Assembly (NCBI GenBank): GCA_026418055.1
Contig: JAOACB010000021.1
Coordinates: 1-39,348, forward strand
DNA length: 39,348 bases
Reading direction: 5' to 3'
Origin: Fimbriimonadales bacterium
GTDB taxonomy: Bacteria > Armatimonadota > Fimbriimonadia > Fimbriimonadales > Fimbriimonadaceae
The notes under the pieces were generated by a model. It saw only the letters and a program-made list of their open reading frames with translations, was not told where the DNA came from and did no database searches. The translations under genes were made by a program, and so were the position numbers. Below, in pieces: positions 1 through 39,348 of the stretch. The stretch's first letter is position 1, and every line of letters starts with the position of its first letter.

Positions 1-1
1 C

Positions 2-763
2 AACGAGGTCGAGCTGAACTACCTGCCTTCGGGCCGCTTGCTGGTTCTGATCGGTGGGAGGCGCGTCGTCGTGGAGGCCCAGCGGCTGACCGCCTTCTGG
101 GCGTGCGTGCCGCACCAGGTGGTAGGCTTCGAGGGCCTCACGGAGTACTTCGTGGTGACGATCCCCCTCGCGTGGTTCCTCCAGTGGCGTCTGCCCGATG
201 CCTTGACCCAGGCGGTGCTGGCCGGGCGGGCTGTGGCCGAACACCCGGGCGCCTCCGCGGACCACGATCGGATGCGCTTCGAGCAGTGGGTCGAGGACTT
301 GGAGCAGGGCACGCCAGACCGCGTGCAGGCTTGTTCGCTGGAGGTCCACGCCCGCTTGCTCCGGCTTTCTCGGCGCATCGGAGGAGACGCGGAACCCGCG
401 GCCCGGCGGAGCTGGTCCTGCGTGCCGCACGAAGACCTGGGGTGCGCGGAGCGCATGGCGGCGTTCATCGCGCTGCACTACACCGAACCGCTCAGCACCA
501 CGACGGTCGCGGCCCACGTGCGGCTGCACCCCAACTACGCGATGACCCTCTTCCGCCGGACGTTCGGCACCACGATCCTGAGCTGGATCCACCAGCACCG
601 CCTCTCGCACGCCCAGAGGCTCCTCGCTACGACGAGCAAGCCCGTCGGGGAGATCGCTCTGGAGTCGGGCTTTGGGTCGCTCAGCCGCTTCCACGAGGCC
701 TTCCGGCGGGAGTACGGCTGCACGCCGTTGCAGTTCCGGAGGCGCGTGCTGCACCCGGGTTGA
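2..763 (+). CDS. AraC-family transcriptional regulator (5' partial)
   Basis: The reading frame is open from base 2, so the start lies upstream of the window; 253 residues are visible. The C-terminal ~100 residues carry two helix-turn-helix units typical of AraC/XylS regulators, with the second-helix signature around VGEIALESGFGSLSRFHEAF and the ending YGCTPLQFRR. The visible N-terminus looks like the end of a cupin sensor domain, as in MelR-like sugar regulators. It probably binds DNA and responds to a carbohydrate, but the ligand is not visible. A TTG at 38 could be mistaken for the start, but the frame upstream reads as coherent protein (NEVELNYLPSGRLL). The next gene is a tRNA on the opposite strand. 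Confidence 0.9.
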   Translation, partial: NEVELNYLPSGRLLVLIGGRRVVVEAQRLTAFWACVPHQVVGFEGLTEYFVVTIPLAWFLQWRLPDALTQAVLAGRAVAEHPGASADHDRMRFEQWVEDLEQGTPDRVQACSLEVHARLLRLSRRIGGDAEPAARRSWSCVPHEDLGCAERMAAFIALHYTEPLSTTTVAAHVRLHPNYAMTLFRRTFGTTILSWIHQHRLSHAQRLLATTSKPVGEIALESGFGSLSRFHEAFRREYGCTPLQFRRRVLHPG

Positions 764-802
764 GGCTCACGCGCACGTTTGGGCGGGATCGGGCCCACCC
801 GG

Positions 803-877
803 TGGTGGAGGCAGGGGGATTCGAACCCCCGACCCCCTGCTTGCAAAGCAGGTGCTCTCCCACTGAGCTATGCCCCC
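803..877 (-). tRNA. tRNA-Ala (anticodon TGC), CCA encoded
   Basis: On the minus strand the sequence folds as a cloverleaf. The acceptor pairs GGGGGCA with TGCCTCC (one G-U pair), the D arm is GCTC/GAGC, the anticodon stem is CCTGC/GCAGG around loop TTTGCAA (anticodon TGC), and the T arm is GGGGG-TTCGAAT-CCCCC. The discriminator is A, and the CCA end is encoded at 803-805. Confidence 0.96.
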
Positions 878-994
878 GGACGAGCAGACAGTGTACCTTC
901 GCGCCGGCCCGGGCTTCGGGTGCGACGCTGCCGACCCAGAGGAACGGCGGCCGCCGGCCCTGGGGCGCGGCGGACCGCCGCCGTCTCGGACACG

Positions 995-1016
995 GGCGCC
1001 GGAGCGAGCCGGCGCC
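995..1016 (-). terminator. GC-rich hairpin after the lipoprotein gene
   Basis: Perfect 8-bp inverted repeat GGCGCCGG/CCGGCGCC with a 6-nt loop, 13 nt beyond the stop codon of the minus-strand lipoprotein gene. There is no T tract, so termination is inferred from position. A second short GC hairpin lies at 967-981. Confidence 0.45.
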
Positions 1017-1028
1017 AGCAAGCCTCGT

Positions 1029-1256
1029 TCATCGGCCCTGAGCGGGGGCGGGGCTCTCGTAGCCCGGATCCAGGCTGCTCGCCGGGCGGGCCTTGCCGCC
1101 GGGCGGAGGCCCCGCGCTCGCCTCGGGGGGCGGCTCCTTGGACGGGTTCTGAAGCCGCTGCATCTCGTCCTTGGTGAGCGGCTCGCTCTGCGAGCCGCAT
1201 CCCACCGCGCTCCAAGCCAAGGCCGCCATCAGCGCAGCGAACCAGATCGTTCTCAT
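1029..1256 (-). CDS. small secreted lipoprotein, function unknown
   Basis: Encodes 75 residues. The N-terminus is a lipoprotein signal (MRTIWFAALMAALAWSAVGC) with the lipidated cysteine at residue 20. After cleavage the protein is short, rich in Pro, Gly and Ser, and probably disordered. The chosen ATG at 1256 has a GGAG Shine-Dalgarno six bases upstream. The frame stays open further upstream inside the pilin gene, but that extension is antisense-like in composition. It lies 56 nt downstream of the pseudopilin gene on the same strand, separated by a strong hairpin, so it may be the distal gene of that unit. Small lipoproteins next to DUF1559-like pilins suggest an envelope role, but no family is recognised. 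Confidence 0.72.
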   Translation of the reverse strand: MRTIWFAALMAALAWSAVGCGSQSEPLTKDEMQRLQNPSKEPPPEASAGPPPGGKARPASSLDPGYESPAPAQGR

Positions 1257-1278
1257 GCGGGACTCCACGGAAGGGGCA

Positions 1279-1302
1279 GGGCGGGGCCGCTCGGCCCCGC
1301 CC
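1279..1302 (-). terminator. hairpin between pseudopilin and lipoprotein genes
   Basis: Perfect 10-bp stem GGGCGGGGCC/GGCCCCGCCC with a 4-nt loop, just past the pilin stop on the minus strand and before the lipoprotein start. No T run follows, so it may be a partial terminator or a 3' stabilising structure that lowers expression of the downstream gene. Confidence 0.5.
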
Positions 1303-1312
1303 GGGGTGGTGC

Positions 1313-2149
1313 TCACGGACGATAGGCGTTCCACAGGTTGTCCTGCGGCCGGTTGGTCGGGTCCGGGTTCGTCGACACCGGGCTGACCACCGACGCGTGG
1401 CCGTCGGTCCACGCGAAGCAGGCCTTGTTCTGCCAGTTGGTGCTCACGGCGCCGTTGCGGTTGTCCTGGTTGGCGATGAACTCGGGGCCGCTGCCCCAGT
1501 CCGTGCGGAACCGGTAGGGGGTTCCGTCGCGGGTGCCGTCCGGCCAGGCGCCCGGGTAGCCCGCGCCGTCCCACCACGTGACGCCTGCCATGAAGTTGCT
1601 GGGACCCCAGGTCGGCGCGCTGTTGTTGCGCTCGGTGAACATGACCGTGCTGGCCACGTTGTTGATGACGCCCTCGGGCGTCACGCCGGGCCCGTCGAAC
1701 CAGCCGCACTCGGTGCCGTTCTTCTGGTTCAGGCCCATCACGCCGCGCATGCCCCAGTTGTTGTCCTGCCAGATCATCACGCCGTTGCTGGCGTAGGAGA
1801 TGTTCACGAAGTCGGGGTGGGTTCTGGCCCAGCTCTGCCACGGGCTGCGGTCCTTCGGGTCGCCCGGAGAGCGCAGGATCTCCCAGTTCCGCATGTAGGG
1901 CAGGATGCTGTAGGTCCAACCGCCGTCGCGAGGCTGCCACCAGCAGCTGCCGCACCCTACCGGATACACGTCGTCATAATCCGCCTGGTACATCTTGACG
2001 GCCAGTGCGAGCTGCTTGATGTTGCTCAGCGACTGGGTTTTCTTGGCGGCCGCCTTCGCCTGGGCGAAGACCGGGAAGAGGATCGCGGCGAGGATCGCGA
2101 TGATGGCGATCACCACCAGAAGCTCGATCAGAGTAAACGCTCGCTTCAT
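1313..2149 (-). CDS. prepilin-type N-terminal cleavage/methylation protein (DUF1559-like)
   Basis: 278 residues. The N-terminus MKRA-FTLIELLVVIAIIAIL is a type IV prepilin leader followed by the hydrophobic assembly helix; PilD would cut before Phe5, though Ala rather than the usual Gly precedes the site. The continuation FPVFAQAKAAAKK and QADYDDVYP is characteristic of the large pseudopilin families of Armatimonadota and Planctomycetes. The C-terminal region has the FAWTDGHASVVSP motif, matching the H-X9-DG signature. The globular domain is rich in Trp and Gly. Such proteins are probably envelope-exposed pseudopilins, but their function is unknown. A GAGGAG Shine-Dalgarno lies about ten bases upstream of the ATG. 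Confidence 0.93.
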   Translation of the reverse strand: MKRAFTLIELLVVIAIIAILAAILFPVFAQAKAAAKKTQSLSNIKQLALAVKMYQADYDDVYPVGCGSCWWQPRDGGWTYSILPYMRNWEILRSPGDPKDRSPWQSWARTHPDFVNISYASNGVMIWQDNNWGMRGVMGLNQKNGTECGWFDGPGVTPEGVINNVASTVMFTERNNSAPTWGPSNFMAGVTWWDGAGYPGAWPDGTRDGTPYRFRTDWGSGPEFIANQDNRNGAVSTNWQNKACFAWTDGHASVVSPVSTNPDPTNRPQDNLWNAYRP

Positions 2150-2214
2150 CGTCGAAACGCTCCTCGGCGCGGCCTGCCGCGCCCGCCGTTCCTGCTACGA
2201 ACGGCCTGCCTTCC

Positions 2215-2242
2215 ACTATACAACACTTCGCAACGCTTGAAA
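2215..2242 (-). promoter_or_regulatory. promoter of pseudopilin gene
   Basis: On the minus strand TTTCAA (2237-2242) and TATAGT (2215-2220) are separated by 16 nt, giving a leader of about 60 nt containing the Shine-Dalgarno. The same TATAGT hexamer precedes the PEP-CTERM gene at 35679. Confidence 0.45.
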
Positions 2243-2255
2243 CACACCTTGTGTT
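2241..2255. repeat. inverted repeat, possible operator
   Basis: AACACA and TGTGTT arms around a 3-nt spacer, overlapping the edge of the putative -35 of the pilin promoter in the divergent intergenic region. A repressor or activator could bind here. Confidence 0.3.
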
Positions 2256-2401
2256 CCAAGAGAAGCAGATTGTCTGCAGGCGATAGTCCGAACGTGCGGG
2301 AAACGCTGCGGGGTCCCATCGAGCCTTTCCCGGCCCCGAAACGTCCTCGAGGGGTTCGGTGCCACAATCGTTCTGCGCTTTGTTAAGAGGAGATGAAGCC
2401 G

Positions 2402-3427
2402 ATGGCGGGAGTGAGGTTGGTGGGTCTGTGGCTGGCGTTGGGGACGGTGGGACTGGCTCAAGGTGAGGGAGAGGCGTCGCCCAGGGTTTCGGGGGTGTTG
2501 TTCGGGGACCTCTATGGCGTCCTAGGTCACCACGATCGCTCGGTGGAAGGCAAGAGCGGCACGTGGATCCGGAGGATCAACCTCACTTTCGACGCCGGCC
2601 TGGGCGAGGGCCTTTCCACTCGATTCCGTCTCGAGGCCAAGGATCCCGGCGACTTCCGCACGGAGTCGGAGCTGAAGCCCTACGCGAAGGACCTGTGGAT
2701 TCGGTGGGAGCGTGCAGGGCACGCGGTGCTCTTCGGCCTGGTGCCCACCCCGACCGCCGAGGCCGCAGAAACCGAGCTGGCCTACCGTCCCATTGAGAAG
2801 CACACGCTGGACCTGTTCCGCATGGGCTGGACGCGCGACAAGGGGCTGGGCTTCCAGGGCCCTCTCGATCGGACCGGCCGCTGGGTTTACCAGGTTGTGC
2901 TCGGCGACGCGAGCGGCACCGAGTCCAGCTCGGGGGATACTCGTGCGGCGTACGGCCGGCTGGGCTGGAAGCCCGCACCCGGTCTGCTCCTGGACCTGTA
3001 CGCCGACTGGTGGGACCGCAAGCACGGCGAGGAGTGGACCACTTGGAAGCTCGAGGCGGTGCGCGTCGGGGCCTCCGGGAAGCTCGGCCTGGTGGCCGCG
3101 GCGCAGCGCCGTAGCCAGCCCGGCCAAGCGAGCCGAACGCTCGAGGTCGGCTCCCTGTACGCCGAGTGGAACGCCTCGGTGGCCCTGAAGCCCTTCCTCT
3201 GGGTGCACGCGAGTCAGGATCCCATCCCGGGCGCGGAAGACATCGACTACTTCCGCATGTCCCCCGACGGCAAGCCCACGGTCTGGTTGCTCGGAGCTCG
3301 CTGGCGCATCGCCGAAGCGGTGGAGCTCGTCCCCGTGCTGGTTCGGGTGGAGTACCGCGAGGCGGACGACCGGCCGAAGCCGGATCCGGACACCTTCCTG
3401 CGCCTCACGTTCAGCGCGAAGTTCTAA
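2402..3427 (+). CDS. outer-membrane porin-like beta-barrel protein
   Basis: 341 residues from the ATG at 2402. An in-frame ATG at 2393 abuts the Shine-Dalgarno (AAGAGGAG, 2385-2392) and so is less likely. The N-terminus has a signal peptide ending near GLAQGEGEA. The rest shows alternating hydrophobic and polar strands with many aromatic residues, for example LLLDLYADWWDR, VGSLYAEWNAS and RLTFSAKF, and it ends in Phe, the usual BAM-recognised terminus of outer-membrane barrels. It resembles phosphate-selective or carbohydrate porins in general form; substrate unknown. Its presence implies a diderm envelope. It is monocistronic, with a tRNA immediately downstream on the other strand. Confidence 0.75.
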   Translation: MAGVRLVGLWLALGTVGLAQGEGEASPRVSGVLFGDLYGVLGHHDRSVEGKSGTWIRRINLTFDAGLGEGLSTRFRLEAKDPGDFRTESELKPYAKDLWIRWERAGHAVLFGLVPTPTAEAAETELAYRPIEKHTLDLFRMGWTRDKGLGFQGPLDRTGRWVYQVVLGDASGTESSSGDTRAAYGRLGWKPAPGLLLDLYADWWDRKHGEEWTTWKLEAVRVGASGKLGLVAAAQRRSQPGQASRTLEVGSLYAEWNASVALKPFLWVHASQDPIPGAEDIDYFRMSPDGKPTVWLLGARWRIAEAVELVPVLVRVEYREADDRPKPDPDTFLRLTFSAKF

Positions 3428-3436
3428 CGGGACCCT

Positions 3437-3512
<76 letters not shown>

Positions 3513-3525
3513 ACGGATCAGCTGT

Positions 3526-4668
3526 TCATTGAACCCGTTCGCCCCCTTCGCTGTCAAGGGACCGAGCAGGCAGGCCGCCCTGCGTAGCCGCCGGCATGTC
3601 GAACGCGCGGATCGGGCCGCGCGCCTTGCAGGAAGGGATCACCCAGCCGAGGTCCGCATGGACCAGGTAGGCGGCGGAAGCCTCGCCCTCGCGCCCACAG
3701 ACCAGCACCCAACCGTCCGCCAGAGGCTCGAAGCGGTCGAACTCGAGCCCGGGCAGCTCTGCTCGGGATGCCTCCATGCCGGAGAAGTGGACCTTGGCCA
3801 CCACCGTGCGGCGGCCGCCGTCCGAGGCCGCCATGGAGCGCGCCTCCAGGCGGAACGAGCGGTTGAGCAGCCATCGTCCGCGCTCGTCGTAAGCCTCCCG
3901 ATCGGCGGACGGCTCCCATCCCGCCTGCCCGAGCGACCGCCACTTGGTTCCCGTGCGGGCCGCAAGAACGCCCGCTTCGAAGGCCAGCCGATCGACCGGT
4001 TGTCCCACGGGAGGGTCGGTCTCCCGAGGCCTGTCTCCGCCGACTTCGCCCCATGCGACTCGGAAGGCTCCCCCCGCCGTGGCTCGGAACACCGCAGCCC
4101 ACCGCCCCGCCTTGCCGTCCACGGCGAGCGGCCCGTAGGAGAACGCGGCGTGCAGCCGGCGCGGCTGTCCGCCTTGCGGGGTCCACAGCCAAAGCTGCTG
4201 GCCCGATCGCGACGTGCGCCGAACCGCCAGCACCGCCGGCCCCGGCCCCGGCTCGAACGCGGTCACGCCGGACAGCACGGTCTGCGCGCCGTACCCCAGC
4301 ACGGACGAGCGCACGAGGCTGCCGTTGCCGTTGGGGTCGCTCTCGTTGGGTTCCAGGTACAGCAGGGAGAATCGGTCCAGGGCGACGGGTCCGGCGAGCT
4401 TCACCGCGTTGCCGCCGGCATGGTAGCGGAAGCGGCGTCCCTTGGCCTCCAGCACGAGCGACGCTCCGGGAACCAGGGCCATCGTGGCCATCTCGCCGAG
4501 CCGGGCCAAGCCGAGGCTGCCGTCGGGCCAAGTCACGGACTGAGACTCCACCATGCGGACCTCTTCGGGCCGCAGGCGCAGCCTCGAGGCCAGATCGTTG
4601 CGCGCCAGAACACCCCAGTCGGGGGCGCTGGATTCGGCGAGAGCTGCGAGCAGCGCGATGGCGATCAC
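3526..4668 (-). CDS. secreted protein of unknown function, second gene of operon
   Basis: 380 residues beginning with GTG, preceded by a GGGAGG Shine-Dalgarno seven bases upstream. A short hydrophobic start (MIAIALLAALAESSA) could be a signal peptide. Residues ~22-95 contain RNDLASRLRLRPEEVRMVE, TWPDGSLGL and LVPGASLVLEAKGRRFRYH, a small domain seen in exported proteins of cyanobacteria and Chloroflexi whose role is not known. The rest looks like repeated beta strands (WRSLGQAGWEP, GWVLVCGREG), perhaps a propeller-like fold. It starts 39 nt after the 845-residue secreted protein and is probably cotranscribed. It ends 13 nt before the tRNA-Ala(GGC) 5' end. Confidence 0.7.
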   Translation of the reverse strand: MIAIALLAALAESSAPDWGVLARNDLASRLRLRPEEVRMVESQSVTWPDGSLGLARLGEMATMALVPGASLVLEAKGRRFRYHAGGNAVKLAGPVALDRFSLLYLEPNESDPNGNGSLVRSSVLGYGAQTVLSGVTAFEPGPGPAVLAVRRTSRSGQQLWLWTPQGGQPRRLHAAFSYGPLAVDGKAGRWAAVFRATAGGAFRVAWGEVGGDRPRETDPPVGQPVDRLAFEAGVLAARTGTKWRSLGQAGWEPSADREAYDERGRWLLNRSFRLEARSMAASDGGRRTVVAKVHFSGMEASRAELPGLEFDRFEPLADGWVLVCGREGEASAAYLVHADLGWVIPSCKARGPIRAFDMPAATQGGLPARSLDSEGGERVQ

Positions 4669-4707
4669 TTGGGAACCTCCCTCGATCCAGCAGACGCTTC
4701 CGGCGGG

Positions 4708-7245
4708 CTAGGGGTTCGGCCGGATCTGGAACCGGATCTCGGCCACCCTCTGCGCTCCGCCGTAGCCGCCGATCACCACGAGGCGATCGACCTTGGCCGA
4801 AGGGTTGGGGTCGGGGGACCACAGGATCGGCTTGCCGTCGAACAGCATCCACACGGACCCGTTCGCGCGGGACAGCTGCAGCGTGTGCCAGCCGGGCGTG
4901 AGCAGGGTGGTCGAGTCGCCGCGCTCCTCGCCGAACAGCCTCAGCCGCGTGACCGTGTTGCCATAGCCTCCCACGAACCCCACATAGTCCTCGCCCGCCG
5001 AAGGCGTCCGCGTGCTGGACACGAAGGCGCCGAGGATCGCGTCTTGGCGCGCCTGCACTCGGGCCCACAGGTGGAACTCCGTGCTGGGTGGGATCGGGAT
5101 GGCCAGCAACGCCTCCTCCTGGCGGTCGCAAACCCACGCGTCTCCCTCGCGCCGCCAGCCCTCTCCGACCTCGACTCCGTCGCTGCCGGGACTCAGCCGC
5201 CGCGCCGACTCCGTCGAACCAAGGTCGGAAGGCGCGCCGAAGGACGGCATCGGCGGGCGGCCGGTGGGCTCGAGCATCAGGCAGTAGAACGGCCGGTACG
5301 GCTCGTGCACGCTAAACACGCGTCCCTGGTCGTCGGCCACGTAAAGCACCAGGCCGATCTCCCGGCCTCCCCTCGTCCAGAACCAAGGGCCTTCGCCCCG
5401 GTTCGGGATGCGGAACTCGAACACCGTGTCGTCGCCCTTGCGGCTGGCTTTCCACACCATCCCTCGCGGCTCCTCGAAGTGGCTTCCGACGGTGACCGCT
5501 TCGCCGTCCTGCACCACGAACCCGAGCACTCCTTCGCCCGAGTAAACGCCCTTGCCCTCGCCGTCCAAGGTGACGTAGGCCCGCCGCCAGGGACCCGAAA
5601 GGCGCATCGAGCCGTAATAGGCGGCCTCGTCGTGGGCGTGCCGGTAGGTCCAGCGGATCCCACCCAGCCGCAGCTCGCCGGCCATCGGAACGTCGGTCCA
5701 CTCGGAGTCGTCGCCGTCGGTCTCCGAGCGCAGAGGCCAGACGAACGCGGGCCAGGGCTCCAGAGGAGCGGGGTCGGCGGCGTCCTCCAGCCCGTCGCCG
5801 TCCGAGTCGCGCTGGAGCGGCTTAGGGAGCCTGTACTGGGTTCCCTGCTTGACCCAGGTGGACTGCAGCGGGTTCGGGATCCAGTGGCTGAGCATCGCCT
5901 TCTGCAGGTCCGTCAGGACGCCGTCGGAGCGCTTGCGATCGGTCCGCGAGCCGAAGCGCCGCTCGTCCAGCGGCAGGCGAGAGTCCCTGTCCGGAAAGCC
6001 GTCCTCGTCTCGGTCGGCCACCGTGAGGGTCTCGCCGAAGTAGGTGCGGAGCCATTGGGCGTCCGAGAGCGTTCGGTCCCAGAAGGCCATGCCGTCCCAG
6101 TGCTCGCCGTGGCGGCCCGAGGTGGTCCATGCGTTCTCCTGGACCTTGCCGTCCGGCGAGGTCTTGCGCTGGCGCGGCGCATAGTGGTTGAACACGATCC
6201 TCTCGTCCTCGCGCCATGAGAGGCTGAAGGCGCTGGAGGCCTCCAACTGGTGGTGGAACTCGTGGCAGGTCAGCCAGGCGATGTCTCCGCCTCCGAAATA
6301 CTGCGAGCGACCAGGCACTCCGCGGGGCCAGTCGTCGGGTCCGTAGGTGCCGCCGCCGCTGCCGAGGAACTCCCATTGCTTGGCGTCGTCGTTCCACCGA
6401 CGCGGCCAGGCCATCTCGATCTGGCCGGCGTACGGAACCTCCTCCTCCACAGGCTCGAGGCTGACCCGTTCGACGTTCCTCGTGTCCACGAACGTGAACG
6501 CCCCTCCTCCCGGCGGCGCGTAGTCCACTCCAGCCCAGCTGCGGCAGACCGGCCATCCTCTGTAGAAGTCTGCGGCGCCCTCCGGCACCGGCCCCCAGCT
6601 CTGCCAGCGACGGTCCACGAAGAACTGGAAATCGATCCACAGCCTCATGCCGCTGTTCACCCAGAAGAACAGCGCGGCCTGGCGCACCTCCCGCTTGGCC
6701 GTCTCCAGCTGCTCGTCGGTCACGGGCTCGGGGTTGGGGGCGCCCGCGCGCAGGCCGGACGACACGTCGATCACGTTCGGCATCAGCAGGACCTTGATGG
6801 GGATTCGGATCACGGTCTTGCGTCCCTTCGGAGCGAGCGTGGACACGGCGTGCTCCCGCCTCCAGGGCGGCGAAGCCCCCCAGAGTTTCTCTTGGGTCGT
6901 CGGCTCCGCCCCGGGATCGAAGATGCGGTAGTAGTAGCGCGTGCCGGGCTTCAGGCCGCGCACCTCCAAGCGGTGGAACCGGCGCACGCCCTTGGGTCCC
7001 TCGAGCGTTCGCACGGCGGCCGCCATCCAAGGGTCGGGCCTGGGGGTCTTCGACCACAGCACGGCCTGCGGTCCGCCTTCTCGCAGTTGGATGCGCGTGG
7101 CGCAGGCGGAGGCCGTGAACCATTGCAAGGTGAACCCGTCGCGCCGCAGCTCGCTTACGGGACGGGAAGGGTCGGACAGGGGAGCCGAGTCCGGCTGGTG
7201 CAGCAGAGGTCCGGCCACGGAAAGGACGAGGGCGGTCGCCAGCAT
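4708..7245 (-). CDS. large secreted multidomain protein with HExxH metalloprotease-like motif
   Basis: 845 residues with an N-terminal signal (MLATALVLSVAGPLLHQ). Residues ~30-110 look like a fibronectin-type or purple-phosphatase N-terminal domain (DGFTLQWFTAS, LEVRGLKPGTRYYYRIF). Residues ~140-400 contain HEFHH at 328-332, which fits the zinc-metallopeptidase HExxH signature within a His/Trp-rich region (GRHGEHWDGMAFWD). Two acidic calcium-type loops follow: DRDEDGFPDRD (411-421) and DSDGDGLEDAADP (480-492). The C-terminal ~140 residues look like a LamG or concanavalin-type beta-sandwich (FHLWARVQ, GWHTLQLSRANGSVWMLFDG). No named family is recognised as a whole. The protein is likely exported and calcium-stabilised, and is first in a two-gene operon. 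Metalloprotease activity is an inference from the motif alone. Confidence 0.8.
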   Translation of the reverse strand: MLATALVLSVAGPLLHQPDSAPLSDPSRPVSELRRDGFTLQWFTASACATRIQLREGGPQAVLWSKTPRPDPWMAAAVRTLEGPKGVRRFHRLEVRGLKPGTRYYYRIFDPGAEPTTQEKLWGASPPWRREHAVSTLAPKGRKTVIRIPIKVLLMPNVIDVSSGLRAGAPNPEPVTDEQLETAKREVRQAALFFWVNSGMRLWIDFQFFVDRRWQSWGPVPEGAADFYRGWPVCRSWAGVDYAPPGGGAFTFVDTRNVERVSLEPVEEEVPYAGQIEMAWPRRWNDDAKQWEFLGSGGGTYGPDDWPRGVPGRSQYFGGGDIAWLTCHEFHHQLEASSAFSLSWREDERIVFNHYAPRQRKTSPDGKVQENAWTTSGRHGEHWDGMAFWDRTLSDAQWLRTYFGETLTVADRDEDGFPDRDSRLPLDERRFGSRTDRKRSDGVLTDLQKAMLSHWIPNPLQSTWVKQGTQYRLPKPLQRDSDGDGLEDAADPAPLEPWPAFVWPLRSETDGDDSEWTDVPMAGELRLGGIRWTYRHAHDEAAYYGSMRLSGPWRRAYVTLDGEGKGVYSGEGVLGFVVQDGEAVTVGSHFEEPRGMVWKASRKGDDTVFEFRIPNRGEGPWFWTRGGREIGLVLYVADDQGRVFSVHEPYRPFYCLMLEPTGRPPMPSFGAPSDLGSTESARRLSPGSDGVEVGEGWRREGDAWVCDRQEEALLAIPIPPSTEFHLWARVQARQDAILGAFVSSTRTPSAGEDYVGFVGGYGNTVTRLRLFGEERGDSTTLLTPGWHTLQLSRANGSVWMLFDGKPILWSPDPNPSAKVDRLVVIGGYGGAQRVAEIRFQIRPNP

Positions 7246-7251
7246 GCGTTC

Positions 7252-7280
7252 AGTCTAGCGGAACGCGGGCCTGCCCGCAA
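7252..7280 (-). promoter_or_regulatory. promoter, leaderless type, of HExxH protein gene
   Basis: TTGCGG (7275-7280) and TAGACT (7252-7257) lie 17 nt apart on the minus strand. Only six bases separate TAGACT from the ATG at 7245, and there is no Shine-Dalgarno, so transcription should start at or next to the start codon. Confidence 0.6.
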
Positions 7281-7304
7281 CGAGCGGATCGTGGTGGGTC
7301 ATCT

Positions 7305-7359
7305 TGTATGCCTGTGCTGGCACGTGCAACAGCATTCGCAAGAAGCGATCTGTATGCCT
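7305..7359 (+). promoter_or_regulatory. candidate operator region for the GntR/LacI-type regulator
   Basis: TGTATGCCT occurs twice as a direct repeat (7305-7313 and 7351-7359). Between the copies lies the 8-bp palindrome GCACGTGC (7320-7327) flanked by TGCTG and CAGCA. This is the divergent intergenic space between the 845-residue protein gene and the regulator gene, so autoregulation and control of the divergent gene are both plausible. Confidence 0.4.
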
Positions 7360-7369
7360 CGAGAGGTGC

Positions 7370-7375
7370 TACAAT
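7370..7375 (+). promoter_or_regulatory. -10 element of regulator gene, near-leaderless
   Basis: TACAAT ends nine bases before the ATG at 7385; a start of transcription about 7 nt downstream would leave a leader of only 0-3 nt. No clear -35 is seen, which suits activator dependence or an extended contact. Confidence 0.5.
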
Positions 7376-7384
7376 GACCGAGGA

Positions 7385-8491
7385 ATGCGCCGCCGACAAG
7401 CCCGCCGAACCGAACTCAAAGGTGCCCCGCTGATCGAGCAGACTCTACGCGAGCGCATCCGCCGGCGGGAAATCCCGATCGGCGCGATCCTCCCAACCGA
7501 GCGCGAGCTGCAGGCGGAGTTCGGGGTGAGCCGCAGCACGGTCCGGCGGGCCCTGTCGCTGCTGGTGCAGAGCGGTTGGGCGGAGGCCAGCCCGAACCGG
7601 GGCGCCATCGCCCAGCACGGACCGGTGGAGGCGCCGACGCGCAACGTGGCGTTCATCGACCACGGTTCGGGCATGCAGCGCGATCTGTTCTTCGCCATCG
7701 GCAGCCGCCTGCAGACCCATGGCTACCACCTGGTGCACGTCGATTCGCGCCTGCACGGCGTCGAGGGGGCCATCGAGTACGCCGCAGGCCATGGTTTCGC
7801 GGCCGCGCTCGTGTGGTCCAAGGTGGGCTTCCCGGACGCGGCGCGCATCGAGCCGCTGATGGCCGACATGCCGCTCCTAGCCTTGGACCACAGCCTCCAG
7901 ACCGTCTCCACCGACCTGGTCACGCTGGACAACTTCGGCGGGTCGCGCGAGGCGGTGCGGCACCTGGCGTCGCTCGGATGCCGGCGCATCGCCATCACCG
8001 GCATGATGGACATGCTGGAGGTCAACCATCAGCGGTTCTCCGGCTGGCTGATGGGACTGTTCGACAGCGGCTTGGAGCCCAAGGCCCGGGACATCTGCTT
8101 CTGCCTCACGAGCTCCGCCCGGCTCGACGCCGACACGCTGACGCTCGAGCGCCGGCTGAAGGATCCCGACCGGCCCGACGGGCTGTTCGTGATGAACGAC
8201 TTTCTGTTGCCCGACGTCCTGCAGGCCGCGGCCGGTGCCGGGCTCCGCGTGCCCGAGGACCTCGCCGTGGCGGTTTTCGGCCGAACGTGGAGGCCCGAGA
8301 CGGGACTCGAGGACCGCGTGGCGGTCGTGGAGATCGATTGGGACGCGGTGGCGGACGCCGTGGTCCGGCGCCTGTTGGTTCGTCTCGCGCGGCCGCTCAC
8401 GCCGCCGGAGACCATCCGGCTGCCGGTGCGCCTGGTGCCCGCCGCGTCGTCCGGGCCCCGGGCCGAGGGGTTGGCTCTGCAAGGCCGCTGA
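7385..8491 (+). CDS. GntR-type HTH / LacI-type sensor transcriptional regulator
   Basis: 368 residues. Residues ~15-80 form a GntR winged helix (PLIEQTLRERIRRREIPIG, LPTERELQAEFGVSRSTVRRA). The rest is a LacI/GalR periplasmic-binding-like effector domain (NVAFIDHGSG, LVTLDNFGGSREAVRHL, GCRRIAITG, DGLFVMNDF). This hybrid layout is the AraR-like class of sugar regulators. The ATG at 7385 is the best start; the frame is open upstream to 7304, but that segment is cysteine-rich and covers the putative promoter. It is divergent from the secreted-protein operon at 4708-7245, its most likely target besides itself. The effector is probably a sugar or glycan fragment. Confidence 0.87.
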   Translation: MRRRQARRTELKGAPLIEQTLRERIRRREIPIGAILPTERELQAEFGVSRSTVRRALSLLVQSGWAEASPNRGAIAQHGPVEAPTRNVAFIDHGSGMQRDLFFAIGSRLQTHGYHLVHVDSRLHGVEGAIEYAAGHGFAAALVWSKVGFPDAARIEPLMADMPLLALDHSLQTVSTDLVTLDNFGGSREAVRHLASLGCRRIAITGMMDMLEVNHQRFSGWLMGLFDSGLEPKARDICFCLTSSARLDADTLTLERRLKDPDRPDGLFVMNDFLLPDVLQAAAGAGLRVPEDLAVAVFGRTWRPETGLEDRVAVVEIDWDAVADAVVRRLLVRLARPLTPPETIRLPVRLVPAASSGPRAEGLALQGR

Positions 8492-8557
8492 ACCCGCATG
8501 GGGCGCTCGGTCGGAAGGCGCCTACCGCGCGAGCTGCGGTTTCGGAGAGCCGAGCGG

Positions 8558-8633
8558 TGGTGGGCGATGAGGGACTCGAACCCCCGGCCACCTCGGTGTA
8601 AGCGAGGCGCTCTACCGGCTGAGCTAATCGCCC
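8558..8633 (-). tRNA. tRNA-Val (anticodon TAC), CCA encoded
   Basis: Minus-strand cloverleaf of 76 nt. Acceptor GGGCGAT/ATCGCCC, D arm GCTC/GAGC, anticodon stem CCTCG/CGAGG with loop CTTACAC (anticodon TAC), T loop TTCGAGT, discriminator A, CCA at 8558-8560. It lies 28 nt downstream of the phhB stop on the same strand. Confidence 0.95.
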
Positions 8634-8661
8634 GATCGGGGGGATTGTATCCGATCGGCCC

Positions 8662-8946
8662 TCAGCGACCCAGCGCGGTCAGTCTGCGGGCGAACTCCAG
8701 GTCCAGCTCGGTGACGCCGCCCGCCGAGTGGGTGCTCAGCGACACAACCACGCGCCGGTAGCCGATGGTCAAGTCCGGGTGGTGGTCCATCGCCTCGGCC
8801 AAGGCCGCCGCGCCGTTGGCGAACAGCACCCCCTCGGAGTAGGAGCCGAACTCGCGTTCGAGCCGGATGGCGCCGTTCTCGAAGGTCCAGCCGGGAAGGT
8901 CGCGCAGGGAAGCATGGATCTGCTCGGGCGAGAGTGCTTCGGGCAT
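8662..8946 (-). CDS. phhB: 4a-hydroxytetrahydrobiopterin dehydratase (pterin-4a-carbinolamine dehydratase)
   Basis: 94 residues, the normal length of the PCD/DCoH family. The signature is complete: DHHPDLTIGYRRVVVSLSTH, with His55, His56 and Asp58, then His73 and GGVTELD. The enzyme dehydrates 4a-hydroxytetrahydropterin to quinonoid dihydropterin, recycling the cofactor of aromatic amino acid hydroxylases; in bacteria lacking those it may serve molybdopterin or other pterins. No hydroxylase is in the window. It is divergent from the MutL-type gene and has TAGAAC five bases before its ATG, with no Shine-Dalgarno. A frame extending upstream to 9300 is antisense to MutL and was not used. Confidence 0.93.
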   Translation of the reverse strand: MPEALSPEQIHASLRDLPGWTFENGAIRLEREFGSYSEGVLFANGAAALAEAMDHHPDLTIGYRRVVVSLSTHSAGGVTELDLEFARRLTALGR

Positions 8947-8951
8947 GGCTG

Positions 8952-8957
8952 GTTCTA
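8952..8957 (-). promoter_or_regulatory. -10-like element of phhB
   Basis: TAGAAC on the minus strand, five bases before the phhB ATG, with no SD between. It matches TAGAAC before the tspO start at the same distance. The last base departs from the usual T. Confidence 0.4.
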
Positions 8958-8969
8958 CGGCCCGTTTTC

Positions 8970-8999
8970 TTGCCCGGTTACAGGGCCCCAAGCCATAAT
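8970..8999 (+). promoter_or_regulatory. promoter of mutL/glmL-type gene, leaderless type
   Basis: TTGCCC (8970-8975), an 18-nt spacer and CATAAT (8994-8999), which ends seven bases before the ATG at 9007. No Shine-Dalgarno lies between. Confidence 0.55.
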
Positions 9000-9006
9000 G
9001 CGTTCC

Positions 9007-10851
9007 ATGCCCTCCGACATCAAGCGCATCGTCGCCACGGACTGCGGCTCCACCACCACCAAAGCGATCCTCATCGAGCAGAACGACCAGGGCGAATACC
9101 GCCTGGTGGCGCGCGGAGAGGCTCCGACCACGGTCGAGAAGCCTTTCGAGGACGTGACGATCGGCGTTCTCAACTCCATCACGGAGCTGGAGGAGATCAC
9201 CGAGACCACGGTGCCCGAGGGCTTCCCGGTGGGTCGCCGCAGGCTCATCAGGGACGGCAAGGTGTGGCGTCTGCGCAAGGAGGGGACGGTGGTTGGCCAC
9301 AGGCAGGACCCTCTGGAGGCCTCGGACCTTTACGTTTCGACGAGCTCCGCCGGCGGAGGCTTGCAGATGATGGTGGCGGGCGTGGTGAAGGCGATGTCCG
9401 CCGAGTCCGCCGAGCGAGCGGCCCTAGGCGCCGGCGCCATCCTCATGGACACCCTCGCGGTGGACGACGGCCGCAAGGATTACCAGAAGGTCGAGCGCCT
9501 GCGCCAGCTGAGGCCGGACATCATCCTGATGTCCGGAGGCACCGACGGCGGCACCAAGAGCCACCTGATCGACATGGCGGAGATCGTGCACCGGGCCGAC
9601 CCCAAGCCGCGCTTCGGCGACATGAAGCTGCCGGTGATCTACGCGGGCAACAAGGACGCCCGCGAGGAGGTCAAGCAGGTGCTCGGCGACTCGATCGCCG
9701 TGAAGATCGTCGACAACCTGCGCCCGTCGCTGGATCGCGAGAACCTGGATCCCGCGCGCGACGAGATCCACGAGATGTTCCTCGAGCACGTGATGCAGCA
9801 GGCCCCCGGCTACAGCAAGCTGCTGGAGTGGACCAGCGAGGAGGTGATGGCCACACCCAACGCCGTGGGCAAGCTGATGAAGGCCTACGCGGACCAAGAA
9901 GGCATCAACATCCTGGGTGTGGACATCGGCGGAGCCACCACCGACGTGTTCTCGGTGTTCGGGGGAGTGTACAACCGCACCGTGTCCGCGAACCTCGGCA
10001 TGAGCTACTCGATCTGCAACGTGCTGAAGGAGACCGGGATCGAGAACATCGCGCGCTGGGTGCCGTTCACCATCGACCCCGCCGAGGTGCGCAACCGCCT
10101 GCGCAACAAGATGATCCGGCCCACCACGATCCCGCAGACCTACGAGGACCTGCTGATCGAGCACGCGGTCGCCCGCGAGGCGCTCCGCCTGGCCTTCGAG
10201 CACCACAAGACGCTGGCGCGGGGACTGACGGGCCTGCAGCAGCAACGGGACGTCGGCCAGATCTTCGACCAGAAGTCGTCCGGCGAGACGCTGGTGAAGA
10301 TGATGGAGCTCGACATGATCATCGGCTCGGGCGGCGTGCTGAGCCATGCTCCGCGCCGCGCCCAGTCCGCGCTGATGATGATGGACGCCTACCAGCCGGA
10401 GGGCATCACGATGCTCACGGTCGACTCGATCTTCATGATGCCCCACCTCGGCGTGCTGAGCGAGCACTTCTACGAGGCGGCGAAGCAGGTTTTCGAGTAC
10501 GACTGCATCGTGAAGTGCGGCCACTGCATCGCGCCCGTGGGCACGGGCAAGGAGGGCGAGCCTTGCGTGACCGTTCGGGGCGACGGCGTGAGCCTGAGCG
10601 TGCCGTTCGGCCAGGTCGCTGTGATCCCTTGCGGCCGCGGCGAGTTCCGGGAGCTCACGATCGAGCCCTCCCGTGGCTTCAACGTGGGAGCCGGCAAGGG
10701 CAAGCCGGTGACGGCGAGGCTGGAGGGCGGCACCGTGGGCATCATCGTCGACGCCCGCGGCCGTCCCTTCCAGGTGGACCTGAACGCGCCCAACCGCATC
10801 GCCAAGCTGCGCCAGTGGCTGGAGGCCTTCGGTCTGCCGCTGCCCTCCTGA
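9007..10851 (+). CDS. glmL: glutamate mutase L (MutL/GlmL)-type ASKHA ATPase
   Basis: 614 residues. The N-terminus has an ASKHA phosphate-binding loop (ATDCGSTTTKAILIE) and a second nucleotide-binding signature lies mid-protein (ILGVDIGGATTDVFSVFGG), as in the MutL family (PF13941). The C-terminal region carries CGHCIAPVGTGKEGEPC. In clostridia MutL is thought to be a repair ATPase or chaperone of B12-dependent carbon-skeleton mutases such as glutamate mutase or ornithine aminomutase. No mutase subunit is adjacent here, so the partner is unknown. The ATG at 9007 is chosen because it gives the family N-terminus and sits just behind a -10 element; the upstream extension overlaps phhB antisense. 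Confidence 0.85.
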   Translation: MPSDIKRIVATDCGSTTTKAILIEQNDQGEYRLVARGEAPTTVEKPFEDVTIGVLNSITELEEITETTVPEGFPVGRRRLIRDGKVWRLRKEGTVVGHRQDPLEASDLYVSTSSAGGGLQMMVAGVVKAMSAESAERAALGAGAILMDTLAVDDGRKDYQKVERLRQLRPDIILMSGGTDGGTKSHLIDMAEIVHRADPKPRFGDMKLPVIYAGNKDAREEVKQVLGDSIAVKIVDNLRPSLDRENLDPARDEIHEMFLEHVMQQAPGYSKLLEWTSEEVMATPNAVGKLMKAYADQEGINILGVDIGGATTDVFSVFGGVYNRTVSANLGMSYSICNVLKETGIENIARWVPFTIDPAEVRNRLRNKMIRPTTIPQTYEDLLIEHAVAREALRLAFEHHKTLARGLTGLQQQRDVGQIFDQKSSGETLVKMMELDMIIGSGGVLSHAPRRAQSALMMMDAYQPEGITMLTVDSIFMMPHLGVLSEHFYEAAKQVFEYDCIVKCGHCIAPVGTGKEGEPCVTVRGDGVSLSVPFGQVAVIPCGRGEFRELTIEPSRGFNVGAGKGKPVTARLEGGTVGIIVDARGRPFQVDLNAPNRIAKLRQWLEAFGLPLPS

Positions 10852-10860
10852 GCTTCGCCC

Positions 10861-10905
10861 AACAGAAACGGGGCGGGGGAGCGTCGCCCCCGCCCCGTTT
10901 CTGTT
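10861..10905. terminator. bidirectional intrinsic terminator
   Basis: A perfect 19-bp stem (AACAGAAACGGGGCGGGGG and its complement) with a 7-nt loop sits between two convergent genes. The TTTCTGTT side gives pyrimidine-rich tails in both directions, so it can stop transcription of both. Confidence 0.85.
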
Positions 10906-10918
10906 CGGTTGGCCCGTC

Positions 10919-11689
10919 TCAGCGGCGGCGTCTGCGCAGGGCGGCCAGCAACGCCCCCGCTCCCAACGCAAGGGTCGCCGGCTCCGGCACGGGCACGCCC
11001 GTGGAAACCAGGTTCGCGTTCAGCGTCATCTTGAACCCATCCTGCAGGGTCAGAACGTAGTAGGGAAGGTCTGGGTCGTCACTGGTGTTCCGAAGCGAGC
11101 CGAACAGGAAGTAGCGCTCGTCGAGATACGTCACCGGCGGAGGAACAACGTAACCGGAGGCGCCCCCATCCGGCATCCAATCGATGGGCGTCATGAGATA
11201 GCGGTTGAACTTCAACTCGAAGCCATCATACAGGAGCTGGTTGAACTCGACATAACCCTTCTGCACGGGATCGAAGGGACCATTGGCTATGGAGTCGTCG
11301 CCGTCGAAGGCTAGGAGCAGATCCTCGTCCGCAACCAGATCGGCCTCCAAGCCAACCACCGGATGCGCGAAGCCCGAAAACTCATAGACACCGAACAGCG
11401 GGACGCTCAGCGCGCCTGGAGCAGGATCGCCTGCGACAACCTCGTTCAGCCAGACGATGCCTGCATGCGTACTACTCTGAAACCGGTTGGCGTTGAAAAA
11501 CGAGAAGACGGTGTTCCAGTTGTCGTCCCCGATCGCGATGTACTCGATCGAGGCCGAGGCCGAGCTTCCCTGACCGTCGTTCCAGGTGAGGTCCCCCAGC
11601 CTGCCGGAAGTGTCCAGGAAGAACGCGGGCGCCGTCGCCGCAAGCGCGAGACCGGCAAACATCGGCGCCGCAGAGAGCAATCGGTGCAT
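10919..11689 (-). CDS. PEP-CTERM sorting-domain protein
   Basis: 256 residues. It begins with a signal peptide (MHRLLSAAPMFAGLALAATAPA) and ends with a textbook PEP-CTERM tail: VPEPATLAL, a hydrophobic stretch, then RRRRR. Exosortase would cleave the tail and the protein would be anchored or released at the surface, often with exopolysaccharide. The body is a beta-rich domain with Asn, Asp and aromatic residues and no known enzyme signature. The start is fixed by a strong Shine-Dalgarno (AAGGAGG) six bases before the ATG. No exosortase gene is present in the window. A second PEP-CTERM protein is at 35679. Confidence 0.9.
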   Translation of the reverse strand: MHRLLSAAPMFAGLALAATAPAFFLDTSGRLGDLTWNDGQGSSASASIEYIAIGDDNWNTVFSFFNANRFQSSTHAGIVWLNEVVAGDPAPGALSVPLFGVYEFSGFAHPVVGLEADLVADEDLLLAFDGDDSIANGPFDPVQKGYVEFNQLLYDGFELKFNRYLMTPIDWMPDGGASGYVVPPPVTYLDERYFLFGSLRNTSDDPDLPYYVLTLQDGFKMTLNANLVSTGVPVPEPATLALGAGALLAALRRRRR

Positions 11690-11852
11690 GTTCTGCCTCC
11701 TTTTGGCCCAAGCTGCCAAGCAAAGCAACCTGCTCCTTTCCCAAGGCGGAAGCGCTCTTCCCGCCAACCGAGCCAACATCTGCCAGTTTAACGATGGTTT
11801 GACCCTTCACACAGGCCTTCGCCGCCGAACGGGACCAAAGACGGGGGTTCTC

Positions 11853-12314
11853 TCAAGCGTTCAGGCGCCAGATCGCCAAATTCAGCGCAGCCGCGAAAGC
11901 CACCCAGGCCGCATAGGGGACCATCAGCCATGCGGCGGCCCTGCTGGCTGCCGAGAAGGCCGCCGCGCAGGCCACGATCGCTGCGAAGAGCGCCAAGATC
12001 TCGAAGAACGCAAGGTCCGGGCGACGAAGTCCGAAGAACAGCACCGACCAGAGGGCGTTCAACAGCAGCTGGACTCCGAACAGAACGAACGCCGAGGGCT
12101 TGGCCCCGGCCCGCCAAGCCAGCCAGGCCGCGGAGCCCATCGACGCGTACAGGATGGTCCACACCGGGCCGAACACCCAGTTCGGCGGATTCCAGGCAGG
12201 CTTGGCGAGGCCGGCGTACCAAGGGGCGATCGCCGGGCCTGTCGCGGCGCCGCCGATGGCTCCGGCCAAGAACGAAGCCCCTACGAATCCGAGCCATGCC
12301 ACGGCCGAACCCAT
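11853..12314 (-). CDS. tspO: TspO/MBR family membrane protein
   Basis: 153 residues with five predicted membrane helices, the family norm. Family motifs: PWYAGLAKPAWNPPNWVFGPVW near the first loop, NALWSVLFFG in the middle and VPYAAWVAFAAALN near the end. TspO binds tetrapyrroles such as protoporphyrin IX and acts in stress or porphyrin handling. It begins 16 nt after the alpha-mannosidase stop on the same strand, so readthrough is likely; TAGAAC, five bases before its ATG, may also drive it separately. Confidence 0.93.
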   Translation of the reverse strand: MGSAVAWLGFVGASFLAGAIGGAATGPAIAPWYAGLAKPAWNPPNWVFGPVWTILYASMGSAAWLAWRAGAKPSAFVLFGVQLLLNALWSVLFFGLRRPDLAFFEILALFAAIVACAAAFSAASRAAAWLMVPYAAWVAFAAALNLAIWRLNA

Positions 12315-12319
12315 GGCAT

Positions 12320-12325
12320 GTTCTA
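12320..12325 (-). promoter_or_regulatory. -10-like element before tspO
   Basis: TAGAAC in the 16-nt gap between the mannosidase stop and the tspO ATG, five bases before the ATG. Same hexamer and spacing as before phhB. No SD is visible. Confidence 0.35.
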
Positions 12326-12330
12326 CGCGG

Positions 12331-15300
12331 TCAGCGCACGATCGGCTCCGCGGGGCGGAGCTCCTCGGAGTCCCGCCACCGCACCGCCGCCGCCACCACG
12401 ATGCGGCGGTCGTTCGGCAGAACCATCGTGCGGGCGTCCTCCGGCACCGTCACGTCCACTCGGTGCAGGTAGGCGAACCGGTAGGGGTCGAACGAGCCAT
12501 CCGGCAGGTTCGTGTGCGTGGCGTACCACGCGACCGGCGTCTGCGGCGCGAACGGCGGAGCCGGCTCCCCTCTCCCGGCTTGGGGCCTCCACCACTGGCC
12601 CACCCAGCCTGTGGCCGCGGGGACGAGGATGCGCTTGGCCACGCCGTCGATGCGCAGCTCCGACGGCACGGACCCGGAGGTGGACGCGACGAGCAGGCTG
12701 ACACGGTTGCCGCCGCTTGGAAGCCGCACCGTCTGGCCCTTGCAAACCGTCGCCTGGAGGCCCAGGGCGAAGCGCAACCCACCGGACTCGGTTGCGTTCG
12801 GCCAAAGCCCGGGCGGGATGCGTCGACCCCGCGCGTCGAGGGCCAGCGCGGCGATCGGAGCCCCTCCCGGCAGGCCAAAGGCTCTAGCAGGGATGGGCTC
12901 TCTCCGCGACGCAGCCGCCACGCGCAACCCCACGGTTACGGGGCGGAACGGCCGCAGGCGCAGGTCGCATCCTGTCGGCCCCACCGAGAGCGACCCCGCG
13001 GCCGGTTGCTCGTCCCCAAGCAAGGGGTGCGCGCCCCTCAGCGGGGCTGCGAGGCTCAGGAGGCCTCGGCCCGGCTGGCCGGTGCGTTGGAACAGCCGGG
13101 CCACCACCTCCGTGCGATCCTCGGCGAGCTTGAGCGCGCTCAGCGTGCAGCCATCGGGCACCGAGCGGACGAGGCCAAAGGATCGCCCGAGATCTCCAGG
13201 GTGGGTTTGCACGCGGAAAGCCATCATCGGTCGGTTGAACTCGTGGGCCTCTCGCCAAACCGAGCCCCTCCAGTCCCCTTGATGCGGGAACAGCGCGAAC
13301 CGCACCGTGTGCCTGCCGAAGTCCGCGGTCTCCTGGAAGCGCCAGTTGCCGCGCCCATCCGCGGTGTGCAGCAGGGTGAGGCGCAGGGTGCCGTCGTCGG
13401 GACGGTCCCATCCGTACTTCGCCTGCGTCAGCACCGCCGCTCCGAAGACGCGCGAGCCATCGGTGAGGTCGGCCCACTCCTGCGCCGGGACCTCGTAGAG
13501 TCGACGGGTGTTGACGCCGCGCTCGATCGCTCCCAACCCCAGGTCATAGGTGGCCTTGGCGTTCCGTACGGCCAAAGGGAACGCGGCCTTGAGCAACGTG
13601 GCGCGGGATCGCCAGTCGACGTCGATCTGGAACTCCAAGCGCGCGCTGTCGCCGGCCTCGAGCGACACCCGGCGCACGAAGGACGAGCCGGCGCGCCGGT
13701 CGCGGCTCTCGATCGTGGCCCGCAACGGTCCACGCTCGACGAGCCGCGGGCCCTCGCTCGCACCCACGAACTCCCGGGGCGGCTTGGCCACGGCGTCGTA
13801 CAGGATCTCCCAGGCCGCCCAGTGGGGCGAGACGTTGTCCAGCATCTGCAGGCGGATCGGAGCGCGCAGCAGCTCGCGGCGGAGGCGCTTGTCGAACACG
13901 CTCGCCACGTCGCCGTTATCGTCGACCCGGACGCGGAGACGGTCGTTCTCGAGCGTTCGGTCGTCGGCGCGCAGGCTCCCGGCGGGGTCGGGTGTGCGCC
14001 GAGAGACCAAGCGGTAGACGGCCAGACCCACCGCGGGGGCTTCCGCGCGGAACGCCGCCTCCACCTCGGAGCCCCGCCGGCTCAGCGTCTGCACCGCCCG
14101 GGCACGGCCCTGGGGATCCAGCGCCACCCATCCTTCTTTGGCGGGAAGCCGCAGCCGCACCAGCCCCGCGCGCGGCCGGTCCGAGGGGTTGAACACGACC
14201 ACCGGCAGGCCGGGTCCGCGCGTGTCCATGCGCCGACACCAAGCGGCCAGCGACGACGTGAGCACGTCGGCGAAGCGGTTCATGGCCAGCAGCTCGTCGT
14301 TCCAAGAGAACTCGTAGGCCTGAGGGATGCTGGTGCCGGTCAGGTCGTCGTGGAACTGGTGCCAAAGGAACCGCACCCAGGCGTCCTGCAAGACGGCCCT
14401 AGGGTAGGGCTTTCCGGCCAGCAGCCAAGCCGCCACGGCGGCGCGCTCGGCGGCGTCGGCCAGCAGCTCGTTGCGCTTGTTCCATTCTTTCATCGCGGCC
14501 TGCGAGGTGTAGCAGCCGGTGCCGTGGGCGGTCATCAGCAGCTCGCCGCGATAGAGCGGGAGCTTGGCCGCGTCGGACGGAGAGAGGTCGCGGAACAGCT
14601 GGTCGGAGCCTGCGCTGCGCACGCGGATCGGTCCTGCGCCGCGCATCGAGGCCTCGAGGTTCCGGAGAGAACGCTCCGACGGGCCGCCGCCGGTGTCTCC
14701 CGCGCCGTGGTAGCGGTAGGCGACCCTCGGCCCGCCGCTCCCCGAGGCCTTGCGGATCGCGTCCATCAGCCATTCCGCGCGGTCCCAGTCGGGCCCGCAG
14801 TCGCCGACGTAGGAGCCGCCATCGAGCGCGGCCACGATCCTCGATCCGTCGATCCCCTCCCATTGACCAACCGGGAACGGGATCCCCACGGCCGAGCCCC
14901 AAGTGAGCTTCTGCGTGGAGAACCCCTTCAGGCCGCAGTGAGCGGCCACGGTGGGGAGCGCGGCGCCGAACCCGAAGCAGTCCGGCAGGAACACGTCCAC
15001 GCTCGAGCGTCCGAACTCCCTTCGGAAGAAGCCGTTGCCGTACAGCGCGTGCCGGATGAGCGACTCGGGCGAGGGCACGTTCACGTCGACGGCGTCCACC
15101 CAGCTGCCCGCCACCCGCCAGCGGCCCTCGCGCACTCTCTCTCGCACCCGCGCGAACAGCTCGGGATAGTACTCCTTCATGAGCTGGTACCGGAAGGAGC
15201 CCTCGAAGCTGAACACGTAGGCGGGGTGGCGCTCGAACGCCTCGAGGTTGTGGCGCATGGTCTTCGGCAGGTGGTCGCGGATCGTGTCCTGGATCGTCCA

Positions 15301-15405
15301 CAGCCACTGGGTGTCCAAGTGGCCGGTGCCCACCACGTAAACCGTCGGTTGGGGGCAGGCGTGCGCGGCCAGCCCACACAGGAGGGCCAGAGTCGTTCGG
15401 CGCAT
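12331..15405 (-). CDS. secreted alpha-mannosidase, glycoside hydrolase family 38
   Basis: 1024 residues, typical of GH38. A signal peptide (MRRTTLALLCGLAAHACP) precedes the catalytic domain. GTGHLDTQWLWT holds the zinc ligands His29 and Asp31, and LPDCFGFG holds the nucleophile Asp142. The large C-terminal half is beta-sandwich, as in other retaining GH38 enzymes. It would cleave terminal alpha-mannose from glycans outside the cytoplasm. Cys18 within the signal could also be a lipidation site (AAHAC), a weak possibility. TAGACT seven bases before the ATG fixes the start. It is followed by tspO. No mannose uptake gene is adjacent. Confidence 0.92.
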   Translation of the reverse strand: MRRTTLALLCGLAAHACPQPTVYVVGTGHLDTQWLWTIQDTIRDHLPKTMRHNLEAFERHPAYVFSFEGSFRYQLMKEYYPELFARVRERVREGRWRVAGSWVDAVDVNVPSPESLIRHALYGNGFFRREFGRSSVDVFLPDCFGFGAALPTVAAHCGLKGFSTQKLTWGSAVGIPFPVGQWEGIDGSRIVAALDGGSYVGDCGPDWDRAEWLMDAIRKASGSGGPRVAYRYHGAGDTGGGPSERSLRNLEASMRGAGPIRVRSAGSDQLFRDLSPSDAAKLPLYRGELLMTAHGTGCYTSQAAMKEWNKRNELLADAAERAAVAAWLLAGKPYPRAVLQDAWVRFLWHQFHDDLTGTSIPQAYEFSWNDELLAMNRFADVLTSSLAAWCRRMDTRGPGLPVVVFNPSDRPRAGLVRLRLPAKEGWVALDPQGRARAVQTLSRRGSEVEAAFRAEAPAVGLAVYRLVSRRTPDPAGSLRADDRTLENDRLRVRVDDNGDVASVFDKRLRRELLRAPIRLQMLDNVSPHWAAWEILYDAVAKPPREFVGASEGPRLVERGPLRATIESRDRRAGSSFVRRVSLEAGDSARLEFQIDVDWRSRATLLKAAFPLAVRNAKATYDLGLGAIERGVNTRRLYEVPAQEWADLTDGSRVFGAAVLTQAKYGWDRPDDGTLRLTLLHTADGRGNWRFQETADFGRHTVRFALFPHQGDWRGSVWREAHEFNRPMMAFRVQTHPGDLGRSFGLVRSVPDGCTLSALKLAEDRTEVVARLFQRTGQPGRGLLSLAAPLRGAHPLLGDEQPAAGSLSVGPTGCDLRLRPFRPVTVGLRVAAASRREPIPARAFGLPGGAPIAALALDARGRRIPPGLWPNATESGGLRFALGLQATVCKGQTVRLPSGGNRVSLLVASTSGSVPSELRIDGVAKRILVPAATGWVGQWWRPQAGRGEPAPPFAPQTPVAWYATHTNLPDGSFDPYRFAYLHRVDVTVPEDARTMVLPNDRRIVVAAAVRWRDSEELRPAEPIVR

Positions 15406-15412
15406 GGCGCGG

Positions 15413-15418
15413 AGTCTA
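15413..15418 (-). promoter_or_regulatory. -10 element of GH38 gene, leaderless type
   Basis: TAGACT on the minus strand, seven bases before the ATG at 15405, no Shine-Dalgarno. Identical hexamer and spacing to the ubiD gene. A weak TGAATC lies 17 nt upstream. Confidence 0.55.
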
Positions 15419-15438
15419 CACGCTGGCGGAAGCTGGAT

Positions 15439-15990
15439 TCACGAACCGGAATCCTCGCCCACGGGCCTCTCGGGCAAGGTCACTTCGGTGTCGCGGGCGA
15501 CCTCTGTTTCGAGCTTGGAGCCCTTCGGCAGCTGCACGTCCTTGCCGGGCACGAACGCCCCGCCGAGCAGACCCAAGGGGCCGAGCAACACCAAGCCGCC
15601 GCCCGTCGCGAGCGCCGCCTTGTCGGTCTGGCTTCCTTGGAACTCCTTGCCCTTCTGCCGCGGCTGGAGCGGCACGCTCTCCTTGCCGACGGACGGCACC
15701 GGCAACAGAGCGAGGCGGATCACGCCGTTCTTCCCCCATCGGCCTCTCGGCCTGGCCTCGGCGACCACCGCGAGGACCCGCGTGCCCTTGGCGATCACCA
15801 CGTCTGCGCCGACCTTGACGTCCTCGGCGACCCTCAGGCGAACGCGGTCGCCGGCCTTGGCGTACTTGGAGGAAAGGTCTTGGTCCAGCTCGAGGCGCAC
15901 CGCCAAGCCTGCCGGCACCAGCACGGCCTGGGCGAGCGAGGCCGCGGCGGCGGCCAGCACGCAGATCCAACGAGCGACTCCTTTGACCAT
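15439..15990 (-). CDS. small exported protein of unknown function
   Basis: 183 residues from the ATG at 15990. It has a signal peptide (MVKGVARWICVLAAAAASLAQA). The mature part contains LDQDLSSKYAKAGDRVRLRVAEDV and VIAKGTRVLAVVAEARPRG, a beta-rich domain found in exported proteins of Acidobacteria and related groups whose function is not established. A hydrophobic segment (LATGGGLVLLGPLGLLGGAF) follows and could be a membrane hairpin. The C-terminus LPKGSKLETEVARDTEVTL repeats the KGT/KGS pattern. A weak AGGA lies six bases upstream. It is on the same strand as and 33 nt before the GH38 start; whether they are cotranscribed is unclear because the GH38 gene has its own -10. Confidence 0.7.
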   Translation of the reverse strand: MVKGVARWICVLAAAAASLAQAVLVPAGLAVRLELDQDLSSKYAKAGDRVRLRVAEDVKVGADVVIAKGTRVLAVVAEARPRGRWGKNGVIRLALLPVPSVGKESVPLQPRQKGKEFQGSQTDKAALATGGGLVLLGPLGLLGGAFVPGKDVQLPKGSKLETEVARDTEVTLPERPVGEDSGS

Positions 15991-16054
15991 CCCGTTCCTA
16001 AGGACGTTCCAGATGCGGCCGCCGCTTCGGCGGATGCACCGAGGTCGTCTCGCG

Positions 16055-16060
16055 TAGACT
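16055..16060 (+). promoter_or_regulatory. -10 element of ubiD-family gene, leaderless type
   Basis: TAGACT followed by seven bases (AAGCCGT) and the ATG at 16068. No Shine-Dalgarno is present. Confidence 0.55.
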
Positions 16061-16067
16061 AAGCCGT

Positions 16068-17612
16068 ATGGCGCACCGCGACTTCCGAGCCTTCCTGGAA
16101 CTTCTCGAATCCAAGGGAGAGCTGCGCCGCATCGCCGCGCCTGCATCGCCCTACCTGGAGATCACGGAGATCGCGGACCGCGTGATGAAGGCCGGCGGCC
16201 CGGCGTTGCTGTTCGAGAACGTGGTCGGACCGCCGCACCGCTACGGCTCCCCGGACCCGACTTCGGCGGAGATGGGGCGGCCGTCCATCCATCCGGCGGC
16301 TGCCCCGCAGGGAGCCGTGCGCTACGAGCACCCCGTGGCGATCAACACCATGGGATCCCGGCGGCGGATGTCGCTCGCGCTGGGTGTCGAGGACTTCGAG
16401 GAGCACGCCTCGCGCATCGAGGCGCTGCTGAAGCCGGAGATCCCGAAGGGACCGGTCGCCGCGCTCAAGAAGCTGATCGAAGTCGGGCGAGAGCTGAAGG
16501 GCGCCCCTCCCAAGGAGACGGGGCAGGCGCCTTGCCAGGAGATCGTGCTGCAGGGAGACGAGGTGGACCTTGGGCGCCTGCCGGTGCTCACCTGCTGGCC
16601 GGAGGACGGAGGCCCCTACATCACGCTGCCGATGGTGTTCACCCACGATCCAGAGACCGGCAAGCGCAACGTCGGCATGTACAGGGTGCAGGTGCGCGGA
16701 CCCCGCGAGTGCGGCATGCACTGGCAGATGCACAAGACCGGCCAGCGCCACATGGAGGCCGCGGGCGAGCGCGGCAGGCCGATCGAGGCCTGCGTGGCGT
16801 TGGGTGGGGATCCGGCTCTGGCGTTCTCGGCGATCGCCCCGTTGCCTCCCGGCATCGACGAGATGCTGTTCGCGGGCTTCCTGCGGCGGGAGCGCGTGCG
16901 CATGGTTCGCGCCAAGACGGTGGACGTGATGGTGCCCGCGGACGCCGAGATCGTGCTGGAGGGCACGGTGGACCCGTTCGAGCGCGCTCTGGAGGGTCCT
17001 TTCGGCGACCACACCGGCTACTACTCCCTGGCCGAAGACTTCCCGGTGTTCCGGCTGACAGCGCTGACCATGCGCCGAAACGCGGTGTACCCGGCCACGA
17101 TCGTGGGCGTTCCGCCGATGGAGGACGGGTGGATGGGCAAGGCCGTGGAGAGGATCTTCCTGCCGCTGATCCGCTTGAGCGTGCCCGAGATCGTGGACAT
17201 GCACCTGCCCGTGCAGGCGTGCTTCCACAACATGGCGTTCGTGTCCATCCGCAAGAAGTTCCCCGGACACGCCTACAAGGTGATGAGCGCGATCTGGGGC
17301 CTGGGAGGCTTGGCCTTCACGAAGTTCGTGTTCGTGTTCGACGCCGACTGCGACGTGCAGAACCTGGACGAGGTGCTGTTCCGAATCGGCGCCAACTGCG
17401 ACCCAGGGCGCGACGCGCTGTTTTCCCGGGGGCCGGTGGACCAGCTGGACCACGCCGCCGTGGCCGAGGGCTTCGGCGGCAAGATCGGGTTCGACTGCAC
17501 GCACAAGCTGCCGGGAGAGAACGGCTTCTCGCGTCCCTACCCAAAGCTGATCCGCATGAGCGACGACGTGCGCCGGCGGGTGGACGAGCTTTGGCCGACG
17601 CTCGGCCTCTGA
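16068..17612 (+). CDS. ubiD: UbiD-family (de)carboxylase
   Basis: 514 residues, in the usual UbiD range. Recognisable features are the N-terminal DFRAFLELLESKGELRRI, the core YRVQVRGPRECGMHWQMHK, and the active-site stretch EGPFGDHTGYYS with Glu309 and Asp314. The family uses prenylated FMN made by UbiX to decarboxylate aromatic or unsaturated acids, such as 4-hydroxy-3-polyprenylbenzoate or the naphthoate step of the futalosine menaquinone pathway. Neither ubiX nor other quinone genes are in the window, so the substrate is not known. It is transcribed divergently from the small exported-protein gene. Confidence 0.93.
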   Translation: MAHRDFRAFLELLESKGELRRIAAPASPYLEITEIADRVMKAGGPALLFENVVGPPHRYGSPDPTSAEMGRPSIHPAAAPQGAVRYEHPVAINTMGSRRRMSLALGVEDFEEHASRIEALLKPEIPKGPVAALKKLIEVGRELKGAPPKETGQAPCQEIVLQGDEVDLGRLPVLTCWPEDGGPYITLPMVFTHDPETGKRNVGMYRVQVRGPRECGMHWQMHKTGQRHMEAAGERGRPIEACVALGGDPALAFSAIAPLPPGIDEMLFAGFLRRERVRMVRAKTVDVMVPADAEIVLEGTVDPFERALEGPFGDHTGYYSLAEDFPVFRLTALTMRRNAVYPATIVGVPPMEDGWMGKAVERIFLPLIRLSVPEIVDMHLPVQACFHNMAFVSIRKKFPGHAYKVMSAIWGLGGLAFTKFVFVFDADCDVQNLDEVLFRIGANCDPGRDALFSRGPVDQLDHAAVAEGFGGKIGFDCTHKLPGENGFSRPYPKLIRMSDDVRRRVDELWPTLGL

Positions 17613-18132
17613 GCCGGGCTCGCGCGCCTGCGGCCCGGCGCTCGCCGGCCGGCTCCGCCTCGGCGTTTCTCTTAGCCCAGGCGCGTCCGGCGTTCGCGGC
17701 GGCGTTGGCGCGGCGCGCAGGAACAGGCAGAGCGGCGTGCCATGGATTGGGTGTAGGCCTGGCTCGGTGAGGGTTCCGCACGCTCCGGACGTCGTCCGTA
17801 CACCGCCCTGGCTCGCACCCGCCGGTGAGGACACGATGCGAACGCCGCCCCGGACGAGCGGCCGATGACCAGCGGCGTGGCCCTTGCTGGGTTGGTCGAA
17901 CTCGTGCAGCCACGGTCCCCCAGCCATGCGATTCCCCTAGCCGGGCCGCTCAGGAAACTCAGGGATGGGGAGCGCGCGAGAGCTCGCGCGCGCGCGCGTG
18001 CCGCAGGAAGATCGGTGGTCGAATCGAAGGCCGCGGCTAGAAGGTGGTTTTAGGGACGGCGAGGCGGACCAGCGGAGCCGAACCCGGAAAGAACCCGACT
18101 GCCGGCGAGCCACAGCGAGCGGGCGGTCGAAG
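17613..18132. other. gene-free GC-rich stretch before the acidic-protein gene
   Basis: About 520 bases without a convincing gene on either strand; open frames here are Arg/Ala/Pro-rich shadows. It contains a perfect 9-bp inverted repeat GCGCGCGAG/CTCGCGCGC with a 2-nt loop (17972-17991), running into alternating CG (17985-18000) that could adopt Z-DNA or act as a transcription block. No RNase P, tmRNA or riboswitch hallmark was recognised. Confidence 0.5.
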
Positions 18133-18144
18133 AAGGAGGAACAC

Positions 18145-19221
18145 ATGGGAAACGATCCATCCACCCAAACGAAGCAGTGGGAGCCTCGCTCCATCGAGTT
18201 GGCCACGCAGGTTGACGAAGGCATCGCGGTGCGCCTCGCCCTGAGCCAGGATCGTCAGGGAAACATCATTCTGGCGTACGAGAGCACGAGCTACTGGCTT
18301 GCGCTCGAGGACCTCACGAACGGCGAGGACTCCGAGGAGCTTGACGACGACGTCGAGGAGCTCTGCTCCTGGGCCGAGGAGGAGTACCGGGCGGCCTTCC
18401 GAGAGCGCCGGTCTCCCCTTGCGAAGACGACCATGGAGGAGTGGGCCCTGGAGGTCATCGGCGACGCGCTGCAGACCGCTTGGGAGGCGTTCCTGGAGGG
18501 GCGGACAGAGGATGCTCGTCCAATGATTCCCGAGAGTTTGGTGAAGAGCGCGTCGGAGGAGTGGCTGAACGAAATCGCCCGGTACCTGGTCCGGTTGGGA
18601 GCCCAGGAAGAGCTGCCAGACCCGCGGGAGGTTCCGGAGGGCTTCGGGGAGCACCTCTTCGAGTGGCTGAAGGGCCTGTCGTCCTCCTCTTCCGAAAACA
18701 CCGTGTACGAGGACGCCCGGGATGAGGGCATCGAGGAGATGAAAGAGCGCGCCGCACAGGCAGTGGAGGCGCGTGATGAGGCGGTGGTGCGGGAGCTCTC
18801 CGAGCGACACCAGGACCAACTGGAGAACGCCTGGAGCGAGTGGGACGAACCCATCGTTCTGAGCAACGGCAGCATCATCGAGGACCTGTACGAGGTCTTT
18901 CGCGACCCCGATCTGGAGGAATTCCATGACCAGGCCCCGACGCCGGACCCGGATCCGTCCTACTCTGCGAGCGACCTCGAGAGGGACTTCGTACGGTACT
19001 TTGGCGAGGAGCACCTTGAGGAGCTCAGGAGCGAGTACAATGCCTTGCCTCCCGGAGACTCCGCAAGCGACGGTGACGACGAAGAAGAGGACGAGGACGA
19101 GGAGGAAGAGGAAGAGGATGAGGACGAGGAGGAAGAGGACGAGGACGACGACGGCGATCTGACTCGGTCCAAGGTTTACAACAAGCTGTCCTCTTTGTAC
19201 AGCCTGATCAGCAGCAGATAG
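18145..19221 (+). CDS. acidic protein of unknown function with poly-Asp/Glu tail
   Basis: 358 residues from an ATG with a near-perfect Shine-Dalgarno (AAGGAGG at 18133-18139, five bases upstream). No signal peptide or membrane segment. Residues 1-300 are largely helical and acidic with many Trp/Glu pairs (EEWALEVIG, SEEWLNEIARYL, AWSEWDEP). Residues 309-338 are almost purely Asp/Glu (28 of 30), followed by a short basic, hydrophobic tail (LTRSKVYNKLSSLYSLISSR). I recognise no family. The acidic tract with its terminal helix could mimic nucleic acid or bind basic proteins, but this is speculation. The gene stands alone between two long gene-free stretches and has lower GC and more relaxed codons than its neighbours, which hints at acquisition by transfer. 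Confidence 0.75.
   Translation: MGNDPSTQTKQWEPRSIELATQVDEGIAVRLALSQDRQGNIILAYESTSYWLALEDLTNGEDSEELDDDVEELCSWAEEEYRAAFRERRSPLAKTTMEEWALEVIGDALQTAWEAFLEGRTEDARPMIPESLVKSASEEWLNEIARYLVRLGAQEELPDPREVPEGFGEHLFEWLKGLSSSSSENTVYEDARDEGIEEMKERAAQAVEARDEAVVRELSERHQDQLENAWSEWDEPIVLSNGSIIEDLYEVFRDPDLEEFHDQAPTPDPDPSYSASDLERDFVRYFGEEHLEELRSEYNALPPGDSASDGDDEEEDEDEEEEEEDEDEEEEDEDDDGDLTRSKVYNKLSSLYSLISSR
19078..19154 (+). repeat. purine-rich trinucleotide tract encoding Asp/Glu run
   Basis: About 75 bases made almost only of GAG, GAA, GAC and GAT codons with local near-repeats (GAGGACGAGGACGAGGAGG-type units). Such a tract can change length by slippage in steps of three without breaking the frame. Confidence 0.7.
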
Positions 19222-19261
19222 GGTCTTTCCAAAGGAGTTGAGCTCCTGAACGCCAGCCGAT

Positions 19262-19294
19262 AGCAGCCGGGAGGCGCCTCCCCTCCCGGCTGCT
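19262..19294 (+). terminator. terminator-like hairpin after acidic-protein gene
   Basis: A perfect 13-bp stem AGCAGCCGGGAGG/CCTCCCGGCTGCT with a 7-nt loop, 40 nt past the stop codon. No T tract follows. Confidence 0.55.
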
Positions 19295-20064
19295 CGGACC
19301 GTTCCGCGGCGGTTCTCCGTCCGAGATCGAGGGATCGCACCCAGGGCGCACAGGAGGCAGGCCCGGCGGCTGGCTCCTGGTGGACTCCGGCGTCAGGGTC
19401 CTCGCGTGGCCTTCGGAGAGCGGCTTGCCAGCAGCCCTTGCGACCCGTTCGAGCCACACGGAGCGGCGAGGCGCCGCAGGCGGTGCCTCGATCGATGGCG
19501 GAACACCGTCCCGCAAAGGTAGGTTGGCACTTTGGCCGGATCGCCCCAGAGGCATGGGGATCCTGCGGTTCGAGTTTTCCGTCGTCCACGGTCCGCCCTA
19601 TCCTGGCGCGGCAAGAGCGGACCAAGGGTTCGATCAGCCCGCCTTCGAAAGCCCCCGGTGCGGCGGACACGGCTCCTCGAGAGTGGCGTCGAGGCAACGA
19701 CCCGTTCTGCGCAGGCTCTCGTTCCGAGCGCGGAGTCCTCGGGCCGTGGAGCAACTTCGGCGAGGGGCGAGGCCGACGCTGCTTCGTACGGCCGAGCCGC
19801 TGGGGCTCCTCTAGGCCCTCCGAAGCAGCGCCCACGCCGCGAGGACCGGCCGCGGGGTGCTGAGGCATCGGCTCCCGCCTGCAGAGGTCCGTTCGCGAGT
19901 CCGCTAGCCCGTGCGCGAGCGGCGTCGGAGCCCGCAGACCCGACGCGGCGCGGGATCGCTCCTCCGTCTCCCTCGGCATGAAGCCCCCGGCGCGCCCTCC
20001 TCCGGCCACGCCCAGGTTTCTCGCGTCGGCGGTGCCGTGAGGCTGCCGCGGAGCAGACGAGCCG
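19295..20064. other. gene-free stretch, possibly decayed sequence
   Basis: About 770 bases with no credible gene. Frames are open on both strands but encode low-complexity Arg/Pro/Gly/Ala-rich peptides with no domain, start signal or family resemblance. No tRNA-like fold, repeat array or known structured RNA was recognised. It may be a decayed gene or spacer; an unknown long RNA cannot be excluded. Confidence 0.45.
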
Positions 20065-20093
20065 GGTCCCGGGCGCAACGAGCGCCCGGGACC
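20065..20093 (-). terminator. terminator-like hairpin after GH4 gene
   Basis: A perfect 12-bp stem GGTCCCGGGCGC/GCGCCCGGGACC with a 5-nt loop, 14 nt beyond the minus-strand GH4 stop. There is no T run. Confidence 0.6.
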
Positions 20094-20107
20094 GTGGGAC
20101 GCCGCGC

Positions 20108-21433
20108 TCAGACCTTCAGGCTGCTGAAGTAGCCGAGGTACTCGGCGTTGGCCGCGAACATCTCGTTCACCATGTCGCGGGTTTCCCGCATGCTGCACAT
20201 GGCCTGGGTGAGGGGGTCGTACAGAACGGCATGGAAGATCTTCTCAGGGTTCCCCTCGAGGGCGCCCTCCACCGCCAGCTCCTCGCACAGGGCGCTGTTG
20301 TGCACCAGCGGCGCGACCGACGGGGGGAGCTTGCCCACGTGCATCGGGTCGAGGCCCCTTGGGCTGGCGAGCACCGGAACCTCGACGCAGCAGCCGTACG
20401 GAAGGTTGTCGACCAGGTGGAAGTTCCGCACGTTGCCGTTGAACTCGAACAGCGTCCCGTCTCCGAAGCAGGCGTTGAAGATGTACGAGGCGTACTCGTG
20501 GCCTCGCTGCAGGTTCACCGGCTTGGCCAGCTCCTCCTGGATGTGGTCTCGCCAGGTGTCCTCCGCCCGCAGGTACTCGTTCAGGATGTAGGCGTGGTGG
20601 CCGGGGTTCCAGCCCGTGCCGTGCGTGCAGTACTTCTCGATCAGGTCGGGCCTCTTGCGGAACCAGGCGTTGTACTCGCTGTTGTGGCCGCTGCTTTCGG
20701 TCACGTAGTAGCCCAGGTGCAGGAACATCTCGTTGCGCACCTGCTCCTCGTTGTAGATCTCTGGCCTCTGCACGGCCTCGCGGATCAGCGGGTAGGCGTC
20801 CTTACCGTTCCACTCGAAGCGGATGTAGAACGCCTGGTGGTTGATGCCCGCGCACAGGTAGGTGATCTCCTCCATCGGCGCGCCGATCCAGCGGGCGAGC
20901 ATCTCGGCTGTGCCCTGCACGCTGTGGCACAGGCCGCTGATCTTGAGTTGGGGGAACTCGCCCTGCATGGCCCGGCAGAGCATCGCCATCGGATTGGTGT
21001 AGTTCAGATACACCGCGTGCGGGCAGAGCTCCTGGATGTCGCGAACGATATCGAGCATCGGCGGGAGGGTTCGCAGGAAGCGGAAGATTCCCGACGGCCC
21101 GCGCGTGTCCCCCACGTTGATGTCGATGCCGTACTTCTTGGGGATCTCGATGTCCGTCCGGAACACTCTGGGACCGCCCTGCAGGATGGTGGTGAGCACG
21201 CCGTCCGCGCCGTCCAGCGCCTCGCGCCGATCCGTGGTGCTGATCACCTTGGCCGGGTAGCCGCCAACCTCGACGATCTTGCGCACCGCCTGCGTGATGA
21301 AGTCGAGACGCTCGCGGTCGATGTCCATCAGGGCGATGGTCGAGTCGCTGAGCGCCGGGAACGACAGGATGTCGCGGACGAGTCCCCGGGTGAAACCAAA
21401 GCTGCCCGCACCGATGAAGGCGATCTTTTTCAT
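20108..21433 (-). CDS. melA: alpha-galactosidase/6-phospho-glycosidase, glycoside hydrolase family 4
   Basis: 441 residues, standard GH4 length. The N-terminal Rossmann motif [12 protein letters not shown] binds NAD+. Metal ligands are in LCHSVQG (Cys169, His170) and GINHQAF (Asn198, His199). LNYTNPMAM is the usual family signature. GH4 enzymes cleave glycosides by an NAD+- and Mn2+-dependent oxidation-elimination route in the cytoplasm. The sequence reads closest to MelA-type alpha-galactosidases, but substrate cannot be assigned with certainty. It starts 46 nt after the ECF sigma factor gene on the same strand, so the two may be cotranscribed, although no functional link is obvious. No Shine-Dalgarno is evident before its ATG. 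Confidence 0.9.
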
Positions 21434-21479
21434 GGCGTCGCCCGCATTTTGGGCGAAGCCCCGGGCGGCTCGCTCGGCG

Positions 21480-22079
21480 TCAGGCGAACAGCTTGGAGAC
21501 CCCGCCGGAGCGGGCCAGCAGCAGCTCGCGCAGGAGCTTGCGGCCCCTGTGGATGCGGGAGCGAACCGTGCCCACGGTGGTGCCCTGAGCGTCGGCGATC
21601 TCGCTGTACGTCAGGCCGTCGAAGTCGCACAGCACGATCGCGTCGCGGTACATCCTCGGCAACTGATCGAGGCAAGAGTCCAGCTCCTCGCGCAGCTGCT
21701 TGCGGAACAGCTCCTCGTCTGGTCCGGCCGAAGGATCGGCGATCTGCAGCTCCTGCACCTCTCCGTCCGAGGGACTGACCATGGAGTTGAGGGACTCCGC
21801 GCGGCGAACGGGGTTGGCGCGACGCCGGATGTCCAGGTGGGCGTGCTGCATGATGCGCAGGAGCCAGTTCGCGAAGGGCCTGTCGGGTGAATAGGAGGCA
21901 AACCCCCTCCAGGCCTTCGCGTACGTTTCCAGGAGCAGATCGTCCGCATCGTGGGAGTTGCCCGCGAGGCGCTTGGCCATCGTCCACGCCTGTCGGCGCG
22001 TCTGTTCCACGAGCTCCTCGAACCTCGCGCGATCGCTCTCCAGCGTCCAGTCCCGCGAGGCCTTAGCGACGTTCTCCAT
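21480..22079 (-). CDS. RNA polymerase ECF-type sigma factor
   Basis: 199 residues. Region 2 is at residues ~20-90 ([40 protein letters not shown]), and region 4 at ~135-190 ([44 protein letters not shown]). The [13 protein letters not shown] helix would contact the -35. An AGGAG Shine-Dalgarno lies six bases before the ATG. No anti-sigma factor is adjacent, unlike most ECF genes; the next gene downstream is the GH4 glycosidase. A frame continuing upstream to 23977 is antisense to trpB and not real. Confidence 0.93.
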
Positions 22080-22219
22080 GGATGGCTCCTGAAGTCGGCT
22101 GGGCCGACGCCTGTTTCAACGGAGGTTACATCGCCGGGGTTCCTGGTTCTGGGGCGCCTTTCCGCGCGGTTGGGCCATTGGACCTTGGTGGGAGCTTTGC
22201 GGCGAGCCCGGCGATGCCG

Positions 22220-22225
22220 CATAAT
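22220..22225 (+). promoter_or_regulatory. -10 element of the pseudo-receiver gene
   Basis: CATAAT about 24 nt before the ATG at 22250, followed by an AAGGGAGG Shine-Dalgarno. This gives a short leader of about 18 nt, in contrast to the leaderless genes of this window. Confidence 0.4.
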
Positions 22226-22249
22226 CGCCACGAAGGGAGGGTTCGCGGG

Positions 22250-22615
22250 ATGCGCTTCATTCTGTTCACCAAGGAGCCGGAGCTGGAGGAGGCGGCGCGG
22301 GCAGGGATCGCCGACCCGGACGTGTTGGAGGTGTTCGACGACTGGCGCGAGGCGCTGGACGCCTGCGACGGTGCGGCGATGCTGTTCGTCGACCTGGTGG
22401 CCACGCTCGACGAGCCGCACAAGATCGCCGGGTACGAGCGCTTCGCCGAGGCCAAGATGAGCCACCCCGCGGCGCGGGACGTGAAGCTCGTGCTCATCGG
22501 TCCGCCCCCCGGCTACGAACTGGATTTCATGACGGGGTTTCCGGACTTCGTGTTCGCGCACCTTCGCCGGCCTGTCACCGACCGCATCTTCCGCCGGGCC
22601 AGCACCTGGGTGTGA
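22250..22615 (+). CDS. small protein resembling a degenerate response-regulator receiver
   Basis: 121 residues. The pattern of alternating strands and helices matches a CheY-like (beta-alpha)5 domain: MRFILFTKE, LEVFDDWREAL, AAMLFVDLVATL (with an Asp where the phospho-acceptor would be), DVKLVLIGPP (Gly in place of the usual Thr/Ser) and FVFAHLRRPVTDRIFRRA (Arg-Pro where Lys-Pro is expected). This is inference from pattern, not a strong family match. The Shine-Dalgarno AAGGGAGG is nine bases before the ATG. It lies between the divergent ECF sigma gene and trpB; no kinase is nearby. It could be a protein-interaction module, or an unrelated Rossmann-like fold. Confidence 0.6.
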   Translation: MRFILFTKEPELEEAARAGIADPDVLEVFDDWREALDACDGAAMLFVDLVATLDEPHKIAGYERFAEAKMSHPAARDVKLVLIGPPPGYELDFMTGFPDFVFAHLRRPVTDRIFRRASTWV

Positions 22616-22635
22616 ACGTCCGTTCGAACGTCGTG

Positions 22636-22690
22636 TAGAATCGGGGCGGCCGAGACCGGGTCCAAAGACCCGTCCGGCACGGAGCGCCCC
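22636..22690 (+). promoter_or_regulatory. trpB promoter and structured leader
   Basis: TAGAAT (22636-22641) is a likely -10. The ~43-nt leader contains a CGGGTC-CAAA-GACCCG hairpin and a GGAG Shine-Dalgarno six bases before the ATG. No Trp-rich leader peptide or T-box was seen. Confidence 0.45.
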
Positions 22691-23992
22691 ATGGACCGAC
22701 GCCAGTTCCTGCTCAGCCAGAGCGACATTCCCACCGAGTGGTACAACATCGTCGCCGACCTCCCCGTGCCGCCGGACCCGCCGTTGCATCCGGCCACCAA
22801 CCAGCCGGCTGGACCGCAGGACATGGCTGCGATCTTCGCCGAGCCGATCATCGAGCAGGAGGTCACCGACCAGCGCTGGGTGAAGATCCCCGAGCCGGTG
22901 CTGGAGGGCATGGCTCTGTGGAGGCCGACGCCGCTGTACCGCGCGGTCAACCTGGAGAGGGCGCTCGGCACCCCCGCGCACATCTACTTCAAGTATGAGG
23001 GAACCAGCCCGGTCGGGAGCCACAAGCTGAACACGGCTCTGGCGCAGGCGTACCTCAACAAGGTGGCCGGCGTGAAGCGCCTGGCAACCGAGACCGGAGC
23101 GGGCCAGTGGGGCTCCTCGCTCTCCATGGCGTGCCAGATGTTCGGGCTCGAGTGCACGGTGTACATGGTGCGGGTCAGCTACAAGCAGAAGCCGTACCGC
23201 CGGTCGATGATGCACACCTTCGGCGCGAAGGTGCACGCGAGCCCGAGCCACTACACCAGCTACGGTCGCAAGCTGCTCGAACAGGATCCGGAGTGCCCCG
23301 GCAGCCTGGGGATCGCCATCAGCGAGGCCCTCGAGGACACCGTCACGCACAAGCACGTGAAGTACTCGCTGGGCAGCGTGCTGAACCACGTGCTGCTGCA
23401 CCAAACGGTGATCGGGCAGGAGTGCCGCAAGCAGATGGAGATGGCGGGCGAGTATCCCGACGTGGTGATCGGTTGCGTCGGCGGAGGCAGCAACTTCGCC
23501 GGCATCGCTTTCCCATTCCTGGCGGACAAGTTCGCGGGACGGCGGGTGCGGGTGGTGGCGGTGGAGCCCGCCTCCTGTCCGTCCCTGACCCGAGGCGAGT
23601 ACCGCTACGACTTCGGCGACAGCGCCAAGATGACCCCGCTGTTCAAGATGTACACGCTGGGAAGCGACTTCATGCCTCCCGCCATCCACGCCGGAGGCCT
23701 CCGCTACCACGCGATGGCCCCCTTGGTCTCGTTGCTGTACAACCTGGGGCAGATCGAGGCGGTGGCCTATGACCAGATCCGTTGCTTCGAGGCGGCGGTG
23801 CAGTTCGCGCGCTGCGAGGGGATCATTCCCGCGCCCGAGTCGTCCCACGCCATTCGGGCTGCGATCGACGAGGCCCTGAGGGCCAAGGAGACGGGCGAGC
23901 CCAAGGTGATCCTCTTCAACCTGAGCGGCAATGGATACCTCGACCTCGGGGCTTACGACTCTTACTTCAGCGGACACCTCACCCAGGCCTGA
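22691..23992 (+). CDS. trpB: tryptophan synthase beta chain, TrpB2 type
   Basis: 433 residues. The length and N-terminus ([21 protein letters not shown]) mark the TrpB2 subfamily rather than TrpB1. The PLP lysine is Lys112 in VGSHKLNTA, and the phosphate-binding loop is GGGSN at 264-268. The enzyme condenses indole with serine to form tryptophan; TrpB2 proteins often work without TrpA, using free indole. No trpA or other trp gene lies in the window, which fits that view. It is followed by an MFS transporter whose start lies 62 bases inside the trpB 3' end. Confidence 0.96.
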
Positions 23993-25211
23993 GCGACGCT
24001 GGCCGATCGTCGTCGCCGCGGTCGCGCTGCAGCTGTGCCTGGGGTCGGTGTACGCGTGGTCGGTGTTCCGAACGCCGCTCGCTCAGGGCTACGGCTGGAG
24101 CTACCAGGAGACCGCCGCGCCGTTCCGGTTCTTCCTGTTCGCGTACTCCTTCGGCATCTGGATCGGCGGGGGGTTGCTGGACCGCCTCGGGCCCCGCGCG
24201 GTGGCCCGGGCCGGGGGTTTGCTGCTGCTGGCGGGGCTGGCCCTGGCCTCGACGCGCAGGGACCCGCTGGGCCTCGCCCTGGCCTATGGCCTGCTGGGGG
24301 GCTTGGGGGCGGGGATGGCGTATCCGACGCCTGTGGCGACGCTCATCCGCTGGTTTCCGGACCGCAAGGGCCTGATGGGTGGGGTCGGCGTCTTTGGGTT
24401 CGGCGCGGGCTCCTTGGTGTTCGCTCCGGTGTTGGCCGCTGCTTTGGCCGGAACGCCCGAGCAACAGGCTCTCCGCCTGCCGACGACGTTCCTCGCCCTG
24501 GGGTTGGTCTTCGTCGCGGTCGCCTGGCTGGCGGGAGGGCTGCTGCGCTGGCCCGAACAGGCCCGCGCCGGCGAACCGGTCGAGGCTTGGGGGACCCGCC
24601 CCTGGGAAACCTGGCGGACCTGGCCCTATCCCGCGCTGTGGCTGTGCTTCCTGTGCGCCACCAGCGTGGGCTTGGCGGCCATCAACGAGGCCAGCCCGTT
24701 GCTGGAGCGGCTAGGCGCAACCGGCGGCGTGTGGCTGGCTCCGTCGGTGGGTGTTGGGCTCATGGCGGTGGCGAACGGCGCCGGAAGGTTGGTCTGGGGT
24801 CAAGCCGCGGACCGCATCGGGCGACGCGCCGCGATGATCGCGATGTTCTCGGTGATGGCGGCGTCGGCGGCGCTGTACGCGGCCAGCCGCTCGCAACCGG
24901 CGGCGCTGGCGGCGCTCGTGGGCATCGGGCTGTGCTTCGGGGGGATGCTGGGCATGCTGCCGTCGAACGTCAGCGGTTTCTTCGGCACGCGGGCGTTCGG
25001 GGCGAACTACGGGATGTCCTACTCGGCGTTCGCCTTGTCGGCCTGGATGGCTCCCGCGGTCGTGTCGTTCTCGGTGCAGGAGGCTCTCGCCGGAGCTGGT
25101 TCGACCCTCGCGGCGCACGAGCCCGGCGGTTGGATGATGCTGGCGGCGTCGCTCGCCGGCCTGGCGGCGGCCTGCACGCTGCGGGGCGGAGCGCGCCGCG
25201 GCGCCCGGTGA
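23931..25211 (+). CDS. MFS transporter, oxalate/formate antiporter-like family
   Basis: 426 residues with about twelve hydrophobic segments. The N-terminal [26 protein letters not shown] is typical of OFA-type major facilitators, and DRLGPRAVA and [13 protein letters not shown] are the MFS loop 2-3 motifs of each half. The substrate is probably a small carboxylate, but this is not certain. The only in-frame ATG that keeps the first membrane helix is 23931, which overlaps trpB by 62 bases in the +1 frame; the first ~22 residues are Ser/Thr-rich and without structure. No SD is clear, so translation may be coupled to trpB. Confidence 0.85.
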
Positions 25212-25230
25212 AAGCGTTTTCCTGCCGGAG

Positions 25231-25236
25231 TAAGCT
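25231..25236 (+). promoter_or_regulatory. -10 element of GH5-like operon, leaderless type
   Basis: TAAGCT ends six bases before the ATG at 25243; GTGAAA, 17 nt upstream, could be a weak -35. The spacer AGGGGC could also act as a poor SD. Confidence 0.45.
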
Positions 25237-25242
25237 AGGGGC

Positions 25243-28053
25243 ATGAGGATCGTCCTGCCCGTTGCCGGTCTGACAGTTCTCGCCGTTTTGCTCGCCGCGC
25301 TGGGAGCGAGGCAACCCGGGTACTCGGCCGTGGTGCTGCGAGACGGGAGCCTCGCGGTGCTGCGGGGCGAGGAGGGCCTTCTGAGCGTGGGCCTCATCGG
25401 CTGGGGGCCGAACTGGGCGTGGGCCGACTGGGAGGGTAAGGTCCGCCCCGAGGGCAGCTCTTCCGCCGTCTCGGCCGCGCTGCGGCTGGCGACCGCCGCC
25501 ACGCTGAAGATCGAGGCCTCATGGAGGCCGGTGGGCGCCGATCGTCTCGCGTTCGAGGGAACGCTGTGGACCGACCGCCCCACGGGCCTGACCATGGCGG
25601 GACTCGGCCTGACGCTCGTCCGAGGCCGCGGAAACGCCGCCTGGACCGTGCGGGTGCCCGGAGGAACCCCTCTGCCGTTCGGCCAGCGAACCGACTTCGG
25701 CACGGTGCGGGAGGTCGTTCTCGAGGGCGGCGGCTTGGCGGTTCCGTTGCGGTTCGACCCTCCCGTGCGCGTCGGCATGGACGGCAACCTGCGGATCGCC
25801 TTGGCGACGGACCGCCTGGAGGCCGGTCGGCCGGTCCGCTTCCGCATCGAGCTGGCCTTCCCGGAGGCTTGCAGGCTCTATCCCGACCCCGGGGCCGCTC
25901 CCGCTCGCACCCCCGAGCAGAGCGGATGGTTCCCGTTCCTGCCGCAAGCAGCCGGCTCCGGCACCGACGAGCTGTCGCTGTCGAACTGGCTGGCCGCCCC
26001 TGCGGGTTCCGAGGGGAGGGTCGTGGCGCGCGGGGATCGGCTGTTCGCAGGGGGTCGGCCGATCCGCCTCTGGGGAGTCAACGTGTGCTACTCCGACTGC
26101 GCCCCGCCCAAGGAGCTCGCGGATCGCCGCGCCGCGTTCTACGCTCGCAACGGCGTCAACGCCGTTCGGCTCCACAAGTTCGCCGACGGGCCCGGCTGGG
26201 CCGGTATCCAGGAACCCGGAAGCTTCGCCCGCTTCGACGCGGAGGCGCTTGACCGGTTCGACTACTTCGTGGCCGCGCTGAAGAAGCGCGGGATCTACGT
26301 GAAGCTGTCTCCAACGTTCGGCGTGCGACTCGGGCCGGACGACCGAGCCGCCGTGCCGTACCTCGAGGAGTTCGGCCCTGCGCCGAAGCCCGGCGAGCGC
26401 CTGGCCACCGGTCACGGCGCGATCTTCCTCAGCCGCGAGCTGCAGGACCTGCAGATCGCCCAGATGCGCCGCCTGCTGGCGCACCGCAATCCGTACACGG
26501 GCCTCACCTACGCCCAGGATCCGGCGGTCGCCCTGATCGAGCTGTTCAACGAGGACAGCGCGCTGTTCTACGGCACCATGGACCGCCTGCAGAAGGTGCC
26601 CACGCTGCGTCGGCGGGCTGCCGAGCGCTTCGCCGACTGGCTCGCGCGCCGCTACGGCACCAAGCAGGCTTGGCTGGACGCTTGGGGACGAGAGGCGCTC
26701 AACCGCTTCACCGCGGAAGGCTTCAACGACGAGAGCTGGGAGGCCAAGAGGATCCACCCTGCGGGCAACCCTTGGTTCTACGATCCGACGCAGATGGCCG
26801 CTTGGACGCCCGCCGTGCGGCGCCGACTGCACGACACGATGCTCTTCCTGTACGAGCTGCAGAACGAGTTCTACGACCGCTACAAGGCCGAGCTGCGGCG
26901 CGCGGGCTACTCCGGCGAGGTCATCGCGTCGAACTGGATCGCCGGGAGGGGCTTCAGCCACTTCTACAACCTGCACTCGGACGCCCGCATCGGAATCGTC
27001 GACCGCCACAACTACATGGGCGGCTCCGACGGCTCTTGGATCCTCGACGACAGCATGCTGGAGCGACCGGGCTCGGGGATGCTCAGCACGGGCTTGCACC
27101 AAGTGGCCGACCGGCCCTTCAGCCTGTCCGAGTGGATCCACGTGTGGCCCAACGAGCGAGGGGTCGAAGGCCCGACCCTGCACGCGGCCTACGGCATAGG
27201 CCTGCAAGGTTGGGACGCGTCGTTCCTGTTCCAGAACGGCGACACCGGCGGGTTCGCCGAGCGTTTGGGGCGCAGCCAGTGGGAGGCTACCGCGCCGCAG
27301 GTGATGGGGATTCTTCCCATCGTCTCCCGCATGGTGCATCGGGGAGACGTGCGCGAGGCGCCGATCGTGGCGGCGCGCAACGTGCACGTGCCCTCGCTGG
27401 TCGAGGGGAGGCTGGGCTTCGACGATCAGGGGGACGCTGCCGGCGACGTCAAGACGGCGGACAGCGGCACCGTGCCCGCCGAGTCGCTGGCGGTCGGACG
27501 GAGCGTGGTGCGCTTCACGCCGCGGCACCAGGAGACCCAGCCGTTCGACCCCTCGGCCCACAAGCGGGACGGAGCGGTGCGCTCGGTCACAGGACAGCTC
27601 GCGTGGCACCCTCGGGACGCCGAGACCCGCGGGTGGGCGCAGATCGACACCGAAGGCACGCAGGGCGTGGTGGGCTTCGCCGAGGGCCTCTCCTTCCTCC
27701 TTCGGGACTGCCGGATCGAGATGCGCTCGCCCTACGCGGCGGTTCTCGTGACCGCGAGCTCGCCGAACGGCAAGGTCGCGGACGATCGGAAGCTGCTGGT
27801 GGCGGCGATCGCCCGAGCGCGCAACGCCGGCGCCAAGGTCTTGGGCACGCTGCTGCTGGAGCCCGGCCAGGGTCCGGTGCTGATGGAGCCGGTGCGCGCC
27901 AGGCTGGAGCTGCGCCGACCCGGCCGACCGACCGTGCACGTGCTGGACGCCCTCGGCCGGCGCACCGGGCGCACTGTGCCCCCTAGCGGCGGCGGCTTCG
28001 AGATCGACACTGGGCGGGACCGGAGTTGCTACTATCTCATCGAATACCCTTGA
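25243..28053 (+). CDS. exported or membrane-anchored TIM-barrel glycoside hydrolase (GH5-like)
   Basis: 936 residues. The N-terminus (IVLPVAGLTVLAVLLAALGA) is a signal anchor or signal peptide. Residues 250-650 form a clan GH-A-like barrel: LWGVNVCYSDC, RNGVNAVRLHKFADG, the acid/base motif IELFNEDS (Asn436-Glu437) and the likely nucleophile SLSEWIHVWPNE (Glu630). The first ~240 residues look like a beta-sandwich, and the C-terminal 250 residues contain further beta strands. The substrate is probably a beta-glycan outside the cytoplasm, but not assignable. Its stop TGA overlaps the ATG of the acyltransferase gene, so the next two genes are likely coupled to it. Confidence 0.85.
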   Translation: MRIVLPVAGLTVLAVLLAALGARQPGYSAVVLRDGSLAVLRGEEGLLSVGLIGWGPNWAWADWEGKVRPEGSSSAVSAALRLATAATLKIEASWRPVGADRLAFEGTLWTDRPTGLTMAGLGLTLVRGRGNAAWTVRVPGGTPLPFGQRTDFGTVREVVLEGGGLAVPLRFDPPVRVGMDGNLRIALATDRLEAGRPVRFRIELAFPEACRLYPDPGAAPARTPEQSGWFPFLPQAAGSGTDELSLSNWLAAPAGSEGRVVARGDRLFAGGRPIRLWGVNVCYSDCAPPKELADRRAAFYARNGVNAVRLHKFADGPGWAGIQEPGSFARFDAEALDRFDYFVAALKKRGIYVKLSPTFGVRLGPDDRAAVPYLEEFGPAPKPGERLATGHGAIFLSRELQDLQIAQMRRLLAHRNPYTGLTYAQDPAVALIELFNEDSALFYGTMDRLQKVPTLRRRAAERFADWLARRYGTKQAWLDAWGREALNRFTAEGFNDESWEAKRIHPAGNPWFYDPTQMAAWTPAVRRRLHDTMLFLYELQNEFYDRYKAELRRAGYSGEVIASNWIAGRGFSHFYNLHSDARIGIVDRHNYMGGSDGSWILDDSMLERPGSGMLSTGLHQVADRPFSLSEWIHVWPNERGVEGPTLHAAYGIGLQGWDASFLFQNGDTGGFAERLGRSQWEATAPQVMGILPIVSRMVHRGDVREAPIVAARNVHVPSLVEGRLGFDDQGDAAGDVKTADSGTVPAESLAVGRSVVRFTPRHQETQPFDPSAHKRDGAVRSVTGQLAWHPRDAETRGWAQIDTEGTQGVVGFAEGLSFLLRDCRIEMRSPYAAVLVTASSPNGKVADDRKLLVAAIARARNAGAKVLGTLLLEPGQGPVLMEPVRARLELRRPGRPTVHVLDALGRRTGRTVPPSGGGFEIDTGRDRSCYYLIEYP

Positions 28054-28718
28054 TGGTGTTGAGCGAGGGGTGTCCGAGACAGACGCATGGTCCGCTGGGG
28101 CCGCTCGTGGAGCGGTTGCTCCGATCCGGGGTCCGCAGGGGCTTCCACACCGTCTGGTGGCGGCCGCCCGAGGCGCCGCTGCCCCGGCCTTGCGTGCTGG
28201 TCGCCAACCACCACGGCTGGTTCGACGGACACCTGCTGTTCCTCGCGGTGCGCGCGATGGGGGTGCCGACGGTGCTTTGGGTGGAGCGGCTGGAGGAGTT
28301 TCCCTTCTTCGCGGCGGTGGGAGCGATGCCTTTCCCCAAAGGGGATCCGGCGCGGAGGGCCGCGACGATCCGGCGCACGGTGCGCTGGATGCGGCAGGGG
28401 GGCTGCTTGGCGCTGTTTCCCGAGGGAGAGTTGCACCGGCCTCCGGACCTGCTGCCGATGGGCAGGTCGATCGGGCTGCTGCAGAGGCTGGTGCCCCAGG
28501 CGCCGTTGGTGCCGGTGGCGATCCGCTACGAGATGTCGATCCACCAGCGGCCCGAGGCGTGGCTGTCGTTCGGCGGGCCGGAGGAACCCTGTCGGCTTGC
28601 GGCCACCCTCGGACGCCTGCTCTCCGAACGGGACGCCGATGGGTTCGAAGTCCTAGCCCGAGGGACCCCCGACGACGACGAGAAGTGGCGGTGGCCGTTC
28701 CTCGGACCGAGGGGATGA
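28053..28718 (+). CDS. PlsC-like acyltransferase
   Basis: 221 residues. The lysophosphatidic-acid acyltransferase signature is present: NHHGWFD (His53-x4-Asp58) and FPEG (122-125), with IGLLQRLVPQAPLVPVAIRYE downstream. It would transfer acyl groups from acyl-CoA or ACP to a hydroxyl acceptor at the membrane. Start: the ATG at 28053 shares bases with the TGA of the glycoside hydrolase gene (TGATG), and the stop overlaps the ATG of the phytoene synthase gene (ATGA). This tight coupling with a terpene synthase suggests that the acceptor could be a terpenoid or carotenoid glycoside, as in acylated carotenoids, but ordinary phospholipid synthesis remains possible. Confidence 0.86.
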   Translation: MVLSEGCPRQTHGPLGPLVERLLRSGVRRGFHTVWWRPPEAPLPRPCVLVANHHGWFDGHLLFLAVRAMGVPTVLWVERLEEFPFFAAVGAMPFPKGDPARRAATIRRTVRWMRQGGCLALFPEGELHRPPDLLPMGRSIGLLQRLVPQAPLVPVAIRYEMSIHQRPEAWLSFGGPEEPCRLAATLGRLLSERDADGFEVLARGTPDDDEKWRWPFLGPRG

Positions 28719-29593
28719 GCATGGCGAACGCGGAGTGGAGGGCCAGCCGCGAGGATTACGAGGTGTGCCGACGCCTGCACGCGCGGCACGGGTCGACCTA
28801 CTATCTGTCGTCCCGCCTGTTCCCGCCGCGGCGTCGGCGCCAGGTGGACGCGGTGTACGGGTTCGTGCGAGTGCCGGACGAGATCGTGGACAACGCGGCA
28901 GGAGCCACCAAGGAGGAGTGCGCGCGCAAGCTGGACGCCTACAGGCGCGAGCTCCTGGCGGGTTTGGAGGGGCAACGGCCGTTGCACCCGGTGCTGCGGG
29001 CTTTCTGCGAGACGGCGCGGCAGATCGCCATCCCGCCGGAGGAGCCCCAGATCTTTCTGGACGCGATGGAGCGCGATCTGGTGCAGTGCACCTACGCCAC
29101 CTACGACGACCTGCGCGGCTACATGAGGGGCAGCGCTGTGGCCGTGGCTCTGATGATGTTCCCGATCCTCGGGATCCCGATGCGCGAGGGATTTCGCGAG
29201 GGCGCGGCTTCTCTCGCCGAGGCCATGCAGATGACGAACTTCCTGCGGGACGTGGGAGAGGACCTCGACCGGGGCCGCGTCTACCTGCCGCTCGAGGACC
29301 TCGAACGCTTCGGGCTCACCCTGGACGACCTTCGGGCGAGGCGCTTGGACGAGCGCTTCGTCGGGCTGATGCGCTTCGAGATCGCCCGAACGCGCGAGCT
29401 GTATGCGGCGAGCGACCCGCACATCGCGCGGTTGCCCTCGTTCGGCCGCAAGCCCGTTCGGCTGGCCCGGGAGCTGTACAGCCGCATCCTGAACCGGATC
29501 GAGGATCGCGGTTACGACGTGTTCGGAGGACGGGCTCGCACCGGGCGGCTCGAAAGGGCTTGGACCGCTCTGCGCGTGGCGGTCGCGGGCTAG
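28715..29593 (+). CDS. crtB: phytoene/squalene synthase family protein
   Basis: 292 residues, typical length. The two Asp-rich motifs are DEIVD (55-59) and DVGED (179-183), in VRVPDEIVDNAAG and NFLRDVGEDLDRGRVYLP. The second motif with the preceding MQMTN favours a CrtB-like phytoene synthase, but HpnC/HpnD-type enzymes of squalene synthesis look similar. It condenses two prenyl diphosphates head to head. The ATG at 28715 overlaps the acyltransferase stop by 4 bases (ATGA). The gene ends 1 nt from the selD stop on the other strand. No desaturase or cyclase is in the window. Confidence 0.88.
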   Translation: MSMANAEWRASREDYEVCRRLHARHGSTYYLSSRLFPPRRRRQVDAVYGFVRVPDEIVDNAAGATKEECARKLDAYRRELLAGLEGQRPLHPVLRAFCETARQIAIPPEEPQIFLDAMERDLVQCTYATYDDLRGYMRGSAVAVALMMFPILGIPMREGFREGAASLAEAMQMTNFLRDVGEDLDRGRVYLPLEDLERFGLTLDDLRARRLDERFVGLMRFEIARTRELYAASDPHIARLPSFGRKPVRLARELYSRILNRIEDRGYDVFGGRARTGRLERAWTALRVAVAG

Positions 29594-29594
29594 C

Positions 29595-30584
29595 TCAGTC
29601 CAGGAGGATCGAGGGTTCGCCCTCGAGCACCCGACCGATCTCGGCGTATCCCTCGAGGGGTTGCTTGCTGAACAGCGCCAGCCCACCGCTGGTCTGGGGG
29701 TCCAGGGCGAGCGCCTTGCGCCAACCCGCCACCGAGGGACCGACGATCAGGCGGTCGCCCAGGTGCAGCTCGTTGGCTGCCGCTCCTCCGGTGGTGTTGC
29801 CCTCGGCGACCATCCTCTCCACCCCCGGCAGCACGGGAAGGGCCTCGGTGCGGATCTCGATGGCCACGCCGCTGGCTCGGGCCACGTGGAACAGGTGGCC
29901 GCACAAGCCGAAGCCGGTCACGTCGGTGGCGCACCGCACGCCGTGCCGCAGTCCCGCCTCGCAGGCGTCGCGGTTCAGCGCCGCCATCCAACGCACGGCC
30001 TCCTCCAGCTCCTCCCGCGAGCAGGAGTCGAACTTCGCCGCGGTCGACACGATGCCGCTGCCCAGCGGCTTGGTCAGGTAGATGCGGTCGCCCGGCTCGG
30101 CCGCGGTGTTGACGAACATCCTGCGCGGGTCGACCTCTCCCGTCACCGCCATGCCGAACTTCGGCTCCTTGTCCTCGACGCTGTGCCCTCCGACCACCAC
30201 GGCGCCGGCCTCCGTCGCCTTGTCGTAGGCTCCCTGCAGAACGGCGGCCCAGACCTCCGCCGGGGCCGCCGCGGGAGAGAAGCACGCGATGTTCAATACG
30301 GTGAGGGGACGGCCGCCCATGGCGTACACGTCGCTCAGCGCGTTGGCGGCCGCGATCGCGCCGTAGGCGTAAGGGTCGTCGACGATCGGCGTGAAGAAGT
30401 CCACCGTCTGAACCAAGGCTCGATCCTCGGACAGCCGGAACACCCCCGCGTCGTCGCTGGTTTCGAATCCGACGAGCAGGTTGGGGTTGGTCGACCGAGG
30501 AAGCCGGCGGAGCACCTCCGCCAGTTGGGTTGGCCCCAGCTTCGACGCTCAACCGGCGCAGGAGACGAGCTGCGTGAGGCGCAT
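29595..30584 (-). CDS. selD: selenophosphate synthetase with in-frame TGA (selenocysteine)
   Basis: 329 residues counting selenocysteine. The gene begins at the ATG at 30584 (MRLTQLVSCAG), then reads TGA at 30549-30551, then ASKLGPTQLAEVL, exactly where SelD carries its catalytic Cys or Sec in the family motif (CAG[C/U]xSKLGP). The body has the family features: DDAGVFRL, the ATP/metal motif TVDFFTPIVDDPYAYGAIAAANALSDVYAMGG, VVGGHSVED and LDPQTSGGLA. The enzyme makes selenophosphate from selenide and ATP for Sec-tRNA synthesis or selenouridine. An annotation that treats TGA as stop would start at GTG 30515 and lose the active site. A TAGAAT lies eight bases before the ATG, and its TAG is the stop codon of the upstream PIG-L gene. 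Confidence 0.92.
30504..30524 (-). promoter_or_regulatory. bSECIS-type hairpin in selD
   Basis: On the minus strand CTGGCGGAG-GTG-CTCCGCCGG forms a 9-bp stem (one G-U) with a GTG loop. The loop begins 33 nt after the TGA, inside the 16-37 nt range described for bacterial SECIS elements, and its first base is the expected G. It would direct SelB to recode the UGA. Confidence 0.7.
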
Positions 30585-30592
30585 CGGCACCG

Positions 30593-30598
30593 ATTCTA
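30593..30598 (-). promoter_or_regulatory. -10 element of selD, overlapping the upstream stop codon
   Basis: TAGAAT on the minus strand, eight bases before the ATG of selD, no SD. The TAG is also the stop of the PIG-L gene, so the promoter is embedded at the junction. Confidence 0.5.
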
Positions 30599-31423
30599 CC
30601 GTCCGTCCCCCACGCGGATGGCGCGGAACGGTTCCAGGCGCCTCCCCTCCAGTCCCATCCGCCGCGCCGCCTCGCGGGCTCGACCGTCGACCATCGACTG
30701 GATGTAGGCCAAGCGGGGCCCCGAAAACTGACTGGCGTGCACACCCAGCAGCCGCTGGGCTTCGTCCCAAACGTCGGAGGCGTCGAGGCCGGTGTTCGCG
30801 GCGCGCGTGGAGAAGAGCAGCATCCAGCCTTCGAAACCGGACCGCCGAGCGGCCTCGACGGCCGCGAGGCCCGCGTGCCTGTGGTCCCGGTGGTACACGC
30901 GCCGCACGTGCTCGGGATCGAACGTGAGCAGGATCTCCGGTTGGAACTCCCGGAACTCCGGCTCCAGCTTGCGGATCGCCTCCTCCGAGGGCTGGAGCCT
31001 GCCGTCCGGCAAACCCAGGAACCGCACCGACCGGATGCCGAACAGCTGGGCCGCGCGCAACTGCTCCTGGCGCCGGATCCGGGCGGTCGCACGGGCATCG
31101 TGCAACGGGTAGTAGCCCTTGTCGCCGTCCGTCATCACCACCAGGCGGACCTCGGCGCCGGTTTCCCGCAACCGAAGCAGCGTACCCCCCACGTAGAACG
31201 CCTCGTCGTCCGGGTGCGCCGTCACCAGCAGCACCCGCGCGCCGGGACGCAGCAGGCCCGTGTCCCCTAGGCGGACGGGCGGTAGGTTCGGCGGCTCGCC
31301 GGGAAAGAGCTCGATGCGCTGCGGCTGCCAGAGGTACACGCCGAGCAACCCCAGGCCGGTCAGCCCGATGACGGAACCGACGGCCCTTGCGAATCCCCTC
31401 CAGCCTCTTGGTCTGCGCCGCAT
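30596..31423 (-). CDS. membrane-anchored PIG-L/LmbE-family deacetylase
   Basis: 275 residues. A membrane helix at residues ~12-32 (ARAVGSVIGLTGLGLLGVYLW) precedes the PIG-L domain, so the catalytic part is probably outside the cytoplasm. The zinc motif is TAHPDDEAFYVGGTLLRL, with TFDPEHVRRVYHRDHRHAG supplying the further His ligands. The family removes acetyl groups from N-acetylglucosamine-type sugars. The ATG at 31423 is preceded by AAGAGGA; a frame extension to 31480 exists (MGADYSEL) but has no signal of its own. It lies directly upstream of selD. Confidence 0.87.
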   Translation of the reverse strand: MRRRPRGWRGFARAVGSVIGLTGLGLLGVYLWQPQRIELFPGEPPNLPPVRLGDTGLLRPGARVLLVTAHPDDEAFYVGGTLLRLRETGAEVRLVVMTDGDKGYYPLHDARATARIRRQEQLRAAQLFGIRSVRFLGLPDGRLQPSEEAIRKLEPEFREFQPEILLTFDPEHVRRVYHRDHRHAGLAAVEAARRSGFEGWMLLFSTRAANTGLDASDVWDEAQRLLGVHASQFSGPRLAYIQSMVDGRAREAARRMGLEGRRLEPFRAIRVGDGR

Positions 31424-31466
31424 CCGATCCTCTTCTTCTACGCGTCCGCCGCCGCCGAGTTCGGAG

Positions 31467-31472
31467 TAATCT
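31467..31472 (+). promoter_or_regulatory. -10 element of URO-D-like gene, leaderless type
   Basis: TAATCT ends six bases before the ATG at 31479 with no SD between. It lies in the 55-nt divergent gap to the PIG-L gene. Confidence 0.45.
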
Positions 31473-31478
31473 GCGCCC

Positions 31479-32537
31479 ATGCCCTTCGCCGAGGGCTGGA
31501 TGGCCCTCCACCTGGAAGCGCCCCGGCGGGTCCCGCGGACGGAGTACTCCGCCGAGTTCCACTGGGATCTGGTCCGAACCGTGACCGGCTTGGAGGTCGG
31601 TCCCGAGAGCGGCCCGGAACGAAGGGCGGAGGCCGCGAGGGCGTTCCAGAAGGCGTGGAGCTACGACCTCGCTTGGTCGACCTTGATCGGAGGCGAGGAG
31701 CTGGGCCCTTGGAGGACCCGGATGGGTCACGCGCGCTACATGGCCGCCGGGGAGGATTGGGATCCCGTGCTGTCGAGCCCGTTCCGCTCCGCCGAGGAGG
31801 TGCTCGCCTTCGATCCTCTCGAACGGCTGCCCCATCCGGACAGGGCCGTCCTTCGGCGCAGGTTCGAGGAGCATTACCGGGCCAACGTGGCTTTCCACGA
31901 CGACCTGGTGAACATGACCGGCGTGTACATCACCTGCGTCTCGGGCCTGATCGAGCTGTTCGGTTGGGAGCTGCTGCTCACGGCCCTGGGGACCGACCCC
32001 GCCCGCATGGGGGAGCTGACCGACCGCTACTGCCGTTGGATCGGCGCGTACTTCGAGGCCCTGGCGGAGGCGGACGTGCCTGTGGCGATGGTGCACGACG
32101 ACATCGTTTGGAGCTCGGGGCCCATCTTCCACCCCGATTGGTACCGCGCGCACGTGTTTGCGAACTACCGATGGATGTGGGAGCCTGTGCTCGCCTCGGG
32201 GAAGAAGCTGCTCTTCACCTCGGACGGCGACTACACGATGTTTCTACAGGACGTGGCCGACTGCGGCGCCCACGGCTTCGTGCTGGAGCCTCTGACGAGC
32301 CTCGAGCTCGCGGCGGAGCGTTACGGCCGCACGCACGTGCTGATCGGGAACGCCGACACCCGCATCCTGCTGGCGGGGCCGGAGTCCCGGATCCGAGCGG
32401 AGGTGGAGCGCTGCATGGCGGCGGGCAAGGCCTGCCCCGGCTACTTTCTGGCGGTGGGCAACCACATCCCGCCGAACACGCCGGTGGAGCACGCGCTGGC
32501 CTACGAGCGCGCCTACCGCGAGCTTTGCCGGCGCTGA
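31479..32537 (+). CDS. uroporphyrinogen-decarboxylase-like (URO-D/MtaA family) protein
   Basis: 352 residues. The fold is a URO-D-like TIM barrel: PVAMVHDDIVWSSGPIFHP, KLLFTSDGDYTMFLQDVADCGAHGFVLEP and, near the C-terminus, AVGNHIPPNTPVEHALAYERAY, the family's closing motif. Family members include HemE and the methylcobamide:coenzyme M methyltransferases (MtaA type). The weak HemE signature and the lone position point to the methyltransferase-like branch common in Armatimonadota, but substrate is unknown. No corrinoid protein is adjacent. The stop codon TGA directly adjoins the stop of the response regulator gene on the other strand (TGATCA). Confidence 0.82.
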   Translation: MPFAEGWMALHLEAPRRVPRTEYSAEFHWDLVRTVTGLEVGPESGPERRAEAARAFQKAWSYDLAWSTLIGGEELGPWRTRMGHARYMAAGEDWDPVLSSPFRSAEEVLAFDPLERLPHPDRAVLRRRFEEHYRANVAFHDDLVNMTGVYITCVSGLIELFGWELLLTALGTDPARMGELTDRYCRWIGAYFEALAEADVPVAMVHDDIVWSSGPIFHPDWYRAHVFANYRWMWEPVLASGKKLLFTSDGDYTMFLQDVADCGAHGFVLEPLTSLELAAERYGRTHVLIGNADTRILLAGPESRIRAEVERCMAAGKACPGYFLAVGNHIPPNTPVEHALAYERAYRELCRR

Positions 32538-33209
32538 TCAGCCAACGAACTTGTAGCCCACGCCGCGAACCGTCTGGATCCGCCGGGGGTTCCGCGGGTC
32601 CTCCTCGATCTTGGTGCGCAGCCACCGCACGTGCACGTCCACGGTGCGCTCGGTCACGAAGGCGTCCTTGCCCCAGACTCGGTCGAGAAGGGTGGCGCGG
32701 TTGAACACCAGGCCGGGGTTGCGCACGAAGAAGTACAGCAGCGAGAACTCCTTGGCAGAGAGCTTGAGCGGCTCGCCGCGGAGGGTGGCGGAGTGCGATC
32801 GGGGATCGACCACGAGGTCCCCGATCTCGACCACCTCGGGAACCGGCTCGCCGGTGGCTCTGCGCAGCACGGCCTTCACCCTGGCGGACAGCTCTCCCAG
32901 GTTGAACGGCTTGACGATGTAGTCGTCGGCTCCCATCTCCAGGCCCTGGATCCTGTCGGTCTCGCTGGCTCGGGCCGTCAGGAACAGGATCGGCACCTGG
33001 CTCTCCTTGCGGATGATGCGGCAGAGGTCGTAGCCGGACCGCTTGGGCAGCATGATGTCCAGCAGGATGACGTCGGGGCGGACGCGCCGGAAGAGGTTGA
33101 GCGCCTCCTCGGCCGAGGCGGCCGTGAAGGTCGTGTGGCCGTCGCGGCGCATGCGCATCTCGACGGTTTCGAGCAGCGTGGGCTCGTCGTCTACGATCAG
33201 CACCTTCAT
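32538..33209 (-). CDS. OmpR/PhoB-family response regulator
   Basis: 223 residues. The receiver domain has the acidic pocket at Asp7-Asp8, the phospho-acceptor Asp51 (DVILLDIMLP), Thr in FLTAR and Lys100 (VKPF). The winged-helix output domain is at ~130-223 (LSAKEFSLLYFFVRNPGLVFNRATLLDRVWG, TVDVHVRWLRTKIEEDP, RIQTVRGVGYKF). It would bind DNA as a dimer when phosphorylated. No histidine kinase is next to it, so the partner is elsewhere. It lies 45 nt after the KOW-like gene on the same strand. Its SD (GGAGGGAG) is about ten bases upstream of the ATG. Confidence 0.95.
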   Translation of the reverse strand: MKVLIVDDEPTLLETVEMRMRRDGHTTFTAASAEEALNLFRRVRPDVILLDIMLPKRSGYDLCRIIRKESQVPILFLTARASETDRIQGLEMGADDYIVKPFNLGELSARVKAVLRRATGEPVPEVVEIGDLVVDPRSHSATLRGEPLKLSAKEFSLLYFFVRNPGLVFNRATLLDRVWGKDAFVTERTVDVHVRWLRTKIEEDPRNPRRIQTVRGVGYKFVG

Positions 33210-33254
33210 GTTCGTGTCGCTCCCTCCGCGCGAAGGCGCCGATCGCAGGCGGGC

Positions 33255-34376
33255 TCAGCCCGCGAGGATCTCGACGTTCGCGCGGGGCACCAGCACTTCC
33301 TGTCCGTCCTCGAGGCGCGCCTTCAGCACGCGCACCAGCGTCCCGGAATCGACCTCGACCAGCTGGTGCGGAAGTTCCGTGACCCTGCCGATGCGCCCGA
33401 AGTACGGCTCGCGGATCACGCGGATCGGCGTGCCGATCTCCAGGCTCATCGCCTGCCCGTCCGCCGGGAGGTCGCTGGGGGGCGCGTCCATCGGGACGAT
33501 CACTTCGGGCCGGATGACGCCCGCCCGAATCTGGGTGGCTCCGTTGATGCTGGCTTGGCGCCCCTCCAGCCTGCGCAGCAGGGCGAACGTCCGCTCGGCC
33601 ATCGCCAGGAAGCCGAACCCCTCGGTCACGACGATGGTGATCGGGATCGCTTCCTGGCCGGTGATCGCCACGCCGATGTCGTAGCCGAGGAACCGCACCA
33701 GGTCGCTGTCTCTGATGCCACCGACCACGACGCCGGCCGCTCCTACCTCCGAGGCTCGCTGCAGGGCTTCGAACGTCACGCCGCTGCCTCCCACCAGCAG
33801 GGCTCCCGCGTCGTCGTCGCGGATGTGCGGCGCCTCCAGCGTGTCCTGGTTCGAAGCGACGGCGACGCGGATCCTGCCCGAGCGCTCGCCTCCGACCCCG
33901 AAGATGCCCTGCACCATCGCGCCGCGCGTCTCGACCACCGCGCCCTCCTCCGGAAGAACCTCCGCGATGCGGCCTTTCAGGTAGGCGGTCAGATTCACCG
34001 GCGTCGGGGGCTCCCTAACCAGAACGTGGCCGGTCAACTCCGAGACCTGCTCCACGGTGCCCGTGTAGTCGGCCTGCACCTGCGCCTTGAAGAGCCCGAA
34101 GAAGCCCTTCGTCTCGGCGATCAGCTGGCCCTTCTCGATCGGGTCTCCCGGTTTGAGGCGGAACAAGGCGACCGCCTCCTTCGGCTCGACCCCGAGCTTC
34201 TCGGCGAGCTTGATCGTCTGCAGGATCCCGGGCAGCTTCGCTTGGGCGACCACGGTGTCCGGCTCGGTGGGGTCGCCCTCCCGCACGAGCACCTCTCCCT
34301 TGATGGGAAGGCGGCGGGTCTTGCGCACGACGATGTCCGCGCTGACGGTCAGGCCCGGGGTGTACGCGCTAGCCAA
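33255..34376 (-). CDS. conserved protein with KOW-like C-terminus, function unknown
   Basis: 373 residues starting at TTG (34376), with AGGAGG nine bases upstream. Residues ~20-115 look like a lipoyl/biotinyl-type or RnfC-like beta-barrel (GDPIEKGQLIAETKGFFGLFKAQVQADYTGTVEQV). The middle part contains GAAGVVVGGIRDSDL, LGYDIGVAITG and IPITIVVTEGFGFLAMAERTF, all strikingly regular and probably well conserved. The C-terminal ~60 residues resemble a KOW motif (GTPIRVIREPYFGRIGRVTEL, VLVPRANVEIL), as in NusG and ribosomal L24/L26, suggesting RNA or protein binding. No signal peptide. The family is not recognised. It sits between the ferredoxin-NADP reductase gene and the response regulator gene and may be cotranscribed with both. 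Confidence 0.75.
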   Translation of the reverse strand: MASAYTPGLTVSADIVVRKTRRLPIKGEVLVREGDPTEPDTVVAQAKLPGILQTIKLAEKLGVEPKEAVALFRLKPGDPIEKGQLIAETKGFFGLFKAQVQADYTGTVEQVSELTGHVLVREPPTPVNLTAYLKGRIAEVLPEEGAVVETRGAMVQGIFGVGGERSGRIRVAVASNQDTLEAPHIRDDDAGALLVGGSGVTFEALQRASEVGAAGVVVGGIRDSDLVRFLGYDIGVAITGQEAIPITIVVTEGFGFLAMAERTFALLRRLEGRQASINGATQIRAGVIRPEVIVPMDAPPSDLPADGQAMSLEIGTPIRVIREPYFGRIGRVTELPHQLVEVDSGTLVRVLKARLEDGQEVLVPRANVEILAG

Positions 34377-34498
34377 ATCCTCTGTCCTCCTGGTGCGGCC
34401 GGTGGCCGGCTCGTTCCGGGAAGTTTAGCATGAGGCACATCCTCGGGAACCTGGAAGGAGGGTATCCGAGGGCTGCCGGGCCCTGCAAGTCTCCGCGG

Positions 34499-35506
34499 TT
34501 AAGATTCCGTTAAGGCTGCGGCGGGGGGAAGCTCCCGGTCGCTGCTGTGGCCAGGGAACAGCTTGGCGGCGGGGTCCAGAAGCACCTTCGCGAAGCACAC
34601 CGCGGTGGCCGCCTCGCCCACTCCTGTGGCGATCAGCTTCAGCTTGGATTCGTGCGAGCACACGTCGCCCGCGGCGAACACGCCTGGCAGGTTCGTGCGG
34701 AAGGCCGCGTCCACGACGATCTGGTTTCCCTGCGTCTCGATGCCCCAGCTCTTGATCGGACCCAGCGACGACTTGAAGCCGATGTTCACGATCAGGTCGT
34801 CGCACTCGAGCACGCGCCGCTCGCCGCCTCCGGCCCGTTCGATCTCGACGCCCTCCAGCCGTTCGTCTCCCAGCAGCGCCGACACGGTGTAGGGCGTGAG
34901 GATGGCGACCGAGGATCGCCGCAACGAGCTCACCGTCTCCTCGTGCGCCCGGAACTGGTCCCTGCGGTGCACGAGCGTCACCTGGGCGGCGGTCTCCGCC
35001 AGGGCCAGCGCCCAGTCGCAAGCGCTGTCACCGCCCCCGACCACCACGACGCGGCGCCCCTGGTGGTCCGCCTTGCGGCGAACGCCGTACTGCAGTCCCC
35101 TTCCCTCGAAGCGCGGCTCCTCGGCCAAGCCCAAGCGCGTGGGCTGGAACGCGCCGGGGCCCGCGGTGATGAGGAGCGTTCGGGTGGGCAGCTCCGCCGC
35201 GCGGTCGGTTCCCAACAGCCAGCAGTCCTCCGCGCGCTCCAGGGTCAGGGCGGTCTCCGCAAGACGGACCTCGGGGCGGAAGCGCAGGGCCTGCTCCGCC
35301 ATCGACCGCGCCAGGTCCCGCGCCAGCACGGCGGGGAAGCCCGGCATGTCGTACACGTACTTTTCGGGGTACAGCGCGGTCAGTTGCCCGCCGAGCTCGG
35401 GCAGGCTGTCGATCAGACGGACGGTCATGCCCCGCAGGCCGGCGTAGAACGCCCCGAACAGGCCGGTCGGCCCGGCGCCGATGATGGTGATGTCGGTTGG
35501 GCTCAT
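34499..35506 (-). CDS. ferredoxin/thioredoxin-type NAD(P)H reductase (FNR type 2)
   Basis: 335 residues. FAD-binding motif ITIIGAGPTGLFGAFYAGLRG, a second Rossmann motif VVVVGGGDSACDWALALAETA for NAD(P)H, and the C-terminal FAD motif PGVFAAGDVC. The thioredoxin-reductase CxxC pair is absent, which together with length and the DIIVNIGFK-like stretch (DDLIVNIGFKSSLGPIKSW) matches the YumC/FNR2 type ferredoxin-NADP+ reductase. Electron partner is probably ferredoxin or flavodoxin. TAGGAT seven bases before the ATG suggests leaderless transcription. The 122-bp gap to the KOW-like gene leaves cotranscription uncertain. Confidence 0.9.
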   Translation of the reverse strand: MSPTDITIIGAGPTGLFGAFYAGLRGMTVRLIDSLPELGGQLTALYPEKYVYDMPGFPAVLARDLARSMAEQALRFRPEVRLAETALTLERAEDCWLLGTDRAAELPTRTLLITAGPGAFQPTRLGLAEEPRFEGRGLQYGVRRKADHQGRRVVVVGGGDSACDWALALAETAAQVTLVHRRDQFRAHEETVSSLRRSSVAILTPYTVSALLGDERLEGVEIERAGGGERRVLECDDLIVNIGFKSSLGPIKSWGIETQGNQIVVDAAFRTNLPGVFAAGDVCSHESKLKLIATGVGEAATAVCFAKVLLDPAAKLFPGHSSDRELPPAAALTES

Positions 35507-35513
35507 CCAGCGG

Positions 35514-35519
35514 ATCCTA
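35514..35519 (-). promoter_or_regulatory. -10 element of FNR gene, leaderless type
   Basis: TAGGAT on the minus strand, seven bases before the ATG at 35506, with no Shine-Dalgarno. Confidence 0.5.
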
Positions 35520-35591
35520 CGCCGAGCCTTGGAAGGCAGTCGGCGCAGCCGCTTTCTCTGCAGGCAAACTTACTAGTTTTGCTTTATCATA

Positions 35592-35632
35592 ACTGGCACA
35601 AGTACTCAACAAAAGCGGTTTTCGCGTATAGT
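35592..35632 (+). promoter_or_regulatory. promoter region of second PEP-CTERM gene
   Basis: An AT-rich island. TATAGT (35627-35632) is a likely -10, with ACTCAA 17 nt upstream. AACTGGCA (35591-35598) also occurs upstream of the other PEP-CTERM gene (minus strand, 11781-11788), at a similar distance from the start (about 81 versus 92 nt). Confidence 0.4.
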
Positions 35633-35678
35633 GAAAACGCCCGCGCGATCCGCTTCGCGTCGGGAGCAAGGAGGAACC

Positions 35679-36245
35679 ATGCTTTCGAAGGGCCTGAAGG
35701 TCTTGGTTGCGGCGACGCTGCTGGCCTCGGTGACGCTGGGCAGGGCCGTGCTGCTGTCCGTGTCGTTCGGGGACTTCCGAATCGACAAGCTCGGCTGGGA
35801 CGGCACGCAGCCGGGCGATTTCGACATTCTCGAGGGCTATGGCCTGAATGGGACGCTGAACGTCCCTTACGGCGTTCCGACGCCGTTCGACAGCCACGAT
35901 CTGGTGGTGGAGGTCGGTTACAACGCGTCTGCGCCGTGGACCCCTCCTCCGTACTCGATCAGTTACTCCGTGACGATCGAAGGGGTCACGCAGACGGTGA
36001 CGAGGCAGATCAACGTGAACATCGGCTCGACGGACGACATCCACATCCTCGGAACCTCCGCGGTGTTCCACACCGCCAAGGGCGTCGTCAGGTACGTGGG
36101 GGATCCGGTGTCGTTCGTCGGCCTGAATCTGGGCCGCCACTACGGGAAGCTCCCCGGCACGCTCGAGGTCGTTCCGGAGCCGGCCACCCTGGCGCTGGGG
36201 GCCGCAGGATTCGCGACGGCGTTCCTGCGTCGGCGTCGGCGCTGA
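35679..36245 (+). CDS. PEP-CTERM sorting-domain protein
   Basis: 188 residues. Signal peptide (MLSKGLKVLVAATLLASVTLGRA), a beta-rich body, and a C-terminal PEP-CTERM tail (VPEPATLALG, hydrophobic stretch, RRRRR). It is predicted to be exported, cut by exosortase and held at the surface. The tail is almost identical at its start to that of the protein at 10919-11689. The ATG at 35679 follows AAGGAGG with four bases spacing. No enzyme motif in the body. Confidence 0.9.
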   Translation: MLSKGLKVLVAATLLASVTLGRAVLLSVSFGDFRIDKLGWDGTQPGDFDILEGYGLNGTLNVPYGVPTPFDSHDLVVEVGYNASAPWTPPPYSISYSVTIEGVTQTVTRQINVNIGSTDDIHILGTSAVFHTAKGVVRYVGDPVSFVGLNLGRHYGKLPGTLEVVPEPATLALGAAGFATAFLRRRRR

Positions 36246-36267
36246 GCTCCTTTCCACCTTGAGGCGG

Positions 36268-36302
36268 CGGGCCGGACGTTCCGTCCGGCCCGTTCCGGTT
36301 TT
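36268..36302 (+). terminator. intrinsic terminator of PEP-CTERM gene
   Basis: A 10-bp stem CGGGCCGGAC/GTCCGGCCCG with a 5-nt loop (36268-36292), followed by GTTCCGGTTTT, which ends in a short T run. It lies 23 nt after the stop codon. Confidence 0.75.
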
Positions 36303-36305
36303 GGG

Positions 36306-36311
36306 TAGCCT
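36306..36311 (+). promoter_or_regulatory. -10 element of fRMsr-like gene, leaderless type
   Basis: TAGCCT ends eight bases before the ATG at 36320, without an SD. It overlaps the end of the terminator region of the preceding gene. Confidence 0.35.
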
Positions 36312-36319
36312 CTCGGCCC

Positions 36320-36778
36320 ATGGTGTCGGAGCAGGAGCAGGACCAGATCGCGCGCCGGGTCGGAGCGTTGGCGTCGCGAGGCCGACGGTTGCGCTCCGAG
36401 GCCATGCGGGTGCTGTCGGAGCTCCCGGACTACCGGTGGGTCGGCGTGTACCGCCTCGAGGGAGACACGCTCGTGCTGGACGAGTTCGTCGGAGCCCCCA
36501 CCGAGCACGACCGCATCCCCGTCGGTCGGGGCGTGTGCGGCACCGCCGTGGCGGAGGACCGCAACGTGGTTGTAACCGACGTGCGCGAGCTGGACAACTA
36601 CCTCGCCTGCAGCCTCGAGACGCGCAGCGAGATCGTGGTGCTGATCCGGGACCGCTCCGGTGGGATCCTGGGCCAGATCGACGTGGACGGGCACCGGGTG
36701 GGGGCCTTCGACGCGTCCGACGAGGCTCTGCTGAGGCGTGTGGCCGAGGTGCTGGCCGACCGCTGGGAGGAGGCCTAG
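36320..36778 (+). CDS. GAF-domain protein, free methionine-(R)-sulfoxide reductase-like
   Basis: 152 residues, the length of fRMsr (MsrC). The region RGVCGTAVAEDRNVVVTDV and LACSLETRSEIVVLI matches the fRMsr signature with two of its three cysteines, Cys73 and Cys97. The first conserved Cys, normally about twelve residues before the GVCG motif, is replaced by Thr (GAPTEHDRI). Loss of that residue could change recycling or mean the protein binds a small ligand rather than reducing free methionine sulfoxide. The stop overlaps the ndk stop on the other strand within CTAG (36775-36778). Confidence 0.8.
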   Translation: MVSEQEQDQIARRVGALASRGRRLRSEAMRVLSELPDYRWVGVYRLEGDTLVLDEFVGAPTEHDRIPVGRGVCGTAVAEDRNVVVTDVRELDNYLACSLETRSEIVVLIRDRSGGILGQIDVDGHRVGAFDASDEALLRRVAEVLADRWEEA

Positions 36779-37188
36779 CGGGGCAGGCCCTCGGGGAACC
36801 ACAGCCGGAGCTCGCGCTCGGCCGCCTCGGCGTCGCTGGAGCTGTGGGTGAGGTTGTCGTCGATGGTCAGCGCGAAGTCGCCGCGGACGGTGCCCGGCGC
36901 GGCCTCGATCGGATTGGTGGCGCCCATCATCGCGCGCACCGCCTTCACGGCGTTCGTGCCTCGCACCGCCATGGCCACGATCGGGCCGGACGTCAGGTAG
37001 TCGCAGACTCCCTGGTAGAACGGCTTGCCGACGTGCTCGGCGTAATGCTCCTCGACGGTGGCGCGCGGCGCCTGCATCAGCTTCAGGCCAACGACCTCCA
37101 GGCCGCGCAGCTCGATGCGGCGGGTGATCTCGCCGATCAGGTTGCGCGCGACGCCGCCGGGCTTGATGAGAACGAGGGTGGTCTCCAT
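36775..37188 (-). CDS. ndk: nucleoside diphosphate kinase
   Basis: 137 residues, normal length. The N-terminus TTLVLIKPGGVARNLIGEI and the catalytic stretch GDFALTIDDNLTHSSSDAEAAERE are those of Ndk, with the phosphorylated His in NLTHSSSD. Two positions differ from the usual: Gly instead of Asp in KPDGV, and DDN instead of GRN before the His motif. It balances NTP pools by phosphate transfer from ATP. TATCCT lies 11 nt before the ATG (minus strand), with no SD. It converges on the fRMsr-like gene, with overlapping stop codons. Confidence 0.93.
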   Translation of the reverse strand: METTLVLIKPGGVARNLIGEITRRIELRGLEVVGLKLMQAPRATVEEHYAEHVGKPFYQGVCDYLTSGPIVAMAVRGTNAVKAVRAMMGATNPIEAAPGTVRGDFALTIDDNLTHSSSDAEAAERELRLWFPEGLPR

Positions 37189-37199
37189 ACGGAACCGAT

Positions 37200-37262
37200 A
37201 GGATACCGGGAGGGGCCCCGCCTCCATTGGACCCGCGCGCGGCTCCCCGTCCGGTGCACAAT
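37200..37262. promoter_or_regulatory. divergent promoters of ndk and ABC exporter operon
   Basis: Minus strand: TATCCT (37200-37205), 11 nt before the ndk ATG. Plus strand: CACAAT (37257-37262), ten nt before the GTG of the ABC gene. Both give very short leaders or none. Confidence 0.4.
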
Positions 37263-37272
37263 AGCGGGCGTC

Positions 37273-38184
37273 GTGGTCGCAAGCCTGCAGAACCTCACGG
37301 TCCGCTACGGCTCGTTCACGGCTCTGGACTCCCTCTCCGTCGAGTTCCCCGAGGGTTGCGTGGGTTTGCTGGGGCCGAACGGGGCCGGCAAGACCACCCT
37401 GATCAAGACGATGCTCGGCTTTCTGCAGCCTTCGGAGGGTGGGGGCCGCGTGCTGGGTTGCGACATCCGCGCGCAGGCTCGGGAGATCCGGCAGAGGGTG
37501 GGGCTGATGCCCGAGCAGGACTGCCACATCCCCGGCCTGAACGCCGTGCAGTTCGTCGCCTACGCGGGCGAGCTGGCTGGGATGCCCTCGGAGTTCGCGC
37601 TGCGACGGGCGCACGAGGTGCTGGAGTACTGCGGCCTCGGGGAGGCGCGCTACCGCAACGTCGAGACCTACTCCACCGGCATGAAGCAGCGCATCAAGCT
37701 GGCGCAGGCCCTGGTGCACGGCCCCAAGCTGCTGCTGCTGGACGAGCCCACCAACGGCCTGGACCCGCGCGGTCGAGAGGAGATGCTGGACCTGATCCGC
37801 TCGGTGAGCCACGGCAAGGGGGTGAACGTCATCGTGAGCAGCCACCTGTTGCCGGACGTCGAGCGGGTGTGCGACCACGTGGTGGTCGTGAGTCGGGGCC
37901 GGGTCACCGAGCAGGGCGCGATCGCGCGCCTGAAGGTGATCGAGGGCCGTCCGATCGACCTGGAGCTGAAGGAGGAGTCGCCCGCGTTCGTGGAGGCCCT
38001 GCGCTCCTTGGGCGCCGAGGTGGAGGAGCTGGGGCCGGTGCTGCGCGTGCGCCTCGCGGGATCTGCCGAGGAGGTTTCTGCGACGATCTTCCGCACCGCG
38101 CGGAGAACGGGGGCCCAGGTGCGCGGTATGGAGGTGGCGCAGCGCTCGCTCGAGGGCGTGTTCGAGGAGGCGGTCCGTGGCTGA
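37273..38184 (+). CDS. ABC transporter ATP-binding protein (ABC-2 type)
   Basis: 303 residues starting at GTG (37273). Walker A LLGPNGAGKTTLIKT, signature TYSTGMKQRIKLAQAL, Walker B LLLLDEPTNGLDP and switch VSSHLLPDVERVCD are all intact. The C-terminal ~80 residues are a short accessory domain. It is the energy subunit of an exporter or of a multi-drug/lipid-type system. The frame is open far upstream (to 36259), but that part is antisense to ndk. It overlaps the permease gene by 8 bases. Confidence 0.93.
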   Translation: MVASLQNLTVRYGSFTALDSLSVEFPEGCVGLLGPNGAGKTTLIKTMLGFLQPSEGGGRVLGCDIRAQAREIRQRVGLMPEQDCHIPGLNAVQFVAYAGELAGMPSEFALRRAHEVLEYCGLGEARYRNVETYSTGMKQRIKLAQALVHGPKLLLLDEPTNGLDPRGREEMLDLIRSVSHGKGVNVIVSSHLLPDVERVCDHVVVVSRGRVTEQGAIARLKVIEGRPIDLELKEESPAFVEALRSLGAEVEELGPVLRVRLAGSAEEVSATIFRTARRTGAQVRGMEVAQRSLEGVFEEAVRG

Positions 38185-39166
38185 GCCGGGCTTGATCGCC
38201 GATCTGAGCTATCGCGACTACGACGGGCCGCTGCTCCCGCCCACGCACCGTTGGTGGGTGATCGCCAGGCTCGGCGTGCGGCTGGCGTTCCGCAAGCGCG
38301 CCTATTGGGTGGTCACCGCCCTGTCGTCTTGGTACTACCTCGTCATGATGGCGGTGCTGTTCTTCTTCGAGCAGGCCGCGCAGAGCGCTCCCGGCCCCAG
38401 GGCGGAGGCGGGGTTCGAGGCGTTTCTGCAGCGCATCGTTTGGAAGGACCAGTTCCTGCATGGCTTCGGGTTCGCGCAGCTGCTGTACCTGATCGCCGCG
38501 CTCATGCTCGGCGCCGGGGCGATCGCCAACGACAACCGATCCAAGGCTTTGCTCGTGATTCTGAGCAAGCCCTGCGACAAGCGCGACTACCTGGCCGGCA
38601 AATGGGTGGGGGTGTTCCTGCCGCTGTTCACCATGATGCTGCTGCCGCCGCTGGTGTTCTTCCTCTACGGCGCGTTCAGCTACCGCGGCTACGGCTTTCT
38701 CGACAACCCTTGGTTCTTCCCGAAGTTCCTGCTGGTGATCGCCGCGGCCGCTGCGGTGCACACGAGCCTGGTGATCGGCGTGAGCTCGCTGTTCGACCAG
38801 GGCCGGCTCGCGGGAGCGACCTATGCCGGCGTGTACTTCCTGTCGAACTTCTTCACCCAGCTGATGGTGTTCGCTTGGCTGGCGTCGCAGGGGTTCCGCG
38901 AGGGGAGGTTCCGGGCGATGCGCGGCGAGTCGCCCTTCAGCGCCTACGTGGACAAGCTCTACTACTTCAGCGTGGACGGCCTGCTGATCGGCCTATGCAA
39001 GGCGATCCTCGGCACGGACGGATCGCCGCAGTTCGGCATGCCCAGCCCGATCCAGCCCGTGCCGGCGCCGCCTCTGCTGCCGACGCTCGCTGTGGCGGTC
39101 GCGCTGAGCGCGGCGTTCGTGGCGCTGGCCTGGAGCCGAATTCGGGCGGTCGAGGTGGTGCGATGA
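38177..39166 (+). CDS. ABC-2 type transporter permease
   Basis: 329 residues starting at GTG (38177) with GAGGAGG upstream. N-terminal LSYRDYDGPLLPPTHRWW is typical of ABC-2 permeases of this kind, followed by about six membrane segments (ALSSWYYLVMMAVLFFFEQ, LLYLIAALMLGAGAIANDN, FLPLFTMMLLPPLVFFLYG, FLLVIAAAAAVHTSLVIG and others). It forms the membrane channel with the ATPase encoded immediately upstream. Substrate unknown. Its stop overlaps the ATG of the next ATPase gene (ATGA). Confidence 0.9.
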   Translation: MAEPGLIADLSYRDYDGPLLPPTHRWWVIARLGVRLAFRKRAYWVVTALSSWYYLVMMAVLFFFEQAAQSAPGPRAEAGFEAFLQRIVWKDQFLHGFGFAQLLYLIAALMLGAGAIANDNRSKALLVILSKPCDKRDYLAGKWVGVFLPLFTMMLLPPLVFFLYGAFSYRGYGFLDNPWFFPKFLLVIAAAAAVHTSLVIGVSSLFDQGRLAGATYAGVYFLSNFFTQLMVFAWLASQGFREGRFRAMRGESPFSAYVDKLYYFSVDGLLIGLCKAILGTDGSPQFGMPSPIQPVPAPPLLPTLAVAVALSAAFVALAWSRIRAVEVVR

Positions 39167-39348
39167 TCGAGCTGCGGTCGGTCAGCCACTGGTACGGCCA
39201 GGTGATCGGCGTGAACGACGTCACGCTCTCGCTGCCGCTGGGGGCCTATGGTTTGATCGGGCCGAATGGTTCCGGGAAGAGCACGCTGTTGAACCTGATG
39301 ACGGGACAATTGCGCCCCACGCTGGGCGAGGTCCGCGTGTTCGGCGAC
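39163..39348 (+). CDS. ABC transporter ATP-binding protein (3' partial)
   Basis: 62 codons are visible and the gene runs past the window end. The ATG at 39163 overlaps the permease stop by 4 bases. Walker A is present (GLIGPNGSGKSTLLNLMTG). A second ATPase in the same operon suggests an ATPase-permease, ATPase-permease arrangement, or one exporter with two ATPases. Confidence 0.9.
   Translation, partial: MIELRSVSHWYGQVIGVNDVTLSLPLGAYGLIGPNGSGKSTLLNLMTGQLRPTLGEVRVFGD

Follow-up and report, generated by a model that had tools for sequence, protein, structure and literature searches.

An in-frame UGA at the catalytic position of selD in an uncultured Fimbriimonadaceae-like bacterium

The selenophosphate synthetase (SelD) of Aquifex aeolicus is naturally a selenoprotein, whereas that of Escherichia coli has Cys, not Sec, and lacks an in-frame UGA. 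Among bacterial selenoprotein families, Zhang et al. (2006, PMC1794560) ranked SelD and FdhA as the two most abundant, and in environmental samples SelW-like proteins and SelD were the most abundant families (PMC9312934). Published rules for the bacterial SECIS hairpin specify a loop of 3–9 nt with G in the first two positions, a stem of 4–16 bp, a location 16–37 nt after the UGA and a folding energy of −7.5 kcal/mol or lower (PMC13188914). Among the open-access papers searched, none dealt with Armatimonadetes and selenocysteine or with Fimbriimonas and a selenoprotein.

The window (the whole stretch of DNA that was analysed, 39,348 nucleotides) belongs to a draft genome of 2.89 Mb in 135 contigs, 96.8% complete. 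It carries the only selD copy of that genome, which is laid out as follows.

29595..30584, minus strand: selD, selenophosphate synthetase (selenide, water dikinase), 329 codons including the predicted Sec12, from the ATG at 30584 to the TGA stop at 29597-29595.
30549..30551, minus strand: in-frame TGA, codon 12, predicted Sec12 (equivalent to Cys17 of E. coli SelD).
30504..30524, minus strand: predicted SECIS hairpin with a 9-bp stem, CTGGCGGAG/CTCCGCCGG (arms 30524-30516 and 30512-30504), and the apical loop GTG at 30515-30513.
29595..30515, minus strand: N-truncated 306-aa ORF starting at GTG, the expected output of standard gene calling, without the active-site Sec and Lys15.

The frame translates as MRLTQLVSCAG-(TGA)-ASKLGPTQLAEVLRRLP... 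and meets no further stop until the TGA at 29597-29595. The read-through product matches the TIGR00476 selD profile at 361.9 bits (cut-off 125), residues 2–303 aligning with profile positions 1–303 of 311, and has AIRS and AIRS_C domains, with the catalytic Cys/Sec position at residue 12 and the Lys three residues downstream at K15. The initial annotation had placed the TGA at the catalytic Cys/Sec position and had taken the protein 3′ of it to be complete; alignment with Cys17 of E. coli SelD (PDB 3u0o) bears out the former, and the open frame and full-length profile match the latter. It had also expected automatic annotation to return a truncated protein from GTG 30515 with the active site lost, as is indeed the case, the 306-aa ORF being the sole table-11 ORF in the frame. 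The GTG start of this ORF coincides with the apical loop of the SECIS. Reading the TGA as Sec corrects an annotation that would drop the SelD active site.

Relatives were surveyed in 61 whole genomes of the same genus, family and order. True SelD is present in 34, and in 31 of these 34 orthologues the frame retains exactly one internal TGA, which confirms the minus-strand frame with its in-frame TGA as a genuine feature, far beyond chance. The three exceptions lie in genomes G003 (locus L123), G007 (G007:C4:459000-459941) and G040 (locus L121); the two that were read, L123 and L121, both have Cys at this site, encoded by TGT and TGC, respectively. Across 80 loci from many phyla the site holds a TGA or a Cys codon in every case, with the TGA also aligned in Acidobacteria, Clostridia, Myxococcota and others, and Cys in many Paenibacillaceae. 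The closest named record, from a Fimbriimonadaceae metagenome-assembled genome with 74% identity, has the TGA too.

The hairpin 3′ of the TGA satisfies every published bacterial SECIS rule, with its GUG loop, 9-bp stem, spacing of 33 nt and energy of −15.0 kcal/mol. The G-first loop and the fit to SECIS rules stand as initially annotated; the 33-nt distance from the TGA is that of the apical loop, not of the stem as first stated. The region folds better than most of its shuffles (z = −2.4). Across 31 relatives, four of six stem pairs show changes on both sides (compensatory), 91.4% of cells are paired and both-side changes number 20, against 5.6 ± 1.9 in shuffles, although the hairpin lies inside coding sequence and part of its conservation reflects protein constraint. 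The covariation score was reached by none of 500 shuffles and was lost when the partner was slid by 1–3 columns. Direct sequence inspection showed a stem register shifted by one base with the same GGU loop in three relatives (L018:5034-5096, L020:5034-5096 and L119:1531-1593; positions 28–46 from the TGA), and in two more (L021 and L022) the hairpins are weak under a simple scan. Neither of the Cys-SelD genes examined (L121 and L123) has the hairpin, their best energies being 0.0 and −0.2 kcal/mol. The selD SECIS is a clean example of a hairpin kept with UGA and lost with Cys. When the source genome was searched with a covariance model built on the SelD SECIS (R1), SelD was the only convincing match; the other 13 matches were rejected for want of a convincing in-frame UGA.

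The initial annotation had predicted selA, selB and selC at other sites of the genome and regarded their absence as fatal to its reading; on searching the source genome all three were found. selA is present in one copy (443.9 bits, cut-off 267.9), selB has one match over its cut-off (331.1 bits against 242.25), and the tRNA-Sec scores 73.9 bits with anticodon TCA (UCA). Over the 61 genomes, SelA above its cut-off tracks true SelD exactly, with both in 34 and neither in 27. These findings bear on the proposal that UGA is read here as an ordinary amino acid, by code reassignment or suppression, for which there is a precedent in the non-Sec readthrough of SPS genes proposed in Hymenoptera (PMC4561486), as for insect SPS1-UGA. 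We regard this as highly improbable: the complete Sec machinery and its exact co-occurrence with SelD speak against it, as do the SECIS with G/GU in its loop and the Cys at the TGA site in both TGA-less copies examined, and UGA is not reassigned, because TGA is the stop codon of selD and of neighbouring genes.

Conservation of the gene as a whole points the same way as that of its TGA. Among relatives selD is conserved on either side of the TGA, and comparison with the congener G002 gives 92 synonymous and 44 nonsynonymous codon differences, a pattern indicating that the gene is under purifying selection and not decaying. A real stop or sequencing error in a decaying or truncated selD would be in keeping with the N-truncated 306-aa ORF that standard gene calling yields, but this reading, the least probable of all, is already refuted by sequence conservation, because 31 of the 34 relatives, as well as several other phyla, have the same TGA independently, MRLTQLVSCAG is conserved before it though useful only under readthrough, synonymous changes exceed nonsynonymous ones, the genome has no replacement SelD, and a decaying copy would not hold frame and hairpin across genera. 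The initial annotation had itself named a second SelD with Cys, together with decay of the window copy, as the outcome that would overturn it; there is one SelD, and its substitutions argue for selection.

We therefore consider the gene, with a probability of about 97%, to encode an ordinary selenophosphate synthetase which is a selenoprotein in its own right, the UGA at codon 12 being read as Sec by means of SelA, SelB, tRNA-Sec and SECIS. It combines the marks of a bacterial selenoprotein: a UGA at the Cys position of its homologues, a hairpin within the SECIS rules, and selA, selB and tRNA-Sec in the same genome. By analogy with the known family, SelD would convert selenide and ATP to selenophosphate, and SelA would draw on this to make Sec-tRNA(Sec) from Ser-tRNA(Sec); SelB, binding the SECIS just 3′ of the UGA, would bring the charged tRNA to the ribosome, so that codon 12 would specify Sec in the catalytic site. 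The making of more SelD would then need SelD's own product, as would that of one or more further selenoproteins, among them a SelW-like CxxU protein encoded outside the window.

L136:1480-1740 (G000:C57:126012-126245), minus strand, on another contig: SelW-like CxxU protein (FCMEU).

This protein, MVVEIRFCMEUNYAPRAASLAEQLF..., carries a single TGA, which falls on the CxxU position; 22 nt past it lies the hairpin CCGCCA-GTT-TGGCGG. Members of the SelWTH family were found in 18 of the 61 genomes, every one with a single TGA; 17 of these genomes have SelA and SelD, the exception (G054) being only 73% complete. The SelW-like protein is thus the predicted second selenoprotein of the source genome, and SelD is not its only one. 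Neither formate dehydrogenase FdhA (TIGR01591) nor the tRNA selenouridine synthase YbbB/MnmH was found in the source genome, two TIGR01591 matches having been rejected as belonging to NuoG, and an AhpC/TSA scan (PF00578) gave 13 matches, none with an internal TGA. The in-frame TGAs that occur close to selA, selB and the tRNA-Sec gene of the source genome were likewise rejected as selenoprotein sites, being ordinary gene ends. Following selB on the same strand (L129:2210-9901 (+), G000:C63) are genes for TusA, FlpD (MvhD-like), a FAD/FeS protein resembling HdrA and a FeS membrane protein resembling HdrC. Some organisms have selenoprotein forms of FlpD and HdrA, but these domains showed no internal in-frame TGA in the source genome.

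Genomes G003, G007 and G040 keep SelA with a TGA-less SelD and no SelW-like protein was detected in them, so they probably hold selenoproteins other than these two; their selA neighbourhoods contain no clear selenoprotein. The selenoproteome search covered chosen families and has therefore probably overlooked further selenoproteins, especially in these SelA-bearing genomes. A tentative and on balance doubtful extension would be that the lineage keeps the Sec machinery for a tiny selenoproteome of SelD and the SelW-like protein, formate dehydrogenase and selenouridine synthase both being absent, and that the relatives with TGA-less SelD keep SelA for other selenoproteins.

The window also holds the following features.

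30596..31480, minus strand: PIG-L/BshB-like deacetylase gene, upstream of selD, ending 11 nt before its ATG.
28070-29593, plus strand: convergent gene; its end and the selD stop are 1 nt apart.
25243-28053, plus strand: ORF of 936 codons whose codon usage is coding-like, unmatched in Pfam and NCBIfam at E 0.001.

The deacetylase gene is possibly co-transcribed with selD, given the shared strand and the 11-nt gap; no promoter- or terminator-like sites were found around selD by simple consensus. The second half of the convergent gene matches presqualene diphosphate synthase HpnD/phytoene synthase at 201 bits, under the curated cut-off, so the gene probably begins in reality near 28.7 kb.

With this locus, the selenocysteine trait is recorded for an uncultured, Fimbriimonadaceae-like lineage of the Armatimonadota. 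The SelW-like protein resembles the SelW-like CxxU selenoproteins (TIGR02174) in its FCMEU motif and in the putative SECIS after its UGA. Against E. coli SelD, the window SelD aligns over residues 1–306 (E = 2.7e-63), with Sec12 corresponding to Cys17 and Lys15 to Lys20, and has Ser14 where the E. coli protein has a second Cys (Cys19). With bacterial Sec-containing SelD (TIGR00476; for example that of Aquifex aeolicus, PDB 2yye/2zod) it shares the full-length family match, the UGA at the catalytic position, the Sec/Cys and Lys three residues apart and the SECIS immediately 3′; there is no substantive difference, the hairpin sequence being its own, as is usual for bacterial SECIS. As Sec-containing SelD and SelW-like proteins are among the commonest bacterial selenoproteins (PMC1794560, PMC9312934), the window selD is of a known kind, a textbook selenoprotein type of ordinary function that fits the published picture.
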